This document shows positions 1 through 62,206 of a stretch of 62,206 bases of DNA, piece after piece (within the stretch, counting starts at the first letter, position 1; each line of letters opens with the position of its first letter). A program made the translations under genes and the position numbers. The stretch covers positions 35,141-97,346 of the forward strand of contig MU619305.1 in NCBI GenBank assembly GCA_025201805.1. Reading direction: 5' to 3'. A model generated the notes under the pieces. The model made no database searches. It had not been told where the DNA came from and saw only the letters and a list, made by a program, of their open reading frames with translations. The DNA is from Parasitella parasitica (Eukaryota; Mucoromycota; Mucoromycetes; Mucorales; Mucoraceae).

Positions 1-73
1 ACAAGTTTTGCGGAGACTTTTTCTTGTAAACAGCATCATCCATCATTGTCTAGATAATAACAACAGTACCGAT

Positions 74-190
74 TCATGGTTTTTGGATCACAATTTCTCT
101 TGTAGTTCCGTATCCAGTCTCAGGGCGGATATTTGTGCTTTGTGCAACTTTTGAATACTCTGCATGTATCTGACCCATGATTTCGGCCAT
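74..190 (-). CDS. Possible 5' exon of a gene running off the left edge
   Basis: On the minus strand an ATG at 190 opens a 38-codon frame beginning MAEIMGQIHAEYSK and ending at a TGA at 74-76. An A-rich leader precedes the ATG. Past the stop, another frame reads MMDDAVYKKKSPQNL up to the window edge. An intron starting at the GTG near 89 and ending at a TAG near 48 would join the two in frame as ...GTTREI-TMMDDAVY, but it would be only about 42 bp. I do not recognise the family. It may be the N-terminal part of a real gene continuing to the left, or a chance ORF. Confidence 0.3.
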   Translation of the reverse strand: MAEIMGQIHAEYSKVAQSTNIRPETGYGTTREIVIQKP

Positions 191-703
191 CTTTTTATTG
201 AAACTTTATTTCGTGTATCATGAAAGAATGAATGTTGGGCTTATATGGTATATTGCGTATTATTTATTGGAATCATTTGGCAGCTGATGTAGATCGTCTA
301 CGGTACATTTTGTTAAAGCATTCAAAGAATCATCATCAACACGAAAATGCAGAAGCTGGTAGAAGAAAACTTTTGATACATGTATATTTGTTACATTCCT
401 ATCATTTATAATTTTAGCAATTCGTTACAGCACCTATACTATCCTACATAAATTCATGAATTACTGGCAGTTTATTGTTAAATGTACAAAAATATTGAGT
501 ATATAGATATGGAACTATTGCAAATTGATACTCTAGACATAATGATAAAATAATTGGTATATTGCTAAGATTGTATATAAGAAAAAGAAGGGATGTAGAT
601 TACAACAGAAATGTAATAGGTTGTATATATGTATATTAAAATAAAATCGCATAAATTCGAGTCAATCGCTTTATGATAAGGTTCAATTGGCGGCCACGTA
701 TGT
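191..703. other. No gene seen
   Basis: AT-rich sequence between the left-edge candidate and the small zinc-type ORF. The part just below 704 would be the 3' UTR of the minus-strand ORF. No RNA gene or repeat is visible. Confidence 0.5.
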
Positions 704-850
704 TTAATTATCATCGGCACTGCGAGGGCAGTGGTCTTCATGAGAGAACTGAGTAATGTCAACACCGCATTTGGGACAAAAGCTGTAGCAGCTTTGGCTT
801 GTGATCTTGTTTGAGTTGACAAGAATTAAAACGTTGGCTAAAGAGTTCAT
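704..850 (-). CDS. Small C2HC zinc-binding-type protein (48 aa) or last exon of a larger gene
   Basis: The minus-strand frame from ATG 850 to TAA 704 encodes 48 residues. Its C-terminal half contains CPKCGVDITQFSHEDHC, a C-x2-C-x8-H-x3-C arrangement that looks like a single zinc knuckle of the UBZ/C2HC kind. The segment just above the ATG is pyrimidine-rich on the coding strand, which fits a leader. An alternative is that CAACTCAAACAAG inside the ORF is a splice acceptor and this is only the terminal exon of a longer gene. The zinc motif is visible directly. Any ubiquitin or DNA-repair role would be inference from the motif type, and the specific function is unknown. Confidence 0.38.
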   Translation of the reverse strand: MNSLANVLILVNSNKITSQSCYSFCPKCGVDITQFSHEDHCPRSADDN

Positions 851-1862
851 GTTGTTTACTAATTAAATAAGCAAGAAAGAAAAGTAAAAGACAAAAGAAT
901 CCAATGGAGGTTTTATACAATTATATAATTAACTTTTTGTGTGTGCATTTGTTGAATCTGCTGATTTACCCTGTCCATTTCTTCTTTCCCCCCTTTTCCC
1001 CTCTCACTCCATTATAAAGTGCACAAATAAGCTTCCGTTTTTTGATTAAAAAGGGAGCTTATACCATTTAAATAAAAACCAAGCTTGTAATGATATCTTG
1101 AAACGTTTTTTTTTTATGGTTTTTACCAATCATTCACCATAAAAAAAAGCGCAAACAACATTATCAGACGATGTTTACTTATGACAGCATGTATATAAGA
1201 TTGTGTACATACTTTATTTATATTTAGTACACCCAGCGTTGAGCTAATTGCTCTTTCGTCGGATGAGTGCTGTTCTTTGTAGTTAGTTTATTCTTTCCCC
1301 TTGTACATTTGGCCTCCTATGAAACATTTTCATATATACCGTGTATTTGAGCATGCGTGTTGCTGTGCCACGCCAAGTGTTACACATTTGGTTTCATTGA
1401 GCCACAATTGTCTTCAATCAATATGATAACTATGTATATCGTCAATTGCAATTTATAAATATAATCATAGATTCATTAACAAACTTCAATTTGTATTTTA
1501 TACATATATATTGTATAAAGCAATAAACCACTTTAGAAGTGATCTCAGCGAAAAAGCTTAAAGTGCCTTCATCCCGGAGCCACAACTGAAAATGTCTATA
1601 ATAATGTCAGAAGGAGCTGAATATATTATCAAATAGTAAAAGAAAGTGCACCTGACGCATAAAAACAGGAGGAAAGCCTCCATAAAAAAAATGCTCTCAA
1701 ATGATTCGTTTTCATGCGGATCAAAGAAAAAAATTTCAGGGCAAACAACTTTTTTCAGGTTGCAATTTATCAAACGTTAGCATCGATCGGCAAACAACAC
1801 AACGAGTACTAAAGTGAATTGATTGTTTAGATGTAACACTGTAAATTTATTGTTTCTTTGGT
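851..1862. other. Intergenic, no gene supported
   Basis: AT-rich intergenic sequence with oligo-A and oligo-T runs near 1100-1150. A 71-codon minus-strand ORF at 1558-1773 is hydrophobic and low in information, and I do not consider it a gene. The right part is the 3' UTR of RPS3A. Confidence 0.6.
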
Positions 1863-3114
1863 TTAAACAGAGGCTTGAATGGCGGGTTCAACAAAATCTT
1901 TGGATGCCTTGGCACCAGTGTCATCACCAGCAGCGGCAGCACCACCATGAAGAGCCAAGAGAGCAGAGACATCAAACTTGGGTGCCTTGAGAATCTTGAC
2001 TTTGCGGGTGTAAGTGTTTTGGAGAGGGTAGATACCTTGACAGGCCTTCTCAATACGGACGGCAATGGCATCTTGGGCAGATTGAGAGGCAGAGGAGGTA
2101 ACCTTGGCAACCAATTCCTTAAGGTCACAAGTAACGGCTTCCTCAGTCATGATCTCAAACATCTTTTTACGGATTTGGCGGATTTGAGCCGATTGAGCAT
2201 AGGTAGTCTTTTTGATTTGGTTGCGACGGCGAGAAGTGAAGGAGACGGCAAAAATACGAACAAGATAACCATCGGTGGTCTTGATATCAACGAAAGCCTC
2301 AATCAAAGATTGCCACTTCTTGACCATGGAACGGAGCTTGTCGGTGGTCATGTCCATGCGGTAAAAGTTGGTGAGACAGTTCTTGCCTTGGATTTCGTCA
2401 ACCTTCAATTGGATCTTACGGAAAGAACGAGACTCGTCTTTGGAGAGATCACCGAGAGACATCTCGACAACACGACCATTGAGAGAGTCGTTGGCGTTGC
2501 GGAGACCCTGAGTACGATTGACAAGAGTCTTACCGACTTGGCGAACATCAAACATGGAAGGAGCTTTGATGTCATACCAATCCTTGCGGGTGAAAGGGTC
2601 AACGCTACAAGAACATAAGTCTATCTATCCTAATACTAATGAATCCCTTAGATTGAACGCATGCATGTGTAAAGTCAAAAAATCCAGTGTCCCTTTGCTG
2701 TTGATCTTGCAATTTATTCTCTATTTGAGCTCGATGATTTTGTTGGATTAGTGTTGAATATTTCTATTCTATATTGTAAATCAAATTTCCAAAAGGCGCA
2801 TTTATATTAGTTTTAGCTTCTCCAATGTCGAAACAAAATAAACTGAATAGAAGTGTTCCACATGCATACTATCAAAATTAAGGCTTCATAATATAATGTA
2901 TACTTACATCTTCTTCTTCAAACCCTTCTTTCCTTTACTAAGACGCCTATTGAACACAAGAAAAAATCAGTTAGGTGTCCAGAAGTATATTAGAAAAGAA
3001 GAATATTTTCTTACTTGTTCTTGCCAACAGCTAATTCGATGCAATAAAAAAATATGATTGATTAGTTTCGATGGATGGATGGATGGATGGACAGTCGATA
3101 TGTGTATTACCCAT
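1863..3114 (-). CDS. RPS3A: 40S ribosomal protein eS1 (RPS3A / yeast Rps1)
   Basis: Component of the small ribosomal subunit near the mRNA exit and platform. Four coding exons on the minus strand: 3111-3114 (ATGG only), 3015-3030, 2908-2946 and 1863-2604. Joined, they give 266 residues, close to the family length of about 255-265. The start reads [15 protein letters not shown], followed by [20 protein letters not shown] and, near the C-terminus, [20 protein letters not shown], all eS1 hallmarks. All introns are GT-AG and phases match. The first exon holds only the start codon plus one base, and exon 2 is 16 nt, so ORF finders start far too late at 2555. Intron 1 contains a (GATG)n run. The gene stands alone between a gene-poor stretch and a Helitron relic. 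Confidence 0.97.
3070..3091. repeat. (GATG)n microsatellite in RPS3A intron 1
   Basis: About five tandem GATG units lie inside the first intron of RPS3A, between the 4-nt first exon and exon 2. Simple tandem repeat, no coding role. Confidence 0.9.
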
Positions 3115-3389
3115 GATGTCGTATGGATTAAAAAGAAGGTTTGATATGCTGTACAGTTCTTCCGGCCACTTTCAAAAAAAATTGCTCGCTTGTGTGGAGC
3201 GGTTTCCTCGCCACCTTTTTTCTGTGCCCGATGGGTACCTACTGCATACACTACAATCCGACTCTGTTGCCAATATTTTTTTTATTACCTCGCTGAAAGT
3301 TCATGTACGAATACATGGGATGTAGATGTTAATTACAGTAAATGATCGCTTGGTCGTACCTCATAATTTATACTTGACCGCCTAGTATA

Positions 3390-4117
3390 ATGGTTGAAAT
3401 ATGCAACCAAATTAAATCAATCAAATACGTTTACAAGTACGTGTTGAAAGGGCATGACAGACCCCAAGTATGTATGAGAACAAACGGTGAAGAAGGTGGA
3501 GACGAAATTAAAAACTTTCTTGATGCAAGATATCTGTCTGCCTTGGAAGCATTTTGAAGTTTACTTTCTTTTCCGATGCATAAAGAATTCCCTACAACTC
3601 AACATCTTGATATTCATATCGAAGGAGATCGCTTGGCTTATTTTGATGATGATGATGATAGTTCAGAAGGCGTTGTTAATGAAGAGCTATCTGAATCAAC
3701 GTTGACTTCATGGTTCAAGCACAATTCGAGCCATCCTGATGACTTGGAAGCCAGAATTACCATTTATCATAACTTATGTGAGCGGCACACATTTTATAAA
3801 CAGCAAAATCCCAGAGTTTGGAGCACAAGACGCTCAAACATTGAGAAATTCCATCTGCGAATCCTTCTCTACCATATTCCTGGTGCAACCTCTTTTGTTG
3901 ACTTGCAAACATACAATGGTGAAGTGTATCCTTCCTATCAAGTTACAGCAAGAGCAATGGGCCTTTTTGGAGACGATAATGAGTCGTCAGCCACAATAAC
4001 AGAAGCAAGCTCTTACACATGCATCCTCGCAATCAACGTCAACTGTTCTGTGTTTTGTTTGTTTCCAGTGATGTATCTAATCCATATCAATTATGGCCGG
4101 ATCATAGATCTCATTAA
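3390..4117 (+). pseudogene. Helitron helicase relic (N-terminal helitron-like domain)
   Basis: Reading from ATG 3390 gives Helitron transposase hallmarks in the expected order: VEICNQIKSIKYVYKYVLKG, HDRP, EIKNFLDARYLSALEAF and, further on, LRILLYHIPGATSFVDLQ. The family is a Rep-helicase protein that moves by rolling-circle replication. The copy is dead. The codon after LSALEAF is TGA at 3555-3557, where a Trp is typical. Near 4000 the frame shifts: the family-like segment QLFCVLFVSSDVSNPYQLW continues in another frame up to a TAA near 4117. The Pif1 helicase domain is missing here. A second relic carrying that part lies at 43503-44703, but I cannot say whether both derive from one family. 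Confidence 0.82.
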
Positions 4118-4222
4118 ACAGAAGACCATCTGGACCAAAAATAGAAAGAAGTAAATCAACTCACTTCTTCTCTTTGGCCTCCCCCCTCCCCCGCAACAAC
4201 TCTCATTCCACTCGTCCAAATT

Positions 4223-4402
4223 ATGGGTGTTGAATGTTATCTGTATCTTACACGACAAGTAAAAGATTTTTGCGTCTTGGAAACCGTTGATTATATCACC
4301 TTCACCGTAACACTGAAGGCATTCAAAGAAAACAGCACTAGGAAATCATCTAGCAAGATGGGCGGCATCCTCGCCAAAAAGGAAGGAGAAAAAAAAAAGT
4401 AG
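4223..4402 (+). CDS. Small ORF of unknown nature (59 aa)
   Basis: ATG 4223 to TAG 4400-4402. The product starts MGVECYLYLTRQVKDF and ends in a lysine-rich tail encoded by a run of A. A shift in that A-run would let the frame continue as VAICAMVWPSEEDIEENEE to a TAA near 4474. A pyrimidine-rich stretch at 4155-4210 precedes it. It follows the Helitron relic directly and may be part of the same decayed element. I recognise no domain. Confidence 0.2.
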   Translation: MGVECYLYLTRQVKDFCVLETVDYITFTVTLKAFKENSTRKSSSKMGGILAKKEGEKKK

Positions 4403-5340
4403 CCATTTGTGCCATGGTTTGGCCTTCGGAAGAAGATATTGAGGAGAATGAAGAAGGGCGTTTGGGCATTCAATAATTGCGGCTGTAGAAACAGAATACT
4501 ACTTGGGAAGCACCTATTTCTCTATACTAAAACCGTATCACCAAGAAGGCCAACGTAGATCTAGATTTGGACCACTACACGAGGTCGAGTGCTTCACAGC
4601 TATGTTTTGGCAAACCGCCATGACTTGGTTCATCGTTTACTTTAATGCCATCGATATCTAAGTACTAATGGTAATATTTTTCTTTACCTTCCTTAATGGT
4701 TTAGATACAAAAGACTAGAGCTCTCATCAAATGTCATCTATGAGGACTGAAGACACTCTAATTCTGGAGAAACCCCATTAGGCGCTGGAGTGGTCACTGA
4801 TTATACCGATATTGTACATACGCTTTATTATAGTAAATAAAATTATTGGCCTTATATCGCATCTATCAAAGCAGCAATAGTATTGCTAGCCTAATATTGA
4901 TTACAATGCTTACTTGGAATTGTGAGCAAAGTGATGGTCACAGTGATTTTGCATCCGGAATCATATAGACAATACAATAAAACGACAGCAATGTTCTACA
5001 TAATAGCAGAGAATTTTAAGGGTATAAAAATTACCTAGTAAACTATAATACCATATCATGAGGTACTCTATAAATTCTAGTAATGAACTCCCACAACAAG
5101 CTATAAGATCAAAAAAAAAAATATAGTCACTGTTATTTGTGCCCTTGTAGGGGACACCGCTTCCATTAAATAGACTCGGAAAGGACAGCACTGTACCTTC
5201 TTCACAGACACAGAACTGACTGCTTCCAAACCTATTTCAACTAAAGATATCGCCTACGGAATGAAACAAATATTAAAAAATTCTTTCGACTTCCCTTTTC
5301 GCTCTCTCTTTTCCTCTATTCTTTACTCGAAAAGTTTGCC
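4403..5340. other. Intergenic and promoter of the HMG-box gene
   Basis: No supported gene. The last 60 bases are pyrimidine-rich (5290-5325) and end directly at the HMG gene's ATG, as expected for its core promoter and leader. Confidence 0.55.
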
Positions 5341-6465
5341 ATGGCTGACGGTAAGATGAGAAATCAATGGAGTACATTGTTCTAACTTCTTATATTTTTT
5401 TTTCTCTGTTATGCAGATCCAAAATATAGACAAAAATATAAAGAATTGAGAAAGCGTATTCGAGAAATAGAAGAGGTACAAGTACTATCGAATCAATTCA
5501 TTATGTACTGATGCGGCTTGGTGCTAGGAAAATGATGTGCTAAACATAAGATTGTTCAAAGCCCATAAAAGCATTCGTCACCTCAAATTGGAAAGAACGT
5601 AAGCTGTAATTAACGGCATCATTGGGAATTCATGGCTAATTGGACAAGATAGCTTCTTGCTTGATAGAATGGATAAATCAAACCATAATCCTCTCGACTA
5701 CAACAGCGACAACTCGGATGTGGGTTCTGATATCTACTCTCATGATGAATCAGATTTGGTAAATTCTACGGTTTTTAATATGCCTTGAGTGTTGACCTAA
5801 CCATCTTGTCGTCAAAGAATTTGCACAAGATCCACAGCAGCCATAAACTTGATGGTCGTAGTCGAATCGAGAGATCAGCAGCTAATAAACCACAACGTAA
5901 AAAGAAAGATCCCAACGCGCCAAAGGGGCCAGGCAACGTCTTTTTCTTGTACTGTAGATTGGAGAGAGATAAGGTTAAAGATGAATTCCCAACAGAAAAT
6001 TTGGGCGAGGTTACAAGATTGCTTGGGCAGCGATGGAAAGGTCTTACAAAAGATGAGAAAAAGGTACTATCGATTGGCTTTGTAGTATTGTCCCTTACTG
6101 AACCAATATTTAACGGCTAGAAATATTATGACATGTACAAGCGTGAACTTGACGAATATGAAGAAGCAATGAAAATATACACTCTAAATGGTGGACTTGC
6201 TACTGCTGGCAGTGTTATCTCAGCAGATGTAGGTGGTTCTCAAGATATAAGCGAATCCGTTGATGCTGGAATAGCGTCTATCACGTCTTCGCCTGCACAA
6301 TCTATTGAAATGTCTATGGATTTTCCAAGTGATCCTGGCCATCAACATCATGATTCACCTGATGTAGGCTCTATCATAGATGACGATGATAATAAGGATA
6401 TACCCCAATCTGACATATATCATACGTCTGACCCGATGATATCTAGCTGGCAAGGAACACTTTAA
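5341..6465 (+). CDS. HMG-box protein, Nhp10/Nht1-like (INO80 complex type)
   Basis: Six exons: 5341-5350, 5417-5475, 5528-5598, 5653-5758, 5818-6063 and 6121-6465, giving 278 residues with all phases consistent. Residues about 5-50 form a charged coiled coil (KYRQKYKELRKRIREIEEEN). An acidic stretch follows, then an HMG box from about residue 112 (KKKDPNAPKGPGNVFFLYCR) to about 180. The tail is acidic and serine-rich. A coiled coil before a single HMG box is the layout of fungal INO80 remodeller subunits Nhp10 and Nht1, so a nuclear, chromatin-remodelling role is likely. The assignment rests on architecture, and another HMG family is possible. Poly(A)-signal-like AATAAA motifs lie near 6587. 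Confidence 0.85.
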
Positions 6466-8785
6466 GAAAAGGAGCGCGAATCTGCTATACCTTGTGTCTT
6501 TAATGAAAAATGAAAAGAGAGTTTTGCCCTATTCCTAGTTTTCTAACTGTAAAACTGTATTTATCATTTAAATTTCTTTCCTTTACTAATAAATATTTAA
6601 TAAACAAATACAAGTTTGTATGCTAATACTTGAAGTGAAAAGCATATCTTAGTGCTGATTAAATAATAGTAGAGTAGATGGTTCTCAAAAGATTTAAAGC
6701 TGACGAGATAGAAACCATGTGCAAATGTTTGGTGTTTTATTATGGTTTAATCTGAATGAATAGACCTAGTCTTGCACTAGTTACAAAATTCTTTCAAAAA
6801 CTGAAATGTTGATTGACAGCATATGGGATCAAATCAGGATTATACGCCTTCAAAAGCCAAAACAAGTTTAGGGTAGTCCAATCTTGAACAAAAACCCATC
6901 CTCTGAGCAATTTGGTAATAGATAAGCGATATTTACAGATGAGCAATGGCGAATTTATCTCAAGTACGATATGCTGGTTTGGAAAAAAACAAAAGTGCAA
7001 AGCTTGAAACCTTTGGCCAATCAAATTACTTCAAAGTAGCTGCACACACAAACTTTTTTTTTATATATGTCTTGCCATTATTTGTGCTGATCTGGACTCT
7101 ATTATCAGGAGTCTTGGGCCTTATTAGATACTCAAGTGCAGGTAAGTTTATTTAGTCAAGGAGGTTATTGCTTGATTATGGCGCGAAAGTGGGGAATTAG
7201 ATATATGAAAGATTATTAAAGGAAATTTAATATAGAGGAGATCTGACGAAGAAAACCTTTCTTAGTTAATAAAAAAAGTTTTTTTTTTCCAAGTATGATG
7301 GTATAATAATAACGAAGATTTACGAAAGAAAACAATAGCAAGATTAGCTGCAGATGAGATTTTTATTTCAAGAAGAGGAATATATGATCAGTAGATAGAT
7401 AAGATAACTATCGACGAATATCTCTGAAATATCAAAAACTAATGGGTATTCATAATAAATTATAGGACTTAATAAATCTTTTATTGCTACTATGACTCAA
7501 ATTGCAATGAAAGTTAAAAGTGAAAATGTGAGCTTCATTCTAATATATTCAAATTTACAGATGTAGTGCCCCAAGTCTGATTCAGGCACTAAATCCTTGC
7601 TCTCTTATTGGCTCATATTAATCACCGCTTTTTTTTTATCAACGTAACAAGAGCATATACAATCGTATCACTATCACAATATGCATATTTTCTAGCCCTA
7701 ATTTATTCAGTAATATCACTATTTCATCAATGATCGGTGAAAAATGGCTTGGAGAGGTCCCATGTGGTAAACCCCTCTTGGCACCAGTTGTCTTTAATTT
7801 TTTTCTCTATACCATTTAGTTTTGAAACTTGCTGAGAAAGTGCAAATGAGTCATTTGCTGAGCAATTGCGTTGACAGAAATAGCTTTGCCTACTGACTGC
7901 AAAGCAAATACTGCGGACATGATTTCTATAGTAGAGTTGGAATCGATAGAATATATGTACCATCTTTAGAACGTGTATCTCTATCGATTTTGGAGGTAGA
8001 CATATTGAAGATATTTTGCCCTACTATTTTGTTTCATTTTGTTGTTATTGTTCAAGCCTTTTTCTATTATTGTGGTAATTGGCTAGTTATTATCTTTTTC
8101 ATCGAAGTCTTTTCCTATGAGCGTAAATCGCCCAGGAAGTTTCATATTCTTGGAGCGTAGATCTTTGAATAAATGTTTGAGATAAACGAGGTTTGCCAAC
8201 ACTTAACACAATTTACCGTGAGTTGATCAAAAACAAAAATAGTATAAGCCAGTAGTCAGAAGAAATGGTGTTATTTTCGCCCTAGTGGTTTCCACATAAA
8301 AAGCACTGCATAGATAATATAATATCGAAAATAAAACATAATGGGTATGTCCTAGAAACAAAAACAAGTTTAAGCAAAGGTATTTGAATTAGTCTTTTAA
8401 AAAAAAGTTCGCCATTTATTGTAAAGCCATCGACATTTATACTTTTAGTATCAAGGGTGGCCTCATCAGAATTGGGTGGATTTCTTATGTTTTTCACTTG
8501 AATAAGTCCTTTTTTTTTTGGTGGAATGAATAATAGCTAAAATATGATTAATTAGTTTTTCTCTGAACAAAATGCATACATTAGTAATTAAAAGTAACAA
8601 TAATAGTAGTGGTAGAATGTTACGTAGCGATCATAAAACTAATACTTAACTATCTTCATTTCCATACAGCGCTGAACTATCAATAACAATAAAATAATTA
8701 AAACTATATCGATACCACTACGTATTACTTACTTGTTACAATGACTCTACTTGACCGAATGACACACGAATTGTATAAAAGCGAC
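6466..8785. other. Gene-poor stretch with only weak ORFs
   Basis: The 3' UTR of the HMG gene is followed by AT-rich sequence. The plus-strand ORF 6946-7155 (69 codons) has one hydrophobic segment, FFFIYVLPLFVLIWTLLSG, and ends at a GTAAGT-like site. It could be a first exon, but no continuation was found. The overlapping minus-strand ORF 6794-7024 and the ORF at 7727-7963 look like chance or worn transposon sequence. None is called as a gene. Confidence 0.45.
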
Positions 8786-8976
8786 GAACATTAATCCTGG
8801 AACCACGTCCGATAGTTTGGTTGTGTTAAGAAGATCCTAAAGGAAGGCTATGGTCATGGCATGGGAAACCATCAAAGTCCACAGGATTAATCTGACTGGG
8901 AGCATATACCACAACAAGTCCCAAGGGTATATGCTAGCCGATGGTTAACCCAACTTCATACCTGGGTTCAAGTCAG
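8786..8976 (+). repeat. 191-bp repeat element, copy 1 (possible structured RNA or SINE-like)
   Basis: A 191-bp sequence recurs at 9009-9199 with two substitutions and no indel, separated by 32 bp. Each copy has a perfect 10-bp hairpin stem (AGCATATACC at 8901-8910 with GGTATATGCT at 8926-8935). Near the 3' end is a Pol III B-box-like motif, GGGTTCAAGTCAG, inside a small stem-loop resembling a tRNA T-arm. A possible A-box-like TAGCCGATGGTTA lies about 30 bp upstream of it. There is no ORF. It could be a dimeric SINE, a Pol III-transcribed RNA or a transposon end. It lies just upstream of a decayed Tc1-like element. Strand is given by the B-box direction. Confidence 0.6.
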
Positions 8977-8996
8977 GTCTCTTCAATTCATGCGTC

Positions 8997-9211
8997 TCTT
9001 ATCTCAATGAACATTAATACTGGAACCACGTCCGATAGTTCGGTTGTGTTAAGAAGATCCTAAAGGAAGGCTATGGTCATGGCATGGGAAACCATCAAAG
9101 TCCACAGGATTAATCTGACTGGGAGCATATACCACAACAAGTCCCAAGGGTATATGCTAGCCGATGGTTAACCCAACTTCATACCTGGGTTCAAGTCAGA
9201 TTGAGATAAGA
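8997..9211. repeat. 12-bp inverted repeat flanking copy 2
   Basis: The arms TCTTATCTCAAT (8997-9008) and ATTGAGATAAGA (9200-9211) are perfect reverse complements. They abut the 191-bp unit on both sides with no spacer. Confidence 0.8.
9009..9199 (+). repeat. 191-bp repeat element, copy 2
   Basis: Second copy of the element at 8786-8976, 189 of 191 positions identical. The hairpin stem is at 9124-9133 and 9149-9158. This copy is bounded exactly by a perfect 12-bp inverted repeat: TCTTATCTCAAT at 8997-9008 and ATTGAGATAAGA at 9200-9211. Copy 1 lacks such flanks. The first bases of copy 2 follow the left arm directly. Confidence 0.6.
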
Positions 9212-9310
9212 ATAAAGAAGTGTGGTCAAAGTTTCATTTTGTTGACAAATACTTGAACCCTACAGCTGGTGACGTAATAGGCTGCGCACTTCACTATTCA
9301 ACAACAAAAC

Positions 9311-10797
9311 ATGCCAGCCACTAGGAAAACCTCTTCTTACACTACCAAGAAGACCTGAGTCCCATCTCCAATCCAAAAGTGAAAGAATAGAGTGATTGAT
9401 AAGCACTCAAAAGAACGCATCATTGAAAAATTCTTTGATGATGATTTGAGCAAAGCATAAGTAGCAAAGTTGTTCAAGCTTAATTGGAGCACTGTAGATG
9501 GCATGTTTATGTTGAGCGAGGAACATTAGAAAATTTGCCAAGAGGAGAAAGAAAGGACTTGTTAAACTTAGAGAAGAGCATTCCGAATTCCTAAGTGATG
9601 TATATTGGACGAAGACTATTAATTGACATTAGGAATCATGAAAAACAGGCTGTCTGATGTATACGCACTGCTATATCTTTACTATATCAATTCCTTCAAG
9701 TACTGAGAATATATTATGATTGTATCAGAATAATATCTCAACTGTCACTGGATATCGTAATATCTCGGCTGCCATGACATCAACAAGATATGCGGACTTA
9801 CTCAAATGTCAAGGTACAAACAAACTATTTGATATGTTCATCAGCTAGTTCATCAACAGTAACAACATACTATCACATTGATCTGTTGATTATTACAGTT
9901 ACCATCTCAGTTGTAGTAAAATAATTGAAAATATAAATACCCTGTATTTATATCATAATAAACGACATACTTCTTGTATTGTTCGGATAAAGCTGAAAGC
10001 TATGAATTATTACAAGTCTCTTTTTATTGTATTGAAATATACATCACTATCGGAAAGGTTCCCTAATCTTGTTGAAAAGGTAATATCTATTCTACAAATC
10101 CACCGACACATTCGTCAAATCATAGGCTTTACTTTGAAGAGAACAAAACCAGTCGAAGAGAAAAAAAAAATCCCCTGAAGTAATTCAAAGCAGACCGTAC
10201 TTCGTCCGTAAACTTCAAGATCTTGGTATATCCTACAAGACGAATTGCATCTTCGTTGATGAAGCTGGATTCAACTCTAACTTGATTCGTGGAAAAGGGT
10301 ATTCAATGAAAGAGAAGATGCAATTTTTAAGACGAAAACAAGAGAGCCCTAAATATGACCATTCTAGCAGCCATATCATACCAAGGTGTCGAGGATGTCA
10401 CAGCAAAAATGGTCAAAGTTGGTACGAATTCAGAGCTTTTTCTTGAATTTATAAAGCAGATCGTTGCAAATCTGGATAGAAGTAAAGTGGCCTCATTACT
10501 TTATAGTGGACAATGCTCGTATACATACCGCTGAAATTGATTAAAAAATATTTTAGATATGAAACAAGGCATCATATTCACTTTTTTCCAGCATACAGTC
10601 CATTTTTAAATACTATTGGAGAGTGTTTCTCTAAATTGAAAGGCTTGGTCAGAAGAAAACCTGGATTGCATGCTGAAGAGCTCGTAAATTTATAAAGAAT
10701 CCAGTAAACAAATAGTTATAATTGCTAAGGTTGGGTTGATCTTGGCATCACTTTTTTAAATAAATGCCTAGATGAAGACGAACTTTACCGAGTCTAA
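9311..10797 (+). pseudogene. Decayed Tc1/IS630-type DDE transposase
   Basis: The reading starts at ATG 9311 with an HTH-like segment, RIIEKFFDDDLSKA, but an in-frame TGA already follows near 9356. The catalytic half starts at about 10070. The three acidic residues are recognisable in FVDEAGFNSNLIRGKGYS (first D), IVDNARI near 10507 (second D) and HIHFFPAYSPFLNTIGECF near 10580 (E). A C-terminal GWVDLGITFLNKCLDEDELY ends at TAA 10795-10797. These match the Tc1/mariner-IS630 superfamily, which cuts and pastes at TA. Stops and frameshifts occur throughout, and roughly 9655-10010 is an unrelated insertion. I found no convincing terminal inverted repeats. The element is inactive. Confidence 0.85.
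9655..10010 (+). mobile_element. LTR-like insertion within the transposase relic (possible solo LTR)
   Basis: This segment splits the transposase reading and codes for nothing. It contains a TATA-like TATAAATACC near 9933 and AATAAACGAC about 25 bp later, the promoter and poly(A)-signal spacing of a small retrotransposon LTR. It begins near a TG and ends near TTATTACA. I could not fix a matching target-site duplication, so its identity and its limits remain tentative. Confidence 0.4.
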
Positions 10798-11156
10798 TAA
10801 AATTCGATTTTCTTGTGTCTGAATGAAAAATCCGGAGATATATCATATAACAGTATTACGCTATATACGACAATATCTGCGGATTAACGTTAAGTTCAAA
10901 CGTAGTATAATTTATGTATATATAATGAGTTAGTCATGGATAGTTAACTACAATCGCAAGAGTAACGAAAACCACATAAATAATTTGAAATAAGAGAAAA
11001 GGGAAAGCCTGAAAAAAAGACGTGCAAGATGGTATTTATTTCAGCGTACAGTGCTGGTCAGTGTGAAAAGGAGAAGAGGAAGTAATAATGTCTGTGTTAG
11101 AATTCTACAATGTTCCAGTATGTTCCTAGTTAGGAACAACCTTTGAAACGCTGTCT

Positions 11157-13300
11157 ATGGCTTTAGACACTACAGAAGGGTTGTATGCAAGGAAAATGAT
11201 AAAATGAGAGATGAAAAATGCCACACTTTTAATATTTTCAGTGAACGTAAAATCTATATAATGGGAATTGAAGACTACAAATATCCGTATAAAGGGAAAG
11301 ACATCAGTTTAAATTATTTTTCCAAGTACCCAACTCCCAGGTGGTCAAAAGATTATTTCGCAGAATGGATGGAAGAAAATAAAACACGAAAATCCAAACA
11401 TGGCGTCGTAACAACAATCTATTTGGATGCTCTTAAGAAAATAAGTAAAAATGAAGCCATTCCCATTTTCGTGAAACGCTTTGTGAATAACTTGATCGAG
11501 GAGGTATTCAGAATATATGCCAAATACAATCCATACAAAATCGAGCGGCTGATTTGTTTTCTTTATTGTTTAGCAAACCAAGGATATGGGATCAAAAGAA
11601 GCGAAGTCTGTGAATTACAACCTTATCGGAAACAAATCTATATCAATTGGTGACAATAATGTCATCAACAATGTAAATATACGCATTCATATTTATATAT
11701 CCATTAAAAGTATATTAAATCTAACTACTGTTAATTATGTCTAATTAAAGAAATATAATGTGGAGAAAGAGGATAGTGAAAAAGAGCAAGAAGAGCAAGA
11801 GGAGCAAGAAGAGCAAGAGGAAATTGAGGAGGACTTCCCGTCTGATCTGACTATCGACCATCATCCCCAACGAACAGCAGATTATTGTATCCTTCATGAT
11901 GACTCTGAAGAAATAGAAAATCAAAGCGATGACGATGATTGGATTATTGGGAATTTTGATGTATCTGCAACATGTAAATCGGTGAAAGGAAATACATTAG
12001 GTTTAAAAAAGAATCCAGCTAGTCTTTCAGATATCAGACTCCTGTAAGAAGAGAAAAATGCCTAAGTATGAATATGATCGACTCACAGTATTTTATTTCA
12101 TAGATCACTTAATGACATATATATCTTCGATGAAAATATTGATGGTTCTGTAACTAAATATTTTGGAGCGGAATTGCATAAGGTGGTAATGACTGATATC
12201 AGCTTTGACTGTTACCGCCCTCACAAGCCAAACAAATCACATGTTTGGTGTCTCGAAATTGCTGAAGTAAGTTGATACTATAAGTTTTGGATGCATGTGT
12301 TGTGATGACTAATGGACTTTTTTGTCTGAAGAATTCTCCTGATGATTTAAAGTCAACATTGAAGTTATGTACCGATTTTTTAATTCAAGCGATTGAACAA
12401 GACAATGAGGTCGATTTACATATGGCTCATGCTTTGACGCAGTTGTAAATATACATAAACACCAACATATGTTATAATTGAGTTATTGATAGATATGCAT
12501 TTATTTAGATTACCTGTGTTTGTTGCTGGTTCTCATGATTTTTCGATCGAAGACTCTTATGTACACCATTATTTAGCACCCATACTTCAGTCAATTTATA
12601 GTACGGATAAGAAATTCACTGTTCGATGGTGAGTTAGCAGCTTTTGTGGAAATAGTTGACTAATCTACATGAATTTGATGCATTTTCATAGGGCCAATGG
12701 CGCTTTAAACGAAGACTCGACATTTAAACCTGACTTTCAGGTCTTTAGCCGCATCATTAATATTAGATGTATCGTTATTGTCGCAGAATTCAAACCCAAG
12801 TCTCGTACTTCAGCCGTAGAATCTGATTTGATCAAATTAGGAAAACAGATGAAACTTGTGTACAATGACTTGGTAGGGAAAAGAGTACCTAAACCTACAG
12901 TTTGCGGGCTGTTGTGTCAAGGCGAAAATTTAAACACATATGTAATGGATATGCCATCTCCTTACATATATCGAATGGTGAAGTTATCAAAGGTTACTTT
13001 ATGCAGAAACATCGAAGAATTACATTTATTACCTGCCTTCATTTCTAAGCTTATTCAAGTTAAAGTAAGAACAAAGTGTTTGATTAAAACGTTTATAACT
13101 TGCTAACCTTAATTTCTTTTATAATTTCTAAACAATATAAACAGAATATCACTCTTGAAAATGTAAAAAAAGCAGAAGATTACATTATAACAGCAAACAG
13201 TTCAATGCACCGTCAACCATGCAGTCCTCCGGAATCGTGGCTTTCCTATAGTTCATGTCAACTAACAAGATCAAGCAAAAAAAGAAAACAGAGTGAATGA
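11157..13300 (+). CDS. PD-(D/E)XK nuclease-like protein of a Mucoromycota family
   Basis: Core exons: 11242-11503, 11574-11672, 11751-12043, 12104-12266, 12332-12444, 12509-12628, 12692-13064 and 13145-13300. All introns are GT-AG with consistent phase. The 5' end can be read two ways: ATG 11157 with a first exon to 11182 spliced to 11242, or an unspliced start at ATG 11204 (538 aa). The N-terminal part includes DYKYPYKGKDISLNYFSKY. The middle is acidic, with a Glu/Gln repeat (EEQEEQEEQ). Near residue 370 it reads FKPDFQVFSR then IVIVAEFKPKS, a PD...ExK signature followed by DLIKLGKQMK. The tail is basic (SSKKRKQSE), NLS-like. I associate this pattern with a large family of unknown function in Mucorales genomes. 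Nuclease activity is inferred only from the motif. The neighbours are transposon relics. Confidence 0.8.
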
Positions 13301-14032
13301 CCAAGTAATTTTTTAAAAAACCACCAAGCCAACTACAATTCGGTGTTGAAAACACCATATGCCATACAAAAATTGTGTTGTTCGTAACCATTCAAATTCA
13401 AGCTTTGATCTTACAGAATTAATTCGGGAAGCTTATCATCCTCACCAGTGTATATTTATATTATAGAATGGACTAGAGTTTTATTCGTAATTAGTAAAAG
13501 TTGGGAGTATACCAACCAAAATTGAAAAGTGCAATATCCCACTTTTTTTACCCAAACGTGCCAAAATCATAACACTATGAGAATAATCTCTATTTAACCT
13601 TGTTGTTTGCTACCTTTTCTTACTAAATAACTTTTTTTTGTTCATGTCCGGTGTATATTCAAAGAATTTTGAAAAGGAATTATATCATAACATTTCGAGA
13701 TTTGACATTTTGAATGGTTTGCTGGACATGGCCTTTGACTGCAAAAAATTTATCACGCTTCATTTTTCCTTTGACGAGAGATTAGATTAGCTGATTAAAT
13801 ATTTATTTATTTGATTACTATATTGCATATTAGTGATTTGAAAGAGAGCTTTTAATGACTCTCTTGTATAATAGTTAAACTTTTTAGCACATTATATACA
13901 TATATACACAATTAATGTGTATGGACTCCATTTTGAAAGTGGGCGGTGATGGGGTAATAAATTGAGTACTTACGGTGTGTAATACGTCATGACACATTCA
14001 AGGATGATCTTCGATATATGATAACGTCTGTG
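13301..14032. other. Intergenic, no gene seen
   Basis: AT-rich sequence between the PD-(D/E)XK-like gene and the minus-strand small membrane protein. It presumably holds both 3' UTRs. Confidence 0.6.
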
Positions 14033-14317
14033 CTAGTATTCTTCTCTGTTACAATTTGGAATCCAAATGATGTGATCTGAGCAAGTGGGTTTTGACACAG
14101 ACGATACCAAATAGCTTATGAATACACAAATCATAGATACTGTCACCAGTATAGCAAACAGAATAACTCTATGTCGCTGTTGTCGTATAAGCTGGTGATA
14201 TAGTACTATTGCAGAGTGATCTGCTGCTGCTTGCCCTTGTTCTTCTCTTCTTCTGCTCGTTGCTATGGCTGCTATTGACTGATAGTTGCTCTCTAAATCG
14301 GGATTAACTGTTGACAT
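14033..14317 (-). CDS. Small single-pass membrane protein (94 aa), unknown function
   Basis: Uninterrupted minus-strand frame from ATG 14317 to TAG 14033. Residues about 1-50 are polar with an Arg/Glu/Gln-rich stretch. Residues about 53-72 form one clear membrane helix (VILFAILVTVSMICVFISYL). The short C-terminal tail has two cysteines. There is no signal peptide, which suggests a type II or tail-proximal anchor. No family is recognised. The biased composition and good hydrophobic segment favour a real gene, but no homologue is known to me. Confidence 0.5.
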   Translation of the reverse strand: MSTVNPDLESNYQSIAAIATSRRREEQGQAAADHSAIVLYHQLIRQQRHRVILFAILVTVSMICVFISYLVSSVSKPTCSDHIIWIPNCNREEY

Positions 14318-15244
14318 TTTTGCAAAGACGAAAGAAAACGAGCAACAGAAAAAGAAGGAGTAATAAAAAAGGGTTTGTTTTCATCTCGTGCCTGATAAAA
14401 TTACACTATTCCAATACGAGTGTAATCTTCATGCACATTACTCTACCAGTATCTGGGTTTCAACAAACTTTGACTTTGAGACAAGGTATACCTGCTACTG
14501 CTAGATTGTTTCGTTTATTTGGTCGTTGAAGTACAAATAATCAACTACGAGTATAGGCCAAGAAACAGTATCTATTTGAATATTGCTAATTTTTATAGAA
14601 CAATAATGGCTATCTATGAGTTTTACGGATTATCTATTCAGTGTGCATTTACCACGCAGCTAAGGACTAGAGTAGAAATGCGTGCTACAATAAAGCCAAG
14701 CTGTCATATAAACTAGGCTTCATAGCATCGCAGGACAATGATTGCATGATTGCATTTGGTGTGTGTCTTATGACCTTCTGGATGGTCGATTTTGTGAGAT
14801 AACTCAATATGATACGTCAATGTGGAAAAAAATAGTCAGCGGCGGCAGCGACTTTGACATTTGCACTCAGTTAAAGTTAATGATGGAAGAATAAGGTTAA
14901 AAACAATGCCAATAAATGATAGTTTTGATGAATCTAAGACAATTTTTGCTTTCGAGGTTCATTAATCGCAGTTAAAACAGCAGCTATTTATCAAATTTTG
15001 AATGATTGATATTTGATCACTTCCAATTGACTTGACTAATTAATTGAAGCGGATTTGTCTATTAGGCTCATGATTTATTGCAAGGACACATATGCTAATA
15101 TTCTAAAATGGCAAAGAAGTCAGATATGAGTTCGAAAACATAAGAAAAAGGTTTCACTTGATGATAAATGTCAAAAGAAAAAATAAAATAAAATGTGAAA
15201 AAATCCTCTTCTTTACTATATTTATTTTTAACTGAAAAAAGAAA
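14318..15244. other. Intergenic, upstream region of the homeobox gene
   Basis: It holds the divergent upstream regions of the minus-strand small membrane protein and the plus-strand homeobox gene. ORFs at 14311-14529 and 14519-14716 are short, unsupported and overlap the putative promoter. I see no clear regulatory repeat. Confidence 0.5.
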
Positions 15245-16018
15245 ATGAGTAGAAGAGGATCATTAGCAATATCAGCTTTGTTGAATGAAGATGCGACCGA
15301 TCCGGTAAAGAATGAACAGCGTTTTCCTAGTGAATCATTGTCATCTATCAAAAGCGGTTCAGCATCCCCCAGATTGCCCTTGCAGCAGCATCACGAACGA
15401 GAGCAGCACCTTGCGCTAAATCAATCACAACTCACAAAAGCCAAAAGAAAGAGAATATCTCCAGCGCAATATAATCGATTGGTGGAAATATTTGATCAAA
15501 CAGATACCCCAAGCTCAGAGATCAGAGAGAATTTAGCCATTGAGCTGAACATGACCAAAAGAGAGGTGCAGGTACATAACAAAATTTGAAGAAAAAGTTT
15601 GCTTTGTTCACACATCCAATGACAGGTTTGGTTTCAAAACAGACGAGCTAAAGTGAATCGCTCAAAGAATATGAACAAGAGACAGCGACATGCTTCATTG
15701 ATACCGTATACAAACAATTTCTATCGCTCAAATCGCTTAAACCCAAGAAGAACATCTGCTCACCTTATACTTGAAAACAACAATGCCTTTGAACAGCATC
15801 CACAGTTATATCTTCAACAGCCCTATCCTCCCAACTACAATGACAGACTGTGTCCAATTGCACCAATACCAATGCCAGCAAATCCAACTCAAGAAGAAGG
15901 CGTTCATCATCCCTTACAGCCAAGCCATTTCTATAGTCCGTATCAACAACATAAGCCGTCTGCTATTGATTTATTAGCTTCAGCAGCAGAGTATGTTCGA
16001 ACTGATTCAAAATCATGA
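15245..16018 (+). CDS. Homeodomain transcription factor
   Basis: Two exons, 15245-15571 and 15626-16018, encode 239 residues. The homeodomain spans about residues 66-125: basic KAKRKRISPAQYNRLVEIF, then helix 3 KREVQVWFQNRRAKVNR, which is split by the intron between VQ and VWFQNRR. WFQN and the following Arg/Lys residues are the DNA-contacting core of typical homeodomains. The N-terminal region is Ser/Gln-rich. The C-terminal region is rich in Pro, Gln and Tyr, as in activation domains. Its role is nuclear, sequence-specific DNA binding. The closest fungal types by motif would be Pho2/Phx1-like factors, but the target genes are unknown. Confidence 0.93.
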
Positions 16019-16780
16019 TTTTTTTTTTATGTACTGTATATAAATCAAGGGTCTACATTGTTCTGTCGCATGAATTTTTAGCACACATACTTTTGTAATA
16101 CAATATTTTCGGAAAGCCTTGTTTCACTGTTGAAAGTCAAGCACAAATAATCTGTCTTACAGATGCGCCAGTGAGTAAAATATTTCTAATTAATACCGAG
16201 TGAAAGATGTTACTTGACCCACTTGAAAACTGCCTTCTAGCTGGTATCTAGTTTTCTTTATTTGCCGTGTAAATCACTTTCACGAAAGCAATATGGCCAT
16301 AAACATAACGTATCGCATGGTGCTAGAACAGGTTAAGCCTTTAGCTGATTCAATATCTGTTGAAGTTAATTTGAACTGTATGATATCATGGCATGTCCAA
16401 ATGCTGATGTTTACAAATATCCAAAATAAAACGGTTGCCTATAAATAGAGTTATGGCTCAGCGACTCAAGGGTGCTCCATTTCACTGTATTACTTTATAC
16501 AAAAAGGATCTTGTCATATACCTAAATACACGTATTTTAGTTGCACGACATCCTTAGCATTGATGAAATGATGGCTTGATTCTCACGTAAATTTTTTATC
16601 TGGGCAACATAATCCAATGTTTCATTTTAACCAGCCAATCATCTCGACATACAATCCGCTTTTCTTGAACTGAAAAAAATTATACTCTTATTCCTTTTTT
16701 TTTTCTTAACACGTTTGTTTCTGTTTTTTTGCAGTAGAAGAGAAAGAAAGCTTCGAAGCTAGAGAAAATAGTCATTCATC
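16019..16780. other. Intergenic, promoter of the Doa10 gene
   Basis: Contains the 3' end of the homeobox transcript and a pyrimidine-rich tract at about 16690-16730 just before the Doa10 start. No gene is seen. Confidence 0.6.
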
Positions 16781-19700
16781 ATGGACGAAGACCAAGGTAC
16801 GTGTACTTTTCTAATAAAAAAAAAAGAAAAAAAGAGAAAGAAAAATACTAATATTTACATGTAGAAATATGTAGGGTCTGTAGAAGTGAGTCTACGCTTG
16901 ATCATCCTCTTTATCACCCTTGTAAATGTTCTGGTAGTATTCGTTTTGTCCACGAAGATTGGTACGAATGATATCATCATTTGTGTAGTGTTTATACTGA
17001 CTTTCCAACCATCCTATAGCTTAATTGAATGGTTATCGCACAGTAAGAAAAAGTAAGGAGCAAAACACACACACAAAAGGAGTAGCTTGTATGAATCTAC
17101 ATACTAAACTTTTTGGTGCTAGGTACTGTGAGCTGTGCGAGTATCCATTTACATTTTCGCCCATTTACCGAGATGATATGCCAGAAAAAGTGCCTTTTTT
17201 TGTGCTTGTATCTCAACTGATATATCGCATTGCTTTCTTGTTGAAATCTGCGTTCAGAGGCCTCATCGTGCTCATCGTGTGGCTGATTATACTGCCAAAT
17301 TTCACCCTTTGGACCTGGAGATTTTATTTTTGGAGTGGTGAAAACATTGGATTTAATGCCCACTCTTCAGACTTGATATCTACGACTTCCACGACCACAG
17401 CTGCTACAAACGACACTTTGACTGACCAACAGCAGCAAGACGCAGCTTTTGTCATCATGACTTTAAAAGGCTTTTTGAGCGACTGCTTAGAGGGACAAGT
17501 TATTACTGCGTTTGTCATTGTCATTTTTGTCGCAGCTTACTTGTTCAGAGAATGGGTTATGCAAAATCTCCCAGCGGAACAGCCCGACATTGCAGACAAT
17601 AATGTTCGGAATCAGCTCAATAACAACAACAATCCCGCCATCAATAATGAGCAAATCGTTCAGGATCAATTTGCTATCGATACACTACTTAATGCTATGC
17701 AAGTCATTAATCCCCCCAATGAAAACAACAATAATCATATTGGCGATAACCAAGATCAGCGCATGCGCCGTCAATTGAATCGATTGCGAGACGAGCTAGA
17801 GAATGAAATGGCAGAGAGAAACCATACTGACAACCAATCGCTTGCGTGGTCTTCTTCGCTGGATCACAGAATTGTCCATGACGACGAGAATCAGCTCTTT
17901 GGCGGTATCGATGGGTTGGGAGCTGGTTCGCCATCATCATCTGCTGTTGCTTTACAAAGACCAGCACCAAATTATCCAAATTATAATAGGAACGAGGGGC
18001 CATACCGTGTATATAGGGTAGAGCGGCCCAATCTGCGCAGCCATCAACACACGAATCATCGTCGCATGGAACAGCAAGAACATGATGACCAGCTCAACAT
18101 ATTCAATCACTCTCACTTTGAGCATGACGAGTTGGTGGCCGAGGATAGATGGCCGTCCATGAATCAATTTGATGATTACGACGACGATGAATGGGAAGAT
18201 GACAATAACAGCTTACCTGATTTAATTGATCGTCAGGGTCAAGCTCATAATCAAGAACGTGATCAGGCTATTGCTGATATGTTGAGAGAGCGCTTTGGCG
18301 ATGGGATGAATGGACCTTTTATGGCAGCAGTTATACGGGATATTAGAGATAATCCACAGGGAGAACAGCCAGTGCAGGCGGCCATGGATAGATTGGCCGC
18401 TGCTGCTGATGCTGCAGTCGCTGCAGATGCTGCAGCCGCTGCAGTGGAGGATGATGAGCCACTTGACGTCGGTGATGATATTAATGGTGTTCTTGAAGCT
18501 ATTGGCATGAGAGGAAATCCTTGGATGTTGATACAGAACTCTGTGCTGATGTCGCTAATGATTAGCTTGTGCCTTGGTGTAGCAGTTTGGATCCCTTATG
18601 TGATTGGCCGTCTTGTTATCCTGGTCCGCCCTGTTAGCTTTATTGAAACACCTATCTACATAATGAGGCTAATCACTGATCCGCTCGTAGATTTCGTCTT
18701 GGATTTGTGCATACCGTTCATTTGGGCTCATATTGGAGATACTGTCAAGTCTCTTTTGCCTCAAAATATACTTGCAGTACTCAGGACAGCTCGAGATCAA
18801 GTTCTTCAAGCCTTGAGTGGCGATATGGACAATGAAACGTTGGTTGTAAAGTCGGCCGCACCATCCATGCTGGACATGACGGCCTCTACAACTGGTAAAG
18901 CAGGCGGTGCAGATAGCTTGATGTTGAACATGGACTGGGGATTGATTCAGACAAAGGTAGAGACGTATAGCTCGCTCGCGCTTACAAGGTGGCATCGATT
19001 TGCCACTGGCCAAACTACCCTAGATCGCAGTATGTGTATTTTTGTTGGATATCTTGTGCTGGTTGGATTGGGGTCATGGTACTTGACTCATGGCAGGAGA
19101 AGCAGAGCAAACCGCCGTAACGGCGGACGCAATGCAGCATCAGCAGGCGAGACTATCCAAGACATAATCCGTCAACAGGGTATCTTTTTAAAGGTTCTGA
19201 TGTTTATACTGATTGAGCTGGTCGTGTTTCCTACTGTTTGCGGCTTTTTGCTCGATATGTCTACATTACCTTTATTCGCCAATGCCTCTGTTTCGTCACG
19301 TTACGCTTTTCACGTAAAAAGTCCTTACTCATCGTATTTCCTGCACTGGTTCCTGGGTACAGGCGTCTTGTTCTACTTTGCCATATTCATCACTGTTTGT
19401 CGAGAGATTATCCGTCCTGGCGTAATGTGGTTTATCAGAGACCCTAATGACCCTCAGTTTCACCCAGTGCAAGAAATGGTAGAAAGACCTTTGCCCAATT
19501 TGCTGCACAAAATTAGCCAGTCTGCGTTGATTTACTCTGTGATGCTCGTATTTGGTGTAGGCACTGTTACTTACTCTCTGGCCTATACCGGCGTTGTATT
19601 TCCATTGCGTTTGCCATTCAATACACCCTTATCTACTTTGGCAATTGATCTCTTGATCATTCAGTTCTTGCTACCTCCCTTGGTCGCTCTTATCAAGCCC

Positions 19701-21180
19701 CGTGATTATTCAAAGAAGGCACTTGACCTTTGGTGGCACTTTGCATGCCGTCAGCTACGACTGACTTCGTTTATGTTTGACCAACGTAAGCCTGACGAGG
19801 AAGGAAGGCACGTCCGAAAAACTCTTAAATCAATGCTACTTATGGAAAAGGCAGACATCCCCTCTGACGAATTTGCTGATGTTGCAATTCAAGATGACAC
19901 AAGTCCAGTTGTCTTCCAAAGAGATGGCATGATGGTTCGGGTGCCAAAATACGATAGTGTACCGGTAGACCCTAAACGTCGTATGCTTGTACCAGTGGAT
20001 CCTGTCACTTTGGAAGCCATCGATGACGAAGAAAGACGAAGAGGACACCCTGCTGCTGCTGACACCGTAGATGAATCTCAATCTACCATCGTTGTTTACA
20101 TTCCTCCCAATTTCAAGGCGAGGGTCATTGTTTTCTTATTATACATGTGGTTTTCGATCTCTGTGTTTACCTGTTCCGTCACTGTTTTGCCTCTTCTTAC
20201 GGGCAGGACCCTCTTTAAATCGTATCTTTCGCCTGGATCAAAAGTGAATGACTTGTATTCATTTGCTCTAGGCTTGTATACAATGTCCGGGTGTGGCATT
20301 CTGGCCCACTGGATTAAAGAGTGGTACTCGAATTCACAGAATGCCAATCGCGAAGAGATGATTCAAAATGCAAAGGATAAGGCTAGCAAGGTACTACTTT
20401 ATGCTATTTCAACAGTAACAGAAATTCTAATACTTTTGTATACAGGCTGCTAAATTCTTCTATTTCGCTATCACATTTGGTTTAATTATACCTCTTTTAT
20501 TTGGTATTGCAGTTGATCTCTTTGTGTTTATGCCTAGACGTGATTTCAATGCAGACACTGGATTAGTCATCTATATATCTCAGGTACGTGATGGATAAAT
20601 TATATTCTGCTTATGTTAACAGTAACCCTGTAGAACTGGTCTTTTGGCGTTGCGTACATGACAACTGTCCATAATCTTATACATTTGCTCCCTGCCAACA
20701 ATAGACTTCGACAGAAGTTGAATGAAATTATTGGTGGCAATGGCATTATGGTAGCCGATACATGGGTTGTCACGCGTACAGTGATTGCTCCTGTGATACT
20801 TGTCGCACTTCTTGCAATCACCATTCCTGGTATTGCCTCCTGGATTATACTCCAAATGTTGGGTAAGTGTATACGCATTGACTCCTTTTTCTTTTCAGAT
20901 TCACTGACATGTTAACCTAGATCCAACAGACTCCTCGCTTCAGATTAAGGTCACCAGATATACTTATCCCACTATATTTGGTGTCCTTGTGGTTTTAATA
21001 GCGACTTATATACTCAAAAAACTGATTTCGATTTGGATGGAGACAGTGCGAGATGATACATATTTAATAGGAAAGAAATTACATAATATGCAAAATAACC
21101 AACCATCGCAATCTGAATCTAGCCATGCTTCCACTGCATCCACTATAGACACTACCGCAGTAGCAGAGCAAGAAGAATGA
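16781..21180 (+). CDS. DOA10: ER RING-CH E3 ubiquitin ligase Doa10/Ssm4 (MARCH6 type)
   Basis: Seven exons: 16781-16796, 16865-16961, 17020-17052, 17123-20390, 20446-20583, 20634-20862 and 20921-21180, giving 1346 residues, near the family size of about 1300. The N-terminal RING-CH finger has C8, C11, C25, C27, H35, C38, C51 and C54, including [14 protein letters not shown]. More than ten hydrophobic helices follow, interrupted by a long Asn/Asp-rich and alanine-repeat insert at about residues 180-480. The C-terminus has [13 protein letters not shown], the conserved Doa10 C-terminal element. Doa10 ubiquitinates misfolded membrane and soluble degron proteins at the ER and inner nuclear membrane for proteasomal degradation. 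The first three short exons carry most of the RING, so a start at the longer ORF near 17025 would lose it. Confidence 0.96.
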
Positions 21181-21811
21181 GTTTCGCAAGTGTCATTATT
21201 TCTGTACAATATATACTTATTTCAAGGGCTGTTCAGCGCACAAATCTACATAAAAATAAATAAAAAAATACAAAAGAATAAGCTCATGACAATAAAGTGA
21301 AATTGTACAATCATGATGATGATGATAAATAGTAATAAGTGATACGATGATGAGTGTACTTGTGTATACCCGACTCCCGCAAGGAAAAATCTAGCTTTTC
21401 GGATTTTATGTAATGCATTCTGTCTACTTTATCAAGTGTATTAAACGTATAAATGGTGTCAAGATTACATTAGACACACGGCATAATGCATTACTGTTTA
21501 AAAGATTTGTATATAAAATATCTCATTATAAAACCATAAATCAATCACTTGAGTTACATTGTGTTCTAGTGGCTTTCCCTCTCACCCTATATTCTGCTGC
21601 AATCATTCAGGTGTAACAAAAAGAGGTCTTTCCCGTGATCTCTGTTGCAATAGCTTTTCTTTTGTGAATCCAAAATCATAAAGAGGCCATAGTCGCTTGC
21701 CTCTCTTCTCTCTTTTTCTTTCTTTCTTTCTTTATTTATCTTTACCTCCTGCTTTTTGCCTTTAGCTTTTTGATTTTCACCCGCTGCACGTAAAAATAAT
21801 TAATCCTAGAA
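21181..21811. other. Intergenic, Doa10 3' UTR and upstream region of the WWE-like gene
   Basis: AATAAA-type signals lie near 21255-21265. A (CTTT)n pyrimidine tract at about 21712-21740 sits roughly 80 bp before the next start codon and probably belongs to its promoter or leader. No gene is called; the ORF at 21413-21616 is unsupported. Confidence 0.6.
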
Positions 21812-22585
21812 ATGAGTGTAGGTCCAGAGTTGAGTATCATGTATCATCATAACAATCAACAATATTACAATTCTGCTCCACTTATTCAACATCAACAATA
21901 TCGAATTTTGCAAGAACCAAGCCAGCAGCAAAGGAGTTCTTTACATGATCAAGTGATGAATGGCCAGCATAACAAACAACAAAACAAACAACGCCAGCAG
22001 CAGGAGCAATCTTTTTCTCCCCCATTATCTATTGCATCGTCCTCCTCGACATCCTCAGGGTCTAATCTATCATCATCTCCGCCACCTGCTGCTTTAAACT
22101 ATCATGTTTTCTCTTCTTTCAATTTTATGCATATGAAAAAGAAGTTGTCTACCACACTCAATACTGTTTCTTTCTCAGATGGCACCTCTAGCACCGTCCA
22201 ACAGCAATCGCAATCCAAACCTAGTGCTGCTGCTGCTACTTGGAATTTCACATGGCTTGTGTTTATGAGCGGAAAATGGGTCCCATTTGATGCCCTGAAT
22301 CAGACTAAATTAGAACAAACATTGACAATGGAAGGGACATTTGTCGATATTAACGATAGCCATTTCCCAGATGTGAAAAAAGTCCGAGTATTTCCAAAGA
22401 GCAATTATCTTAGCTATCTCGGCATCAAGTATCGGTTGTCTCGGATCATGCAACCGGACGCTTATTTAGATCATGTGGGTATTGCTGAAGCAAAGAAATA
22501 TCCTACTTTATCACTGCCGTTATCATCTTTACCAACAGCAGACGAAGGTGGTGATAATCGAATTCGAAAAGTATGGGAAATGTGA
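21812..22585 (+). CDS. Protein with C-terminal WWE-like domain and Gln/Ser-rich N-terminus
   Basis: Single-exon frame of 257 residues. Residues 1-135 are low-complexity and rich in Gln, Ser, Asn and His. Residues about 140-215 form a compact domain: WNFTWLVFMSGKWVPFD, then LEQTLTMEGTFVDI and VRVFPKSNYLSYLGIKYRL. Tryptophans flanking a strand, then the Lys/Trp/Pro/Phe-Asp turn, resemble WWE domains or the substrate-facing region of DDHD-type phospholipases, but no catalytic motif is present. WWE domains often bind ADP-ribose in ubiquitin or PARP pathways; that role here is inference. It follows Doa10 in the same direction, with no evidence of a functional link. Confidence 0.75.
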   Translation: MSVGPELSIMYHHNNQQYYNSAPLIQHQQYRILQEPSQQQRSSLHDQVMNGQHNKQQNKQRQQQEQSFSPPLSIASSSSTSSGSNLSSSPPPAALNYHVFSSFNFMHMKKKLSTTLNTVSFSDGTSSTVQQQSQSKPSAAAATWNFTWLVFMSGKWVPFDALNQTKLEQTLTMEGTFVDINDSHFPDVKKVRVFPKSNYLSYLGIKYRLSRIMQPDAYLDHVGIAEAKKYPTLSLPLSSLPTADEGGDNRIRKVWEM

Positions 22586-25500
22586 TGCAGAATCAAACAC
22601 ATAATATAATACCGTGCATTTATTTATTTTTTAAACCACACACAAACTCATGATACATCCACTTTCTAATTCTTTATTGTTATGCTACATTTTTATTCTT
22701 TTATCCTCCGCTTTCACAATTTATATGAGTTGCCCAAGTTTTATATGTTAATAAAATAATACTATTAATAATAGCGCTCATGTACATACCTTATCGAGTG
22801 TTGCACTGTATCATTATAAAAAAACTGTTTCATCCCTTTATTTTTTTTAATACAAGTTTCGACAAAAATTAATTTACACATAGACCTTTACAATGCATAT
22901 ATAGCATATACATTTTACAAATACGTTTGCAAGTTACAAGAGCCTCAAAGTATGCTTAAAATAAAGTTGCTGGTGCCTAGAAAATGTGTAATTTTGTACA
23001 CAACATATGAATAATTGAATAACAACTTGTATCGAGCTAATATCTTGCTAGATAATCTTTTAATGCCATGCGCATTTAAAAATCTCAATTGGCGCACTGT
23101 AACAATCCCATTTGCGCTTTAGGCAACCCCAAGTGGCATGTGCAATTAAAAGATAATGTTACTCATATATTGAAAAGAAGCGTATTAAATAGGTTCAATT
23201 CGAAAACATAACCACATCATGTCTAGGAGACCGGAAGCTCTTATCCCAGTAGATGCCTCCGCTACTTTTGTCTCCAGAACTTTGTTCGTGAGCTTGTTGT
23301 ATATACAGTATGTCATTCTGGATCTTTTTTCATCCGTTTCACCTACCCCTGAGAGGTTCTGAGATTGATGTGGAATAGGATGTATTATAGATTCACTAAA
23401 AAAAATCAAATGAAAAAACACTAAATTTCAACTTGATAAATGTATAGCTTTTATCATCAAATCTGCAGCTGCAGTCCGTCTACTAGCCAGGTAGATGAAT
23501 CTTTATATATTGAAGCAATGGATAGATATCACTATCATAAAATCAACGTGTGCGAAGGTGTACAACAGTTCTGGTTAATAACCATCATTAATTTCGTGCT
23601 AAATGACATCTCCGCAGACTAAAAAAAACTTAGATCTGTCTGAGCGAGTAAATAGACTTTTTTCGAAATACCTTGATCAATGAATATCGATCTATAAGAG
23701 TATCATTTCTAGTATAGTAAAGTCTTATTTAATCTATATTAATAGTACATGACTGAGTGTATATCACTTGGTATTCACCTTAGCATATATAGTTATATGT
23801 AGCATGTCTATAGCATGTCATGAGCATATCTATAGCATTGCACATATTTTACAATTCTGTAGTACATAATGTATCTGTAGCTAGTATCATGGATACAAGT
23901 ATATGTCTTGTAGTGCGTATCTAGAAACTGGGAATACGCATCTGAAGCTTAGATCTTCTATGGCATAAGCTCGTAGCACATACTAATCTAGTAAATGTTC
24001 AAGGCTCGTGTCGAGATATAAGTATAGGTCTGTAGCTTCATCCATATTAATGGTGCCATCTCTAGCCTATATCTTATATGGTAGAAATCTGTATTGTACA
24101 TCTTACCAACTGTGCACATATGTAGTATATATCAATTTAAGGTAACTGGATGAATCTAGAAGTGGAATGCAGATCATCATAGCATATATATTTCACACTG
24201 ACGTTTCTATACAGAGTAGTCAGCAAAAAGAAGCCATTTTGAGTTAGAAAAGGTACATTAATTACCATATCTTGAGTGAATCAAGTTCATATACCACTAA
24301 AATTCCATAAAGTACTCGCTTACATTACCTCTACTCATTTGTACTGTTTCGAGTAAGGATGAAGTTTCTATCCAGAGTAATGAGCAATAAGGATTGAGTT
24401 GTTTGTAATCATTTTGCCATCGTAAATTGAAGATCTAAAATTGAGAACATACGAAGTAATTTTTAATGAATTGACGAGCTCGTAGAGCAACGCCACAACC
24501 GAGCTTAGCGAGATAGAACTGCTAGTAACAATTATAAAATAATATGTTATGATAAAAAATAATACCTTATGTCACAATTGACATTAGACCGCCTAATGTT
24601 TCACCTAAATATATCATCAATCTGTCAAATTATTGTAAAATCTAATCTACCATAACTACAATATCCAGCGGCAGTCTAATTCCGCACCAGTAATTATGCA
24701 AGGCTATTGATCTTTTTACTTCCTCAATTCTGATATATTATTGTATTTTTTATTCAATAAAGTATTCAGCTATACATAGATAAATTCCTGTCTTTCCTTA
24801 TATTATAGGATTCTTTGACACTTTATCAACCTGCTGCGGTAAATTCTATTTCCAGGAGATTTTGATTTATATTACTATATCATTGTTGTGGACGAGAATT
24901 AGCAGGAACATTTTATAACTAATAATGCTCTTAATATGCACCTTGAGCATTTTAGTTTCACAATAATTTCAGAAAAAAAAGGCTTTGGGTCTTTATTGTA
25001 AAATATGTCTGCGTATCCATATTCAAAGCACTTTTTTTTTTGTTTTTTTTTTAGCATGAGCTTGCGCAGAGGGAAGGCCTTCTGATCTGTACCTTTCCCC
25101 CCTCCCCCCTGATTTTTAATGTGTGTGATATATGTAGTATTGTGCCAGTGTAAAAGAGCGCAGCGAAATGTTGTGTAAATGTTATATGAAACGAAGTAAT
25201 AAGACTTTCTCTGATAAACCAGATATAAAACTGAAGACTTTTATTGACATAAGATATGATCTCTATTTATACTAAAATATATCCCAATCAATGTTTATCC
25301 ACATGACATCTGATGTTTGACGAGAAGTGTCAAACATTATTAAATCATTGAATAAGCCTAGAATCTTGCAAGAGGTTCAATTACAACTTGTAGCTTATTC
25401 CTTATTTGTAAAATAATTACCAACAATTAATATCATGATCCGCGTATTATGACTAAGTTAGATATGACATATGTAGCCTTTATATGGATACATCATAAAG

Positions 25501-28500
25501 CAGCATCCTCCTTCAGCCAGAGATTTTTTGGTATTTTTTGAGGTCCGTAATACTATTGCAATGAAATGAGTGAAGCGACTGATCTGATATAATCTATAGC
25601 TTGTAGCATACTTAAACCACTTCTTCTTTATTACCTATAAACACTTTCCAGTATAACCAACTTTTTTAGCAGTATAGCAGGTACCATCTATTCTATAACT
25701 TAATCAACATTAATGAAATCAGTTGACTACTTTAATCGATTAAACTAAACCTGTGTCAGCTTATTGATCTCACAAATTAGATATACTGGATATTATGTCC
25801 CTTGTTGACTTGATTCGGGCAAGAGTCGTGTGGCTCAATCAATATAATCCGTTATAAACCAATTCATAAGCATTTGTTGTGTAGGAATCTAACCTTGCTG
25901 TAATGATTCACATTACATAATGTCTCATTTTACATGTTAAACAAATATTGGAACCTTAGTGAAAGTATCTAGTTCTCTTGCTTTTTATTCTTATCAATTT
26001 TTTATTTTAATTATCTATAATTAAAAGCCTAGTTAATTTTTACTTCTGCAATTGATCTTGAGAGGTATTTCGATATAAATGATGGTTATTTCCAAAGACA
26101 ATTAAATAAGGAGACTACAAGCGATTATATTACGGAGAACGAAGGGTATCTATTAATGATTGAGAAAGAATGTCAGTGTCAGTGTTGGTATTGAGATAAG
26201 ATCAAACCTCCAGTTAATAAATAAATACCGACAGATCTGTCACTACTAATCAATATTTGTTATAAAGGAGATTATTCTCATAAATTTGCACATTATATAG
26301 CAAGAAACAGTTCAGATAGCAATGTAGTAGTTAGAAATGCCAACTTGATATTACCATAGTACATCATTCTACCCTTTTACTATTAAATGTCAGTGCTCCA
26401 TCACTTTCAGAATAGTTTGTAGTCAATAAAAGAAGATTAAATTATAGGCACCGAGGAAAATTTTATAAGATATACATCATACTTGGAAAAAAATCGCTTT
26501 TACCTATAAAATATTCATACATTGGCTGGTTTATTTCTTTTTTCTTTTTTATAAAAAAGAGATCACCAGCCAGATATGCAAATAATCAGAATTGAAATGA
26601 AGTTGGATGAATTCTATGACAAAAATGAGTCAACAATATAAGTACAGCAGGAAAGTGCGATTATAGTCTTTTCGCTTTTTTTGACTAAATGAGATCTGGA
26701 GAAGAGAATATAGTCTTAAAGAGGGCTATTTGTATGATTTGTAGAGAAATCCCCATTTTAGAGGTGCAAAGAAGAGTTTCTTTTATTGACATTCACTCAC
26801 ATAGGATAACAGTTGGAATTTAGATACAGTGATTGATTTTTTACGATGCACTTTTTTTATTTTTGAATCAGGATGTGTCTAGAATTAATGAAACTGCAGC
26901 ATTCATGAACAGACCCTTTGCTGAATCATAAAATCGAACCAAGTGTTGTTTGATATGAAAATTATCTGAATTGTGGTAGATTGTACTTTTTTCAAGAGTG
27001 CACCGTTCACAGATACTAATGACATTCAGTTTTTACTTTTTGTACCTGGATTTTAATATGAGTGTTCTTTCAAGCTTAAATTGTAAAGGTGTCATTCAAT
27101 TACAGGGCGTACTTTTTTGGACTTTTCACCGGGTATTATCTGTGCGCTATGCGGCTTCTTTATCAGTGTAGTTTTTAATGCCAAAATCTTAGATTTGGGG
27201 ATTGAAAAATCCTTGAAATGATTCCATATACACTTTCTCTTACAATAATAATAATAAATTTCAGAATAAATAATCTCGCTTCCGTCCGAAAATGAGTATC
27301 GAATTCTTACTTTATATGTCTGGTAAACGAATATTGAGTGAATGATCATCTTGCATAAATTTCAAGCCCGAAAACTTGTCAAACTCCATGAGGAAAAGGA
27401 GGTTCCTTCTTATTGCATGCATAACATTCTAATGAAGAATGTCTAGTTACCATGTATATATTGGAGGTATAATTGTGATCTTATCAATCTTTCTAGCCAC
27501 GTTATTTTTACTTTTTTGATTTATCGATTTTCCACCGTGCATTCTTTTACAAAAAAAAAACAAAAAAAAATAACATTGTCTGAATTTAAAGTGTAAAAAC
27601 TGTAGTGCGTGTATATACATTTGAAACATCTTTTCAACCGGTTGACTAACGTAAAAGAGAATATTATTCACGTTAGGTCTCATTGGATAAAAAGGATTGG
27701 GCAGCAATAAAGATTAGTGATAACAAAAAAATTGTATGATGTATAGCATGCATCATTTGATAAACATTTGGGAACGAATTGTATCAGTAAATAGTCCAAC
27801 TAAATATGAACGTGTAACAAACAATGTATACCCGTGCACGCTTTAAGAAAAAGGACATAATTATTTGTAATAAATAGCCTTGAATATACTTGTCGTTTAA
27901 GAAAGTTCTGCAACATTGAAATACAGAATCGCGATAATGAAAGTATATCGGCGCAAACTACGCATTATCAAATTGGCGCATATGTCATATACAGTGTCCC
28001 TTATATACCCTTAATGAGCGAGGAAATAAAAAAATCCGATGAACAAGTGTAACAGTGACTCCAATGACTTGTCTAAAAATAACAGCATGTCCTGCAGTGT
28101 ATGTTCAAACATGATGCGACAAATTTTTGTGTATTGAAGTTTGTCAGCTTTTTTTTCTTTTAGTAAATCAGCAATGCCACTTAATTAATAGATTTTTGTA
28201 AACAGAGAGTATTTTTGTTCATGATAGTAAGCGACTACATTGGGGACATGCTACCTCCATACAAACGAGATGCTTTGCGCCCTGTATCTTCGTTAAAGGT
28301 TTATCCTGGTACACTATTTAGTGCGAATTTTGCAGGCAGTATAAAATATGGCACATTAGTATACATGATGCCATGTTGAGTAATTTATTGGTGATGTTGA
28401 TGCTATCAATATCAATCAACACTGCTTGGCTGATTACGTAAAAATGAAGGGATCAAATAAAATCTCTGGAAGCCGTCCGCATTTGTGGACTAGCAGTGTG

Positions 28501-29342
28501 TAACTAGGATATGATTTGTTACCTTGATCTTTGCTTCGTGATTACTTGACAAACAAGCTTTTGTATTGATATGAAGAAACTAGACGAATTTACATATAAT
28601 ATTAATAATACACTGTTTGGTGGAAAAATGTTTAAAGCCTTGTGCATGATTCAGGAGAAAATATCACCTATATCTAAATTACCTTCAGCTCGGAAACGAG
28701 CGATCAAAGCAGCAACAGTGAAGTTATGTTGCCAATTCTAACATCATGCCCTATACAACAGCTCTGCAAACTATATATCTATTAGAAATCTCATATCGGT
28801 ACAAGTTATACAAAAGAATAAACCAACAACGTGGCAAATAATGGTACAACATTAAGTTATATTTGTGAAAAGGCATTCCATTTTTTTGTGTGGATAGAAT
28901 CCACTTTCAACAAGACTCTATGTACATACAGAAGGATAAATGTTTATATTCCATTGCGTCATACAGTAATGAAGAAACACTGCTAAATCAGGTAAAAAGC
29001 CCTCATTTCATGAAATAGAAACACACGCACACGGAGTTGATCGTTTTTGACCAAAATTGAAAACCAAATCCGAATTTGCAAGACATGACAAAGAAAGCAA
29101 AAGCAAAAGGGAAAGAGTGTGTGTATGATAATGTGAAAAAGACTCCATGTGAGATTCCAGAAGGGTGCAAGAAACGTGACAATAACCAGTTAATTTGAAA
29201 AACAAGATCTTTTTTTAATGTTTCTAAATTTGACATTGTAGAATTTGATATAAATAAGATCGAAAATTGCACGGCCGTTTTACCCTTTTCTTTAATACTT
29301 TTAACATTTCCTGTTTTTTCGCCTTTCTTATTTTATAACACT
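22586..29342. other. 6.8-kb gene-poor, AT-rich region
   Basis: No intact gene found. The region holds scattered short ORFs without domains (for example 23185-23421, 27092-27349 and 27447-27707, all minus). A stretch at about 23750-23850 is rich in the short word TATAGCAT. A palindrome TGTCACAATTGACA lies near 24572. At about 25170-25290 the minus strand reads TATAAATAGAG followed closely by AATAAAAG, an LTR-like promoter and terminator spacing. It looks like old transposon debris and intergenic space, but none of it is intact enough to classify. The last 300 bp are the upstream region of the Zn2Cys6 gene. Confidence 0.5.
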
Positions 29343-30425
29343 ATGAATACTACTACTCTTTTTATGACCCCATCAGCGGATAATAAGATTATGAAGCCAA
29401 TTGAGAAATCTAAGCGTAAACAAGTCAAAAATGCATGCGGTAAGTCTTTTTCTTTGTTCTCGCGAGATATACACTCCTAACGACAAAATCCATCCATCTA
29501 GTCAACTGTCAAAAAGCATGCAAAAAGTGTGATGATGGTAGACCTTGCAAGCGATGCATTAAGCTTGGTTTAACAGCTACTTGCCGAGATTCTGATCGCA
29601 AAGAGCGCAAAAAAGGTGTTAAACGTGGGCCATACAAGAAACGCCAAGCTTCGACCAGAGACAAGCCAGGTACATGCGCAAAGCATACATTTAGGCTCAA
29701 AATACTGATTACATTTGAAATGTCTAGTGTTTCCTAAAGCCTTGATAGAACAAGACTGGAGAACTCCCATTTACGAGCACAATGTACCTCAAGTGCCGAG
29801 CCACGCCATTAAGATCGAATCACCAATTCAATTATTGGACGATTACTATATTCCTAGCCAACAGCAACCACATCAGCAACAGCGTAACTTTCCACTGTTA
29901 TCTTTTTCGCCAACAAGTCCAAATAGCTTTGTTGATGAATCGGATGAAACGTTGCACTATGCATATGGTTACTATTACACAAACAACACTACTATCGCCG
30001 CCACATCTAGCCCATCCGCAACAAGCATGTTGGACCACCAAGCTATATCAGGAAACGTAACGCCTATTCAAGATGAATTTTATTCATGGGACGATATCGA
30101 AAACTTCAGTGTTGCTGCCTCTTCAATCGGTAACAACAACCTGGTTGTTACTCAACAAACTAGCATTTTAAGTGATCCCATTACGCAGTTCCAAGCTTAT
30201 CCAACGAGCAATTTCGAATATTACCAACCACAGCCAAAAGACCAAATCCCTGCATCATCATCATTTTCAACGTTTGATTTGGATGTTTCATTGATTTGGT
30301 TCAATAATGACATGTCATTAGACTTTACTTCATCCACTCAACATTACAATATACCAACTCAACAATCTCAACAATCTCAACAACAGCATTATAATCAGGA
30401 TCTAGTCAATCAAATGTACTTTTAA
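29343..30425 (+). CDS. Zn2Cys6 transcription factor
   Basis: Three exons, 29343-29439, 29502-29669 and 29728-30425, encode 320 residues. The binuclear zinc cluster at about residues 32-60 has six cysteines in the order C-x2-C-x6-C-x5-C-x2-C-x8-C (CVNCQKACKKCDDGRPCKRC begins it). The first intron falls just after the first cysteine codon. A very basic linker follows (RKERKKGVKRGPYKKR), which is probably both NLS and DNA contact. The remainder is Ser/Thr/Gln/Tyr-rich and acidic, as in activation domains. There is no fungal-specific middle homology region, so the protein is shorter than most family members. The binding motif style resembles the Ert1/Rds2 group, but the pathway is not evident. 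Confidence 0.92.
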
Positions 30426-33137
30426 TCAACATATGTATTTACTGGCACGACAACATTCATAACAACAACAAAAAAGCACACCAGACCCTCTCCTTAGAAG
30501 CCCATTTACTATGAACAACAATACGAAAAAAAAAAAACTCGTTATTATGACCCCTTGATTTATACTTTATCATACGACCTTTTATGTTGCCAATTTTTTT
30601 TTTATCAAATCTTGAAGCCTTTACGAAAAAAGAACCTTTCTAGAATGTATATATCACATTATACCTCTTTTTTTATTTATTTATTTTTACTTGAAGCAAT
30701 TAATTAATTACTTACGCACGCACAATCTTTTTTTTTTTTTTTTTTTTTTTTTTCATATAGACTAGTTACACCAAATAAAACTTTTATTTTAACAAAATAG
30801 CATATGTTTATTTGTATCATACAAATGTTGAAATATAATCGAGAAAGTTGCAAATCTTAAAATAGCAACAATAGCCGCAAATGACATTCATTTCTGTAAC
30901 TTGTCATATCACCACTATAAAAAAAACATATAATATATCATTATAAAGACGCCACCAGATATGTAAACAAACACGTTATCATTGTCGAAAAAGAGACTAG
31001 ACAACGTAAACCAAGATATGTAGTAAGCACAATTAGACAAATATATGCACATCCTATGCGCTTGTTTCATACATGTTCATCTTTGTCTGTAAAAATAAAA
31101 ATAACAATAATAAAACGCTCATCTGTCGTTCATGTCGAAACAAACAACGTGTTCTTGTATTTGCAAGAATTAGCACATGGTGTCGGAACTGTACAGCGTC
31201 AGCCTTACTTCTCAAAATAGAAAACAGAAAACCATGCATGGAATTGTTTATGTCAATCTTGTTTTTTTTATGATCAAATTTTAGAGATAGTAAAGGAGAG
31301 AGAGGCGATGCCACATGTGTCGAATGCAGGTAAATGTAGCATAGCTGCAGCTCATCATATGTGCTTCACAAATACACAACAACATCCATCTGCTTGTTAA
31401 CGTGTACCACAACGATATCTGATAAGAATGTTATTAAATGCAGTGCATTTAAAATACCATGCTGTTGACCTTTACTATTGCTAATCGATGACAGCCTTAT
31501 GGTGTGCGGAACTAATATGAATATGCAGTATAGCTTGCGAAATCATATCAGGAAAGTAATTTTTCTAACAGCACTCAAGGGTAAAAGGAAGAGTTGTTTC
31601 TAGCATCAACAAAGATGCCCGTGTGTGCATTTTAGTGAATGCACTTAGTAATGAAGTTTTTTTGTTTTTGTGTAATTAAAATAAAAACATATATACGACT
31701 CCTTGGCTGCTTGGCTTACTTGAGACAATCTGAACTTTCATCGATCTTGAATTTGTTCGTCATACATAAACAATGTCAAATATATGCACATCGCAAGAAC
31801 TTTGAGATAAAAATAAGCTCCCCCGGATCATTTAATTCAATATATTCCAAAACCCCGTTCTGATCTGATTTGGTGATAGAGTGTTCCTGACTAAAAATAT
31901 ATTTCAAGTGCTTGCTTCTGCAATGAAGATCACTAAATACCATACTTTACTCAATTCAAAAAAAAAGCACAGCATTTTAGAGCTACTTATGCACATGAAG
32001 TTTTTAAAATATTCGACAGTCTGTCTTTCATATTGCAATGGCATTGTGTCACTTGCTCGTTTCATCGAAATAGAAAAAGCATTCTGTATCAAATTCAGAA
32101 GTGTAGCTTCATCTTTTTTGGATGAAAATCAGACAAATCCAAAGGAAGCTGTGTTTATTACAGCGATGTTAGTTTTTTTTNNNNNNNNNNTTTTTTTATC
32201 TAGTATCTGTGCCAAGCAGAAAGTGAGATTGACGTTGCATTACTATCTCGTTGCCAAACTGTCAGACACGTAACGTAAACAAGTACTCTTTTGCCTTTGG
32301 CATTTAGATATGCCTCCAGGTTTATACTGCAATGATGCACCGAATGCCAGACTCTCGTCGATCGAGCCGACCAGAAGGTTATTAGCAGCTTTTCTTTTTT
32401 GGCAGCACCACAAAGTAAACTCCAAATTTCTCATTCTCAAACACAATAAAAGAAGCTTTGGACCTGTTTGACTTTGAAAAACTTTAGGGCTTCCTCTTGC
32501 TTCTTTTCAAGTATTCACAATCATTGGGAATTTTGACAGCATATGATAACTCACTTTCTATATTGTATCTTTTGTCAATATTTCCTTTTATTACTATGCA
32601 CATTTTCTAGTCAATTCTTCTGTTGCAAATAAAACCACCAGCTAATAGTATATTTTTAACATCATATCTGGAGCTCCTTGTCTGCCTTGACATAGACTGA
32701 AACTTCTTTGAACCTTACAAAATCCATAAAAAGCGAACCATTCGCTAATTTTTGGAAGTATATGATTCGCAGATCTTGGAAGAAAAAAAAGTTTCTTCCA
32801 ATTTTTGGATTATAATTCTTTTTTTATGATATACAATCATCTGCTGTTCCTTTTTACTATTCTAAAAGAACCGAAATCTGCGCCGTTAAATCAGATAAAT
32901 GTTCCGGGTGCATCATTAATAATTTCATGAAATTATACCACCCTCCTTTACGTATAACTCTACAAAGAAAAAGAAAAAACATACTTGAGCAAGTGCCTAA
33001 AATTATGCATTCAAGGAAATGATACCCCTTAATTTCAAATTGCACATGTTTGAAGGCTGTGACTAAAAGCTGTTTTCCAAAATAAAGATGAAAAAAGCTT
33101 GAAAAAATATGCTACTACCCTCCTTTCCAAAGAATTT
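30426..33137. other. Gene-poor region with an assembly gap
   Basis: The 3' UTR of the Zn2Cys6 gene is followed by AT-rich sequence with a long T-run at 30730-30752. A 10-N gap occupies 32181-32190 inside another T-run. ORFs at 31881-32273, 31904-32092 and 32243-32446 are unsupported, and the first crosses the gap. No gene is called. Confidence 0.55.
32181..32190. other. Assembly gap (10 N)
   Basis: Ten Ns flanked by T-runs on both sides, probably a collapsed homopolymer or scaffold join. Confidence 0.99.
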
Positions 33138-34786
33138 ATGATGAAACGCAAACAACGTAAACAACGCAAGAATTTGAAAAAGAAAAAAAACCATAGCTAT
33201 AAAGACATATCGGCTCAAGAAAACCCAGAGTTTCAAGATACGTTTAGAATTAACCAAGCTCTGAGGACAGAAAATTACAACCTATTGAGAGAGATTGGCC
33301 AAGAAACTGGCTTCGTAAGCGATGCTATTCGAAGAAGAGTATGGTACCGTGTTTTTTATGTCACACTCAAACATGCGTTCTGATTTTTGGAGATGTATGT
33401 AGGCCTTTTTTATTGCATTGTACCGACATAAATCAAGTAAAAGTTACCGAAGGTTCTTTGGATGGTATGCAAAGCATACTCTAGTATGGTAAAACTCTAT
33501 TAAGGAAAAACAACTAAATTTTGTACATAGCTCCACACAAGGACGAAGAACAAGTCAAGTTAGATGTCGTTCGTTCGTTCAATACATTCCCTAAAAGTAA
33601 ATTTGTACAAAGAGGGGGGGGGGGACAGGAGAGCAGTGTATCTGATTAAATTGATACGTAGATGTCAACAAAGAGGACAAAGCGAAGCTTCAAGACCAAT
33701 TGAAACGTGTAATAGTACATGTATTGCGATCGTATCCGTCATTGCATTATTACCAAGTAAGTAAAAGCTGCTACAGCAATCGAATGTATTTGACAGGTAT
33801 TTTCTGTAGGGTTTTCATGACATTTGCTCAGTATTCATTCTGTTATTCGGTGAAAAGTATGCTTGCAAGTTAATGGAGCCTGTTGCACTGTTTTTCTTGA
33901 GATATCCTTTTTTTATGCTCAAAAACTAATAATATGCCTTGCACTTTGTTATATCGTCCTTAACCTTTACTTACAGATGAGATGTATGTGACAATGGAAC
34001 CTGTTTTGAAACAATTGACAATTTTGGATACGATTATTCGACTAGAAGATCTGGAATTGTACGAGTTTATTGCAGAGTAAGGCGTTATCAGTTCATTCAC
34101 ATATAACAAGAAATTGACACCGTAATTGCATCAGAGCAGGAGTTTTACCGTATTACTCTCTCTCTTGGGTTATTACATGGTGTAGCCATGATTTAGATGA
34201 TTTAGAAAAGATTACTCGACTTTTTGATCTGTTCTTATCATCTAACCCATTCATGGTTGTTTATTTTGCTGCGGCGGTGGTTCTGTCTCGACGAGAGCAA
34301 GTACTAGATTTGCCTTGTGATACAAGCACTATTCATAGCTTCCTCACCAAATTACCAAAAGACTTGAATGTGGATTTTTTGTGTCAAACGGCCTGTGAAC
34401 TGGAGGAGAAATACTCTGTTTTTGAAATACAATGTCAAAGCACTATCGCGTTAGATCAAGTGTCAGCAATCAACCGATATGCACAAGACTGGCTATCACT
34501 GACTTCTTTACAAGCGTTTAATGATATAATCAAAAATAAGATTATCCCTATCTTGCAAGATAAAAATGAACGCAAGCCAATTAAGCTTACACCGATCTTG
34601 GCAACCTCACAGCACGTAAATCAATCTAACACTATCTTGCAAAAATTGCGACAACTGGATAAAAAAGATGCCTTTTTCTACGCTTTGCTCACTGTTGGAA
34701 CTGGTGTTGGTTTAGTGGCTATATTTATGTCAAATTCAGATCTCATTAGGTACAGTCAAAAAATACTCGTATATAAATGTATATAG
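33138..34786 (+). CDS. TBC-domain Rab GAP, TBC1D20/Gyp8 type, with a U12-type intron
   Basis: Seven exons: 33138-33343, 33403-33464, 33531-33596, 33662-33756, 33810-33901, 33975-34076 and 34135-34786, giving 424 residues. TBC landmarks appear in order: IRRRVWPFLL, DEEQVKLDVVRSF, RSYPSLHYYQGFHDIC, LRDEMYVTMEPVL, SLSWVITWCSHD and VYFAAAVVL. The C-terminus has a membrane anchor (LLTVGTGVGLVAIFMS), as in TBC1D20 and Gyp8. These are ER-anchored GAPs for Rab1/Ypt1-class GTPases. Intron 5 (33902-33974) is AT-AC with U12-type signals and is the only join that keeps frame. Intron 3 contains a run of 11 G. The start at 33138 is the first in-frame ATG. The last codons could change if a short intron follows LIR. 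Confidence 0.9.
33902..33974 (+). other. U12-type AT-AC intron
   Basis: The intron begins ATATCCTT, a perfect U12 5' splice site. It ends TTAC, with TCCTTAAC at 33957-33964 as the branch site about ten bases before the 3' end. Removing exactly these 73 bases joins TTG-AG to A-GAT-GAG, giving LRDEM, which matches the family. GT-AG alternatives around it bring in a stop codon. Confidence 0.88.
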
Positions 34787-34891
34787 AAAAATTAATTAAA
34801 TTATTCTTACAAGGGAGTGGATGATAACAGGTGTATAGTAGTTATATGACAATTAATAAAGGTCTAAGCGTATGTAAAAGAAGAAATGGGT

Positions 34892-36111
34892 TTATATTGG
34901 CTTTTTACCCATCGTGGAAACCATGGACCATCTAGGTTCCGGCTGCTTTTGGCAATTGGCAACCAGTTGATCTAAAAACTGGGGATAGTCTTCATTTGGC
35001 ACTTGTAAATGCTCTCCTAAGAAGGGCTGACCACTTTTGAAAATGGATCGAATATCCCACAAAAACTCTCTGTTTAAATGATCATGACGACCGGGGAAAG
35101 AATGCTTCTTCACACAATGTACAACTTCAAATCCTTCCAATTCCATATACTTTTTCATTTCATCAGCGATATAAGGTTCTTGACCACGTTCGATCATTCT
35201 CTCTTTAACTACAATTTTATACAAGTATACATGTGTATTTTTAAGTATACAGCCAGATACACATATATCTTTTAAAATTACAATGACCACTTACATATTT
35301 TTCCAGCCCATTTCACAAAATCATTTCCTACCTCCAGCATGCTAGCTTCTCTTGACAATATAAACCCACCGGGCTTTAACACTCGCTTAATTTCCTTCAA
35401 TACAGGTGCCCACTCTTCTGTCTTGAATGCGAGGATAAACATTCTTAAATTGACCATATCGAATGTATTGTCTTCAAAAGCTAAGCCGTCCAAAATGTTT
35501 CCAACTTGGAACCTGACGTTTGCTGGTCTAATGTTATTAGGGTATATATCGCACATATCAATGCCAATGAATTCACTCGATGGATATTCTGTTGCAACGT
35601 CCATAATCCATGTGCCAGGCCCGCAGCCCAAATCCAGTATCTTGGCGCCATCTTCAAATGGAATTGAGTCGTCTTGAAAGGCTTCTTGTGGGATATTTCT
35701 AAAAGGAGGTTAATGTCTGATAAGCATATGGGTGCTAAATAGGTTCTTTGCGTACCCATTGAATAAAGTCTTTAGAGCAAAGTGTTGCTATATAGTCGAC
35801 AGATTAAATTAGATTGTATTCAATGAGCTGCCAACTTTTGTATGACTTACACCAACAAGTCGATCCATCTCTTCATCATCATTTGGGAACCAGTAAACAG
35901 AGCCTGTTTCATTATGAAATTTTCTACCATTTAGAATAATGCCATCGGACGATTGACTTGACGTTGAGGGGGGTCTACTCCTGTTTTTACTTTCATTTGA
36001 AAGCGATCCTTTATGAGACTGATCAAGGGAGATCTTTTTCGATGAAGGCTGAAGTCGTGAAGACACCCGTTTTCGATTTTGATGTGCTGATAGTCGAACT
36101 CCCATTTTCAT
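34892..36111 (-). CDS. Class I SAM-dependent methyltransferase
   Basis: Four minus-strand exons: 35851-36111, 35756-35787, 35295-35698 and 34892-35208, encoding 337 residues. Residues about 1-75 are basic and Ser-rich, probably disordered. The Rossmann-type domain starts with motif I, ILDLGCGPGTWIMDVA, then the acidic EFIGIDMCDIYP, then motif IV region FDMVNLRMFIL and VLKPGGFILSREA. This is the layout of fungal class I methyltransferases, including the LaeA-like and UMTA-like groups. The substrate cannot be read from the sequence. The gene converges on the TBC gene, with stop codons about 105 bp apart. Confidence 0.9.
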
Positions 36112-37332
36112 TAATTAGCCAAAAAGAAGTGAAGGAAAAGAGAGAAATGGACTTTTTTTTTCGAATTTATTTAGCCGGGCATAAGAAACAATAGTATTTT
36201 GTCTTACTAAAAAATTGATTGCTATTGTTTGCTGTCAATTTAGCTTCAGTTCCACAGATTAAACCCCCTAATTCTTTATAAGCGGCTTGTAGTCATACAT
36301 CAGATTATTGAACTATGTGCATGAGGTTTATGATAAATAAAGTCCAAATTATCACTGCTGCATTGCAAGAGAATTGACTGTTAACAAGAAAACATCCACA
36401 GAGATTTCAAAAACTGAAATTATGGAATTTTGGGGTAGCTCATACGATAGTGAAGTACTTTGAGAGCATCTGACAAGGAAGACTGAACTCATAAGAAGAC
36501 TGAAGCTGATAAACCAAGGCCTAAGGCATATGAAGAACACTCAAAGATCAATTCGACCTCTTGGTGAACGTCGCGACAATTTGGAGAAGCAATTGTTGAA
36601 AATAATACTTGCTCTCCACACCCTCAAGAGAATCAAACCAGAAGTAGACATTCAATAGTACAAGAAGTCTTTTTACCGTCTTATTCAACATTTTTAAACG
36701 TTTCTGAAGAGTGCAGATGATTCTTCGGATAGAGAAGACAAAATGTGCGCATCAGAAGAGGAAGCACATGGTCGCCGAAGAAATGCTATCAAATGCCTAT
36801 ATTTGTCCATAAGGCAAAAAGACGTGTAAAAAAAAACTAGATAATGTAGTAGCTGGGTATGCTCGAAAGTGCTATGGAAACAAAGTGTATACACACGTTT
36901 TTGCCTGCTACAACTCTAAATTGGCAGGTTCCATGGTAGATATCTCTCAAGAAATTTGTCTATCTCTTCTCATTGCAGTGCTGCAGTGCATCAGCTGAAT
37001 CCTTACCACATGTCTGTATAGATTTTGCTGAGCATTGAGAATAATTTGCATGCTCCATGGTGGGACATTAGGCGTTTCTCTGATATAAAACTATCTCATT
37101 TTCTGGATCTCCAATGCAAAATTATGTCAACAATAAACACGGATCGATGCACAATTAGTGAACCATTCTCAAAAAAAAAAAAGACGAGAGCGAGCAGAAA
37201 ATGTATAATGATTTCAACATGAATGATGTGGCACTTCAGCAACTTCATATCATGCTGGCTGGATTTGAGTAACATCTCGTCACCTTTAGCCCAAACTTAT
37301 ATTTTCTTTTTTCTTCACTTTCTGCATAATAA
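36112..37332. other. Intergenic with degenerate coding remains
   Basis: Upstream of both the methyltransferase (minus) and the Pep12-like gene (plus). About 36390-36850 on the plus strand reads like worn coding sequence, described separately. The final 70 bp, pyrimidine-rich, lead into the Pep12-like start. Confidence 0.5.
36390..36850 (+). pseudogene. Degenerate coding relic, possibly a transposon
   Basis: One plus-strand frame is protein-like with few stops: it includes RKTELIRRLKLINQGLRHMK and LEKQLLKIILALHTLKRIK. A second frame has LPSYSTFLNVSEEC near 36680, which recalls the PSYSPFLNPIEEC motif of Tc1/IS630 transposases. Stops and shifts are frequent. Classification is weak. Confidence 0.35.
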
Positions 37333-38511
37333 ATGTCTTTTAACGATTTGGAGCAAGGTCTTGGGTCTCCCAACACTTCTAGAATTGTACCCAACACAAC
37401 AAATCTTGTATCAGGTATACTTTTTGCTTTGTTTTATTTGATAAAGCTTTTCTTTTAATTCTCCTTTGGTTTTTAATCAGTCTTCTTGTTATTGTATAGG
37501 TGATGATCGAGAGCATAAAGAACTGACACAGCGCATTGCACAGCAAATTTTCCATATCAATGGAAATATACGTAGTATTGAGCGACTAGTTAATTTCCTT
37601 GGAGGACCCCGAGATACTAGTGAGATTCGAGGAAAATTGTAAGTGAATGGTCAATCTTGGCACTGGGTAAGGCTGTGTAAGTCATAACATTACTTTTTTC
37701 CTCAAGACACGATGTTACCAATGCTACTCGTGACCTTATCAAAGACTCCACACATGATATGAAATCTCTTTCCTCGTATCAATCCCTAGATCCCAAGAAA
37801 AGTGTACGCTACCAAAATGATCCCTGCATTTCATTGTTTAACACATGAGGTAGACACAACGTAGATTAGAACAACAAAAACTATCCAAAGATTTCCAGAA
37901 TGTTTTGTCAATTTTTCAAAAGGTTCAGAAAACATCAGCAAGTAAACAGCGTGAATATGTTGATAAAGCAAAGGCAACTACAGTCATGCTGCAATCACAG
38001 GCTGTGTAAGTAAAAGCATATGCAAGTGTGCCGGTTCTCACCCATTTTTACCTTTATAGAGCAAGTGGAGAGGATTTTGACGACGAACAGCAGAACGGGT
38101 CATTGATGGAGAGTCAACGTCAGATGCAATTAGTGGCGTTAGATAATGAAATTGAATACAACGAACTTTTAATTACTGAACGAGAGGGTGAAATACAAAA
38201 TATTGAACAAGGTATAACAGAACTCAATGAAATTTTCCGTGATATGGGCATGCTGGTCAATGAACAAGAAAGTGGTATTCGTAAGTTTTGCAGTGTTTTG
38301 ACTGAATCACATCTCAACACTAAAGACGCCTAAAACAGAGAGTATCTATGGCAACGTTTTAAACATAGCGCAGAATACAAGGCAAGCTGCTGATGAGCTT
38401 GTGGTAGCAAACCGTCACCAAAAGAGTGCAAGAAGAAACATGTGCTGCTTCCTCTTGATAATTACCGTAGTAGGTTGCATTTTGGCTTTGATTATAGTCA
38501 TTGCAAAATAA
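37333..38511 (+). CDS. PEP12: Endosomal Qa-SNARE, Pep12/syntaxin-7 type
   Basis: Six exons: 37333-37414, 37500-37638, 37707-37803, 37854-38005, 38060-38280 and 38339-38511, encoding 287 residues, a normal syntaxin size. The N-terminal Habc region includes LTQRIAQQIFHINGNIRSIE. The Qa-SNARE helix is at about residues 195-255 (ITEREGEIQNIEQGITELNE, then FRDMGMLVNEQ with the central Gln). A C-terminal anchor follows (CCFLLIITVVGCILALIIVI). Such proteins mediate fusion at endosomes and the vacuole. The stop codon ends only 6 bp from the stop of the opposing ZNF277-like gene, so the transcripts must overlap at their 3' ends. Confidence 0.94.
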
Positions 38512-38517
38512 AGTTTA

Positions 38518-40437
38518 TTATCTTCTTTCTTCTGAAATAGAAAGTGATCTTTCCATGACTTGATGAAGATATTTTTTATTGGCCTCGTCGTCAGACAACG
38601 CCATGTCTAGTTCATCTTCCTCGTCATCTTGTTCAAATCCTGTTAACAACGGATCATTTTCGTAGGTAGGGATCAAATAGCGAGGGTCTATCCAGAAGGG
38701 TGCGTCCATCGGAACAAATTTGGCAATGCAATCCTCCTGTTTAAGATGCTCCTCCAATTCGGTTTCGCTATCCGTTACTTTTCCACACGAGAAACAGGTG
38801 CCAAGAGATGATTGATGTCGAATAAAGTTGATCAATCGAATAATTTGATAAAAGTCCAACTCTAGTTTTGTTTGACAAGTTTCCTTGAATAATGGCACTC
38901 TTTTTTTTTTTTCATTCTTTAACACACATATATACCTTTACTCTTGCCAAGTTCGGTTAAATCAAAGTGGTGAACTGTTTTCATATGCTCAAGAGTTTCC
39001 TTTGGCGAAGACAGTACTTGCGTATCAAACAGACACATTGTTGATTCCTGCACGTCTTCTTCCCAATCTGCCCAAGATCTGTAATATAACATGTGAGTTG
39101 TATCGCTTGTTATGTTCTCACCATAAACATACTCATCCTTTTTTTCATCGTCACTATCATAATTATCGTTTTCAAAACTCTCCCAATTCTTTCCAGGCTC
39201 TAAATAATTAATAACATAAAATCTGTCGTATTGCCTATTTTTGGACGCAATCTTGAAGTGCTTCTTCTTTCTCATATGCTTACGTAAAACGGCAGGACTT
39301 GTAAAGGTCTTTTCGCAATACAAGCATTGGAGTCTAAAAACCTTGTTGGTTTTTGTGGTACTTTTTTGAATGAGAGAAACGGTGCTACTCACTTTGATAG
39401 CTTAGCGTCCAGTGTATCCAGAAATTCATTCACTTGCACCAAATTATCAGGTAATCCAATATTGAAGTTATGTTCGGCAAACATGTGCTTGAATAAAATT
39501 GCTCTATGAAATTGATGGATGTTAGTGATGTTTTATGGGGCTCAAAGACTATCATTTTACCTGTTCTCACAGACGATTTTGCAAAAGAGACATTTGCGAG
39601 GTGCCTTTGAATCAGTCTCACGTTCATTTTGTTGAGTTTTGAGAACTTCATTCTACATAAATCCACAAAGCAATTAATATTGCTATATACACATCTGGCA
39701 TTAAAATTGAATTCATACCAGTTTTGTACGTTGCATCTCCTCTCTGATATCTTTATCCAATGCACATTTTTCAGGATCAATCACATAGACTGTCAAAATA
39801 AAGTTGTTGAGTGTCACGTCCAACATACGGGTATGAGTAGGCAAAACCTACTTTGACCATTATTCGCCAAAGGTTCCAATTGAGCATATTCAGTAATAGG
39901 CTTCAAAGTCAACTCTTTTGCCCATCTTGCTAAATATGCATCCAAAGCCATATACATATGATGAAGATTTCTAAACATGAGCTTATGCTCTCCTTTCAAA
40001 TGCTTGACCAAAGAAGTAGTATCCATAAAAGGAACTGGAGAATTGCAATCATCCAAAGGACAAGAAATAACAACGGTTGTGTGATAGGGAGGAACAGGAA
40101 GGTCGATAGGATCCACCTGTCCGTCATCCTCTTCCTCATCAGAATCATCATCTTCGGCAGCTGCGTGGAATGGGTTCGAAGGTAACAAAGTATCATTTCC
40201 ATGATGATGACTCCGAGTGCTTGATTTAGGCGCTCTGTTGGCAGTCATCGTAGGCTTCTTATTGTCATTCTTTGGATGACTAGGTCCATTGACTTTGTGT
40301 CTTGACTTGCGCCGAGGTTTAGAGGTTTGTGGAGGTGCAGCTGTGCATTTCGCAGTATTCACACTTGATGCATCTGCTACGGATGTATGCGTGTGCTTAT
40401 TGCTTGTTACTGTGTGCCACTCGCCGTCGTCAGCCAT
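38518..40437 (-). CDS. C2H2 zinc-finger protein, ZNF277 type
   Basis: Six minus-strand exons: 39852-40437, 39719-39789, 39561-39652, 39393-39503, 38936-39333 and 38518-38897, encoding 545 residues. The N-terminal 120 residues are polar with an acidic patch. Scattered C2H2-type units follow: CPLDDCNSPVPF...H...H, CLFCKIVCENRAILFKHMF and CLYCEKTFTSPAVLRKHMRK, then FNIGLPDNLVQVNEFLDTLD, all as in ZNF277 (yeast relatives occur in the Rei1 neighbourhood of the fold). In animals ZNF277 is known to bind ribosomal protein uS5; the same role here would be inference. Intron 5 would be only 38 bp with an A-rich 3' end, so the join near residue 420 is the least certain. Confidence 0.86.
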
Positions 40438-41804
40438 GTTTTATCAGTGTTGGTGTATATGTAATAATAATAAGAAAGAAGAATAGAAAATTTTGAACCT
40501 TTCGTAAAGAAGTATGGATGGATTTCTCCGTCACACATCCATTGGCTACTTTTCACGAATATGCTTTACGATAATAATACAAGATGAACAAACACTTTAG
40601 AGCCGTCAGACCACACAATTAGCTTGTACGGTATAAGGTCATCGTTATATATAAGTTACTTCACTTCAGTTGTGTTTCGCCCCTTTATGTGTTTTTAGCT
40701 CAGTTTGGATCATATCATCTGCGGTTGACGCTGGAAATTTAAAGATCAAATTTAATGAGTAAAAACATGTAATAATTCGGTTTACATTTGACAGCAAAAT
40801 AACTAACTTTGTGATACCAATGGGTGCTATTTTTTGGCTACATTAATATTGGAATTGGACAAATATATAGTAAAAGTGCTCACAGCATCCCAAAATCGTA
40901 ACAAATCACTGCTTTAAAAATGTATTTTGGTAAATTTTACCAATTTTTTTTTCGCCAAATCACTACTAGTTAAGTATACTCAATTTCCAGACACTTTTTA
41001 AGAGATTTCCAGCGAATTTTCTGATCATCGAAAAATTCATGATTTTTCATGAGTGACCCCTCCTAAAAAATGATAGCTTTGAAATTATTCGATTTTTCAC
41101 TCAAAATGCGACACTTTTATCATAACGTATGCTGAAAGAAAATGTGCGTAGAAGTTTAATACTTCATCCCAAACTATAAAACACCAAACTACACGCATAA
41201 TTTTTTGATTTTTCCTTAATTTTTTGAATTTTGAATTTTGATTGATAGAGAATGTTTTTGTCAAAAAACGTAATAAACAAAAAGTACTGTGAGGTAACTC
41301 TTTTTAAAACACATAAGAAGGCTTAAAACGATAAAAGGTTTTAACTTGTACAAATGCGATGAAAAAAATCTTTATAGTTTTTTATTGTCATTTTTTGTCA
41401 TTTTAATCAGGAAACCGGGAAACCCTTGTCAACCTCAAAATTTAAATCCAATCTCCGCTAATGCTGTTTTCATGCTGTCAGAGACACTATTGAATGCGTT
41501 TACATATGGTTTTAATACTGTTAGGTATACAGATCAACCTTCAAGGTCTACAGAGATAGTAACACCAATTATACATGAGTATTAATTGAGTATTTACTTG
41601 CAAAAACACCGCATGATTGGCAAAATGAACATAAAATCACCATTTTTACAGTTTGACTGAATGGCCTACAACCTCACAAGCACACCATAGTTGGTTGTAT
41701 GTATCAAGGACGTAAACAAACCATAAATAATAGATATAAGATACAAAACTTTTTTTTTAATTACCAACTTTAAAAAATACATACACACATGTCTCCGTAG
41801 CACA
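40438..41804. other. Intergenic with transposon-like AT-rich block
   Basis: Upstream of the ZNF277-like gene (minus) and downstream of Hsp10 (minus). The block at 40850-41300 is rich in runs such as TTTTTTGATTTTTCCTTAAT and contains TCATGATTTTTCATGA. It resembles the non-coding part of a DNA transposon or MITE, but no ends were identified. The ORF at 41346-41585 has no recognised domain. Confidence 0.4.
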
Positions 41805-42296
41805 TTACTCGACAACCTTGGCAAGGATTTCAGAATCACGGAACAAGATGTATTCCTATTCAAACAGCAGCAATGTTTAGCTATCACCAATCCACTACAT
41901 GACTTTTTCATCAATTTTACCTCTCCAGAAACCTTAACGTGATTCCCGCCAAAAGGAGGAAGAATGACCTTATCACCAGTATTTACTTGAAGAGGGATAT
42001 GACCACCTTCTTTGTTAAGAGCGCCCTTGCCCACAGCAACGACATAAGCTTCATTCATAGCTTCTTGGGCCTTCTCGGGAATAAAGATACCTGAAGAAGT
42101 TTTCTATCGTATATGCTGTGTTGAGCATTTCTGTTGTCTGCACTTGTTTATATAGTTTATACATACCTCAACTGGCTTGATACGTTGAACTAAAACTCGA
42201 TCAAGAAGAGGGATAATGTTCTTAAGTTTGTTGGCTGCAGACTAATGATTGATCAGATTGAAGTCTTCCACGTGAAGTTATGTAAATTAGTACCAT
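41805..42296 (-). CDS. HSP10: Mitochondrial 10-kDa chaperonin Hsp10 (GroES)
   Basis: Four minus-strand exons: 42294-42296 (the ATG alone), 42167-42241, 41921-42103 and 41805-41855, encoding 103 residues, the usual Hsp10 length. Hallmarks: NIIPLLDRVLVQRIKPVEKT at the N-terminus, SGIFIPEKAQEAMNEAYVVA (mobile-loop region and core), VNTGDKVILPPFGGNHVKV and YILFRDSEILAKVVE at the end. Hsp10 caps the Hsp60 chamber in the mitochondrial matrix to fold imported proteins. Phases are all zero. The start codon is its own exon, so automatic callers may begin at the internal Met near 42058. A possible small gene ends about 115 bp upstream on the same strand. Confidence 0.95.
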
Positions 42297-42409
42297 TTAA
42301 ACGTTCTTGAATGTTGTATAGAAAAAAAAAGGTTTCTTGCTTGCCACCCCCCTCCTTTGCGTTGGAGCCAAGGGACCCAGGGTTGACCAATGGAATGTTG
42401 TCTTGTTCT

Positions 42410-42735
42410 CTTACAGCCAACCTAATTCTACAATATCATTCACAGCCAGAAACAGCTGATTAGTGACGACGATGCCTGTCTGTACTGCTGCTGATCTTTC
42501 AAGCATGGTATTATCCAAATATTAGATTCATGGCAACTAGTTGAGCTAAGCTGTATAGAAAATAAGTTCGAATAGTATTCACTGACGATTACGGTTATAA
42601 CTTACTAGTCCGAAGCAAGCTCAATTGTTTGCGCCAGCGTTTTTGTCAGACCGTTCAAAGTTGATAAGCCAGAAGATGTAGCGTCAGAAAATGAGGCATT
42701 AGCTGTAGGACAGTTATACGATGAGGACGAGGTGC
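42410..42735 (-). CDS. Possible 3' part of an unidentified gene (uncertain exons)
   Basis: Minus-strand reading gives protein-like stretches: STSSSSYNCPTANASFSD and LSTLNGLTKTLAQTIELASD near 42610-42730, followed by a GTAAGT donor. Nearer the end is LERSAAVQTGIVVTNQLF, running to a TAA at about 42410. The middle join could not be resolved. The helical, polar composition suggests a small coiled-coil subunit, but no family is recognised. It lies directly upstream of Hsp10 on the same strand. Confidence 0.3.
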
Positions 42736-43057
42736 TAAATACCTAGGTATATGAAATTGTTAACACTAAAGAAATTGCAGGTATTTGATATCATTTTTTA
42801 TCTCTTTTTCTTTGTCTCTTTTGTTTATTTTCCCATTTTATCTTCTTGTATCTCATCCTATCTTTTCTTCTCTTCTTATTCTTTTATTAGTTTTTTCCTC
42901 TGCTTAATTTCATCTTTCTATCTTTTATTTTCCACGTATCTCCAAGCGTATATCCCCTTCGTATCACTCCGCCATCTCCATAATTCATCTTCAGGTGTCG
43001 TCCTTCCTTCTCAGTGTCGCCGGCCACTCTCCGTTCTCTCAACAAGGCATAGAGAGC

Positions 43058-43472
43058 TCATTTCCCAACTGAGGCATCAGTATAATGATAATGACTATGA
43101 TGCAGCTCTATTTTTCTTGAATATGTAGGTACATTTGTACATTTACACCATAGGAATGAAACATCATAATACAGGCGTGTGCGGAAAAGAAGATTTTGAT
43201 GTACTAGTCGCTGGACAGAAGAGATACCAGAACAAGTATCATTGTTGACATCTTCCTTCAAGGTACTGTCTTTTCGACTTTCCCAGTATTCATGATATTT
43301 ATCTCCAAATACCTGTTGAATGAAAACGACGTATCTATGATCGAAATAAAAGTCAGTATTTGCCAAAAAGTTTGAAATTATTACAGCATACATTAAAAAT
43401 AGTTTCAGCAGAATGGGCAACATTAGTAACTTTGTTATTTTGTTTTGATTGTAATGTAAGCAGCAAATCCAT
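43058..43472 (-). CDS. Possible small two-exon gene or relic (111 aa)
   Basis: ATG 43472 opens MDLLLTLQSKQNNKVTNVAH, with exon 1 at 43392-43472. A GT-AG intron leads to exon 2 at 43058-43312, which begins VFGDKYHEYWESRKDSTLKE. Phases match. The right end abuts the Helitron relic at about 43500, so the upstream region was replaced or rearranged. No domain is recognised. It may be a gene fragment, part of a mobile element, or connected to the coding pieces at 42410-42735. Confidence 0.25.
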
Positions 43473-43502
43473 ATAGTTTGCGTTTGTTGCATTTCCAAAT
43501 CA

Positions 43503-44703
43503 GGTGGTTCTGGCAAGACATTTATGTTTAATGCTCTCCTTGATAGTGTCAGATAGGAATGTAATATTGCGATTGGTGTGGCATCAAGTGGAGCTGCTGC
43601 ATTGTTGCTCAAAGGCGGAAGTACTGCTCACTTTACCTTTAAGATGCCTTTGAAAGTTCTCAACACTAGCATGTGCGACATTTCACCCCGCTCGGACATA
43701 GCATCATTTATCCAAAGAGCAAAACTTATTGCTCAATGATCAGCAAGGACTTGATAGCAACATTTGATCGCTCATTTTGTGAGTGCTTGAACAAAGCCAG
43801 CTTTTGGCCACTGGGAGTCTTAATGCAAACTTCGTACAAACACGAGAGTTTAGCAGGCTTTTCAAATTGAAAATCCAGGTCTTGCTAATGAGCTTCAACA
43901 ATTTGCTGATTATCTACGTCAGGTTGGCCTACAAGGTACTGTTGCTATAATTACTCTGTCCAGAAACATACCTTCAGATTTTATCCAAAGTCTTGAGGAG
44001 ATGCTCATATCTAGGGATAATTTGATTAATTTGATAAGAAGCATATTCTTTGTTATTGCCACTGCGGCTAACAGTCTTAATTACTTTGTTGGGGGGGGGG
44101 CATCTTGACAGCCATAAACAGAGATATCAAGGTGATAAACGATATGCTCTTGAAGCGCATTCAATGGCGTAAATGTCGTACGTCAGTATTGATCAAGCCT
44201 GAGAAGATGAATCTTAATCGGAAATGCCGGTGAGATGCTTAACACCATCGAAAATCGGTCTTTGCCTCCTCATATTCTTTTATGACAATCAGAAATATTG
44301 ATTCTGCGGCTGGCGTCTGTAATGGTACGAGATTAATCGTTAACCTTCTGATGATAAATGTCATCGAGGCAATCATTGCTACTGGGCACAATGCTGGCAA
44401 CATCGTTTTTATCCCCAAAAGCAAATTCATCTCTCTTGCCACTAAAGGCCTTTCACCTTTTGATTTTCAACGAATCCAGTTTCCCGTAAGGCTGGCATTT
44501 GCGATAACCATCAACAAGTCGCAAGGACAAACGCTGAATTCTGTCAGTTTGTACCTACCAAGCCATTAATATAGTTATATCGCTTTTGTCACGTGTGAGG
44601 GCGCTAACTTCTGTCAAAGTAATGACCTCTGATGATATATCCAAAATAAACAATCAAACTGGGTCATATACTCACAACATCGTTTATATAGAAGTTTTCA
44701 ATG
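43503..44703 (+). pseudogene. Helitron Pif1-type helicase relic
   Basis: The plus strand begins with a Walker A motif, GGSGKTFMFNALLDSVR, then IAIGVASSGAAALLLKGGST (the Q/T-rich helicase core). Later come RNIDSAAGVCNGTRLIVN, FPVRLAFAITINKSQGQTL and ALSRVRAL...NIVYIEVF near 44703. These are motifs I to VI of the Helitron Pif1 helicase. Stops and frameshifts break it, and a run of ten G at about 44091 lies in the middle. The Rep and helitron-like N-terminal domains are absent upstream of 43500. It is inactive. The 3' hairpin-CTRR end was not identified. Confidence 0.85.
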
Positions 44704-45130
44704 CTCCATAAGAACTAATAAAATCTAGTTATAAGCACTTTATTTGGTAAAACAAGCCTACGGCAGCACTCGCTGTACACTGCTTTAGTGAAGGGTAAAT
44801 TTACCTTAGCAAAGCAAAGGTGAAAATTTATCAGAACGTGGCGGTGTGATACAGCTTGTTTTATGAAGAGATCCAAAACCAAGTAAAAATACGCCAACTT
44901 GATATAACTTGTATTTGTGATTGTTTTGAGACATGTTCCATGCTCAAATTAGCAAATCAATCACTCCCACTAGATGTGTTTTACTTAAATTAGACGTGTG
45001 AGATCATTAACAAAAAAAAAAAACTACTGATTTTGGCATTTACAGCGATTCAAAAGATGTAAAAGATATATAAGTTCCGATGAAAGCATCTCTCTTCTCT
45101 CTATCTCTCTTTCAGCTTGCTCTTTCTTTT
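44704..45130. other. Intergenic, upstream region of the thiamine pyrophosphokinase gene
   Basis: AT-rich sequence ending in a CT-rich tract at 45090-45130, which probably is the leader. No gene seen. Confidence 0.5.
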
Positions 45131-46338
45131 ATGATTCCTGTTGGCAACATAATGAAAAAGAATCTAACTAACCTCATCACTCATTGGTGTCCGTCAAATA
45201 TCTTGTCTAGAGACGGCAATACTAAAAAGTTTTGTCTTATCATTCTGAATCAACCTATCAATCACATCGATGTATTCAACAGACTATGGGATAATGGTAA
45301 ATACAAAAGCAAACTGTCATAGTACAAACCTTAATTTCTCGGCCCCGTTATCATAGCAACCTACAAATTCGTAGCTGATGGTGGTTCAAATAGATTGTAT
45401 GACGCGTTCAAGTATGATCAGCACAAATTAGCTCAGTAAATATCAAGTAAACATAAATCCACCGAGAATCAAATTAATCATTCAATGCTAGATATATTCC
45501 TGATGAAATTCGAGGAGATTTGGATTCTATTCGACCTGACGTTCGAGCGTATTATGAATCCAAAGTAAAATATTGGCGTACATGTACTGGGCATCGTCAT
45601 AATAACACATTTTATATAGAATGTCAAGATTACAAGAGTAAGCGAACAAGACTCAACCGATTTTATGAAATGCGTGGCATTGTTGAATGAAAAAGAAAAA
45701 GAAAGGGGACAGATTGTAAGAATGTTTATGCATACAAGTATGCATTAAAATTACTAATTCTAAAATTTAGTTTGATATTGTGGCTACACCTGCTTTGGGT
45801 GGTAGATTTGATCAAACAATATCTAGTATCAATACGCTTTACATGCTCAAAGATCAGGTCGAAAGAAAATTTATACTAGTCAGTGACGAAAACCTCACGA
45901 TGCTATTAGATAAAGTAAGATATTGTTTAGATATCAGTCTATTCNNNNNNNNNNNNNNNNNNNNNNNNNNNNNNNNNNNNNNNNNNNNNNNNNNTAAAAT
46001 GTCAACTGAGCTTGGAAGGTAAGTGTAACACGATAAGAATTTGGGGGAGGAATCTTTACCGACATGTAAACATAGGCCCGACATGTGGTATAATGCCAAT
46101 TGGATCGGCTGTTACTCTGACAACGAGAGGATTAAAATGGAATTTGGGTAAGAAAAGCAAATGTTGATTTTTTTCCCTACTTCTTTTCACCAACTTGAAT
46201 CTAGACAATGCTAAATGTGAATTCGGTGGGATGATCAGCACATCCAATGTTGTAGTAAATGACATTGTTGAAATAGTGACAGACGCTCCTGTTGTGTGGA
46301 CGATTGAGATCAATCTTTTAAACAAACCCATTCAATAG
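45131..46338 (+). CDS. THI80: Thiamine pyrophosphokinase (Thi80 type), interrupted by a gap
   Basis: Readable exons: 45131-45296, 45357-45435, 45492-45564, 45620-45715, 45771-45914, a partial exon ending at 46018, 46076-46147 and 46205-46338. The enzyme transfers pyrophosphate from ATP to thiamine to make TDP. Family motifs: FVADGGSNRLYDAF, DEIRGDLDSIRPDV, QDSTDFMKC (acidic Mg/ATP site), VATPALGGRFDQT, then GPTCGIMPIGSAVTLTTRGL, LKWNL, ISTSNVV and WTIEINLL at the end. The 50-N gap at 45945-45994 hides the start of exon 6. The start is uncertain: ATG 45131 is favoured because the frame upstream to 45080 lies in a CT tract; ATG 45152 is also possible. Confidence 0.92.
45945..45994. other. Assembly gap (50 N) inside the thiamine pyrophosphokinase gene
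   Basis: Fifty Ns between a GTAAGA donor (after 45914) and the remainder of an exon ending at 46018. The hidden part should be mostly intron plus the beginning of that exon. Confidence 0.99.
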
Positions 46339-46478
46339 GTTCTTCTTGATGCATTTAGACTCAGTAGATTCTTTTGATGTGCGGGGATTCTTTGATTTCC
46401 CCATGAGAATAAGAACCTTGACATCCTCTATTACATCTCTTTTTCTTTTTTTTTTTTCTTATTCTATTAAAAACAAAA

Positions 46479-48697
46479 ATGAACGGCATCGACCCTCCAA
46501 ATCCACAGCAAGTGGCAAACAATAACTCATGCTTATTGGTTCCTGAAATGCAGCCGTTTGAACCTCAAGCCGAAGACATTTTAACTGATGAGGATTTGCT
46601 TGACCTTTTTCGAATTGTAAAGCAGGTTTTGAGAAAGAATCCCGACTCTGAAAAGCTAGCAAAGCTCCTATTTTGCATGTCCTATGCCCTGGGAGATCAC
46701 ATCAAGTTCAGCAAGCCATGCCATGAAGATCGCATTGTGTTTCGAGACAATCATTCGGCCGTGCATTCAGTTCGTTTGCCTAGTACAAGTTCATGTTGCG
46801 TCAATGCCACTGCCAATCACCACAACAACCACCATCGGGCCTCTACCTCCACTACTACCTTTAGCCTGAATAATGCTTTAAATGATAGTGCCCCTTCAAT
46901 GAATAGACCGGACAAGGACAATGTGCAAAAGTGGATTGACTCCTCTTCTGTGACATCTACGGCATCTCCTTCGCCCATATCACCACTAATTCGCTTGCCC
47001 TCTGTATCCTATTTAACCAATAATCAGCCCCTACCAGCTACAGCTGCCACCTCGACTCCAACAAACACAACAAATTTATCCGAAATATCCAACGACAATA
47101 CATCAATCGACGCTTATTCTGTTCGCCCTTACACTAATTTTCGGCCATTGTATACAGCATCCGCATCGCCTGCAGCAAACCATGCTAGCAGCCCAACTAT
47201 AACTTCGTCTTCTGCCACTGCTGCTGCCACTGCTGCTGCTGCAATCCATTCGCCGATTGTGAATAGAAATTCACCTTCTATACCCTCTTCTTCTCCCTCG
47301 GCGTCTTATCATGTGTCACAGCAACAGTCAACAGTAGAAGTTTCAGATTTAACCATCAGCCATGCAGACACCTCGTCCAATACAGCGTCTGGAGGAGACC
47401 GTTATAATCAACCAAATAGCACTATTCAGCAACCAGCAAACGCGGAGGTTGTGATGGAGCCTCAGCAAAGAGGATTTTACTACCAGGATGGTAGGATAGC
47501 GCGAGAGCCTGTACTGCTTCAACGTTATGCAGAACAAGGCATTTTAACTCAAGCATCACTGATGCGAAAACGCAAAAGACATTCTGCAGATGCCAACTCA
47601 CCCTATGAAGCATCTAATTTGCCTACACCGACCAAAAAGCCCAAGATTCCACACCGTCATGGTGAATTTGAACAAAGACGTGAGTATTATGTGTGTGTGT
47701 GAAAAAGTGATTAAATGTCTTATTTATTTCTTTGATAGGCGACGATATCATTAATCGTATGCGAAGTATCACAATGGCAGATTTAGAGCAAAAGGCACAG
47801 CGATTACCGAATCAGTTTACGTTGGCCATTGATGAATCAGTTACATTGGCAGAGGGCAACCTGTCAGCTACAGTTGCCAGCGGATCTCTTTCTCAGGAAC
47901 AACTTGTTGAACTCCTGGAACCAGCACTAAGAATCCTTACAAACCATTCCAACATGAAGCCACATTTAGACAATGGCATGAATCAGAATGGCATCTACTA
48001 CAATTCAGATTATTTTCGACTTTACCTTGCATTTGAACAGTTTCAGCGTACATTTGCAATTTTGTTTCCCAATGAAGTGATAAAGGTACCCGAGACAGCT
48101 GGCAGCGCGGACAACGACACAGGCAGTGTCACAACGGTGACGACCACAGCAGCAGCAGAACGAGACAAAGACCGAGAAAGAAATGCCAATATGAAAGCGT
48201 ATCGAGTTTGGATTGAGCCACTTTTGACAGAAACCAACTGGGCGGCATTCCGTAGAAATATAGTCGTTGGGGAGCGTATGATGCAGCTGACGAAACTGGT
48301 CGGACAAGGCGTGTTACTTATGACGAAAGAACTGAGTGGATCCAAACTGCATCTTACATTTACGAATAGCGAGTGGGACGAGTTCATTAATGGACTCCAG
48401 TCTGGCCGGTGGGACCAAACAATTGAGTGGGAAAACGGTCAAAAGAAGCCGTTTGAAGAGACGAAATCATTATTAGTTTCTGAACTACAACTGAAATTTG
48501 CCACACACTATTGGTTTTACCCTGATGGCTCTATGGTTTCGTCAAAGGAACGTCGATTAGTGATTCATGCGTCGACTGTGACGAATAACAGTAGTAGCAG
48601 TAATAACACGCTTTTGCACCGAAGCTCTATGGACCCTTCCAATCTAATGCATAATCATCACCAGCAGCCACAGCAGCGGCTACATACGCATCATTGA
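46479..48697 (+). CDS. Large low-complexity protein of unknown function (719 aa)
   Basis: Two exons, 46479-47679 and 47739-48697. The N-terminal part has a helical segment (EDLLDLFRIVKQVLRKNPDS) and then a long Ser/Thr/Asn/Ala/Pro-rich disordered region with a basic cluster, MRKRKRHS...TPTKKPKIP, which looks like a bipartite NLS. The second exon holds two globular-looking helical blocks, including YFRLYLAFEQFQRTFAILFP and VWIEPLLTETNWAAFRRNIV, then GERMMQLTKLVGQGVLL. The tail is Asn/His/Gln-rich. I recognise no known domain. A nuclear regulatory role is suggested only by composition and the NLS. The ORF is long and the intron is clean, so the gene itself is secure. Confidence 0.88.
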
Positions 48698-51242
48698 GAG
48701 GCCCCACATTGTTTGTGTACATATTAAACATATTCATATCATACAAAATTGGTTTGCAGTGTACAAACAAAATTAGCTTATACTTTTTGTATTGGTTCCC
48801 ATTTGTTTGCAGTGGTTGTTCTCCGTTCCAAATAAGGGATTCTGCTAAACGGAACGTTGATGTTTTTACATACACAGGATGCCTCTTCAGTTACATTGCA
48901 TGTATATTGCTAATTCGCATAAATTATATCCACTATAATTCGATATACGCAGTATATTCATTATATACACTGTTTTGAAAATAGCAAGGAAACAGGCTTA
49001 TATAACTTTAATGTGTACATAATGCCTTGTATCACCCCCGCCCATACATAATTGATACAATCGAGTTTGCCAACAAAACACAATATATCATATAGGGCAA
49101 GGGGTTTATGTATTATCGAATGAAAATGCGCAGGATAAATAAAATGGCCGTGGTTATGAGAAAATTTCATCAAAAAGGTAATCTGGTTTACTAACGTGGC
49201 CTCTAGGCTACTGTCTCATTATAAATTATTAGAGATTCTTACCAGCTGGTAAAAAATCTACTTTATCATTATATCTAAATGTTGAATCGATATAGCATGA
49301 ATTTTGGTATTGAATGGTATACCCTGTTTCTTTTGGATTCAAACATAATATACTACTGCATTAACGTGGGACATACATATACCCTTTGTTTGGGTATATA
49401 TGCGCAAAAATAGAGATCATATGACAGAAATGGTTGGCTTTTGTGTGCAATGGTTTTAGAGTCATCAGCAATCTCTTTGAACGGTCAATCTGTGCGACAG
49501 TTCCCAATTTGTTGTTTCCAGATTAACGGTTACACACAAATACAACCTTTTATTTGGGGAAGAAGTACAACTTCTAAAGAGCCAGGTTTAAAATGATGGC
49601 AAACATAATCGACGAATAACAAGGCAGCTTTATTATAAATGAAAAAGATTATTTGCAGCTCATACAACCGCAAATATAGTAAACAGAGCAAAACTTGCAT
49701 ATTCATCCCAAAGCATACCAACCTAGTTCAAACATTATTATTTAAGGGAATCTGATTGATTTAAAAATATAACAAGCTGATTTTATATATTTTGAAATGC
49801 TGATAACCCATTTCAGGACTTTTGCAATATTGGCTTATTAGATATTGACATTATATATGGCACTTGAAGATACTTTTTTTTTATCTTTCACCACATGTCT
49901 GCGTGAAAAAACATGGTGACCTATTAGATCCACAAACTTAAAAAGAGTGCATATACAGTAATTTTCAAAGATATAGAGCATAAATAAGCACAGAAGCACA
50001 CTGAGTTCCCAGAATTAACAAGATTGGATAGTGACATGATTTACCATATTTTCAAAGATTTTAATGTTTCCATGGATTAACATGTGTAAGCAAAAATGAT
50101 AAGCTTGCCAACGTGTGCTGTCAAACAATTTTAAATACAACAGCTAAAATGAACTAACCAAGATGTCCACTGCAACACAAAACAAAGCAATCAAGTAAAG
50201 GCAAGGTATGGTTAATCATTATATCCACTTTTCTATAATATTATATCGCGGTTACAGATTTCAAAATGGATTAAATAAGGCATCAGATGTTGAATTAAAC
50301 GGAAATATTTTAACCAGATAGCAAAACGAATTGCTACAACTTAATCCTTTTCTGTATTCGATAAATTACAAGTCATCGTACACGAGTAATCTTCTCCGTA
50401 CCGTCGCTGTGGTTCAGAAGACCTTGGATTAAGGTTATTATAGCCTTTACTATGTAGTTTATCACAAGTCTGAGGGAGGACTAGGGAAAAAATGCGCAAA
50501 AAAAGAAGGGGAGCCATTGCGGATCTGCACTTACTGTGCCATATATATTATGCACATATGAAGATTAAAGTTACAGTATCACAAAACTTTTAGCGACACA
50601 CCTTGATATGAATGCATTTGAAATGAGATCAGGCAAGTTAATCCCGAAGATATGAATATCCATACCTCGCAGAGAAAAAAAAAACACATGTATATTTCCA
50701 CATGGTATTAAGCTAGATTTCTCTGCAACTATGCCACATTGTTTAGTGTTCTATAAAACATCGATCGCCCCTATCACCATAACATGGAACAACAAAATTC
50801 CCTGATTTCTATAGGATACGCTCACTATATATAGTATGTAATTCGTCTTCCCCTTTGTTTCCACTTTACCCTGAGCATCGAAGAAAAGCATAAATTCCAT
50901 CCACCGCAATATGCCCTGAAATCAGACAGCTTTGATTCAAATTATCCAAATATGGACGATTAAATAGCTGATAAGCATTTAAGCGATCTCTAAATATAAT
51001 GATATAAATACCCTATCTTTTGTCAATTCTTTACATTATATGTGTAAATAATTCAAGAACTTTTTTTTTTCTCCTTCTTTTTTATATTTACAATATACCA
51101 ATTTCATTTACTATAATTTCCCCCCTATATATTTGTCTCCCTTTTTTCTTTCCATGTGCGTATAAATTTTAGTTTTTTGTGCGCATTTCTCTGTTTTTTT
51201 CTTCTTTTTCTCTCAAAACCATAAAGCAAACAAGTCAGCACT
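48698..51242. other. 2.5-kb intergenic region upstream of the CreA-like gene
   Basis: No gene supported. A hairpin ATATACCC-TTTGTTT-GGGTATAT lies at about 49378-49400. The last 200 bp are pyrimidine-rich (51060-51220), as is common before highly regulated genes. A long upstream region fits a regulated transcription factor. Confidence 0.5.
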
Positions 51243-51848
51243 ATGAATTATTGTAGTATAAGAAATGATAATGAAAGAATAGATAAGCCTCGTCCTTATC
51301 AATGTCCAATGTGTCCAAAGGCTTTTGTCAGATTGGAACATCGAACTCGACATATTCGAACTCATACAGGTGAAAAACCGCATGCCTGCTCTTTTCCAAA
51401 TTGCGAAAAGAGGTTCTCTCGCTCAGACGAATTGACTCGTCATGCCCGTATCCACATTGTGCCATCAAGGCGGAGCAGAGAAAAGAGAGCCAGCAGTACA
51501 GTAATTCGGCCTATGCTATTGCCAGTCAGATCAAGCATACCATCAAGTTCAATACTACTGCAGCAGCAAAAAGGATCGTACTTAACCGACTCTTATCCAT
51601 CGTCAATATCAGATTCTGAAAGCGAACACATCTGCACTCCAGATAGTTCCCCTACTTTGGGCCCATCGTTTAAACACCACAGTTCCAGTCTGACATTGCC
51701 TCCTCTTTTGATAGGCGCTTCTCATCATGGAAATCAACATGTGCCTTCTCCAAATCATCGTTCTCCTATCCTTGCATCTCCTCATCCTCAATCATATCGT
51801 CCACATTCTGAAATACATTTACCATCTATCAGATTCTTATTAGAATAG
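51243..51848 (+). CDS. CreA/Mig1-type C2H2 transcription factor
   Basis: Single exon, 201 residues. Two adjacent C2H2 fingers occupy about residues 18-75: [20 protein letters not shown] then [20 protein letters not shown]. Finger-helix residues RLEHRTRH and RSDELTRH are those of CreA/Mig1, which bind GC-rich SYGGRG boxes and repress genes under glucose. The rest is Ser/Pro/His-rich without recognised repression motifs. It is shorter than Ascomycete CreA (about 400 aa), so it could be a paralogue with a different role. The long upstream intergenic region suggests complex regulation. Confidence 0.93.
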
Positions 51849-52000
51849 ATGTACATAAACCACGTGAAGCATTTGTAAATAAATCATCATTTCATATTAC
51901 TATGTATAATCTGGAGCCTTTGTAATATTCAGAGAACGCATACCATGTTAGAATACTCTCGTCAAATGGAATACTATTCCAAAATGAACAAGCATGGTTG

Positions 52001-52035
<35 letters not shown>

Positions 52036-52552
52036 TTGACTATTAGAATGCAGTATTAATGGATACTCCGTATTTACGAGTTAAACATGAAAGTAGCTCT
52101 ATCGCCAAGATAATAATACTCGTTTAATTCGGATATAAAACTTTGATTCTTGATATCTATATATTTCTATCCCAAACTCTCTCTCTCTCTCTTGACATTG
52201 TTAGTTACACGCAATGCAGAGGAGGATGCACCACATCCAATAGGTGATGTGGGCCCTACCGCTGTAACGTATCACAGCATGAATAGTCATGTAAAATATC
52301 ACAAGCCTGCGATTAGAATGATACCCCCTTGGACCTTTGCAAGGATTCTCTCACAGTAGCTTCTGATATGCAGCAAGCCCAATTATCGCATGTGGGCTGT
52401 GTATATTTTGTGACCCGCTATAGACAAGGATACGAGTACATGCATATCACCTTAATGTAAACATTTTAATAAATATCGAGGTGGAGGTGGTCCTTGCACA
52501 CACAAGGCGCAGTATTTTCTTCTTTTTTTTTTCTCTTTTCTCTGCGCATACT
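51849..52552. other. Intergenic between the CreA-like and monooxygenase genes
   Basis: Contains a (TA)n microsatellite at 52001-52034 and a CT-rich stretch at 52180-52195. The pyrimidine tract at 52518-52540 precedes the monooxygenase start. The ORF at 52150-52359 is not supported. Confidence 0.55.
52001..52034. repeat. (TA)n microsatellite
   Basis: A run of alternating T and A with one interruption, about 34 bp, downstream of the CreA-like gene. Confidence 0.95.
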
Positions 52553-54539
52553 ATGGTCGAAATGAAATCAGAAAAGCCGACTGTGGCGATTATAGGTGCA
52601 GGGTTTGTAGCATATATTCACGGTCGCATCCTCCTCAATGCTAATTGATAAAAAAAAATAGCGTTAGTGGCATCTGCACATCAATCGAACTCCAAAAGAA
52701 GTTGGGAATCACCGCTTCGTTATTCGAGATGGAAGACGACATAGGTGGCACTTGGAAGCAAAACACATATCCTGGATGTTCGTGTGATCTCCCTAGCCAT
52801 ATCTATGTACTAAGCTCAGACTTGAATCCAGGTAAAGTGAATAGATACCCGCAGCGACATACACAAAGCTAATTTTTTTTAATGCTTGCATCTTTGAAGA
52901 TTGGTCTACTACCTACAGTTCCCAACTCGAAATACTTGAATATTTCAAAAACGTGGCCAAAAAACATGGCATTTATCAACACACTCGCTTCAAGACAGAA
53001 ATTATTCAAGCTGTTTGGATAGAGGAAAAGAAGCAGTGGAGACTAGACTTGCGTGATAAACGCCCTTCTGCAAATGACGATATCGAAACTGTCTATTTTG
53101 ATATATTGTGAGTTTGTTGTGTTGTTATGCGCTACCGACGAGGGCTGATTTTTTGTGTACAGATTTTCCGGCGTTGGCAGTTTACGAATCATCAACGTTC
53201 CTTCTGAATTCAAGACATTCAAAGGTAAAGTGGTACATACAGGTGCCTGGGACAACACAATTGATTTTAAGGATAAGCGTGTTGCGCTTGTCGGCAGTGG
53301 TTCCAGGTAAGCTCTAAACTAGCAGTAACAGCATCGGCTCTTACAAGTTGTTATAGTGCTATACAAACACTGCCTTATTTAACTGAGCATGCTTCAAAAG
53401 TGATCTGCTACCAACGATCTGCGCCATGGATTCTCCCTCGGCCTCAAACGGTTTATCCTGAATTTGTGAAATGGATTTTCAGAAACATCCCATTGATTAT
53501 GCTGCTCTATAGATGGTATCTTTATCTGACGGTATGTTTTTTAATACATGTGCATATAGGCGCACAGTTTTACTCATCAAGTAAATACACTGGAATAGCT
53601 AGATTTGGTGTACTTGACTTTTGGATACCCAGATTCATTTCTCTCAAAAAGACTCAACAAGAATATGAATGATTCCCGTGTCAAAGAACTAACACAACTC
53701 GGCCGGCCTGATTTGATTGAAAAATTAAAGCCTACTTATCGGTTAGGTTGCAAACGAGTTGTATTTTCTTCTGAATTCCACGAAGCTATTGCAAAGCCAA
53801 ATGTCTTATTAAACCAATCACCAATCAAGAATATCATGGACAAGACTATTGTAACCGAAGATGGGGCTACCGAAGAAGTTGATATTTTGGTTTTGGGAAC
53901 AGGATTCCAAACACAACAGGGCGTGCTTGGGGACATTGAGAGTAAGTGAAAATGGGCTACCGCATTTTATATAAATATATATCAGATAAGAAGACAGAGA
54001 CTGACTCGACTTTCTTCTTCACTATACAGTTATTGGTAATGAAGGACAATCGCTTACAGAGCTTTGGAAACACGACTTACCTCAACTTTATAAGTCGACA
54101 ATTATCAACGGGTTCCCCAATATGTTTATGCTGTTGGGCCCCACCACTATTCTGGGACACCATTCGGTCCTCTTGATGATCGAGACGTAAGTTGTGTGAT
54201 CTTGTTTGCAATGCATATATTTACTACTTGATTGCTTAACCAAAATCTCGTTAAAAAATTAGACAGGTGAGTTTTGCTGTCAATGCGATCAGAAAGCTGA
54301 TTATCGAAAGAAACATGAGTGCCATTGAACCTACACTTGAGGCCCAAGCTGCCCATATGGCACAGCTAAGATCCGATTTGAAAGGCACCATTTGGACTAC
54401 AGCTTGTAATTCCTGGTACAAGAATGAGTCGGGAGAAGTTACCAACATCTACCCAAACTCAGTTACAAGATTCAAGTACACACTTGGAAAGATCAATGAA
54501 GAGGATTATGTAGATTATCCTGTTAGAGCTTTGGAGTAA
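52553..54539 (+). CDS. Flavin-containing monooxygenase, Baeyer-Villiger/FMO type
   Basis: Eight exons: 52553-52602, 52662-52831, 52900-53107, 53163-53306, 53357-53531, 53599-53941, 54030-54186 and 54263-54539, encoding 507 residues. Motifs: VAIIGAGVSGIC (FAD Rossmann), GGTWKQNTYPGCSCDLPSHI (type I BVMO entry), FKTFKGKVVHTGAW (the FMO fingerprint FxGxxxHxxxW), VALVGSGSSAIQ (NADPH Rossmann), and LGTGF near residue 360 (the L/V-G-T-G-F class motif). Such enzymes oxidise ketones or heteroatoms with NADPH, O2 and FAD. The substrate is unknown. Exons 5 and 6 are joined across a 67-bp intron; a shorter 28-bp alternative breaks the frame. The protein is not a partner of any neighbour. Confidence 0.92.
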
Positions 54540-56102
54540 TTCATACATAGTGCTGTCGATGAAAATAAAAGCTGATTCAAAATCATGAGTATAATGTTGC
54601 ATGTTAAAATGAGAAGAATTCGCCATACAGTGAGTTTCCAAAATAATTAACGTGATTTTCACTAATCCTCATTGAAACTTGCGAGTGGCACAATTTAACC
54701 ATGTATTACCACATGTCTGTTTTTAGATATTGTTATCTACATTATAGTGACATGATAAAAACATCTCAATTATCTGCATTCCAAAATTAGAATTAGGGAT
54801 TTTTGTAATACATGCAAAGAGTTAATGTTTCCTTAAACACAGACATGTAGATGATTCCTGAACTCAATCGTTGTTATCATTTCTCACTTACGGTTAGACG
54901 TACTAACATCTTTCTGACACTGACGACATTAGTGTAGTGCATTATTATTCAGTCAATCAAACATTACTGAGGTATCAAAAATGTGTTTTACATTCCTATG
55001 TGTATAGTATTATAAACAGGGCATGTGCCAGTGATGTATGGCCTGGTGACTTTGAATAATATTAGCGCATAATGTGCTTCATGGGTTAAATGTCGTGGCT
55101 CGGGTGACCCGAAAGCATTCGACCCGAAATCGGTTGTGTTGATGATCTTCAAAGTTCTACAAAAGGCTCACAAGACATTTGATCAATAGAATAGGCGATC
55201 AACATGTTCAAACAGCTGTCATTTGATCAGCACTAAAGACTTTTTTTTTATATATGATACCCTAAAATTACTTGAAAAAAGCAAAAGCTTCAACATCATG
55301 GAACAGTGATATATAGTTCTGCTTGACATGTTGGGTCATTACAAACGGGATTTAAGGAGGCAAAATCAATTCAGTATAAACGTGATGCTGGAAAAGTTTT
55401 AGTCCAAAGATATGTCATAAAATTAGATAGAAGAAGGAGGATAGAGAGAAATTATGGAATTCTCAACTACTGTATCTACATGAAAGCAAAATTAAAGTGG
55501 CCTCACATGAGTTTATAACTTTTTGTTTACAAATAAACATATTAATCGTTATTAAAACATGCAAAGATCGCACAAAATTGTTTTATCAAAACCTGTTCTG
55601 TACAGTATACAAGCTTGCTTTACGGTCAGTAATTCAAGTGAGAAGCAAAATATAAACGAACCATCCCGTTTAGTAAGAGTAATGCACATGTTAACTGTCT
55701 TTTGTATTTTGGCTGCCTGATCGGCAAATGATTTAAAATATGATTACCCAATTAGATACAGCTATACATAATCATTATCTGATTTACAAAAATAACGGAA
55801 CGGGGTAAGTTTTATCAGATCTTTGGTACATTCTATAAATGAATTAAGGGAAGGGGGTGGAAAGTTATTATAAATATTCTGTTCTCTTTTATTCAACCTC
55901 TTCTTTTTCTTTTTTTTTCTTTCTTTCTCTTTGCGTTGTGTTTTACATTTGTTTACTAAATATTGATTGTTTTTCTTCTTATCTCGACACACACACACAC
56001 ACATACATACACACATACATACACACATACATACACACATACATACACACATCATATAAATATAACAGCAATTACAAGCCCAAATTTTGACCATCTGAAA
56101 AA
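54540..56102. other. 1.5-kb intergenic region with microsatellite
   Basis: AT-rich, no gene supported. It holds a short GC-richer palindrome at 55100-55112 and a CA/CATA microsatellite at 55987-56052 close to the transporter start. A minus-strand ORF at 55762-56151 is mostly that microsatellite's complement and is not real. Confidence 0.55.
55987..56052. repeat. (CA)n/(CATA)n microsatellite
   Basis: A CACACA run followed by about four ACATACATACAC units just upstream of the MFS transporter ATG. Confidence 0.95.
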
Positions 56103-58027
56103 ATGTCACTCGATAAAGAAGTTTACAATAACAGCATGAACGAAGAAACACCGCTTTTAAACACTTCTTCTTCTACATCCTCATATGATTGCTGCTCAGA
56201 AGCAGATTGCTGCAGGAAACAGCAAGACAAGGCTCCCTCTTCTACAAAGCTATTTATTTCATCAGCTACAGATGGTGACGACGATCCAACTTGTCAATTG
56301 TCGAATCAGCCATGGAAATACAAAATTGTCGCTTTACTTTGTGCCATGTTTCTAGCGAGTAAGTGCAATAGACTATAGTTGATTGGGTTTTGCTCTAGTG
56401 ACTAACTCCTTTTCACATAGTGGGTAGCCATTTTGCTGCTCATACACTAGGCGCAATGAAATCCACGATTAAAAAGGTAGGACATATTCTAAATGCTTGC
56501 GAAAATATGCGTATTGATAGTTCAAAAATTACCAGGAATTTGATATCTCTAATTCTCAATACGGTGTGCTTCAATCCAGCGTATCCATCGTAAATACTGT
56601 TTTGCCACTTATTGGTGGTATTTTCATAGACGCATTTGGCACCATTCCTGGTTCTATTCTCACAACTGTCCTGATTGCATCGGGTAATATTCTAGTGGCT
56701 GCTTCCACGTCAACAACAAATTTATCCATGATGATCTTTGGTCGCATACTATATGGCATTGGTAGTGGCACGGTAGTCATTGTTCAAGAGACAATATTGA
56801 GTCAGTGGTTCCAGGGTCGAAGTCTTGCAGCTGTGATTGCGCTGATGATGACCGTCAGCAGATTGGTAATTGCTTTTTTAAATAGGTTCAACATACATGT
56901 CGTCAACTGACGTTTTTTTGTTTTGTTTTTTTGTTTGGTGATAGTCATCGTTTTTAGCTCAAGCTACCGTGGTACCAATTGCAAAGTGGTCGGGTTGGTA
57001 TGGTTACGGCTTCTGGGTAAGTATCTTTTCCATCATGTGTCGATTATTCCTTGGGTTATTAATGTATGTAACAAATACAGTTTTCTGCTATGCTCTGTGT
57101 GTTTTCTTTATTGATCAACCTCGTATACATTGCCTTGCTGAAAAATTTATCTACTTTGACCGACCAAAAGAATTGCCAAGTTCAGCGTAATGTGATTAAG
57201 CGCAAGAAATCGTTTAGTTGGTCTAAACTGATGTTTTTACCACATTCTTACTGGTTGATTGCATGCATGGAATTCTTGCTCGGTGGTGCTTGGGGCTGCT
57301 TTCTTCATATCAACAGGTAAAAAAAAAAAAAAAGCATCAATGATCCAATCCAGTATAGATGGAGGAATCTAACATGTGCAACAGTGAATTTGTGAAATTC
57401 CGTTTTGGCTATAACGATGGAAAAGCAGCTGCAGTCGCCAGCGTTGCTCAAATGCTTCCTATCTTTATCATGCCCTTTTTAGGGTTTTTCGTTGACAAAT
57501 TCGGCAAACGAACTTGGATGATGATGGGCAGCGCCTCCACATTCCTAGCATCCCTTTTGTTGCTGAAATATACCGATTTGAATCCACTGGTTGGCATGAT
57601 CAGTTTCAGCGCTAGTTTGGCGTTGGGACCCGTCGCTCTTGTCTCGTCGATCCCGGTCATTTTACCTCTATCACTTGTCGGCACCGGCATGGGCCTCGTA
57701 AAGTCAGGCACCAACATTGGCGCTTCTTTATTTGATATTGTTACTGGGCTATTGCAGGACCATGATTCCGAAAAGGGCTACAGTGGCGTAATAGACTTTT
57801 TTGTTATTATCGGTATCCTGTCCTTGCTGGCGGGTGTTACTCTATGCATCTTGAATCGTACTATCTATGGCAACATACTAGATGCTCGTAGATCTGACGC
57901 CAACAAAAACAGCGGCGATAAACGTTTGTTGATGAATAAGAGACTAAGAATCAACTATCTTTATGGTGGTGTCTATGTCTCGCTAGTGATTGTCAGCTGG
58001 GTGCTATTCTTTAAATATGTTCTTTGA
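56103..58027 (+). CDS. MFS transporter, MFSD1 type
   Basis: Six exons: 56103-56358, 56421-56476, 56536-56865, 56945-57016, 57081-57316 and 57385-58027, encoding 530 residues. The N-terminus has an acidic dileucine-like EETPLLN, a common lysosome/vacuole sorting signal, then about 12 hydrophobic helices. Signature pieces: ISNSQYGVLQSSVSIVNTVL, GRILYGIGSGTVVIVQETIL, WFQGRSLAAVIALMMTVSRL and FGYNDGKAAAVASVAQML. These match MFSD1-like proteins, which export dipeptides from lysosomes in animals. The vacuolar role here is inference. The last intron uses the acceptor GTGCAACAG at 57384 with a CTAAC branch; the nearer AG at 57358 leads to a stop. Confidence 0.92.
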
Positions 58028-58124
58028 TTTTTTTTTTATTTCTTTTTTTTGTATTTATTTATTGTCAATAGGATGATAGTAACAGATAAACAGGATATAA
58101 AATTATCTTGACCCTTACAGAACT

Positions 58125-59260
58125 TTATTTCTTTGCACCTCTTTTATCGTCAATAATGGGTGATTGGTCTTGTCTCGGTAAAGAATTAGGGCCTGGTTGC
58201 TGCCAGTAACCGTGAGGTTGTTGCTGTTGCTGTTGTTGTTGCTGTTGCTGTTGCTGTTGTTGCTGCTGTTGTTGATGAGACATGTAGTGTTGTTGTTGGC
58301 TACCATAGAATGCAGGTTGAGGAATTTGGCCGTATGCATTTGGTGTAGGCTGACCTTGCGTGGGTTGATAGCCACCACTTTGGGCAGTAGGGTTCATGTA
58401 ACCAGGATGGCCATTGTAGCTACCCCCATTTCCAGTTGGCTGAGAAGGTGGAGGTTGAGAATAAGGAGACTGAGAGGGGTGATAACCTGAATTTGATCCA
58501 TTACCGCCATTATAACCATTGGGTGCAGTCTGTTGTTGCTGTTGAGGAGGCTGAGGTGGTTGAGTTTGAGCAGCAGTAGCAGCAGCAGAAGATCCTTCAG
58601 TCTAATTGCATACAACGACAAACGTTTGAAACGTGATTTATGTACGTCTATACCTATAATTACCTTGTCATCATACAGCTTCTTGTCTTCACTTTGTGGG
58701 GAGCTATTGCCATAAGACGCGTCACCACCCTAAACATTACACTCAAAATGTTAAAGAGACCTCTTAGACAAGAGATGTAAAATTACTTACAGTTTGCTCA
58801 TTCGACATGGGATCAGGAGCATTCAAGCAAGCTTGAATCAAATTCTTTCCTTCGGGTTTAGTTACAATAGGTTGTAATTTGACAGTAGTAAAAGTATAAA
58901 CAAGGCCAGTCTCGGACACAACGAGCAACAAGACTTGAGTACCAGTTAAAGTACTTAATTCGTATGCCTATCGATGCCACCATATAAACAACGCTCAGCT
59001 ACCATGGCAACCCAACCCCACCCTAATTTTTTTTTTTTTTTGACAGTTACCTTTTTCATAATGCCAGCCTTTCTCTTTGAAAATGTAATATGTCTACGAT
59101 TCTTATCTTCGATGTATTCAATCTTGATCTTTCTTCTACCTGAACGTCTAGCAGGCTTATCGTTATCAGAGTCGTCACCAGCAGAGTCATTGTTGGGATC
59201 TTCAGGTTCAAAGAGCTTTTGTTTCATGTCTTGTCTATCGTTTGTTAATTCTGGGTTCAT
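58125..59260 (-). CDS. Mcm1/SRF-type MADS-box transcription factor with polyglutamine tract
   Basis: Four minus-strand exons: 59051-59260, 58791-58967, 58664-58729 and 58125-58601, encoding 309 residues. The MADS box is at about residues 41-100: GRRKIKIEYIEDKNRRHITF, then SKRKAGIMKKAYELSTLTGT and VVSETGLVYTF. This is the SRF/Mcm1 subclass, which binds CArG boxes and pairs with cofactors in mating, cell cycle and morphology control. The first intron splits the box after IMKK. The C-terminal half is Pro/Gln/Tyr-rich with an uninterrupted run of about 18 Gln encoded by CAA/CAG. The stop lies 97 bp from the stop of the transporter, tail to tail. Confidence 0.94.
58205..58280. repeat. CAG/CAA trinucleotide repeat encoding polyglutamine
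   Basis: Mixed CTG/TTG units on the plus strand, which is the coding complement of the MADS protein's Gln run. The mixture of both Gln codons limits slippage. Confidence 0.9.
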
Positions 59261-60082
59261 TTGATTTAAAAAATGAGTTTCCTAAAAGAATATCAAATAA
59301 TTACAGGGAGTTGCCAAATTCAGTACTTTTAGAACTTAACAAGGTAAGGGAGGGAAAAAAAAAAAGATTTCAAAAGGGGATAAAAAAGAAATCTTCTTTT
59401 GGGACGAAGGCCTTTATTATTTGATTGGAAGCAAAGAAGGTGACGTGAATGAAAATAAAGACTACTTCTTTCAGACGGAGTATTCAAGGCTTGAACGCCA
59501 CTTTTTATCCTCTATTGATATATTTGGAACTGTAGGTTGCATAAAATGTGTCAGTTACAGTTGGCCCATCAAAACGTGTAGTGTTGCGAACAAAATGTCA
59601 TCCAATCAGAAATAGAATATTACTCAACCAGCCAATCAGAAAAAAGGGTAAAAAGTCAACCAATCAGAATAAACATTTGTTCTTATAGGAATAAAATGAA
59701 TCCATGTAAATTTGTGTCTTATTTTTTTTGTCTAGAAAGATAAAAATAAATTTGAACTCTTCAAAGGTTAAACTTTAAGCAGATTTGTTAGCCTTGTTTA
59801 GCATTTGCTATGATAAACAGACAGAGTTTTCAGTATGTGAGGCGACACTTCACTTCTGATTGGCTGACACTTTGCTCCTTTAGAACGATAGTTGATCTGT
59901 GATTGGCTAATAGTTTAATTTCAACTGAGCGACGTTCTCTTTGTGATTGGGCGACATTCTGTTGGCATCAGACGACATAATTTATTGGATCAACTGTATT
60001 GATTGTTTTACATATAGGAACAAAAGGAGGGAAAAATGGAAAGGGCATAATTTTTTTGCATATAATTTTGGGATGAATAACC
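59261..60082. promoter_or_regulatory. Upstream region of the MADS gene with a CCAAT-box cluster
   Basis: The region lies between the MADS start and the 3' end of the velvet gene, so it is the MADS gene's promoter side. Three CCAATCAGA boxes point one way (59602-59610, 59632-59640 and 59660-59668, spaced 28-30 bp). About 190 bp later three reversed boxes follow (59855-59863, 59899-59906 and 59943-59950). GCGACA-type words recur beside the last three. CCAAT boxes are known targets of the HAP/NF-Y complex. No coding sequence is supported; short ORFs at 59421-59615 and 59947-60177 overlap this region. Confidence 0.6.
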
Positions 60083-61916
60083 TTAATTTTGGGATGAGTT
60101 TTCTTGATTTAATTGATAAGGGTGCTGATAATGAGTGTAATGTGGTACTGGTGGTGATGAAGATGGTGGTCTTATAGCAGGTAAATTGTACACTGGCGAA
60201 TCTGATGATGTGTAGTAATATTGACCAATAGATGGTTCAATAGCATGAGGGGTGGTAGAAGATGATGATGATGCTGAATGATTTGTTGGCAATGGTAATA
60301 CGATTTTACCTACAGGTGGTAATGTCTCTTCATCTTTAAGGAGTAGATTTTGCATTGACATGACATGGCTCGTAGAAGAGGTAGAGGAGGATGGTGACTC
60401 TCTGAGTGGTGGAGACGATGATTCAATTGAAGGAAATCTTCGGCGTTTCCTAATGAATTTATATGTTAATTCCCTTTCTGTAGATCTCTATTTTCTCTTT
60501 TTTAATATGCAAATTCATTATATCCTTACATTGATGGGGTTGTTGAAGCCCTTGCTTCTTTGCGTATCCGAATCCGCACCCCTTGATCCGAAAATGAACG
60601 AGTCAGGTCTGTAGATTCTAAAAGATATATTAAAAACCAAGGGGTTTTTGTGTAGGAGTATGGTGTGATTAGAATGAGATGATGATGATGTTTCGTGGTT
60701 GTGCGTATCTTACCTGACATACCTGGAAAACCTATAAAGATAAAAGCATGTAGAATGTTAGTTTCTGCATTAATGTCACGACAAACACATTATATTTAGA
60801 AAAAGCACATACTCTTCGGCGAATAGACCCGAAATGGGTCAGAGAAAATGGAACAAATCCTTTCTACTTCAATTCTATGAATAGATGGCATATTTTAATA
60901 TTCTAGAATATTTGACTATAATTTATCCACATACCCTTTAATTTGAAACAGAGTAAACTTCAGTTTAAATACACCTTCGATTCGGATACTAATATCTGCA
61001 AATATAAAGAATGCACCTTCTATATTACAAAATGTGAGTATGTGGTGTTTCTTTCAACAAAAAAAAAAAAAAAAAAAAGAAAAATGCGTGTACCTGTATT
61101 GTTCGTGTCTTTTAATTTATGTAGTGATTGTACAACGGATCCTGCTGTGGTTCTTATTCCATTTACATCATGTATGTCGCTATCATCACTCGCATTTGCC
61201 AATGTTGTATGTAGGAAGAAATTGGCGCTATTTTGATAATCACTGTATAAACAGAGTGTTAGATGTCTAATACTTGAGTTTATGCCCGAAGACAGATTCA
61301 TACACATTTTTTTACTAAATTTATTAACTTATCCTTTTTTCCCCTTCCTCAGACCCCCTCCTCCTTTTGCGTACAAGCGAATCCCCTCGTTTTGCCCTCT
61401 CTCTCTCTCTCTTTTTCTCTCTGTCGGCCTTCTCTCTCTTTTATGTCATTGTATAATGTGAATAAAAATAACCTGAGACATATCGCTCATAAGCAGTTTT
61501 TGTGCACGAGTTGTCCCATTTTGATAACCTCACATCCTTTTCCCTCTTTGTCTCGCTCTTCCGTGTACATCAATATGTGATGATGTAATTAACTTACTTG
61601 AAGTTCATACTGTTACTCTGATGCAATTGCACAATAGGTGGTGGATCTAATGGCCGGCGGTCAACTAGTATTTATGGTACATTAGTTTTTTGACATGATT
61701 TTCCAGCTAAAGAATTTTTATTATACCTTTATCCTTAAAACTACATAAGCGAGCCTTTTCAGGTTGTTGCTGAACAGTTAGAGTATATCTAGAAATTTTA
61801 TTTTGTTAGAAAAAAAAGCATGCAAATCATCATTAAATGGCTTACTTTGTGTTGCTTGCATTGAAGGGTTGGTTTTGAAAATAGGGATGTGTTGTGGGTG
61901 AAAATTGGTGATTCAT
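60083..61916 (-). CDS. Velvet-family regulator (VelB/VosA type)
   Basis: Nine minus-strand exons: 61846-61916, 61727-61788, 61598-61664, 61094-61242, 60935-61019, 60813-60874, 60714-60731 (18 nt), 60530-60617 and 60083-60449, encoding 322 residues. Velvet-domain landmarks run in order: YTLTVQQQPEKARLCSF, DRRPLDPPPIVQL, GSVVQSLHKLKD, FFIFADISIRIEGVFKLKF, VYSPKSFPGM and STDLTRSFSDQGVRIRIRKE. The C-terminal tail is Ser/Pro/Tyr-rich. Velvet proteins form dimers that bind DNA through an NF-kB-like fold and govern development, light response and secondary metabolism. Intron 3 is unusually long (61243-61597) and purine-rich on the coding strand; it includes a (CT)n tract on the plus strand at 61398-61440. 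Exons 6 to 8 are tiny, so automated models may fail here. Confidence 0.93.
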
Positions 61917-62206
61917 TTTTAATAGTACTTAAATACTTGCAACTGACATGTAAGAGCTTATGATATAAATATCAAATTAAAATAAAAGTGGAAAGAGAGA
62001 GAAAAAGAAAAATAAGAATACAAGTGTTGGAAAAGCAAATTTATTGATCACAAAAAAAGTTTTATTATCACAACCATCATGCACCACGTTAAAGAAAAAA
62101 AGAATGATGCTCAACAAGGAGCAATAAAGGTGGAATAAATCCAGAACGATGGGTTTAATGTGTCATGCTATCCTAGATGGAAATCTTTTTTTTTTTTTTT
62201 TTTTTT
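61917..62206. other. Upstream region of the velvet gene and right edge
   Basis: A-rich leader sequence for the velvet gene at 61917-62000. The rest is AT-rich, ends in a run of 20 T, and shows no coding sequence. Confidence 0.6.

What the first reader, a model, noticed from the sequence alone, without database searches (positions are those of the whole stretch)
33902..33974. U12-type AT-AC intron in a TBC1D20/Gyp8-like Rab GAP gene
The intron starts ATATCCTT and has TCCTTAAC about ten bases before a terminal AC, a textbook minor-spliceosome pattern. Only excision of exactly these 73 bases yields the conserved LRDEM of the TBC domain. GT-AG alternatives hit stop codons. Seen in sequence: signals and frame. 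Known: U12 introns and their snRNAs survive in a few early-diverging fungi, including Rhizopus, but were lost in most others. Inference: this organism has a working minor spliceosome.
Basis: partly seen in the sequence, partly recalled or inferred. Interest (0 to 1): 0.75.

Follow-up and report, generated by a model that had tools for sequence, protein, structure and literature searches.

The report
Minor-spliceosome intron in a fungal gene
A gene of the mould Parasitella parasitica is interrupted by a rare kind of intron that only the minor spliceosome removes; such introns are known in related moulds, but this one appears to be shared by several of them and to upset some of their public gene models.

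Summary
Bases 33902-33974 form a 73-nt AT-AC intron with a perfect U12-type donor and branch site, the branch A 11 nt before the terminal AC. Apart from a one-base slide, no other excision tried restores LRDEM. The spliced gene encodes 420 aa identical to a deposited Parasitella parasitica Rab-GAP. The claim that GT-AG alternatives hit stops is only partly right: 7 stay open but delete 9-54 residues. The 30.7-Mb genome holds U12, U4atac and U6atac candidates and a U11/U12-65K homologue; U11 was not found. A pattern census gave nine AT-AC introns and one GT-AG intron in coding genes; the AT-AC bias may be real or an artefact. The intron is probably old: three other Mucorales models and one of Entrophospora read through its donor, and 10 of 22 named models are broken here against 8 of 110 at five other internal junctions. 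Minor introns in Mucorales were already in print, so this is a new member of a known kind. No RNA evidence was available.

The parts
33138..34838 (+). TBC1D20/Gyp8-like Rab GAP gene, 8 coding exons, 420 aa
   Evidence: Spliced model identical to P0001 of Parasitella parasitica; Pfam RabGAP-TBC; TBC1D20 entry 4hl4, E 2.2e-50. Searches used an earlier 409-aa model.
33902..33974 (+). AT-AC U12-type intron, phase 2, 73 nt
33902..33909 (+). U12-type 5' splice site ATATCCTT
   Evidence: predicted pairing with the U6atac 5' region, -7.2 kcal/mol
33957..33964 (+). U12-type branch site TCCTTAAC, inferred branch A at 33963
33810..33901 (+). Exon upstream of the intron (GFHDIC...ALFFL, ends in AG of the Arg codon)
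33975..34076 (+). Exon downstream of the intron (A of the Arg codon, then DEMYVTMEP...)
33757..33809 (+). Neighbouring GT-AG intron, phase 0
34077..34134 (+). Neighbouring GT-AG intron, phase 2

Best explanation
A genuine AT-AC minor intron, probably old in Mucoromycota, removed by the minor spliceosome from the mRNA of a TBC1D20-like Rab GAP. Inferred steps: U11 and U12 recognise ATATCCTT and TCCTTAAC together; U4atac/U6atac with U5 joins; U6atac replaces U11 at the donor; A33963 attacks the donor, and the exons are joined between 33901 and 33975. Shown from sequence: the signals, the frame, the identical deposited protein, U12, U4atac and U6atac candidates with the expected pairing segments, a 65K homologue, and nine further U12-type introns in the genome (eight AT-AC, one GT-AG). 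Retention would stop translation after about 182 of 420 residues, inside the TBC domain, so splicing here is required for a full-length product. Whether the fungus uses this as a control point is unknown.
For: Signals and restoration of LRDEM. Product identical to deposited Parasitella P0001. Own-genome U6atac 64.5 bits (cut-off 33), U12 49.1 (cut-off 53), U4atac 47.9 (cut-off 53); U4atac/U6atac duplex -39.1 kcal/mol against a shuffle mean of -23.6. 65K homologue, 100% identical over 95% of the query to Parasitella P0224 on a contig of the same length as G000:C1, with some relatives named SNRNP65, RNPC3 or RBM40. Strict pattern 8 times in the genome, 0 in the backward control, about 1 in simulation; all 8 join open frames at a YAC, in 7 of 8 cases 11-13 nt from the branch A and in one 17 (the pattern itself asks for YAC or YAG 4-18 nt on). 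Read-through and broken models of relatives point to the same intron.
Against: No RNA evidence. U11 was not found by Rfam or by two patterns, although Lichtheimia's was found by others (PMC4133162, passages). U11-48K and CENATAC searches were inconclusive. U12 and U4atac score just below Rfam cut-offs. Pfam sees only one RRM in the 65K candidate, and its best solved-structure match is the paralogue RBM41. At least one of 300 shuffles reached the U4atac/U6atac duplex energy (minimum -40.3). The scan of U12 against the intron chose an overlapping pairing further 3' rather than the canonical branch site; the canonical pairing with a bulged A is read by eye.
Confidence: 0.95

Rival explanations
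1. The intron is AT-AC but removed by the major spliceosome, as some AT-AC introns are (stated in a passage of PMC8280824).
For: Major AT-AC introns exist; U11 was not found.
Against: Donor and branch site match the minor consensus at every position with the usual spacing, and minor snRNA candidates are present.
Confidence: 0.03
2. The true intron has GT-AG ends and the gene makes a slightly shorter protein.
For: Seven GT-AG pairs keep the frame open; several database models skip the LRD stretch.
Against: Each of the seven loses 9 to 54 residues, including residues shared with the TBC1D20 structure entry; the deposited Parasitella model and several Mucorales models keep them.
Confidence: 0.015
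3. Chance resemblance or a pseudogene; no intron here.
For: Each motif alone is common.
Against: The spaced pair is expected about 0.002 times per window; retention hits two stops; the other exons are intact and match a deposited protein.
Confidence: 0.005

Closest known systems
U12-type introns of Mucorales (Rhizopus oryzae, Phycomyces blakesleeanus; PMC2846911, passages read)
   Same: Same donor consensus, AT-AC subtype present, minor snRNAs present, same order.
   Different: There GT-AG is about as common as AT-AC or commoner (Phycomyces 8-9 AT-AC against 8-12 GT-AG by two methods; Rhizopus 1 against 2-3). Here 9 AT-AC against 1 GT-AG were found by pattern. TBC1D20 does not appear in the passages read; supplements were not read.
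Minor introns of Rhizophagus irregularis and Basidiobolus meristosporus (PMC10639083, passages read)
   Same: Early-diverging fungi with a minor spliceosome; vesicle-mediated transport over-represented among Rhizophagus host genes.
   Different: 205 and 249 minor introns are reported there; ten were found here by strict patterns, a lower bound.
TBC1D20 (PDB 4hl4, 4hlq)
   Same: TBC domain aligned over query residues 37-282, including the IRRxVW and YYQG stretches.
   Different: Whether animal TBC1D20 has an intron at this place, and of which type, could not be tested here.

Membership tests
U12-type (minor) intron | 5' splice site RTATCCTT | tested here: met
   ATATCCTT at 33902
U12-type (minor) intron | Branch site TCCTTRAC with branch A roughly 8-20 nt before the 3' splice site | tested here: met
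   TCCTTAAC, 11 nt; the usual range is recalled
U12-type (minor) intron | AT-AC or GT-AG termini | tested here: met
   AT-AC; only a one-base slide is equivalent
U12-type (minor) intron | Removed by the minor spliceosome in the cell | not testable with these tools
   Needs RNA and depletion experiments
Organism with a minor spliceosome | U12, U4atac, U6atac snRNA genes | tested here: met
   One candidate each; U12 and U4atac score a little below Rfam cut-offs
Organism with a minor spliceosome | U11 snRNA gene | tested here: inconclusive
   No Rfam match up to E 10, 39 of 2584 first-look candidates scored; pattern hits are coding or near background
Organism with a minor spliceosome | U11/U12-65K (RNPC3) protein | tested here: met
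   L043, second-best hit of the human 65K RRM, 365-aa open frame, relatives named SNRNP65, RNPC3, RBM40. Against: Pfam finds one RRM only, and RBM41 is the top solved-structure match; a further RRM-like segment is seen by eye. The best hit, L042, is U1A/U2B''-like.
Organism with a minor spliceosome | U11-48K and CENATAC | tested here: inconclusive
   48K: 15.8 bits, below cut-off, two control genomes rang as well, locus not 48K-like; CENATAC: nothing rang, controls included
TBC1D20/Gyp8 Rab GAP | TBC domain closest to TBC1D20 | tested here: met
TBC1D20/Gyp8 Rab GAP | Rab1 GAP activity, ER tail anchor (recalled for TBC1D20) | not testable with these tools
   A hydrophobic stretch (ALLTVGTGVGLVAIFM) is seen near the C-terminus; activity not tested

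The most novel reading that the evidence does not exclude
Parasitella, and perhaps its close relatives, keep a small minor-intron set that has become almost purely AT-AC, usually with a run of T after the donor. Comparison among Mucorales, where Phycomyces is balanced, would then show how the AT-AC subtype comes to dominate and whether subtype factors such as CENATAC track it.
Probability: 0.3. Interest if true: 0.55.

Novelty: new member of a known kind. Interest (0 to 1): 0.4.

Why it matters
Minor introns are lost from most fungi, so each lineage that keeps them helps to date losses and to test why the machinery persists. The practical point: an AT-AC intron that annotators may not expect coincides with broken models of a conserved Rab GAP in 10 of 22 named Mucorales proteins; the same may hold for the DCP2, prefoldin, PPME1 and DIS3-like genes listed here, which was not tested. 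A fungus with few minor introns would also be a small system in which to test what loss of minor splicing does.

Tried and rejected
U11: the Rfam search of the genome gave nothing. Pattern AAAAGGRNTTCT...AATTTTTGG gave one hit, which lies in a coding frame. A looser pattern gave 8 hits, that one among them, against 5 in the backward control. L052 (C4:205467-205561) has a 5' AAAAAGGATA able to pair with the donor over 10 bp and a predicted hairpin after an Sm-like site, but no U11 match in Rfam (5 of the 7 new loci were given: L052, L053, L055, L057, L058), so it stays an unsupported candidate.

U11-48K: a weak Pfam hit was inspected and rejected. The protein search for 48K found 562 proteins and listed 120, none of them named as fungal, so it says nothing about fungi. 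CENATAC: nothing rang, controls included.

Candidate minor introns: of 24 relaxed AT rows, 7 repeat strict hits; of the other 17, 16 were rejected by eye (no acceptor in range, no good joined frame, or inside a coding frame) and one, L036, was accepted through a second branch site. Of 5 relaxed GT rows, L013 was accepted, L015 left open and 3 rejected. L004 has two possible acceptors three bases apart; the one ending CAC was used.

The backward control of the pattern tool is lower than my hand estimates from base composition (no call), so it was not relied on alone. Whether the deposited P0001 model rests on RNA is not known; its contig length (169,584) differs from G000:C69 (165,021), while P0224's equals C1. 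P0005, a 418-aa frame with LRDEM on a contig of only 1,332 bases, may come from RNA, but its source is not shown.

Full report
What is there. The window lies in a 30.7-Mb genome of 232 contigs, at C69:35141-97346. The gene at 33138-34838 has eight coding exons. Its 420-aa product is identical to P0001, a Rab-GTPase-TBC protein deposited for Parasitella parasitica. A second own-genome protein (L043) is 100% identical over 95% of the query to Parasitella P0224 on a contig of 583,194 bases, the length of C1. The organism is therefore taken as Parasitella parasitica, Mucorales. A second Parasitella record, P0006, is only 73% identical, so either two divergent genomes carry that name or that model is badly damaged. 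The protein has a RabGAP-TBC domain, and its only solved-structure relatives at E up to 0.001 are two TBC1D20 entries.

The intron. Six introns have GT-AG ends; the fifth of seven, 33902-33974, has AT-AC ends. It has a perfect minor donor and branch site, with the branch A 11 nt from the end. Among the excisions tried, only this one and its one-base slide give LRDEM and an open frame. The statement that GT-AG alternatives hit stops needs correcting: 7 GT-AG and 8 GC-AG pairs of 95 stay open, but the seven GT-AG ones lose 9 to 54 residues, the LRD stretch included. Retention gives ...ALFFLRYPFFMLKN and two stops. The paired motifs are expected about 0.002 times in a window of this size, from one hit in 30 Mb simulated, although each motif alone is common.

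The machinery. U6atac scores 64.5 bits over a cut-off of 33. U12 scores 49.1 and U4atac 47.9, each a little below the cut-off of 53. U12 keeps GAGTAAGGA for branch pairing and an AATTTTTGG Sm site. By eye its third stem pairs poorly and its last stem is short, which agrees with a report that these are features of basal fungi (PMC4133162, passages). U6atac keeps GAAAGGAGAGAA. U4atac and U6atac can form a duplex of -39.1 kcal/mol; 300 shuffles averaged -23.6 with a minimum of -40.3, so it is strong but not beyond every shuffle. The predicted U12-intron duplex picked an overlapping site; the canonical bulged-A pairing is read by eye. A search with the human 65K RRM gave 12 hits: the best, L042, is U1A/U2B''-like on reverse search; the second, L043, has relatives named SNRNP65, RNPC3 or RBM40 among the 120 of 393 listed, many others there being unnamed or hypothetical. 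Against a plain 65K reading, its best solved-structure match is the paralogue RBM41, ahead of RBM40, and Pfam finds one RRM; a second RRM-like segment near its start is seen by eye. U11, U11-48K and CENATAC were not found, and those searches do not show absence.

Other minor introns. A strict pattern hits 8 places, with none in the backward control and about one expected by simulation (the simulated pattern lacks the final acceptor term and uses the window's composition). All 8 begin ATATCCTT and all 8 join open frames at a YAC; some joined frames are short, the shortest 21 and 37 codons. A relaxed AT pattern gave 24 rows against 3 in the control, adding one accepted intron (L036). A relaxed GT pattern gave 5 rows against 0, one accepted (L013). 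Host families: TBC1D20; CDC24 OB2, inositol polyphosphate kinase, prefoldin, Sds3-like, DCP2 and RNB/DIS3-like; PPME1; a cullin-2-like protein (E 2.8e-4; no Pfam or NCBIfam match); and one unidentified gene (L010). The match crosses the junction for TBC, prefoldin, DCP2, RNB, PPME1 and the cullin; it does not for IPK, CDC24 and Sds3. Phases are 1 in six, 0 in two, 2 in two. Nine of ten are AT-AC. At equal strictness the count is 8 to 0, unlikely under the human share of about 26% (p 2e-5) or a Phycomyces share of 8 of 18 (p 0.0015). The patterns demand a near-perfect consensus and short introns, so the bias is provisional and ten is a lower bound.

Conservation. Among 103 homologues, three Mucorales models read straight through the donor, giving RYPFF after the conserved Arg: P0010 Mucor saturninus, P0013 Helicostylum pulchrum, P0014 Choanephora cucurbitarum. 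P0054 of Entrophospora (a glomeromycete, recalled) reads RYPL. RYPFF fits RTATCCTTTTT-like DNA, a minor donor of A or G type. Seven models carry Thr where Arg belongs, just before the downstream exon (P0011, P0012, P0013, P0022, P0050, P0076, P0081), which is what an AC acceptor read in frame gives. Against a uniform picture, P0081 (Jimgerdemannia) reads RDIPIP at the donor, which does not fit the same donor position. A Mesostigma protein (P0093) reads RYPP, too weak to use. Motif matches elsewhere in P0057, P0079, P0081, P0082 and P0085 lie outside the junction and were dropped. Of 22 named models taken from the top 24 rows (the reference P0001 and unnamed P0005 left out), 10 are broken at this junction (11 by eye, with P0010), against 2, 1, 2, 3 and 0 at the five other internal junctions (8 of 110, p 4e-5). 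The last junction, before a 25-base terminal exon, is broken in 12 of 22; including it, the contrast is 10 of 22 against 20 of 132 (p 0.002). Exon-internal control windows in the variable C-terminal part score as badly or worse (11 to 16 of 22 at residues 330-370), and the window at residue 160, next to the junction, 6 of 22. The DNA of these relatives was not seen, so conservation is inferred from protein models.

Comparison with print. Minor introns and snRNAs in Rhizopus oryzae and Phycomyces were reported in 2010 (PMC2846911, passages), and a 2023 survey found many in Rhizophagus and Basidiobolus and no convincing ones in Ascomycota and Basidiomycota (PMC10639083, passages). In Lichtheimia four of five AT-AC splicing RNAs were found, U4atac not (PMC4133162, passages); in Apophysomyces assemblies U4atac and U12 were not found (PMC5604411, passages). 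Searches pairing TBC1D20 with U12-type or minor intron, minor introns with Mucoromycota, minor spliceosome with Mucor, and U12 with Mucorales showed no paper on this intron (listings and the passages named, the one paper not opened, supplements not read). The AT-AN subtype depends on CENATAC in human cells (PMC8280824, passages), which makes its presence in this fungus worth testing.

Verdict.

Noticed in passing
G000 loci L004, L005, L006, L007, L008, L010, L011, L036: Eight further AT-AC U12-type introns in coding genes (CDC24 OB2, IPK, prefoldin, Sds3-like, PPME1, unidentified, DCP2, RNB/DIS3-like); all end YAC.
   Followed up: partly
L013 (G000:C43:131492): The only GT-AG U12-type intron accepted, in a cullin-2-like gene, with ACCTTGAC as branch site.
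   Followed up: partly
L052 (G000:C4:205467-205561): Stretch with AAAAAGGATA, an Sm-like site and a predicted following hairpin, near a stretch that reads N; weak, unsupported U11 candidate.
   Followed up: partly
Database proteins P0003, P0004, P0006, P0009, P0011-P0015, P0022: Public gene models of Mucorales broken or reading through at the AT-AC intron.
   Followed up: yes
window 33614-33624; L041 within 1441-1760: Runs of 10 or more G in an AT-rich genome, the first inside a GT-AG intron of the same gene.
   Followed up: no
window 1866-2555 (-), 51243-51848 (+), 57359-58027 (+): Open frames elsewhere in the window match ribosomal S3Ae, C2H2 zinc finger and MFS transporter families.
   Followed up: no
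Database proteins P0001 and P0006: Two proteins filed under Parasitella parasitica match the window gene at 96% and 73% (409-aa model), so the name covers two divergent genomes or one model is badly damaged.
   Followed up: no
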